Shown here: positions 1-22,567 of the stretch, one piece after another
Numbering within the stretch: the stretch's first letter is position 1
Layout of the letters: each line of letters opens with the position of its first letter
From: Planctomycetota bacterium
GTDB taxonomy: Bacteria > Planctomycetota > Planctomycetia > Isosphaerales > Isosphaeraceae
DNA length: 22,567 bases
NCBI GenBank assembly: GCA_021778575.1
Contig: JAJYCH010000006.1
Location: 1 to 22,567, forward strand
Direction: 5' to 3'
Position numbers and translations under genes: made by a program
Notes under the pieces: model-generated
The model's database searches: none
The model's input: only the letters and a program-made list of their open reading frames with translations
What the model was told of the DNA's origin: nothing

Positions 1-1798
1 ACGACCGTGGGCTGCTCGAAATGACCGTGCCCGAGCCGAAGCCCCACTCCTTGTCGGAGAAGTGCATCTTGATCCGGACGACGGTTTCCCAGGGTTTGGG
101 GTTTGCGGACGGGTTCAGACTGGGCTCGATCAACGGTTCCAGTTTGGGCTCGACCTCGGTCGTGGGAACGTCGGGCTTATCGTTCGGGACGGGGACGAGA
201 TCTTGCTGGTAGAGCGCGGCCAGACCTCGGCGATCGAGCAGGTCTCGGATGGCGTCGGGACGGACGTAGAGTCCGGTTTCTTCGGGTCCCGACCCGAGAT
301 AGACGCCTCCCAGCGCGCCGTCGGTTGTGAACAGACCACCGCCGACGGCTCGGGGCGGATTGGCTGGCTGACTCGTCCGGGTCGTTTTCATCACGTTACG
401 AATCGAGCCCGCTGCGGGTTGCCGGCCTTCCGCGTAATGGGGAAACAGCGGGTTGACCATCACGGTTTCCAGGAGCGTCGGTTCCGCTCCGGTCGAGTCG
501 GCGACCGCCAGGAGCTTGTTCCCCCGGATCGGGTTCCATGATTCGTTGGCGACCCGCGCGGTCGGCAAGACCCGGCCCGGCTTGATCCGCAAGAGCGTGA
601 GTTCTTGATTCGTATCGATATCGACGAACTGGGCAGAGAGATTGGTCTGAGCGTGCCCCGCGATCTTCGGTTCCGGACTGCCGAACAGGTCGACCAGGAT
701 TTCCGCCTGGAACCGACCATCGATAAATCTGATCCCGCCGAAACCGCGAGACGAAGTCAAGATCAGCGTTTCCGCCGCCGTGCTCTGGATCATCGTGCCG
801 GACAGTCGAATCGTGGGCTGGCCCGCTCGCTCGACCCGGATCTTGACCAGGCTATCGCCAGGCCGGGGGATGGCCGAGGCGGGCTTTGGGAGGCTCGGGA
901 GATTCTGGGCGGGCGGGTCATCCGTTCCGTGGACGTCCTGCCCGACTCCGACGGCCATTCCTGTCCCGACGATTCCTCCGACCGCCATCAAGACGGCGGC
1001 GGTTCCTAGCTTCAGCTTTGTCATGAACATCCCTTTCATTGTGGCTTGGGTCATTGCCAGGACGGTCGGCGCGATTATTCCGGTGATCGATTTACCGAGA
1101 TTCAGGACGACGGCGGCCCGGGCGGTCGTGGTGGTCAACACATGCGGCACGGCGGCCATCGGACCTGTCAGGATCGTCATTGAGGGGTTCAACCCGCGCC
1201 GTTCGAGGCGGTCGCGGAGTTTCTGGCGGCCCCGGGCGAGACGGCTTTGCAAGGTCCCGACCGGCCAGCCCAGCCGCTCGGCGGCGTCTTGCTGGGTCAA
1301 GCCTTCGAGATGACAGGTGACGACGGCGAGCCGGAACGGCTGCGGGAGCCGGTCGATCTCTTCATGAATGGCGCGGATGACGTCGGCCCGGTCGGGAGGC
1401 TCGGAGCGATCGACCTCGGGCCGGGACGCGCCTCGCTCGCGGCGCTTCCGGCGTTGCTCCATCAACCGGTTCTGCGCGGCGACTCGATAGGCCACGCCAT
1501 GCAGCCAGGGGCCGAGCGAGTCGCGAACCCAGAGCGACCGGGCTTTCCTCGCGAGGATCAAGAACGTGGCTTGAAAGGCGTCATGAGCCGAATGTTCGTC
1601 GTTGGTGACCCCTCGGGCCACGCGGAGGACCATCGAGCCATGCCGTTCCACCAGCGCCGCGAACGCGAGTTCGGACGGGTCGCCTCGGCGGGCGGCGAAC
1701 CGTTCAAGAAGCTGGCCATCGGTGAGCATCCCGGCCGCTCCCACCGCGAACAGCGTGCGAAGGTGCCGGTTACTGGTCGCAGTCGGGCCGTGGCTCAA
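1..1798 (-). CDS. ECF sigma factor fused to membrane segment and trypsin-like (pseudoprotease) domains; 3' end outside window
   Basis: The frame stays open from about 1850 to the left edge, giving 599 residues with no stop in the window. Residues about 24-190 are an ECF sigma factor: region 2 contains 'LAFAALVERHGSMVLRVARG' and 'DAFQATFLILARKARSLW', and region 4 contains 'LTQQDAAERLGWPVGTLQSR'. This matches the planctomycete sigma class that carries long C-terminal extensions. A hydrophobic segment lies at about residues 263-287. Residues about 314-533 read as an HtrA/trypsin-like beta-barrel, but the catalytic triad is replaced (ILTSSRG where ILTNxHV is expected, QELTLLRI for DLALLKI, VGGGLF for GNSGGPLF). 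From about residue 568 a second copy appears to begin (GFGSGTVIS). I chose the TTG at 1798 because GGAG lies about 8 nt upstream and because 'LRTLFAVG' before LTDGQ is typical of the family. ATG at 1729 is the alternative. The likely topology puts the sigma part in the cytoplasm and the barrel outside the membrane. Confidence 0.85.
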   Translation of the reverse strand, partial: MSHGPTATSNRHLRTLFAVGAAGMLTDGQLLERFAARRGDPSELAFAALVERHGSMVLRVARGVTNDEHSAHDAFQATFLILARKARSLWVRDSLGPWLHGVAYRVAAQNRLMEQRRKRRERGASRPEVDRSEPPDRADVIRAIHEEIDRLPQPFRLAVVTCHLEGLTQQDAAERLGWPVGTLQSRLARGRQKLRDRLERRGLNPSMTILTGPMAAVPHVLTTTTARAAVVLNLGKSITGIIAPTVLAMTQATMKGMFMTKLKLGTAAVLMAVGGIVGTGMAVGVGQDVHGTDDPPAQNLPSLPKPASAIPRPGDSLVKIRVERAGQPTIRLSGTMIQSTAAETLILTSSRGFGGIRFIDGRFQAEILVDLFGSPEPKIAGHAQTNLSAQFVDIDTNQELTLLRIKPGRVLPTARVANESWNPIRGNKLLAVADSTGAEPTLLETVMVNPLFPHYAEGRQPAAGSIRNVMKTTRTSQPANPPRAVGGGLFTTDGALGGVYLGSGPEETGLYVRPDAIRDLLDRRGLAALYQQDLVPVPNDKPDVPTTEVEPKLEPLIEPSLNPSANPKPWETVVRIKMHFSDKEWGFGSGTVISSSPRS

Positions 1799-1884
1799 AG
1801 GGTGGTCTCCAGGAAGGGCGTCCGAGCGTTCATCCGAGAGTAATGGCCGCCGAGGGAGGGATTATTCCAGGAATTCGTTAAAAG

Positions 1885-1912
1885 CGGGTAGCAGGTAGCG
1901 GGTAGCAGGTAG
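1885..1912. repeat. Four inverted heptamer units facing the main array
   Basis: Four consecutive 7-bp units alternate CGGGTAG and CAGGTAG. They are the reverse complement of the CTACCCG unit in the array at 1986-2286. They lie about 87 bp upstream of the TTG start of the left sigma-factor gene. In a leftward transcript they would be CTACCTG/CTACCCG and could pair with the CGGGTAG units encoded by the array. Confidence 0.9.
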
Positions 1913-1985
1913 CCAGAGATGAAATGCAAGGTGCGGTCAGCATGTACGGTTCGGCCGTCACGTCGAGCCCGGATGGATCTAGCCG

Positions 1986-2286
1986 CTACGAGCTACGAGC
2001 TACGAGCTACGAGCTACGAGCTACGAGCGACGAGCTACGAGCGACGAGCTACGAGCTACGAGCTACGAGCTACGAGCTACGAGCTACGAGCGACCCGCGA
2101 CCCGCGACCCGCGACCCGCGACCCGCGACCCGCGACCCGCTACGAGCTACCCGCTACGAGCTACCCGCTACCCGCTACCCGCTACCCGCTACGAGCTACC
2201 CGCTACCCGCTACCCGCTACCCGCTACCCGCTACCCGCTACCCGCTACCCGCTACCCGCTACCCGCTACCCGCTACCCGCTACCCG
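1986..2286. repeat. Heptanucleotide tandem array, 43 units
   Basis: Exactly 43 contiguous 7-bp units fit C-[T/G]-A-C-[G/C]-[A/C]-G. The blocks are: CTACGAG with two CGACGAG variants (1986-2090), seven CGACCCG (2091-2139), then mostly CTACCCG with CTACGAG at 2140, 2154 and 2189 (2140-2286). On the minus strand the right and middle parts read as GGG runs separated by 4-nt loops (TAGC or TCGC), which fits the G3-N1-7 G-quadruplex pattern. The array directly abuts the sigma gene at 2287-2904, whose TAG stop (CTA at 2287-2289) falls in what would be the next unit. Similar heptamer arrays (STRR) are known from cyanobacteria; homology to those is not claimed. Confidence 0.95.
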
Positions 2287-2904
2287 CTATTTCCTGGGTC
2301 CATCCATCGTCCGCTTGAGCGTCTTTAACCCTCTGGCCCAGACCCCTTTGATGCTTTTGCGGCTGACACCCATCCGGTCGCCGATCCCTTCGAAGGAGAG
2401 GTTCTCGGCGAAGTAGAGCCAGAGGATCTCGGCCTCGGATTCGGGAAGTGCGGAGAGGGCGTCGGCAAGAAGGACGACCTGCTCTCGACGGCTCGCGGCC
2501 TCGCTCGGGCTGGTCTGGCTGAGGGCGAGCATGTCGAGGAGTTTCCCCCCCTGGCTGCCATCGCCGCCACCGCCGGGAAGATCCCAGGCAGCGTCGAGCG
2601 GGACGTCGGGGCCGCCCCCTGATCGTTTGGCCCGGCTGTGGTACCGCCCGAGGTCAGCCAGCTTCTGCCCGACCAGGCGACGGAGCCAGCCGACCAGCGC
2701 GGCCTCGTTCTGGCCGGTAAACTGGGGAAATTGTTTGACGACCTCGACGAGCGCATCCTGAACGACGTCGGACAGCTCGACCCGTTCGCGGAGCTTGGGG
2801 CCAAGTCCGGTCCGGACGACCATCCGCATGTAGTTGCGGTACAGGTTGCAAAGCTCGCCGAGCGCCTCGACCTCGCCGGCCCGGGCTCTCGCGATCAGCT
2901 CCAT
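2287..2904 (-). CDS. ECF-type RNA polymerase sigma factor (planctomycete class)
   Basis: This 205-residue protein has a sigma-70 region 2 (about residues 5-85, including 'ELSDVVQDALVEVVKQFPQF' and 'ALVGWLRRLVGQKLADL'), a Gly/Ser-rich linker, and region 4 (about 135-200, with 'LPESEAEILWLYFAENLSFE' then 'IGDRMGVSRKSIKGVWARGL'). Region 4 binds the -35 element. The type resembles planctomycete ECF factors often encoded next to Ser/Thr kinases, but no kinase is adjacent here; the nearest is about 5 kb away. I chose ATG at 2904 because GGAGG lies 4 nt upstream; ATG at 2919 is in frame but overlaps that ribosome site. The stop codon lies at the border of the heptamer array. No anti-sigma factor gene is visible nearby. 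Confidence 0.9.
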   Translation of the reverse strand: MELIARARAGEVEALGELCNLYRNYMRMVVRTGLGPKLRERVELSDVVQDALVEVVKQFPQFTGQNEAALVGWLRRLVGQKLADLGRYHSRAKRSGGGPDVPLDAAWDLPGGGGDGSQGGKLLDMLALSQTSPSEAASRREQVVLLADALSALPESEAEILWLYFAENLSFEGIGDRMGVSRKSIKGVWARGLKTLKRTMDGPRK

Positions 2905-3231
2905 CGGTCCTCCGCCCATCGCCGAATCGCCTCCCCGCTGGCCGTTCTGGCCTGGCCGTGGCGTCTTCGGCCCCGCATACAGAAGTCAGCGTCAAGCCCG
3001 ACGCCTTCGGACTCAGTTTCAATGATCCCCTGACCGACCCCATTTCGACAAGTCCCGAACCGAAACGCTTCGGAGATCCCACGTAAAGAATTATAAGGGA
3101 GTGCGCCAGTGGCCCCTCATTGGCGAGAATCGAACCCGGCGACGCTCTTGAGCTGGGTCTCGTCCCGACCGGATTTCTTCGGGTAGAATTGAGGGCTGGT
3201 ACGCCGCGAAAAATCGAAGAACAGGCTGACC
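2905..3231. other. Divergent intergenic region
   Basis: This stretch separates the minus-strand sigma gene from the plus-strand membrane protein gene. On the minus strand there is a perfect TATAAT at 3095-3090, about 185 bp before the sigma start, but no recognisable -35 element at 16-18 bp. I see no convincing gene, tRNA or terminator. Confidence 0.4.
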
Positions 3232-3846
3232 ATGCGAGCACCACGAATCTCCACAAGATTGCTGATGCTGACGGTCGCCGCGTCGGCCTTGATCTTTGGT
3301 GGTATCCGATCTTGCCATTACTTGTATTACATGGATCTTATTTACACTCAGAATCAGTTTGAACAGGTTAAAGGAATCACCGATGTCCACATTTATGGGT
3401 CCGACGATGTGACTTATGAAGTCTACTACGCGACCTTCAGCCTCGTCGGTCGGCCCGACGCGGTGATCGGTATCCAGGGGCCGGCGGGGGGCCTGGTGGG
3501 GAATCCGGAGCATCTCTGGATCAGTAATCTTGGACCGGTGGGTTTCTACGAATACAGCTACGGATTTCAGAACATGTTCGATACATCGGGAAATCCCACC
3601 AGGTGCATGGGGTCTTGTGATTGGATCGACATCGGACCTTCGGGAGATTACGCGGCGCTGCTGCCCGTCAAGATCCGCGACCTGAACGATGTCGTCTCGC
3701 ATTACGACGAGCTGGTCCGGTTCTTTTCCGGCTGGGCCAATGAAAATCGCTGGAAAGAGCTGCCCACACATTCCGACATGCGGAGAATGTACTACGTGAG
3801 CCCAACAGGCACGCGACCGACTTCTCCGCCGCCGAATTTTCCTTGA
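3232..3846 (+). CDS. Hypothetical membrane-anchored protein
   Basis: This 204-residue protein starts 'MRAPRISTRLLMLTVAASAL', a short basic stretch followed by one transmembrane helix (about residues 8-25). The 'R-x-S/T-x-R-x-L-M' beginning recurs in small planctomycete membrane proteins and also in the next gene. The remainder is probably extracytoplasmic and rich in Tyr, Gly and Pro, with Cys residues in 'RCMGSCDW' and a proline-rich C-terminus. The ribosome site (AGG about 8 nt upstream) is weak. No known domain is recognised and no function is proposed. A long antisense frame covers the same bases, but the protein-like N-terminus supports this strand. Confidence 0.6.
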   Translation: MRAPRISTRLLMLTVAASALIFGGIRSCHYLYYMDLIYTQNQFEQVKGITDVHIYGSDDVTYEVYYATFSLVGRPDAVIGIQGPAGGLVGNPEHLWISNLGPVGFYEYSYGFQNMFDTSGNPTRCMGSCDWIDIGPSGDYAALLPVKIRDLNDVVSHYDELVRFFSGWANENRWKELPTHSDMRRMYYVSPTGTRPTSPPPNFP

Positions 3847-3897
3847 GGGATCGACCACCAGGTTCTCAAGACCCTGTCGATCCTTGGAGTTCGAGTC

Positions 3898-4194
3898 ATG
3901 GCTGAAAAAACGGTTCGTAGACTCACGATCCGGTTGATGATGGTTCTGGTCGCCGTCGCGGCAGGGATCGCGTGGGGCTTCAGTCTTCAATTCGGCAAGG
4001 ATCTGCGGATCGCCGCGGATAATCAGCATGACGTTGAGACGCGAAAGGAAGCGGTGGCCCGGCTGAGCCAGGAAGATCAACAAAAGCTCAATCGGTATCT
4101 GACCGATCGATTGCCGGGCGACTGGGATTTGGTCAATTGGGGCGGACCTGGTCACGCCCACGGATCTCCTCCAGCGCCTTCAAGGTTTCGCTGA
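3898..4194 (+). CDS. Small hypothetical membrane-anchored protein, 3' overlap with bcp
   Basis: This 98-residue protein starts 'MAEKTVRRLTIRLMMVLVAV' with one transmembrane helix (about residues 11-30), so it shares the N-terminal module of the gene at 3232. A short charged helix follows, resembling 'ETRKEAVARLSQEDQQKLNR'. GGAG lies 8 nt before the ATG. The last 62 bp overlap the convergent peroxiredoxin gene, and the final residues (about 80-98, Gly/Pro/His-rich) look unlike a folded end. The original stop may have been lost so that translation runs into the neighbour. Confidence 0.6.
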   Translation: MAEKTVRRLTIRLMMVLVAVAAGIAWGFSLQFGKDLRIAADNQHDVETRKEAVARLSQEDQQKLNRYLTDRLPGDWDLVNWGGPGHAHGSPPAPSRFR

Positions 4195-4618
4195 TATGGC
4201 TCAGCGGGCGAAGCTGTGCCGAGACGATGTTCCGGACGATCCCGTTGCGATCGATCAGGTAGGTCACCCGGCCCGGGATCAGACCCAGTGTCTTCGGGAC
4301 TCCGTACAAAGCTCTCAACGCCCCCTTGGTGTCGGTCAGGAGCGGGAACGGCAGGCGGTGCTTGCCGGCGAACGCCTGGTGATCGCTGGCCTTGTCGGAA
4401 CTGACTCCGAGGACCACGGCACCGGCTCCGAGGAACTCCTCGTGGCTGTCGCGGAACGAGCAGGCTTCCGCCGTGCAGGCGGGCGAGTCGTCTTTTGGGT
4501 AGAAGAACAGGACGACTTCCGACTTCCCTCGGTAGTCGCCCAGTGTGATCGTCCGACCGTCCGACGACGGCAACGTAAAGTCCGGTGCCAGGTCGCCTAC
4601 CTTCAGACTCGAAGCCAT
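4133..4618 (-). CDS. bcp: Peroxiredoxin, Bcp/PrxQ type
   Basis: This 161-residue thioredoxin-fold protein reduces hydrogen peroxide and organic hydroperoxides in the cytoplasm. It has 'VGDLAPDFTLPSSDG' at the N-terminus and 'VVLFFYPKDDSPACTAEACS', which holds the peroxidatic Cys and a second Cys five residues later, the Bcp/PrxQ arrangement. The usual TPGC motif is SPAC here, so Thr is replaced by Ser. 'VTYLIDRNGIVRNIV' is the typical later strand. The length is normal for the family. The start has GAGG about 8 nt upstream. It is convergent with, and overlaps by 62 bp, the small membrane protein gene at 3898. Confidence 0.93.
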   Translation of the reverse strand: MASSLKVGDLAPDFTLPSSDGRTITLGDYRGKSEVVLFFYPKDDSPACTAEACSFRDSHEEFLGAGAVVLGVSSDKASDHQAFAGKHRLPFPLLTDTKGALRALYGVPKTLGLIPGRVTYLIDRNGIVRNIVSAQLRPLSHISETLKALEEIRGRDQVRPN

Positions 4619-4738
4619 CGCGCGGTCCTCAATCGGGTCGATCCGGATCTACCTGGTCTGTCCAGGGACTTGATTGTAGCCATCTTGAGGGGCATCGTGC
4701 GGATCGGGATCGGAATGTTCACCCAGGGGAGTTCAACG

Positions 4739-5059
4739 ATGACCTGGACCCTCGCCGCGACGCTTGACGACCTGCCCAGCGGGTCGAGCCGGGAATTCTG
4801 GCGCGACGGGCGGGTTTACGCCCTGTTCCGGGTGGGCGACTCGATCACCTGCATCGACGGCCGCTGCCCGCACCAGGGGGGGCGGCTGGCGAACGGGACC
4901 TTCGCCGGCTCGACGGTCACTTGCCCACGACTGGGCTGCCTCCGCTGGTCGTTTGACGTGACGACCGGCGCCGCTTCGGTCGGCGAAACTCTGACCCGCC
5001 GTCTTTACCCGGTTCGCCTGGAGGAGTCGGCGGTCTTCGTGGCCTTGCCGGAGACCTGA
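4739..5059 (+). CDS. Rieske-like [2Fe-2S] protein with altered second ligand pair
   Basis: This 106-residue protein has the small soluble Rieske ferredoxin layout ('REFWRDGRVYALFRVGD', then C43-P-H45-Q-G-G, sixteen residues, then C62-P-R-L-G-C67, then 'WSFDVTTG'). In the family, C-x-H and C-x-x-H bind the cluster and pass electrons to oxygenases. Here position 65 is Leu, not His, and no His follows anywhere in the protein, so normal Rieske ligation is incomplete; Cys67 is the only nearby substitute. I chose ATG at 4739 because GGGGAG lies about 8 nt upstream and the domain starts there; the frame continues upstream without meaningful sequence. The cupin gene follows 101 bp downstream on the same strand, suggesting a pair. 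Confidence 0.8.
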   Translation: MTWTLAATLDDLPSGSSREFWRDGRVYALFRVGDSITCIDGRCPHQGGRLANGTFAGSTVTCPRLGCLRWSFDVTTGAASVGETLTRRLYPVRLEESAVFVALPET

Positions 5060-5160
5060 ACGGACGCGATACTTCAAGAAAGCAAACCGGAATTTCCGGC
5101 TGGTCTGCCCGGCCGGTTCGATCCCGACTCGTCTCGTCCCGATCCTGGAGCACCCGAGCC

Positions 5161-6114
5161 ATGCCCAACCCCCAAGCCACGGTCGAGGCTTCGGCCGTCC
5201 CCGAGTCGTTGACCGCCGACGTCCGGATCTACGAATACAGTCAGGCGGCCGACCCGATCGCGTCGGGAGCCACTCCGCCGATCCCGTATACCGACTTCCC
5301 GGCGACGCTCCACCAGACCGGTCCGTCGCGGATCATTCCGCTCGACCTCAGCGGCAAGCTCAAGCGTCCCGGCCCCTTGACCAGCCCCGGCCTGGCCGCC
5401 AGCTTCGTCCGGATCTTACCCGGCGAGTCGGTCGAGACGGCTCCCAATGCCTCGTCCGAACTTTATTACGTTCTCCGAGGCCGAGGGATCACCCGGTTCG
5501 GCGGCCAGGACATCCCCTGGACTCAGGGGGACATCTTGACCCTTCCTTCGGGCACCGGCGCGACTCACACGGCCGAGGACGACGCCGCGTTCTACTGGGT
5601 CCACGACGAGCCGTTGCTCCGCTACCTGGGAGCCAGGGCCGCCGAGCCGACCTTCAATCCCACGCTGTTCCGCGCCGAGGAAACGCTCGCCGAACTGGCC
5701 AAGGCCGCCGCCGATCCCGAGGCCGTCAACCGGAGCCGGATCAGCGTCTTGCTGGCCAACCGGACCTGCGACCAGACCTTGACCATCACTCCGACGCTCT
5801 GGGCGATGCTCGGAATCTTGCCGATCGGAGCCGTCCAACTACCGCACCGGCACCAGTCGGTCGCGCTCGACCTGATCATCGACTGCCAGCCCGGCTGTTA
5901 CACGCTGGTCGGCAAGGAACTCGGCGAGGACGGCCGGATCATCGACCCGGTCCGTGTCGACTGGAAGCCGGCCTCGGTCTTCGTCACCCCACCCGGCGAG
6001 TGGCACGCCCACTACAACGAGTCAGGCGTCGAAGCCTATCTCCTGCCGATCCAGGACGCCGGGTTGCAGACGTATTTGCGGAGTTTGGATATCCGGTTTT
6101 ATACGGAGGATTGA
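5161..6114 (+). CDS. Bicupin protein, gentisate 1,2-dioxygenase-like
   Basis: This 317-residue protein contains two cupin barrels. The first (about residues 75-155) has 'GDILTLPSGTGATH' with His136, but its HxH motif is replaced by 'PNASSELYYVLRGRG'. The second (about 215-300) keeps likely metal ligands P-H229-R-H231 and W-H282-A-H284. Three-His ligation without Glu fits ring-cleaving dioxygenases of the gentisate family, in which the N-terminal barrel normally holds the iron; here the C-terminal one seems to do so. GGAG lies 10 nt upstream of the start. The Rieske-like gene upstream may be a redox partner, but no aromatic-degradation genes are nearby, so the substrate is unknown. Confidence 0.75.
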   Translation: MPNPQATVEASAVPESLTADVRIYEYSQAADPIASGATPPIPYTDFPATLHQTGPSRIIPLDLSGKLKRPGPLTSPGLAASFVRILPGESVETAPNASSELYYVLRGRGITRFGGQDIPWTQGDILTLPSGTGATHTAEDDAAFYWVHDEPLLRYLGARAAEPTFNPTLFRAEETLAELAKAAADPEAVNRSRISVLLANRTCDQTLTITPTLWAMLGILPIGAVQLPHRHQSVALDLIIDCQPGCYTLVGKELGEDGRIIDPVRVDWKPASVFVTPPGEWHAHYNESGVEAYLLPIQDAGLQTYLRSLDIRFYTED

Positions 6115-6153
6115 AACATGAGTATTCGTTTCCAATCTCATGAGCCTGACGAG

Positions 6154-6546
6154 TCATGTCGATGAAAGCAGAGGGATCGGGTAGGCCGCGACTTCAGCAT
6201 CGGCCGTCACGATCGTCATCCCATGTTGCAACACCTGGGCGACGAGAATGCGGTCGAACGGGTCGCGATGGAGCGTCGGGAGGCAGGCGAGATGTGTCAT
6301 CGCCGCCTCGTCGATTGGCAAGGGTGCGATCCCGTGTGCGTCCCTCTGTCGCGGCAGGTACTCAGCGGGTGGGGCCGGGAGCGGAAGTTTCCCGAGCCCG
6401 TGCTTGATGACCGCCTCCCAGACAGAGGCGGCGCTCAGATAGACCTCATTCGCCTGATCCTGGACAGCCAACCGGAAGACGACCGAGAGCCTTGGGTCGG
6501 CGGTGATATACCACAGGAAGGCATGTGTATCGAGGAGCAGCCTCAT
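6154..6546 (-). CDS. vapC: VapC-type PIN-domain toxin
   Basis: This 130-residue PIN-domain protein is a probable Mg-dependent ribonuclease toxin of a type II toxin-antitoxin pair. The acidic residues expected at the active site are visible: D6 in 'MRLLLDTHAFLWY', E44 in 'AASVWEAVIK', D98 in 'HRDPFDRILVAQ', and D116 in 'TADAEV'. The length is typical. Its ATG overlaps the antitoxin stop (ATGA, 6543-6546), so translation is probably coupled. Expression is probably autoregulated by the pair, as is usual for the family. Confidence 0.93.
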   Translation of the reverse strand: MRLLLDTHAFLWYITADPRLSVVFRLAVQDQANEVYLSAASVWEAVIKHGLGKLPLPAPPAEYLPRQRDAHGIAPLPIDEAAMTHLACLPTLHRDPFDRILVAQVLQHGMTIVTADAEVAAYPIPLLSST

Positions 6547-6782
6547 CGTCCCTCGAATTCCCAGAGGAAATCCTCGGGAAGAGAAGAATCGAAGTCGTCC
6601 GGAACAGTGAATGCCCCTGCGGCCAGGCCGAACGGTCGAGGGGCGGACTGCGGCGAGTCGATCGGTCGCAACTCGGCCACGGGTCGGCCATCGCGTGACA
6701 CGATGAGCCGTTCGCCAGCCTCGACGCGATCGAGGAGAGCCGCAGGGTCGCGCTGAAGGTCTTGAAGGCTGATGGCGTTCAT
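6543..6782 (-). CDS. Phd/YefM-type antitoxin
   Basis: This 79-residue protein begins 'MNAISLQDLQRDPAALLDRV', followed by 'GERLIVSRDGRPVAELRPI', the classic Phd/YefM DNA-binding fold. The C-terminal part (about residues 45-79, acidic and aromatic: 'DDFDSSLPEDFLWEF') should be the toxin-neutralising tail. It overlaps the toxin gene by 4 bp. On the coding strand TATATT lies six bases before the ATG, which would suit a leaderless transcript, but no matching -35 box is visible. Confidence 0.9.
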   Translation of the reverse strand: MNAISLQDLQRDPAALLDRVEAGERLIVSRDGRPVAELRPIDSPQSAPRPFGLAAGAFTVPDDFDSSLPEDFLWEFEGR

Positions 6783-6915
6783 GTCATCAATATAGTCGAT
6801 CGGGGCGGTCGGCAGGAGGCCACCCCACCGGAAATGAAAAATGCTCGGGATGAACCCGCTCCATCGACGTTACATGAAACTCACAGAATCACCACCCCGA
6901 CGATTTTCAGTGGAG

Positions 6916-6954
6916 GTGTAGGGTGTGTCGAGCGTCAGCGAAGACGCACCACCC
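6916..6954. repeat. Palindromic intergenic element (GTAGGGTGTGTC...GACGCACC)
   Basis: GGTGTGTC (6922-6929) pairs with GACGCACC (6943-6950) with one G-T pair and a 13-nt loop, preceded by GTAG. It lies between the toxin-antitoxin pair and the membrane protein gene. The core resembles short REP-like intergenic palindromes seen in many unrelated bacteria, from memory. It could also act as a terminator for the leftward gene at 6985, but there is no clear T-run. Confidence 0.5.
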
Positions 6955-6984
6955 AAGCCAATTACTACAAACGAACCACATCTT

Positions 6985-7563
6985 TCACCGTCTCAAAGCC
7001 CTCACCGCTAGGATCACCAAGACTATCGGGGCTGCCATTCCGAGCCCCCATAGAATCGGCTGAGCCCAATCGGGTAGTCTCGAGACCCATTTGAAGGACA
7101 GACCATAGACAATAGCCGCCCAACCTCGCTTCAGTGCCGGAAGCATTACAGAAGGCTGAGGAGGTGTATTGATTTGTGACGGCAGAGGCTGGGTCGCATT
7201 AGTCGGAGCCGTTGATCCCGAACTCTGACCAGTCGAGGGATAATTGTGCCCAACCAACACCAACAGTACACCCATTACAAGAATGCCAAGAAACACCAGA
7301 GCCCCAATCGCCCCGGCTTCGCCTGACGTATTGGCCAATCCAGCCGGTGCGATAATCATCAATGCAAACATTAGTATGCCTAAGACGACCAGTATAGGAA
7401 CCGCTTGCGCTGGGGCTTGGTGAGAGCCGTTTGGCCTCTGCTCCCAATTGAGTTCCTTCCCGATACGATTCCAGCGCTTCTCGGCCTTACTCATTTTTCG
7501 GCCAGCGTTGATCTCATTCCACGTCCATTTTTCGTAACCTGGCGGCTTGCGACGTCGCGGCAT
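6985..7563 (-). CDS. Hypothetical membrane protein
   Basis: About 192 residues, beginning 'MPRRRKPPGYEKWTWNEINA' with a charged N-terminal helix (about 1-50). Two adjacent transmembrane segments follow (about 55-75 and 83-103), then a polar Ser/Thr/Pro/Gln linker (about 105-140), and one more hydrophobic segment near the C-terminus (about 168-188, ending RALRR). I chose ATG at 7563 because GGAG lies 8 nt upstream; ATG at 7581 is in frame but has no ribosome site. No known family is recognised. Third-position GC is lower than in neighbours, and the upstream region is AT-rich. Confidence 0.65.
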   Translation of the reverse strand: MPRRRKPPGYEKWTWNEINAGRKMSKAEKRWNRIGKELNWEQRPNGSHQAPAQAVPILVVLGILMFALMIIAPAGLANTSGEAGAIGALVFLGILVMGVLLVLVGHNYPSTGQSSGSTAPTNATQPLPSQINTPPQPSVMLPALKRGWAAIVYGLSFKWVSRLPDWAQPILWGLGMAAPIVLVILAVRALRR

Positions 7564-7988
7564 GTGGTCGGCTCCGACCATGATAGAATTAGTCAGTTCG
7601 TCGGGGTGGTATGCTTTTCATACCAGACAATCAATCACAAAAGACTTTCTTTACTAGGCGTTGATGAGTCAAGAGAGGCGGAAAAGATTTCAGGAGTCAC
7701 TTGATTAAAATAGCTCTTTTGCATCAAGCTACAGTATGCCATTCGGCATGATTAAATCGGATTCAACTGCTCTAGATTCAACAAAAATACATTTAAAAAT
7801 ATATAAAAATGTTTTGTGTTTGTTTCGGGCCGTTCAATGTCGACGGCTCGGAGCGCTGCCTTCTCTAGTCTCAGAACCTCGGCAACTGAAGTGGCTAAAA
7901 AGTGCCAGCCGTGCCAGGAACCCTTTTGGAAATCGTCTGGGGTTTTCTGTCGAAACCGAAAGCTCCGCAATAAGTCATCCGGTGCCCC
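7564..7988. other. AT-rich intergenic region with dyads
   Basis: The stretch between the kinase stop and the membrane protein start is markedly AT-rich, especially at 7620-7830. It contains the dyads at 7565-7580 and 7607-7625, a hairpin at 7700-7728 (CTTGAT..AAAA..TTTT..ATCAAG), a short dyad ATGCC-ATTC-GGCAT at 7737-7750 and a direct repeat GATTCAAC (about 7758 and 7773). Short open frames occur on both strands but none has a ribosome site or protein-like content. Confidence 0.5.
7607..7625. promoter_or_regulatory. Candidate operator dyad upstream of the membrane protein gene
   Basis: TGGTATG-CTTTT-CATACCA is a perfect 7-bp inverted repeat with a 5-nt spacer. It lies 44 bp before the ATG at 7563. 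A second dyad, TGGTCGG-CT-CCGACCA (7565-7580), overlaps the ribosome site. Binding by a dimeric regulator is possible but untested, and no regulator is adjacent. Confidence 0.35.
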
Positions 7989-10385
7989 TCAAACCGGGTT
8001 CCTCGGCCGGTACTTCTTCGACAGAACCCGGTCGAGCTGGTCGGGGGCTTCGAGGTTCAGTTGCAGGAGCGTGCTGTTCAGCGACGCGGCGTCGTCGTGG
8101 TTTTCTTGCTGGTTGGTTGGGGCGTGCCACGAGATGAACCGCTCGTCGTTCTTGTAGTCGACATAAGCAATCGCCAGACTGTCGTCGAGATAGGCCCAGA
8201 CCGCCAGGACCGGCTTGGCGACGCTGCTGGCCAGGCGGATCGAGGGAATCAGCATCTCGATCTGCTTGTTCCTCATCCCTTGAATCGCGATCTGGCCGGC
8301 GGATTTGCCTCGGATCGAGGGGATCACCGCCAGTCGGTACGGGCCGATCGGGACGATCCGGTGGCCTCCCTTGGCTCCAGGGTTTTTCAGGGCCGAGACG
8401 GCTTCCTGCCAGAGGTCCTTCAGGTCGCCCATCGTCATCCGGATCGGGTCGGGATTGGCCAGGTAGGTCAGGTTGCGGTCGCGCTCGACGTCGGTGGCGA
8501 TCTCGTTGAAGGTCCGGGCGTTGAGCCGGACGCTGACCCGGTCGACCTCGGAATCACCTTCGGCCTCGGCTCCACCGGCGGCCATGTCGAAGTCGAGGTC
8601 GGGGTTCTCCTCGAACGAGCCGAGTTCGTGGTCGAGTTCCTCGACGACCTGGGCGGGGACGACCTTCTTGATCGCCTGGTCGAGCCGGACTCCGGCGTCG
8701 GGTAGGTGGAGCGACTCGCAGACGGCATCCCAGGCGGCTTCGGTTCCCGACCGCCGCTGACGTTGCCAGCGGGCTCGTTCGATCAACGGATAAACGACTT
8801 CGGGCCAGAGATCGGCGCTGGCGGGGTCCTTGGCGGCGGTGGTCGTGGCGTAGCCGAGCACGGCCTGGCGGAAGTCGGCCCGGTCGCGCCAGACCTCGGC
8901 CACGCGGTTCCAGCGGCCGACGAGCTGATCGTCGACATCGACCTTCGCCGGCGAGACCTTGCGAAGGTCGTCAAGCTTCTGGGGCATCAGGCCGGGGTTG
9001 AGCACCCCTTTGTCGTCGGTCAGCTTGCGCTGGGCGTAATCGCTGGCTTCCTGGAGCCGCCTGCGGGCCTGACGGAACGCCTTGCGCTTGTTCGGGGTGT
9101 CGCGGACGGTCAGGTACTTGGTCACGATGATCGGGTTGAGCAGCGGCCGGACGTCGAACCGCGATTCGAGCAACTCGACCCCTCGCTGGAGGGTTCCGTC
9201 ACCGGGTCCCTTGATCATCAGCCAGGTCATCGCCAGCAAGAGCCGGGCCCGGTCGGCGTTGAGCGGGTCAAGCGGTCGTCGGCGGAGGAACCCCTCACGC
9301 CTCGAACCGCCCAGGAGATAACCCAGGTAATGGCCGCAATAATACCGTTCATCGGCCGACAGGATGAGCGGCTCGGCCACGACATCGGCGATCATCGCCA
9401 GCGCCCGAGACCGACCGACATCGGTGGCCAGCGCCCCCCGAGGGGGCGACGAACCGGCGGTGCCGGCTGGCTTTGTCGGGTCGGGACGAAGCCCGTCGAC
9501 ATTTGTGGAGGTGACCGCCTTGACGACCGTCCGGCCCGCCGTTGATCCGGGAGTCGAACTGGCGTTCGCCTCGGCGTCGGCGAGTGTCGGGTCGTTGGCG
9601 ATCAGGTCACGAATCACGGCGGCGACGTCGGCACCCGAATGCGGCCGAGCTTCGGGGGATTTCTCCAGGAGCTTGAGGATCAGCGCTTCCAGATTCGCCG
9701 AGATCGCCGGGTTCCGGCTCCGAGGAGAGTCGGGAACCGCGTTGATATGGCTGGCGATCACCGCGAGCGTCGGGCCGGAGAACGGCGGCGAACCGGTCGA
9801 GCACTCGTAGAGCATCACCCCGAGCGCATACAGGTCGGTCCGGTGGTCGAGCCGCTTTCCCTTCGCCTGCTCCGGGCTCATGTAGTGCGGCGTTCCCTTG
9901 ATCGTGCCCGAGACCTGGGCCTCGTCGGCGATCAGGGAGAGCCCGAAGTCCGAGAGCTTGGCCTGATCGAGCGAGGTCATCAGCACGTTGGCCGGTTTGA
10001 CGTCGCGGTGAATCACCCCCTGGTGGTGCGCATAGTCGAGAGCCTCGGCCGTCTGCGCGATCACCCGGAGCCGCTCGGCCAGCGTGATCTGCCGCCAGCG
10101 CCTCGAGAAGCTCGATCCGTCGACTTCCTCCATGACGAAGTAGTACGTTCCGGCGGCCTCGCCGAAGTCATAGAGCCGGACGATGTTCTCGTGGACCAAC
10201 CGGGCGAGGATCTGCGCTTCGAGGCGGATCTTCCGGCCGACCTCGTCGCCGGTCTGCTCCTTGAGGATCTTGATCGCCACCGAGCGCTGGAGGATCGTGT
10301 CCGTGGCGCGGTAGACGGCGCCCATGCCTCCTCGACCCAGCTCCTTGTCCAGGGTGAATCTCTGGTTGAGCGTCGTCCCGATCAC
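7989..10385 (-). CDS. Ser/Thr protein kinase with long unassigned C-terminal region
   Basis: This 798-residue protein has an intact Hanks-type kinase domain at about residues 10-270: glycine loop G17-RGGMGAV, Lys39 in VAIK, C-helix Glu56, catalytic H126-R-D128-VKPAN, D146-F-G, and 'GTPHYMSPEQAKG'. A low-complexity Ser/Thr/Pro/Gly linker follows (about 270-325). The C-terminal part (about 330-798) has no domain I recognise; it includes basic helices ('KRKAFRQARRRLQEASDYAQ') and an acidic stretch near 615-640 ('EENPDLDFDM'). No transmembrane segment is evident, so it is probably cytoplasmic. I chose the GTG at 10385 because AGGAG lies 7 nt upstream and the kinase fold starts there. It is divergent from the Nudix-like gene. 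Confidence 0.93.
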   Translation of the reverse strand: MIGTTLNQRFTLDKELGRGGMGAVYRATDTILQRSVAIKILKEQTGDEVGRKIRLEAQILARLVHENIVRLYDFGEAAGTYYFVMEEVDGSSFSRRWRQITLAERLRVIAQTAEALDYAHHQGVIHRDVKPANVLMTSLDQAKLSDFGLSLIADEAQVSGTIKGTPHYMSPEQAKGKRLDHRTDLYALGVMLYECSTGSPPFSGPTLAVIASHINAVPDSPRSRNPAISANLEALILKLLEKSPEARPHSGADVAAVIRDLIANDPTLADAEANASSTPGSTAGRTVVKAVTSTNVDGLRPDPTKPAGTAGSSPPRGALATDVGRSRALAMIADVVAEPLILSADERYYCGHYLGYLLGGSRREGFLRRRPLDPLNADRARLLLAMTWLMIKGPGDGTLQRGVELLESRFDVRPLLNPIIVTKYLTVRDTPNKRKAFRQARRRLQEASDYAQRKLTDDKGVLNPGLMPQKLDDLRKVSPAKVDVDDQLVGRWNRVAEVWRDRADFRQAVLGYATTTAAKDPASADLWPEVVYPLIERARWQRQRRSGTEAAWDAVCESLHLPDAGVRLDQAIKKVVPAQVVEELDHELGSFEENPDLDFDMAAGGAEAEGDSEVDRVSVRLNARTFNEIATDVERDRNLTYLANPDPIRMTMGDLKDLWQEAVSALKNPGAKGGHRIVPIGPYRLAVIPSIRGKSAGQIAIQGMRNKQIEMLIPSIRLASSVAKPVLAVWAYLDDSLAIAYVDYKNDERFISWHAPTNQQENHDDAASLNSTLLQLNLEAPDQLDRVLSKKYRPRNPV

Positions 10386-10698
10386 CTGGATACTCCTGGA
10401 TGTACGCCCGCCGCCGCCGAGTGAATCTGTATCATAGAAAAGTCCACCGGGCAAAACAACGCACCGCGGATGCCTCTTCGCATCAATCCACGCAGCCGCT
10501 AGACTTGTCGATCCGGGTGAGCCTCAGCCGATCGGGAGAGAATCCTATCTTCAGGGAACCGAGGGTCGAATTTCCAGCAAGATTGACAGGAATGATCGTG
10601 GATGATTCCTTCACTTGACAGATTTTGCCGATAAAAGCGAAAGTACGAGCCGGACGGGCCGGCCCCGTTCAACCTGGTTCCCGTTCCGAGGTGACACT
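10386..10698. other. Divergent intergenic region, kinase/Nudix
   Basis: No gene is supported in this stretch of about 310 bp. On the plus strand, two perfect TTGACA hexamers lie exactly 32 bp apart (10583-10588 and 10615-10620), pointing toward the Nudix-like gene; neither has a good -10 at 16-18 bp. An open frame from TTG at 10615 would add 28 residues to the Nudix protein but lacks a ribosome site. Confidence 0.4.
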
Positions 10699-11298
10699 GT
10701 GGGTTTATCTGAACGCGTCCTGATTGTTCCCGCCGACGAATTTGATCGCCTGGGTCGATTCCAGGGATTCTCACCCGATGCCGATCGTTATCTGAACACC
10801 CTGCTGGTGCCCGAACTCGCGACCTTTCGCCCGCGTTCGGAGGTCGAGGACGACCCCTCGTTCAAACAGATTATCCCTTATGTGATCTTTCGCTCGATGG
10901 GGCAGGTCTTTACCTATGTCCGAGGCAAGAGCGGTGGCGAGGCCCGGCTCCGCCGGCTTCGCTCGCTGGGCGTCGGCGGCCATGTGGCCGAGGCGGACGC
11001 CGAGGGGAAGGGGACCGTCGAGGCTTACGAGCTGGCCCTCCGCCGCGAACTCGACGAGGAAGTCGACGTCCGGAGCCCCGGCCGGCTGACCCGGCTCGGA
11101 CTGATCAACGACGACTCCAACCCCGTCGGCCTGGTCCACCTGGGGGTCGTCCACCTCTTTGAACTCGACCGCCCTGAAGTCGCGCCCAAGGAAGATGCCC
11201 TGGCCGACCCTGAATTCGTCAAGATCGACGATCTGACGCCCCTTCGCGACCAGTTCGAGACCTGGTCGCAATTCTGCATCGACGTGATTTCGAGATGA
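10699..11298 (+). CDS. Nudix-like phosphohydrolase
   Basis: This 199-residue protein has a Nudix-like core: 'GGHVAEADAEGKGTVEAYEL' followed by RRELDEEVDV, which supplies the E-x7-RELxEE metal-binding signature although the leading Gly spacing and the final Gly are not canonical. Flanking parts ('RSMGQVFTYVRGKSGGEARL', 'LTRLGLINDDSNPVGLVHLG') resemble the predicted MutT-related phosphoesterase group. The substrate is unknown. I chose GTG at 10699 because GAGGTG lies 5 nt upstream. Its TGA stop overlaps an ATG (11295-11298) in the frame of the next gene, so the two are probably co-transcribed. Confidence 0.8.
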   Translation: MGLSERVLIVPADEFDRLGRFQGFSPDADRYLNTLLVPELATFRPRSEVEDDPSFKQIIPYVIFRSMGQVFTYVRGKSGGEARLRRLRSLGVGGHVAEADAEGKGTVEAYELALRRELDEEVDVRSPGRLTRLGLINDDSNPVGLVHLGVVHLFELDRPEVAPKEDALADPEFVKIDDLTPLRDQFETWSQFCIDVISR

Positions 11299-11330
11299 GA
11301 CGGAACCGGCACTCGCGAGGAAATGAGACG

Positions 11331-11630
11331 ATGCGACGGATCTTGATCGGAACCGTGATGATCTTCGGAGCCACCACCTCGACCGCATGGGCGCAAGAGG
11401 TCGCCAAGCCCGAGCCACCCCCCGTCTGGCCGTTGATCCTGGTTGGCTCGCTGACCGTTTATGTTTTGTTGCTGATCATTTATGTGTTCAGAAGGCAGAA
11501 GTATCAGAAAGTGATCGTGGGCAAGTCGCTCGAACTGGCCGGCGAGCGAAACGACCTGGCCCGGCAACAAATCGCCTTGCAAAAAGAGACAAATCGCTTG
11601 CTCGAACAACTGATCGCCAAGCGAGGTTGA
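11331..11630 (+). CDS. Small secreted/membrane protein with C-terminal coiled coil
   Basis: This 99-residue protein begins with a signal peptide ending near 'TSTAWAQE' (cleavage after AWA, about residue 22). A transmembrane helix follows (about 33-54, 'PLILVGSLTVYVLLLIIYVF'), then a charged helix (about 60-99, 'ELAGERNDLARQQIALQKET') likely to form a coiled coil. ATG at 11331 has GAGG about 10 nt upstream; an in-frame ATG at 11295 overlaps the Nudix stop and would extend the N-terminus by 12 residues. The probable topology places the coiled coil in the cytoplasm. Function unknown. Confidence 0.7.
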   Translation: MRRILIGTVMIFGATTSTAWAQEVAKPEPPPVWPLILVGSLTVYVLLLIIYVFRRQKYQKVIVGKSLELAGERNDLARQQIALQKETNRLLEQLIAKRG

Positions 11631-11774
11631 GGGGCGAGCCAAGCGAGTGAATAAGTCTGATCAACCGAGTCTGGACCCAGCCTCTCTGTACTCAATGGAA
11701 GCGATGCTGGAGCGAGGACCGGGTTTGGTCGACGATTGACGTGGGCCTGTTGCCTGGTGTGGTTAAGCACGAAG

Positions 11775-12056
11775 TTACGCAGGTACAGCATCTTCGGTAA
11801 AAATGCCGCAATCACATGACATGACCTGTAAGCCACAGGCCGGGCATTCCTCGTAGTCGCATAGCGGTTCGTGGAGTTGGCCCTTCACTGCACCACAATG
11901 TGGACATGGCTTGTGGTCGGACTCAACCGGGTTGCGAAACGCCTCCAAACCATATGGTAATCGAGGATACAGCTCGCCCTCGAACCGATCATGCGTCAGC
12001 GACTGCGACTGCTCCAAATAAGTATCGCCTTCCTGGTTTTCGTAACGCTCACCCAT
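11775..12056 (-). CDS. Small zinc-ribbon protein
   Basis: This 93-residue protein has two Cys clusters: C51-P-H-C54-G, then 'GQLHEPLCDYEEC' with C66 and C71-P-A-C74-G, and C81-D-C83. The pattern is typical of small bacterial zinc-ribbon proteins of unknown role. The N-terminal half (about 1-45) is acidic and polar. GAGGGTGA just before the ATG supports the start. It is divergent from the XRE regulator gene, with 112 bp between. Confidence 0.75.
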   Translation of the reverse strand: MGERYENQEGDTYLEQSQSLTHDRFEGELYPRLPYGLEAFRNPVESDHKPCPHCGAVKGQLHEPLCDYEECPACGLQVMSCDCGIFTEDAVPA

Positions 12057-12168
12057 GGTTCACCCTCGGCAGGCTACGCTGAATTCCAAGTCTCGTAGGT
12101 CAGGTCTAGACCCAGTTTACCGGGAACGTAACCTCAATAGGAAATAACCCGCAGGAAGGAAACTCACC

Positions 12169-12546
12169 ATGGACGAAGCCGAGAAAAAGCGTCTCGAAGC
12201 CGCTGGCTACTGGGTCGGCGACTTCGCCGAATTCCTCGGACTGGACGACACGGAACGGCAGATCATCGAGCTGAGAGTCGACCTCGGAATCGCAACCCGA
12301 AATCTCCGAGCGGCGCAGGGCCTGACTCAGAAAGCCCTGGCCAAGCAGATCGAGTCGAGCCAGTCGCGCGTCTCGAAAATCGAGGAAGCCGACCCCCAAG
12401 TCTCGCTTGACCTGATGTTCCGCGCCTTCTTCGCTCTCGGCGGCAAGCTCGCCGATCTGGTCAGCCATCAAGCTCCCGCGACCTCGCCCGAAGCCGCAGT
12501 TCCCGTGGCGAAACCGCGAGCCAAACGGCTGGCCAGGCAGCGCTGA
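12169..12546 (+). CDS. XRE-family helix-turn-helix regulator
   Basis: This 125-residue protein has an N-terminal segment 'WVGDFAEFLGLDDTERQIIE', then an XRE/Cro HTH (about residues 38-90, 'LRAAQGLTQKALAKQIESSQ' plus 'SRVSKIEEADPQVSLDLMFR'). The C-terminus is a basic, Ala/Pro-rich tail (about 100-125). This type often serves as antitoxin of HigB-like pairs, but no toxin gene is adjacent, so it may be solitary. GGAAGGAAA just upstream of the ATG is a strong ribosome site. Confidence 0.9.
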   Translation: MDEAEKKRLEAAGYWVGDFAEFLGLDDTERQIIELRVDLGIATRNLRAAQGLTQKALAKQIESSQSRVSKIEEADPQVSLDLMFRAFFALGGKLADLVSHQAPATSPEAAVPVAKPRAKRLARQR

Positions 12547-12554
12547 TCGACCTG

Positions 12555-13748
12555 TCAACGCCCTTGCGGCGTCGAATGCGCCGGGGCAGGCAGGGACTGG
12601 CGGGTGCTGGCGACCGCTGGCTGATGGACGTCGAGCCACTCAATGACCGGTGGGAAGACTTCCTTCGGGGCGTTCCGGCTCCAGACCAGGTCGCAGTGAC
12701 CGTAGTCGGCCAGATGTCCGTCGAGCCGGCCGAACCGGATCATGGACTTGTCGGCGCTTCCCAACCCGTTGAAGGTCAGGATGCTCGAAGGGATGTCGGC
12801 CATGATATCCCCTTCACCGGCAACCATCAGGATCGGCGTCGTGATCCGGTCCAGTGCCGAGGCGTAGTCGATCGACTTGTCAGCCGACAGCATGTGACCG
12901 GTCCAGAGATAAGGGTCGAGCTGCTTCAACGCCCCGGCGCCCGGATCTTCGAGCGTGTAGCCATAGAACCGCGAGACGGTGCGCTTGTCGACGTTTGCCG
13001 CCGTGTAATAGAACCGGTCGATCATTTCCAGGCCGGGCAGACGGCCGTACATCATCGGCCGTCCGAGCCGTCCGGTGCTCAAGCCCAGTGAGAGGACCCG
13101 GAGCCCCTTGTCGGCCCGGCGCATGTCGCGGATGTCGGGCGTGTCGACGACCATCGCCACGCCTCCCATATCGACGAAGTTGCTGATCCGATTCGCCTGG
13201 GGCGAGAACTCCAGGAACGGGAACATCAACATTCCGCCCAGGCTATGACCGATCCAGTTGATCCGTTCCGAGCCGGTCTCCTGGCGGACGTATTCGAGGA
13301 TTGCCGGGACGTCGTACTTTGCCTCGTCGTCCACCGTCCAGTCGCGCGCCCCGACCTCGCGGATCGGCGTCTGGCGCAAGACCTTGTTGATCTTGCCCGG
13401 CAGGCCGACCCGGTGGCTCGCCCCCGAGCCCCGCATATCGACGATGAAGACCTCGTACCCCTTGGCGGCAAGCTGGCTGGGCAGGTGGTCGTCGGTGATC
13501 GTCCAGAACGTCCCGTTCAAGCCCAGACCGTGGCAGAGAACGACCGGAAGCTTGCCCGGGTCGGGATTCGCCGGCCGGATGTGCCGCATCCCGAGCATCC
13601 AGCCATCGGCGGTGGCCGCGAACCCCTCGTCGCACGGGCGAAGGTCGGGCGAAGGGGCATTCCGCCGCATCGATGCGCAGCCGGGACCGGTCAGCAGGAC
13701 CAGTGCCAGAACCATCGGCCGGTAACGGCGACTCGAGCGGTCGAACAT
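12555..13748 (-). CDS. Alpha/beta hydrolase lipoprotein (lipase-like)
   Basis: A 397-residue protein with a probable lipoprotein signal ('MVLALVLLTGPGCASM', Cys24; the lipobox LTGPGC is loose). The alpha/beta hydrolase fold follows: 'VVLCHGLGLNGTFWTI' with the oxyanion region, 'GYEVFIVDMRGSGASH', nucleophile Ser169 in GHSLGG, probable acid Asp314 (AGEGDIMAD) and His351 (DYGHCDLVW). The long insert about 180-280 may form a lid. I prefer ATG at 13748 because it places the signal sequence at the N-terminus; the frame is open to 13850 and the ribosome site is weak. Probably an extracytoplasmic esterase or lipase; the substrate is unknown. Confidence 0.85.
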   Translation of the reverse strand: MFDRSSRRYRPMVLALVLLTGPGCASMRRNAPSPDLRPCDEGFAATADGWMLGMRHIRPANPDPGKLPVVLCHGLGLNGTFWTITDDHLPSQLAAKGYEVFIVDMRGSGASHRVGLPGKINKVLRQTPIREVGARDWTVDDEAKYDVPAILEYVRQETGSERINWIGHSLGGMLMFPFLEFSPQANRISNFVDMGGVAMVVDTPDIRDMRRADKGLRVLSLGLSTGRLGRPMMYGRLPGLEMIDRFYYTAANVDKRTVSRFYGYTLEDPGAGALKQLDPYLWTGHMLSADKSIDYASALDRITTPILMVAGEGDIMADIPSSILTFNGLGSADKSMIRFGRLDGHLADYGHCDLVWSRNAPKEVFPPVIEWLDVHQPAVASTRQSLPAPAHSTPQGR

Positions 13749-14113
13749 GGGCTTTGAGGAATCCTTCCTCGACTCGATCAACCGGGATCGGAGGCAGATT
13801 CGACGCAACTCCTGAGAGTCACGCCCGATCCAGCCACGACCACTCACCATCGCCTCGGAGTCATCGAGCCCGACAGACGTGCCCCATCCTGGGACCGCGC
13901 CGGGTCTTCGGGCGGGATCATAATCGAACGTTCGGACGGGGGGAAGCCAAGGTTTTCGAGGAAACGGGTCGGAATGTCCTCATTCTGCTTCGAGGTTTTC
14001 CATTGAGCTCGGATCGCTTCGAGGGCTACAGTAACCCTGGCGAAGGAATCGGCGATACCTCGGCGGCCTGCTGAAATGCCCTCGGCAAGGCCGTCGAGCA
14101 GTGGAGAGACTCT
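13749..14113. other. Divergent intergenic region, hydrolase/Uma2
   Basis: No gene is supported. A minus-strand TATGAT (13922-13917) could be the -10 of the hydrolase gene, with a weak TTCCCC 17 bp upstream. The spacer contains the 10-bp palindrome CGAACGTTCG (13925-13934). The Uma2 gene has GGAGA just before its ATG. Confidence 0.35.
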
Positions 14114-14806
14114 ATGGCCACCATCTCAACATCTGGGGCTGCCTTGCATCACGTCGACTGGGCGACCTATTGCAAGCTCCGCGATGACCCATCGAATGAC
14201 CACGTCCGGATGAATTACCTCGACGGGAATCTGACGATCATGTCGCCCGACCCGATTCATGAAGAAGCGGCCGACTTGCTGGCCCTGGTGGTCCGAGGAA
14301 CGGCCGCGGGTTCGGGCCTGGCGATCAAGGGGATTCGCTCGACCACTCTCCGGCGAGGGACCACACCCGACAAGGGGAGCGGCAAAGATCCCGACAACGC
14401 GTTCTATATTGGGCCTCATGTCGAGCCGATGACCAGTTTCCGGAAACTCCGCAAGATCGGCACCGAGCCCAAGGCCAAGCTCGACCTGAACACTGATCTC
14501 CCGCCCGACCTGGCGATCGAGATCGACCACACGCGAGACTCCGAGTCCTCGCTGCCGATCTACGCCAGGCTCGGCGTCCCCGAGGTCTGGCGGTACGACG
14601 TCAGCGATGATTCGCTCCAATTTCTCCGGCTGGAAGGGGATCGATACCGAGAGATCGAACGGAGCGTCGTCCTGCCGAAGCTCACCCCCACTCTCGTGAT
14701 CGAGGCGCTCGACCAGCTTGACGCAATGGTTCGCTACGATGAGGTGGCCTACCTGGACCAGATTCGCGAATGGGCCAGGGCCTTGCCGGAACCGACGGAG
14801 TGCTGA
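14114..14806 (+). CDS. Uma2-family (DUF820) putative endonuclease
   Basis: This 230-residue protein shows the Uma2 layout: 'VRMNYLDGNLTIMSPDPIHE' near residues 31-55, and 'PPDLAIEIDHTRDSESSLPI' near 135-155, which carries the acidic positions of the PD-(D/E)XK-like core, followed by 'GVPEVWRYD'. The family is abundant in cyanobacteria and planctomycetes; most members lack experimental function. GGAGA just before ATG supports the start. It is convergent with the YdcZ-like transporter gene, with 22 bp between stops. Confidence 0.88.
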   Translation: MATISTSGAALHHVDWATYCKLRDDPSNDHVRMNYLDGNLTIMSPDPIHEEAADLLALVVRGTAAGSGLAIKGIRSTTLRRGTTPDKGSGKDPDNAFYIGPHVEPMTSFRKLRKIGTEPKAKLDLNTDLPPDLAIEIDHTRDSESSLPIYARLGVPEVWRYDVSDDSLQFLRLEGDRYREIERSVVLPKLTPTLVIEALDQLDAMVRYDEVAYLDQIREWARALPEPTEC

Positions 14807-14828
14807 TCAGGAACGCGATCGCGGTGCG

Positions 14829-15272
14829 TCAACTTCGCAGGACGATCGCCGCGCCGGTCAGTAACAGGATCACTCCGAACACTCGCCAGGGGGTGATGGC
14901 GTGGACCTTGAACCCGAACAGTCCGTAGTGGTCGAGCAGGACCGAGGTCAGGATCTGCCCGGTGACGACCACGCCGAGCCAGCCGGCGGCTCCGAGCCGG
15001 CCCGAAAACGTGATCGTCACCGTGATGTACGCCGCGCCGACGACTCCGCCGAGCCAGATCCACCAGGGGCTTTCGGCGAAGCTGGCGACCTTGGGCGTGG
15101 GTGGTCGGACGGCCAGGACGATCGCGAACAGGGCCAGGGTTCCCGTCGCGAACGAGCAGAGGGCCGACGGAAGCGGGTGCCCCATCCGCTCCTTCAGTCC
15201 GTTGTTCAGTCCCACCTGCACCGCCAGGGCCGCCCCCGAAAGCAGGGCCAGCCCCGCGTATAACCATGCCAT
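14829..15272 (-). CDS. YdcZ/DMT-type small transporter
   Basis: This 147-residue integral membrane protein has about five hydrophobic helices (1-20, 33-55, 70-92, 95-115, 125-146). 'ALAVQVGLNNGLKERMGHPL' and 'GVVVTGQILTSVLLDHYGLF' are characteristic of the DUF606/YdcZ branch of the drug/metabolite transporter superfamily. The length is normal. The substrate is unknown. The ribosome site is weak. Confidence 0.88.
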   Translation of the reverse strand: MAWLYAGLALLSGAALAVQVGLNNGLKERMGHPLPSALCSFATGTLALFAIVLAVRPPTPKVASFAESPWWIWLGGVVGAAYITVTITFSGRLGAAGWLGVVVTGQILTSVLLDHYGLFGFKVHAITPWRVFGVILLLTGAAIVLRS

Positions 15273-15358
15273 CGTCGGTCGAGTCCTTCCCGTAGTGGAC
15301 GCGGATCAGAGCCGGATTCCCGTGAAAATGTTTATCAAAACAAGAGGCAATCGCTCCA

Positions 15359-16471
15359 TCACCGCAAGGAAAGATCCCGGGTCGAATAACGCTTGCCGGC
15401 ACCGTCGGAAACGTCGCGCCACGAGGTATAGGCGGCGATCCGCTCGGCGACGACGGGATAAGTTAATGATTGAGTGAAGAGAGTGTGATCCCAACCGCTC
15501 AGTGAGCGCTGGTTGATCTCCTCGACCCGGTCTTTGAGCGGACCCAGCTTCTTCAAGTCGCGTGCCTTCAGGCCGACCCGACCGAGCGCGGGGTGAAATC
15601 CGGTATAATTGCCAAAGACGTAGACGGCCAGAGCATAATCGCCGCTGTTTCGAAGGATCAGAAGTCCTTCGGAGTGAGGCAGGGCCGATTCGAGCCGGTC
15701 GCCGGGGTTGAGCCAGGTGTGACCGACCGCCGCTTCGAGGACCACTCCTCGGAGCTGCAAATCGCTCCGGGCCGAGGTCAACTGGATTCCCGGTTCGTTG
15801 AGAATCCGGGGGAGCTTGGACCCGGCCAGGAGATGCATCGTCGTCAAGGCGACCCGCCCTCCGTCGCTCTGGCCCATCAAACAAATCCTCGCATTCGAGG
15901 GAGCGGCCTGAAGGAACCGCGCGAGGTGATAGCCGGCGACTCTCGACCGCTTCGCTTTCTCGTTCAGGTCGACTTCGAGAGAGCGGAGGATACGCTCGCT
16001 CGGCCAGTCGAAGATGATGAACAAGGTGTCGGGCAACAAGCCGCCGAGGGTCTCAAGCTGACCTCGGACCTTGATCGCCTCTTCGATTGACTCTTTGTAG
16101 GTGTAAGCATTCCCATGAATCAGAATCACTGACGGTCGCCCCGCCATCTGGCTCAAGAGCGCTTCGGGTTCCGTGGCGTGGAGCGGACCACCCTGCTCGT
16201 CGATCCGACCGACGGTGAGACTGGGCCAGGGGTTTGTCCCCATTTTCTGCTCGGTCGCCCGGGTATGTACGACCCAGGTTTCGATCGCCGATGGAGGAGT
16301 CGGCGTGGGATAATCGTCGTCGGCTCGGGGTACGTCGATGATCGTCGGCAGAACGGTCGGCGAAGGTTGGCCTGGCCCGGTGCAACCGGCCAGTCCGCCG
16401 ATCACCATCAACGCGAAACCAACCCGGCCGCAAGCGACGATCAGGCGGACCGGTCGGCCTTTGACGGACAT
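15359..16471 (-). CDS. Alpha/beta hydrolase lipoprotein
   Basis: This 370-residue protein begins with a lipoprotein signal ('FALMVIGGLAGCTGPG', lipobox LAGC). A Pro/Thr-rich linker follows. The hydrolase fold has 'PSVILIHGNAYTYKESIEEA', 'DTLFIIFDWPSE', and 'ICLMGQSDGGRVALTTMHLL' with nucleophile Ser202 in GQSDG. A probable catalytic His lies in 'SGWDHTLFTQS' near the C-terminus. The 'IHGNAYTYKESIEEA' pattern recalls the DUF900 group of predicted serine hydrolases. Probably anchored outside the cytoplasmic membrane. Substrate unknown. Confidence 0.82.
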   Translation of the reverse strand: MSVKGRPVRLIVACGRVGFALMVIGGLAGCTGPGQPSPTVLPTIIDVPRADDDYPTPTPPSAIETWVVHTRATEQKMGTNPWPSLTVGRIDEQGGPLHATEPEALLSQMAGRPSVILIHGNAYTYKESIEEAIKVRGQLETLGGLLPDTLFIIFDWPSERILRSLEVDLNEKAKRSRVAGYHLARFLQAAPSNARICLMGQSDGGRVALTTMHLLAGSKLPRILNEPGIQLTSARSDLQLRGVVLEAAVGHTWLNPGDRLESALPHSEGLLILRNSGDYALAVYVFGNYTGFHPALGRVGLKARDLKKLGPLKDRVEEINQRSLSGWDHTLFTQSLTYPVVAERIAAYTSWRDVSDGAGKRYSTRDLSLR

Positions 16472-16556
16472 GGCGACGTTCCGGTGTCGAAAAGAGGCGT
16501 CTCATCCTTGAGGCATGAAGCTGAATTATAGCCGACGCTTTTGTCCGAGGTAAAAA

Positions 16557-17585
16557 TCAGAGGATCAGCATCGAGTCGCCGTAACTATAAAATCGATATT
16601 GCCGGCGAATCGCCTCCTGGTAAGCTGCGTGGATCAGGTCGACTCCGGCAAGCGCCGAGACCAGGACGAGCAGACTGCTCCGGGGCAAATGGAAGTTGGT
16701 CACCAGAGCATCCACTCCCTGAAACGCATGGCCAGGCTTGAGATAAAGCGCGGTCTCGCCCGAGAACGGTTCGAAACGGCCCGAGCGGCTGGCGGTCTCC
16801 AGCGTTCGCGCCGAGGTCGTGCCGACAGCGACGATCTTCGCCCCTTCCGCCCGCTTACGGTTCAAGGTCTCGGCCGCTTCCCGGGTCAATTCGGCCCGTT
16901 CGGCATGGAGCACGTGGTCGTCGATCCGCTCGGCCTCGATCGGTCGGAACGTTCCGATTCCGACGTGCAAGGTCAGGTCCACCCGGGCAATCCCTCGGGC
17001 GTCGAGCCGGTCAAAGACCTCGGGAGTAAAATGGAGCCCGGCGGTCGGTGCCGCGACCGATCCGGGAACCTCGGCATAAACGGTCTGATAACGCGCCCGG
17101 TCGCCCAGCGACTCGACGCCTTTGCGAATATAGGGGGGCAGGGGGATCGACCCGTGAATCTGGAGTAGGGATTCGGCGGCCTGGTCCGAGTCGGGCTGGA
17201 CCCTCCAGCGCCCCTCGCCCAGCTTCGCCTCCAGAGCTAACGACAAGCCCTGGCCGACCACCACCCGTTCACCGATCGCGGGATTTCCCCGGGTCTTTGC
17301 CAGGATCTCCCAGGCTCCGTCGGTCAGGGTCCGGAGATAAAGTCCCTCCCAACGGCCGCCCGTCGCTGCTCGCTGGCCGACAATCCGCGCGGGGACGACC
17401 CGGGTATTGTTCCGGACGAGCACGTCCCCAGGTTCGAGAAGGTCGGGCAAATCGGCGAAAACCCGGTGCTCCCAGGTCTTTGTGGCACGCCGGACGACCA
17501 TCAGCCGCGACTGGTCGCGCGGCTCGACGGCTTCCTGCGCGATCAGGTGGTCCGGGAGATCAAAATCGAACGATGCGGTGTCCAA
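16557..17585 (-). CDS. queA: S-adenosylmethionine:tRNA ribosyltransferase-isomerase QueA
   Basis: This 342-residue protein matches QueA along its length. QueA transfers and isomerises the ribosyl moiety of SAM onto 7-aminomethyl-7-deazaguanine in tRNA, giving epoxyqueuosine. Diagnostic parts are 'FDLPDHLIAQEAVEPRDQSR', 'LVRNNTRVVPARI', 'SIPLPPYIRK', 'YAEVPGSVAAPTAGLHFTPE', 'LHVGIGTFRPIE' and 'ALVTNFHLPRSSLLVLVSAL'. The C-terminus 'YRFYSYGDSMLIL' is typical, so the gene is complete. The start is TTG at 17585; GGGGAAAGAG lies just upstream, and an ATG at 17610 is out of frame. No tgt or other queuosine genes are adjacent. Confidence 0.97.
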   Translation of the reverse strand: MDTASFDFDLPDHLIAQEAVEPRDQSRLMVVRRATKTWEHRVFADLPDLLEPGDVLVRNNTRVVPARIVGQRAATGGRWEGLYLRTLTDGAWEILAKTRGNPAIGERVVVGQGLSLALEAKLGEGRWRVQPDSDQAAESLLQIHGSIPLPPYIRKGVESLGDRARYQTVYAEVPGSVAAPTAGLHFTPEVFDRLDARGIARVDLTLHVGIGTFRPIEAERIDDHVLHAERAELTREAAETLNRKRAEGAKIVAVGTTSARTLETASRSGRFEPFSGETALYLKPGHAFQGVDALVTNFHLPRSSLLVLVSALAGVDLIHAAYQEAIRRQYRFYSYGDSMLIL

Positions 17586-17660
17586 ATGCTCTTTCCCCTT
17601 CGATCGCCATGACGCACAATCTTATCCGGGCGAATCCAGAGGGAAAAGGAGGGAATCGCG

Positions 17661-18395
17661 ATGGCCACGACCTCGACCAGGGCCGAAGTCTTTTATCCGG
17701 AGTCGGACGGCGAACCCATGGGCGAGACGATCGACCACCGCGACGCCAATATCGACCTGATCCTGGCGCTCCAGGACTGGTTTGTCGACGATCCGCTCGC
17801 CTACGTCTCGGGCGACGACTTCATCTACTACGTCGAGGGACAGCCACGCTTCGTCGTCTCGCCCGACGTCTGGGTCACCCATGGAATCGATAAGACCATC
17901 CGCCGCCAGATTTACAAGACCTGGCTCGAAGCGGGCAAAGGTCCCGAACTAGTGGTCGAGGTCACTTCCCCCTCGACCCGTCGCGTGGACAAGGGGAAGA
18001 AATTCCGGATCTACCAGAACGACCTGAAGGTCCGCGAATATTTCCTCTTCGACCCGCTCGGCGAATATCTGAAACCCGTCCTCCAGGGCTATCGTCTGGT
18101 CAATGGGGAATATCAACGGATCGAGCCGGTCGACGGGCGACTTCCCAGCGAAGTCCTGGGCCTTCACCTCGAAGCCGAGGGAATCGTCGTCCGACTGTTC
18201 AACCCGGCCACCGGCCGGCGACTGCTTACCCGGCTGGAACGGATCGAACACGAACAAGAGGCCCTGCGGCGGGAACAAGAGGCCCTGCGGCTTGAACAAC
18301 AAGCCCGGCGCGAGGCCGAATCAGAGGTGGATCGGCTCCGCCGCGAGCTGGAAGCTCTCCGGAGCGAAGTGAAACCCAAGCCCAAGCGGAAGTGA
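17661..18395 (+). CDS. Uma2-family protein with C-terminal coiled coil
   Basis: This 244-residue protein has a Uma2 domain (about residues 15-190): 'VSGDDFIYYVEGQPRFVVSP' followed by DVWV, 'GPELVVEVTSPSTRRVDKGK' with catalytic-type acidic and Lys positions, and 'VREYFLFDP'. The tail (about 193-244) is a charged coiled coil with heptads EQEALRR, EQEALRL and EQQARRE; the DNA has a 21-bp-spaced repeat of GAACAAGAGGCCCTGCGG (18252 and 18273). GAGG upstream of the ATG supports the start. The glycosyltransferase gene starts 4 bp after its stop. Confidence 0.9.
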   Translation: MATTSTRAEVFYPESDGEPMGETIDHRDANIDLILALQDWFVDDPLAYVSGDDFIYYVEGQPRFVVSPDVWVTHGIDKTIRRQIYKTWLEAGKGPELVVEVTSPSTRRVDKGKKFRIYQNDLKVREYFLFDPLGEYLKPVLQGYRLVNGEYQRIEPVDGRLPSEVLGLHLEAEGIVVRLFNPATGRRLLTRLERIEHEQEALRREQEALRLEQQARREAESEVDRLRRELEALRSEVKPKPKRK

Positions 18396-18399
18396 TCGG

Positions 18400-19569
18400 T
18401 TGCAATCCCTGGCCCGACGACGGACGAGCACCTCGCGAATTCACTGGCCTGACGAGCCGGTACCGATCACGCTGGTCATCACCGACCTCGATGTCGGCGG
18501 GGCCGAGCGGGCTCTGGTGGCACTGGCGACGGGCCTCGAACCTCGACGCTGGCGACCATCGGTCATCAACCTGAGCGGACCCGGAGCGCTGGTCGAACCG
18601 CTTGAAGCGGCGGGGATCTCGGTGGAAAGTCTGGATGTCAATCGTCGACGGCCGGTTCAGGTCATCGCCCGTTTGATATCGGCTCTCCGGCGCTCGAAGC
18701 CTCGACTGGTCCAGAGTTTCCTGTTCCATGCCAACCTGGCGAGCAAGCTGGCGGCCCCCTGGGCTGGTAGCCCCTGGGTGGTTGGCGGTCTTCGGGTGGC
18801 CGAGCGACAAAAGGGCTGGCACCTGACACTCGACCGGCTGACGGGCTCCCTCTCGACCGGAGCCGTCTGCGTTTCCGCAGGGGTTCGCCGGTTCAGCATC
18901 GAATTCGGTGGGCTCGACCCGGATCGGCTGGTGGTGATTCCCAACGCGGTTGACGGTACGGCCATCGATTGCGCATTCGCCGTTGATCGGCCGAGCCTCG
19001 GCATCCCACCCGACACATTTCTTACCCTCTATGTGGGCCGGCTCGACCCGCAAAAAGGGGTGGAATTCTTGCTCGAAGCGGCGGCGAAGGTCATTGAAAC
19101 TCGATCCGACTGGGACCTCGTTCTGGTCGGCGATGGCCCTTTGCGCCCACATTTACAGGCTCGAACCGAGACTCACCCCACGCTCCGCGACCATGTCCAC
19201 TGGCTGGGCCGTCGCGACGACGTGCCCGGCTTGCTCAAGGCCGCCGATCTTCTGGTTCTTCCGTCACTCTGGGAAGGGATGCCGAACGTGGTCCTCGAAG
19301 CGATGGCCGCGAGGCGGGCCGTGATCGGAACCAGGGTCGAAGGGACCGAGGATCTGGTGATTCCCGGCCGGACCGGCTGGCTTGTCCCGGCCGCCGATCC
19401 CCAGGCGCTGGCCGGAGCCTTGCTCGAAGCCGCCTCCGACCGCGACCGGCTCCGCCGGTTTGGCGAGGCCGCCCGCGATCGGGTCGAAGCGTCGTTCACT
19501 CCCGCTCGGGTGGTCGAGGCTTACGAGCGGCTCTGGGCAGAGGTTCTCGGCCTCGAATTCAGCCCATGA
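18400..19569 (+). CDS. Glycosyltransferase, GT4/GT1-like
   Basis: This 389-residue GT-B glycosyltransferase transfers a sugar from a nucleotide donor to an unknown acceptor, likely a cell-surface or exopolysaccharide. The N-terminal Rossmann part has 'ITLVITDLDVGGAERALVAL'; the C-terminal donor-binding part has 'FLTLYVGRLDPQKGVEFLLE', 'DDVPGLLKAADLLVLPSLWE', 'GMPNVVLEAMAARRAVIGTR' and 'GTEDLVIPGRTGWLVP', with the E-x7-E signature. The start is TTG at 18400 with GGAAG 7 nt upstream; no in-frame ATG precedes the fold. The last 11 bp overlap the convergent Tat-protein gene. Confidence 0.93.
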   Translation: MQSLARRRTSTSRIHWPDEPVPITLVITDLDVGGAERALVALATGLEPRRWRPSVINLSGPGALVEPLEAAGISVESLDVNRRRPVQVIARLISALRRSKPRLVQSFLFHANLASKLAAPWAGSPWVVGGLRVAERQKGWHLTLDRLTGSLSTGAVCVSAGVRRFSIEFGGLDPDRLVVIPNAVDGTAIDCAFAVDRPSLGIPPDTFLTLYVGRLDPQKGVEFLLEAAAKVIETRSDWDLVLVGDGPLRPHLQARTETHPTLRDHVHWLGRRDDVPGLLKAADLLVLPSLWEGMPNVVLEAMAARRAVIGTRVEGTEDLVIPGRTGWLVPAADPQALAGALLEAASDRDRLRRFGEAARDRVEASFTPARVVEAYERLWAEVLGLEFSP

Positions 19570-21076
19570 CCCGGCTGATGGCCTCTCTCGCCCGGTTCAT
19601 CAACGGGCTGTCGGCGGTTGCCGCGCCCGGCAGGTTGAACATCATCGCGGCGGTCAGGGCGGGACGCCACTTCGGGTCGCTGGCGAGCTGACATTCTTCC
19701 CAGGCCGCGGCGCCATACTTGTAGTCGTGACTATCCTTCCCTTTGTGGAAGATCATTCGCCGGGCGGCGGCGAAGATCAGGTCATTTGACCCTCCTCGGG
19801 CGAGGTAGCTCATCGTCTTCTCGGCGGCCTGCTTGCGGTCCTTCGAGATCGCGGCGAACAGCTCGCCGACCGCCTCGTCGCCCGGGGAATCGGTTGCGCG
19901 ATTTTCGATCGCGTCGATCCGGATCGCTCCGTCGGGTCTGGCTCGACCGCGATAGAGCGGCAGCCAGCCGACCGCCTGGAGCAACGCGAGTCGTCGGGTC
20001 GTGTCGTCGCCGCTCGCACCATAAATGAAGTGGAGGGCGTTGGCGGCGGTGACGGCGTGCAGCGAGACGATCCCCGGACTTCGCATCAACAGTTCCGAAC
20101 CTCCCAGAACGATCGCGTCCCAGAGCGAGCTGGGCGACGCTCCGCCGTTGAGCAGTCTCACCGCCTCGATTGACGCCGCTTCGGGCGTAGCCTGGCGAAT
20201 TGTCTCCAGAAGCGCGACGGTCGAGCCGGGGTCGGCCTTGCCGTCTTGCCAGTCGTCGCGGATCTTCTTCGCCTGTTCAAGATTGGATTCGTAAGGCCCG
20301 ACGACGACGGGTCGCTCGTCGCCCCGGAGGTCGAGCATCCCGAAGGCGAGCGACCGCAAGACGGGTTCGGCGTGTTGCCAGCCGATGGCTTGCAAGGTTC
20401 GCCAGCACTGGGCGGCGAAGATCGCCTTGTGGCCGATATCGCGCTGGTCGCGGACGGCGTAGCGCCAGAATGGCTCCATCGCCTGGGCCGCGCCGGTCCC
20501 TCGGGCGAGTCCCGCGGCGGCGACATCGGCCGCGTCGCTATCCCACGCTTCCATCGCCCGGACGAACGCCGCACTGGCCAGGGTTGCCGAGGGAACCTTG
20601 GCTTCATCCACCGCGCCAAGCGTCCAGTCCCCTTCCTTGATGTCCTGAGCCTGTGAGTTCTTGAAGTTGTCGAGAGCCCAGAGGAGCGGAAGCAGCCGCT
20701 CCTCGACCCCGGCGGTCTGGGCCAGTAGGTGTGCCGAGTTGATGACGAGCACGGCGTGAAACTTGAACCCGACCGGGCGAGGCTTCACGTTCCGGATTCC
20801 GGCGAGGAACAGCCCCGAAAGCAGATCACGATACGACAGGCCGGCTTTCAGGTGACTGATGGCGGTTTCCAGGGCCTGATCGCGCGGGGTCTGCTCGATC
20901 CAGCGGACGACGGGCTCGATCTCGGGCCGGAACCGGACCGAATCCGGCCCGACAACCAGCGCCGCCCCTCGCGCCGGAGTGATCGTCGCCAGGCTCGACA
21001 AACCACCTAACCCCGCCCCCAGCCCCAGAGCCGAGGCCGATTGCAAGAACTGTCGACGACGGAGATCACCAGCCAC
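19559..21076 (-). CDS. Tat-exported hypothetical protein
   Basis: This 505-residue protein starts with a twin-arginine signal ('RRRQFLQSASALGLGAGLGG', cleavage near 'TPARGAA', about residue 38). The mature part is mainly alpha-helical, with several conserved-looking His positions ('FKFHAVLVINSAHLL', 'IGHKAIFAAQCWRTLQAIGW' then QHAEP, 'VSLHAVTAANALHFIYG'). Such His spacing might bind a metal or cofactor, in line with export in folded form; I cannot assign a family. The GTG start at 21076 has GAAGGAGG 6 nt upstream. Confidence 0.8.
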   Translation of the reverse strand: MAGDLRRRQFLQSASALGLGAGLGGLSSLATITPARGAALVVGPDSVRFRPEIEPVVRWIEQTPRDQALETAISHLKAGLSYRDLLSGLFLAGIRNVKPRPVGFKFHAVLVINSAHLLAQTAGVEERLLPLLWALDNFKNSQAQDIKEGDWTLGAVDEAKVPSATLASAAFVRAMEAWDSDAADVAAAGLARGTGAAQAMEPFWRYAVRDQRDIGHKAIFAAQCWRTLQAIGWQHAEPVLRSLAFGMLDLRGDERPVVVGPYESNLEQAKKIRDDWQDGKADPGSTVALLETIRQATPEAASIEAVRLLNGGASPSSLWDAIVLGGSELLMRSPGIVSLHAVTAANALHFIYGASGDDTTRRLALLQAVGWLPLYRGRARPDGAIRIDAIENRATDSPGDEAVGELFAAISKDRKQAAEKTMSYLARGGSNDLIFAAARRMIFHKGKDSHDYKYGAAAWEECQLASDPKWRPALTAAMMFNLPGAATADSPLMNRAREAISRVMG

Positions 21077-21216
21077 GGCGGGCCTCCTTCAATGGGAGAA
21101 TCGAGATGTGCCAGCATCCAGGAGTTTGAGATGAGAAAGGCTGGATGCGCGACCCGACCTCAGTATGGCCGGAGGCCGGTCCGATTTGCTAGCCCCCTCG
21201 GCGAATTGTGAGGGCG

Positions 21217-21236
21217 GTTCCGGATCGATCCGGAAC
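21217..21236. promoter_or_regulatory. 20-bp perfect palindrome
   Basis: GTTCCGGATCGATCCGGAAC is exactly self-complementary. It lies between the Tat-protein gene and the small membrane protein gene. Possible roles are a dimeric-regulator operator or cruciform; nothing decides between them. Confidence 0.6.
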
Positions 21237-21268
21237 GTCCGCAAGAATTCGGGTTTTCGTGCGATATT

Positions 21269-21287
21269 CCCCCCATCATCGGGGGGG
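21269..21287. other. C6/G7 hairpin
   Basis: CCCCCC (21269-21274), loop ATCATC, GGGGGGG (21281-21287), flanked by ATT on both sides. The stem is GC-only and very stable in RNA or single-stranded DNA. There is no T-run after it, so it is not an obvious terminator. Confidence 0.55.
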
Positions 21288-21339
21288 ATTCCGCCCAGCT
21301 CAACGACCCGTTCGGCAAAAAACAGGGTGATTTCCCGAG

Positions 21340-21369
21340 AATCGCGTTCATTTTCGCGATTGGTATGCT
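21340..21369 (+). promoter_or_regulatory. Candidate promoter with overlapping dyad
   Basis: AATCGCG (21340-21346), an 8-nt spacer, and CGCGATT (21355-21361) form a perfect inverted repeat. TGG-TATGCT (21361-21369), an extended -10 element, follows directly. The position, about 105 bp before the ATG at 21475, suits a regulated promoter for that gene. Confidence 0.4.
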
Positions 21370-21474
21370 CCCTGCTTTAGAACAATCGTCGCCCTCAACA
21401 GGAGTCGGCGGAACGGAGCCAGGCGGACCCAGGCCGAGAACGGTTGAGTCCGGTTTCTCGCGGGAGAGTCACCG

Positions 21475-21729
21475 ATGGAATCCACAGCCTTTGAAATGCT
21501 TGTCGTTCCTGTGATCCTGGCGACCTCCGGGACCCTGGTTGCCTGCTCTCTGGCCGCCAAGCTTGCCGGGTGGATTGGCTGGATCGCGTCCGCTTTCTTT
21601 GGCCGAGCCGACGAACCGGATGGTCCGGCGGTCTTTCGACAGCACGATCATGGAGCGAACTGGCATCGGCATGGTTTCGTCACCGACAAGGCACGCTGGC
21701 GCTATCGACCCGCCTCGGCGAAGCATTGA
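21475..21729 (+). CDS. Small hypothetical membrane protein
   Basis: This 84-residue protein has one long or two adjacent hydrophobic helices (about residues 7-42, 'MLVVPVILATSGTLVACSLA' then AKLAGWIGWIASAFF), then a polar tail rich in His, Arg and Asp ('RQHDHGANWHRHGFV'). GGGAGAG lies just before the ATG. The tail might bind metal, but this is speculation. No known family is recognised. Confidence 0.6.
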   Translation: MESTAFEMLVVPVILATSGTLVACSLAAKLAGWIGWIASAFFGRADEPDGPAVFRQHDHGANWHRHGFVTDKARWRYRPASAKH

Positions 21730-21831
21730 GCCGCAAGGTGGCAGGTGTTGTCGCCACGTTGGCGGAACTTGACGCCGAACTGCGTCTCGAACCTTTCTCT
21801 CACAAATTTTCTCAAAGGAGCGAAGTCGTCA

Positions 21832-22428
21832 ATGGGCAAGCACAAGCCTCACGAAAAGCCTCGCGAGCATCACGCCAAGGTCGCTGAAGTTGATGTGGAA
21901 ATCCTGAACGGGATCATCCAGCACTACAACTTCAGCCCGAAGGGCGGCGTCGAGGGGCTGCTTCTCCAGGATGGAGACCGGACCGTCCAGGTGAACGTCC
22001 CGCCCGAAGCCTGGGTCGCGATCGCTTCCGCGGCGGTCGTCGGTCAGGCCGTCCAGGTTAGCGTGATTCCCGAGCCGGAGTCGGGCAAGCATCCGAGGGG
22101 TGAACATCCCGTTTATCGATTCATCTCGCTCCAGCCGGCGAGTGGGCCGAGGTCACCCGGCAACGGTTCGGTCGTCGAAGGAGACGTGAAAGTCGAAGGG
22201 ATCGTGTCGAGATTCAACTACGCCAAGCATGGCGAGGCCAACGGAGTGGTTCTGCAGAACGGCGACTTCTTGCACCTGAAGCCGGACGGCATGAAGCAGG
22301 CGGGCTTGAGTCTCGGTGAATCGGTCGCGGCCCAGGGAACCGCCCGACCGATGCTTCTGGGACATCGAGTGATCGAGGCCGAGGTGGTGAACGGAGTCGA
22401 GCTAGGCTCGAAGCAGCCGCACCACTGA
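21832..22428 (+). CDS. Protein with two internal beta-rich repeats (OB-like), function unknown
   Basis: This 198-residue protein begins with a basic, His-rich tail ('MGKHKPHEKPREHHAKV'). Two related repeats follow: about residues 22-80 ('GIIQHYNFSPKGGVEGLLLQ' then DG) and about 122-185 ('GIVSRFNYAKHGEANGVVLQ' then NG). Both are beta-rich, as in small OB-fold or SH3-like modules, linked by a Pro/Gly/Ser region. I chose ATG at 21832 because AAAGGAG precedes it by about 12 nt; the frame is open upstream to 21745 without protein-like content. It probably follows the gene at 21475 in one transcript. Confidence 0.75.
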   Translation: MGKHKPHEKPREHHAKVAEVDVEILNGIIQHYNFSPKGGVEGLLLQDGDRTVQVNVPPEAWVAIASAAVVGQAVQVSVIPEPESGKHPRGEHPVYRFISLQPASGPRSPGNGSVVEGDVKVEGIVSRFNYAKHGEANGVVLQNGDFLHLKPDGMKQAGLSLGESVAAQGTARPMLLGHRVIEAEVVNGVELGSKQPHH

Positions 22429-22431
22429 AAG

Positions 22432-22473
22432 TTGGGCGAGATTCCCCCGGTTGACCGGGAGCTTTTCGCCCAA
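22432..22473 (+). terminator. Hairpin directly after the repeat-protein gene
   Basis: TTGGGCGA (22432-22439) pairs with TCGCCCAA (22466-22473); an inner CCCGG-TTGA-CCGGG stem (22446-22459) extends it. It starts 3 bp after the stop codon. There is no T-run, so a role in termination or mRNA stability is inferred from position. Confidence 0.5.
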
Positions 22474-22474
22474 A

Positions 22475-22496
22475 CCTTGAAGCGAAGCGATCAAGG
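22475..22496. other. Small hairpin CCTTGA..TCAAGG
   Basis: CCTTGA (22475-22480) and TCAAGG (22491-22496) are complementary across a 10-nt loop that itself repeats AGCGA twice. It is the second of three successive hairpins. Confidence 0.4.
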
Positions 22497-22512
22497 CCCG
22501 CAATCCCTCGAT

Positions 22513-22550
22513 AAAAACGAAATATGGCCGAGTCCCAATGGGAATCGGCC
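22513..22550 (-). terminator. Rho-independent-like terminator for a leftward gene beyond the window
   Basis: GGCCGA..CCC-AAT-GGG..TCGGCC (22526-22550) is a strong hairpin with a 2-by-2 bulge. Read on the minus strand, it is followed by a T-rich stretch (ATATTTCGTTTTT). This fits an intrinsic terminator for a minus-strand gene to the right of the window. Confidence 0.55.
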
Positions 22551-22567
22551 CCGAAAACCGCCGGGCG

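What the first reader, a model, noticed from the sequence alone, without database searches (positions are those of the whole stretch)
1..1798. ECF sigma factor fused to a membrane segment and a trypsin-like domain lacking the whole catalytic triad
One uninterrupted frame joins sigma regions 2 and 4, a hydrophobic helix and a trypsin/HtrA-like barrel. In that barrel His, Asp and Ser all appear replaced (by Arg, Glu and Gly). A second barrel seems to start at the window edge (GFGSGTVIS). This suggests a one-protein signal transducer: an extracytoplasmic pseudoprotease sensor tied to a sigma factor that must be released or act at the membrane. Planctomycete sigma factors with C-terminal extensions are known; I do not know of a described pseudoprotease-plus-protease arrangement.
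Basis: partly seen in the sequence, partly recalled or inferred. Interest (0 to 1): 0.72.

Follow-up and report, generated by a model that had tools for sequence, protein, structure and literature searches.

The report
Sigma factor with dead protease sensor
A planctomycete gene-switch protein is tied to the cell membrane and carries, on the far side of it, a protease-shaped domain that has lost its cutting machinery; in relatives the same loss is common when this domain is joined to such a switch, which suggests that the dead protease serves as a sensor.

Summary

The wider finding: in Isosphaeraceae this barrel is usually linked to a thioredoxin and keeps its triad (40 of 41 representatives). 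Fused to membrane sigma factors it mostly does not (27 of 37 barrels, 33 proteins). Thioredoxin modules in sigma fusions lack CxxC (3 of 3 readable). Loss after fusion looks recurrent, but the test on independent pairs is too small to be significant.

Best reading: a membrane-tethered sigma factor whose non-catalytic HtrA-derived ectodomain senses a ligand or partner; release by intramembrane proteolysis is inferred.

The parts
2..1798 (-). Open frame, 599 residues, TTG start, truncated by the contig end; sigma-TM-pseudo-HtrA-(HtrA start)
   Evidence: residues before the first Met are shared with relative P0108, whose record also begins with L
1472..1654 (-). Sigma-70 region 2 (residues 49-109)
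   Evidence: PF04542, 32.8 bits, over cut-off
1217..1375 (-). Sigma-70 region 4 (residues 142-194)
   Evidence: PF08281, 44 bits, over cut-off
944..1003 (-). Transmembrane segment (about residues 266-285) with Lys/Arg before it, so probably N-inside
   Evidence: Kyte-Doolittle 1.98, highest of the protein; a segment of 1.6 or more in 36 of 39 sigma-barrel entries, duplicates included
197..877 (-). Barrel 1, HtrA/trypsin-2 fold, catalytically degenerate (residues 308-534)
746..748 (-). Arg351 at the catalytic His position
602..604 (-). Glu399 at the catalytic Asp position
344..346 (-). Val485 at the catalytic Ser position (directly before GGGL, read without a gap)
   Evidence: one search aligns a different residue there
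2..109 (-). Start of barrel 2 (residues 564-599), cut off by the contig end before its His; the last dozen bases may be assembly noise

Best explanation
It is a one-protein transmembrane signal transducer: an ECF sigma factor in the cytoplasm, anchored by one helix, with a periplasmic HtrA-fold domain that no longer cuts and instead binds something (a peptide, misfolded protein, polymer or partner protease). SHOWN: architecture, predicted fold, loss of the triad and of all four family cysteines in barrel 1, and the association of sigma fusion with triad loss across the family. INFERRED: binding through the dead domain changes its conformation or its oligomer; this exposes the juxtamembrane segment to a periplasmic protease and then to an RseP-type site-2 protease, which frees the sigma domain to bind RNA polymerase, as in IutY. 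Where an intact barrel is also present (in tandem, or in trans as the thioredoxin-trypsin protein of the same genome), it is a natural candidate for the first cut.
Against: No experiment. 10 of 37 sigma-fused barrels keep HDS and 4 more have Ser to Thr with His and Asp intact, so catalysis is not excluded in every member. Some non-catalytic near-invariant columns are lost nearly as often (the Cys before His 19 of 37, a Gly 23, an Arg 24). Five further barrels with changed triads sit in predicted proteins without a recognised sigma part; on the tree they fall beside sigma-fused barrels and three begin at the sigma-type membrane segment (by eye), but if all seven 'other' rows count as non-sigma the contrast is 27 of 37 against 6 of 48. 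The test on independent pairs is not significant (5 pairs, on average 2.7 the expected way, 0.0 the other, median p 0.25). Barrel 1 of the window has a long branch (2.47), which also fits decay. No shared neighbour or anti-sigma was noticed in the frame lists of five sigma-barrel loci, read by eye without a family search, so ligand and proteases are unknown. Peptidase_M50 genes are in all 4 genomes searched but also in all 14 controls, so they lend little.
Confidence: 0.55

Rival explanations
1. Decoy or competitor: the ectodomain is a dead copy of the periplasmic thioredoxin-trypsin protein and reports on that enzyme's own substrate or partner, by competing for it or by forming mixed oligomers with it (as MamO activates MamE).
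For: The window barrel region matches Trx-trypsin proteins (e.g. P0004, 34% identity, E 7e-34). 44 of 45 family genomes have a barrel match, and most fetched barrel genes are Trx-linked. Some sigma fusions carry a thioredoxin module too, without CxxC where readable (P0009, P0072, P0108). MamO has a degenerate site and activates MamE-dependent proteolysis (PMC4794232, abstract and one section).
Against: No evidence of interaction; sigma fusions were found in 7 of 45 genomes while nearly all have the other gene; barrel 1 of the window shares only about a third of its residues with it, and the barrels of P0009 and P0072 keep HDS, so the two modules are not always inactivated together.
Confidence: 0.3
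2. Relaxed selection: the ectodomain is only a membrane tether or spacer and the barrel is decaying, so triad loss has no meaning for sensing.
For: Long branch of barrel 1; other near-invariant columns are also loosened; sigma paralogues carry unrelated ectodomains.
Confidence: 0.15
3. The gene is sigma-pseudoprotease-active protease: barrel 2 is intact as in P0002, and performs the first cut in cis.
For: P0002 (924 aa) matches window residues 24-597 at 573 of 574 and then has an HDS barrel. Two relatives combine intact and dead barrels (L083; frame-interrupted L078).
Against: P0002 residues 575-924 are identical, 350 of 350, to the Trx-trypsin protein P0011 encoded on contig C45, and the switch lies within a few residues of the window contig's end. 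Its tail is of the Trx type and lacks the C-terminal coiled-coil motif found in 20 of 39 sigma entries and 0 of 124 Trx entries. A true gene conversion would look the same and cannot be excluded.
Confidence: 0.2

Closest known systems
IutY of Pseudomonas putida (ECF243), sigma/anti-sigma in one polypeptide
   Same: ECF sigma and periplasmic part in a single membrane protein; release by Prc and RseP (PMC5411451 abstract; PMC8999054 passages)
   Different: IutY's periplasmic part is an anti-sigma of the cell-surface-signalling (FecR, recalled) type; here it is an HtrA-fold domain and no anti-sigma family was matched
RsgI9 of Clostridium thermocellum (anti-sigma with S1C protease-like ectodomain)
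   Same: HtrA/S1C-like domain outside the membrane linked to sigma control; described as binding polysaccharide (PMC12203970 passages); 7sjy is a Foldseek hit
   Different: RsgI9 is an anti-sigma factor; here the domain is on the sigma factor itself
MamO/MamE of magnetotactic bacteria
   Same: HtrA-fold pseudoprotease with degenerate triad, repeated independent loss, pairing with an active enzyme (PMC4794232, abstract and section 11); 5hma is a Foldseek hit
   Different: No sigma factor; metal binding shown there, unknown here
Planctomycete thioredoxin-trypsin proteins (Thioredoxin + PF13365)
   Same: Same barrel subfamily and motif order
   Different: Not joined to a sigma factor; triad intact in 115 of 118, four cysteines in 114 of 118, CxxC in 110 of 110 readable
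[quoted passage not shown] planctomycete ECFs with WD40)
   Same: Sigma with a fused membrane or sensory extension (PMC8999054 passages; PMC8567305 passages)
   Different: No protease-fold extension is mentioned in the passages seen

Membership tests
ECF sigma factor (sigma-70 group 4) | Regions 2 and 4 present, no other sigma regions | tested here: met
   PF04542 and PF08281 over cut-off, no further sigma region among the 7 families listed; TIGR02937 over cut-off
HtrA/S1C (trypsin-2) fold | Two-lobed trypsin beta-barrel fold | tested here: met
HtrA/S1C (trypsin-2) peptidase | His-Asp-Ser triad | tested here: not met
   Arg351, Glu399, Val485 in barrel 1; barrel 2 unknown
HtrA/S1C (trypsin-2) peptidase | Match to Pfam PF13365 over cut-off | tested here: not met
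   No PF13365 hit for the window protein up to E 10; relatives P0012, P0003 and P0108 do match
HtrA | C-terminal PDZ domain | tested here: inconclusive
   No PDZ match in the window protein or P0002, but the true C-terminus of the window gene is not in the assembly
IutY-type sigma/anti-sigma | Anti-sigma domain after the TM | tested here: not met
   No such Pfam match, nor among the 25 of 69 NCBIfam families shown; unnamed anti-sigma types are not excluded
IutY-type sigma/anti-sigma | Activation by Prc and RseP cleavage | not testable with these tools
   M50 family proteases exist in the genome, cleavage untested; Prc not searched
RsgI anti-sigma | RsgI N-terminal anti-sigma domain | tested here: not met
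   The N-terminal half is a sigma factor and no RsgI family is among the Pfam matches
MamO-like pseudoprotease | Degenerate triad in an HtrA-fold protein | tested here: met
MamO-like pseudoprotease | Activates an active partner protease or binds metal | not testable with these tools
   needs biochemistry

The most novel reading that the evidence does not exclude
Isosphaeraceae repeatedly captured the periplasmic thioredoxin-trypsin protein onto membrane-anchored sigma factors and switched off its enzyme modules after capture, making catalytically dead mimics that report on the live enzyme's substrate or partner: a new kind of one-protein transmembrane transcription switch, produced by convergent evolution.
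Probability: 0.3. Interest if true: 0.85.

Novelty: new variant of a known kind. Interest (0 to 1): 0.66.

Why it matters
Most ECF sigma factors are silenced by a separate anti-sigma, which senses the signal. Here sensor and sigma factor are one chain, and the sensor is an enzyme fold that tends to lose its chemistry when used this way. The comparison (the same domain with and without a sigma factor, in named species such as Paludisphaera borealis) makes the question 'how do membrane sigma factors without an anti-sigma sense and get released' directly testable, and offers a natural series of enzyme-to-receptor conversions. The recurrence of loss, rather than the single window gene, is what a specialist would find surprising.

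Tried and rejected
Solved-structure sequence search with barrel 1 gave no meaningful hit (best E 0.62); only folding showed the relationship to HtrA structures. Pfam does not recognise barrel 1. The related-loci scan of genome contigs with the whole protein returned one locus, matching residues 1-286 only, in a Gemmataceae genome, of little use. P0002 was first taken as the full-length gene, then set aside as a probable chimera; its barrel 2 was left out of the tree counts. Serine 'replaced by Gly' rejected in favour of Val485. The independent-pairs test did not reach significance. Sigma tree (31 barrel and 36 other rows): the barrel label needs 8 changes, 7 if the frame-interrupted G032 copy, which stands in it twice under both labels, is counted once; starred branches force only 2, one of which that duplicate probably explains. 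So many independent fusions are suggested, not proven. Barrel tree: 14 changes of the sigma label, at least 8 forced by starred branches, but on a quick tree with long rows, for which the program warns. Class-level matches (294 of 397 genomes) were not fetched, so their architecture is unknown, and restriction of the fusion to one family is not shown. Each protein search scored only about 8,000 candidates, so 33 fusions is a floor. Print: the searches listed no paper on a protease-fold domain fused to a sigma factor; some lists were cut (10 of 76, 8 of 11, 15 of 98), only open-licence papers are held, and the ECF classification and a planctomycete genomics paper that I wanted (PMC7826278, PMC3497475) were not, so they may mention it. 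Rows dropped before the counts: window barrel 2 (too short), P0002 barrel 2, two frameshifted Trx-trypsin proteins (P0034, P0037), near-copies among Trx barrels (41 of 116 kept), and seven rows without recognised sigma or thioredoxin part (P0023, P0043, P0046, P0056, P0059, all five with a changed triad; L081 and L084, intact); ten more such stand-alone barrels, all intact, were left out of the tree.

Full report
WHAT IS THERE. The window starts at base 1 of contig G000:C456 of an incomplete genome assembly (5.35 Mb, 883 contigs, 75% complete). The frame lies on the minus strand, 2-1798, and runs off the contig. It encodes sigma-70 regions 2 and 4 over Pfam's cut-offs and one transmembrane segment at about residues 266-285 preceded by basic residues. 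Then follow a linker, a barrel at 308-534 and the first 36 residues of a second barrel. The TTG start is plausible because the relative P0108 shares the residues before the first Met and its record also begins with L.

THE SECOND BARREL AND P0002. The database protein P0002 (924 aa, from a 3,690-base contig) equals window residues 24-595, and from its residue 575 on is identical over 350 residues to P0011, the thioredoxin-trypsin protein that contig C45 of the same genome encodes. The last 140 bases of the window gene share at most 18 exact bases with C45. A C-terminal coiled-coil motif is found in 20 of 39 sigma-barrel entries (duplicates included) and 0 of 124 Trx entries; P0002 lacks it and has the Trx-type tail. 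An assembly chimera explains this most simply; recent gene conversion is not excluded. The triad of the window's barrel 2 is therefore unknown.

THE FAMILY. A barrel search of the same GTDB family found a match in 44 of 45 genomes. Named hits (Paludisphaera, Aquisphaera, Tautonia, Tundrisphaera, 'Isosphaeraceae bacterium') and equal contig lengths point to the Isosphaeraceae. Most fetched barrel genes are thioredoxin-trypsin genes; seven genomes carry a sigma-barrel gene, counting the frame-interrupted one of G032. Two protein searches (36 and 81 hits, each scoring only about 8,000 candidates) bring the set to 33 distinct sigma-barrel proteins with 37 analysable barrels. Tandem forms exist: Paludisphaera borealis has two barrels, both degenerate (HGS, RNV); G033 has three (NRN, HDS, SNV); G032 has two (HDS, SNL).

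TRIAD LOSS GOES WITH SIGMA FUSION. In the full alignment (173 barrels) 115 of 118 Trx-linked barrels have HDS; two of the three exceptions (P0034, P0037) are frameshifted by eye, the third is Asp to Glu. Of 36 barrels there labelled sigma 10 have HDS, one of them the suspect P0002 barrel 2. In the reduced set 27 of 37 sigma-fused barrels lost at least one residue against 1 of 41 Trx representatives (Fisher p 1e-11, but rows are related). If His-Asp-Thr is allowed as possibly active (4 barrels), 23 of 37 remain. Of 34 near-invariant columns the catalytic Ser is the least retained (15 of 37), with His 25 and Asp 24 against a median of 33.5; but the Cys before His (19), one Gly (23) and one Arg (24) fare as badly, so the loosening is centred on the active site without being confined to the triad. 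On a quick tree with the triad columns left out, triad loss needs 13 changes and the sigma label 14, of which starred branches force at least 8. The strict test on independent pairs had only 5 pairs (on average 2.7 in the expected direction, 0.0 opposite, median p 0.25) and is not significant.

RESULTS AGAINST A CLEAN RULE. Five barrels with changed triads (P0023, P0043, P0046, P0056, P0059) belong to predicted proteins without a recognised sigma part. On the tree they fall beside sigma-fused barrels (P0023 in a mixed group), and three begin at a membrane segment like that of the sigma fusions (by eye), so wrong starts or split genes are likely; counted as non-sigma they make the contrast 27 of 37 against 6 of 48. 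The thioredoxin modules agree with the rule in small numbers: CxxC is kept in 110 of 110 readable modules of Trx-trypsin proteins and in 0 of 3 readable modules of sigma fusions; two more sigma-linked modules have a gap at the site. Yet two of those three proteins (P0009, P0072) keep an HDS barrel, so the two modules are not lost in step.

CONTEXT. The same sigma-TM unit is greatly expanded: at E 1e-30 the eight genomes searched hold 2 to 53 matches each. In the window's own genome paralogues carry, for example, carboxypeptidase-regulatory and AhpC/thioredoxin domains over cut-off and WD40-like matches below it. This supports the ectodomain being the exchangeable sensor. The window sigma domain is closest to P0108 (81% identity), whose slot after the membrane holds a thioredoxin module without CxxC where the window has the dead barrel.

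MECHANISM. Shown: anatomy, predicted fold, residue loss, recurrence. Inferred: non-catalytic sensing, and release by site-1 and site-2 cleavage. The model is IutY, a sigma/anti-sigma in one chain processed by Prc and RseP (PMC5411451 abstract; PMC8999054 passages). Precedents for dead HtrA folds with new work are MamO (PMC4794232, abstract and section 11) and, on the anti-sigma side, RsgI9, reported to bind polysaccharide (PMC12203970 passages). CspC of Clostridioides difficile, a subtilisin-like pseudoprotease that detects bile salts and activates CspB, is a further analogy (abstract in the listing). Peptidase_M50 genes are present in the window's genome, as in all 14 control genomes.

VERDICT. 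The value lies in the frequent inactivation of enzyme modules when joined to a membrane sigma factor.

Noticed in passing
1985-2289: Two adjoining heptanucleotide tandem arrays (GCTACGA x15, ACCCGCT x28) lie between this gene's start and the next sigma-like frame, in its possible promoter region; an exact three-unit pattern of the first array occurs nowhere else in this incomplete assembly and not in the one other genome held for the genus. Possible phase variation or effect on transcription.
   Followed up: partly
2287-2919 (minus): A second, short sigma-like frame (210 aa, judged by eye) lies directly upstream on the same strand.
   Followed up: no
P0108, P0009, P0072, P0012: Sigma fusions that also carry thioredoxin-like modules, before or after the barrel; none with a readable CxxC.
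   Followed up: partly
L078, 2142-4892 (minus) and upstream: Sigma and barrel parts lie in different frames in this genome (G032); sequencing error or real interruption not settled.
   Followed up: partly
G000:C45:7284-8507 (L011): Thioredoxin-trypsin gene of the same genome with an intact triad, whose protein equals the C-terminus of P0002.
   Followed up: yes
P0043, P0046, P0056, P0059: Degenerate barrels in predicted proteins without a sigma part; P0046, P0056 and P0059 begin at the sigma-type membrane segment (by eye).
   Followed up: partly
7989-10454 (minus): Frame with a serine/threonine-kinase-like start (LGRGGMGAVYRATD, HRDVKPANVLM); judged by eye, no family search done.
   Followed up: no
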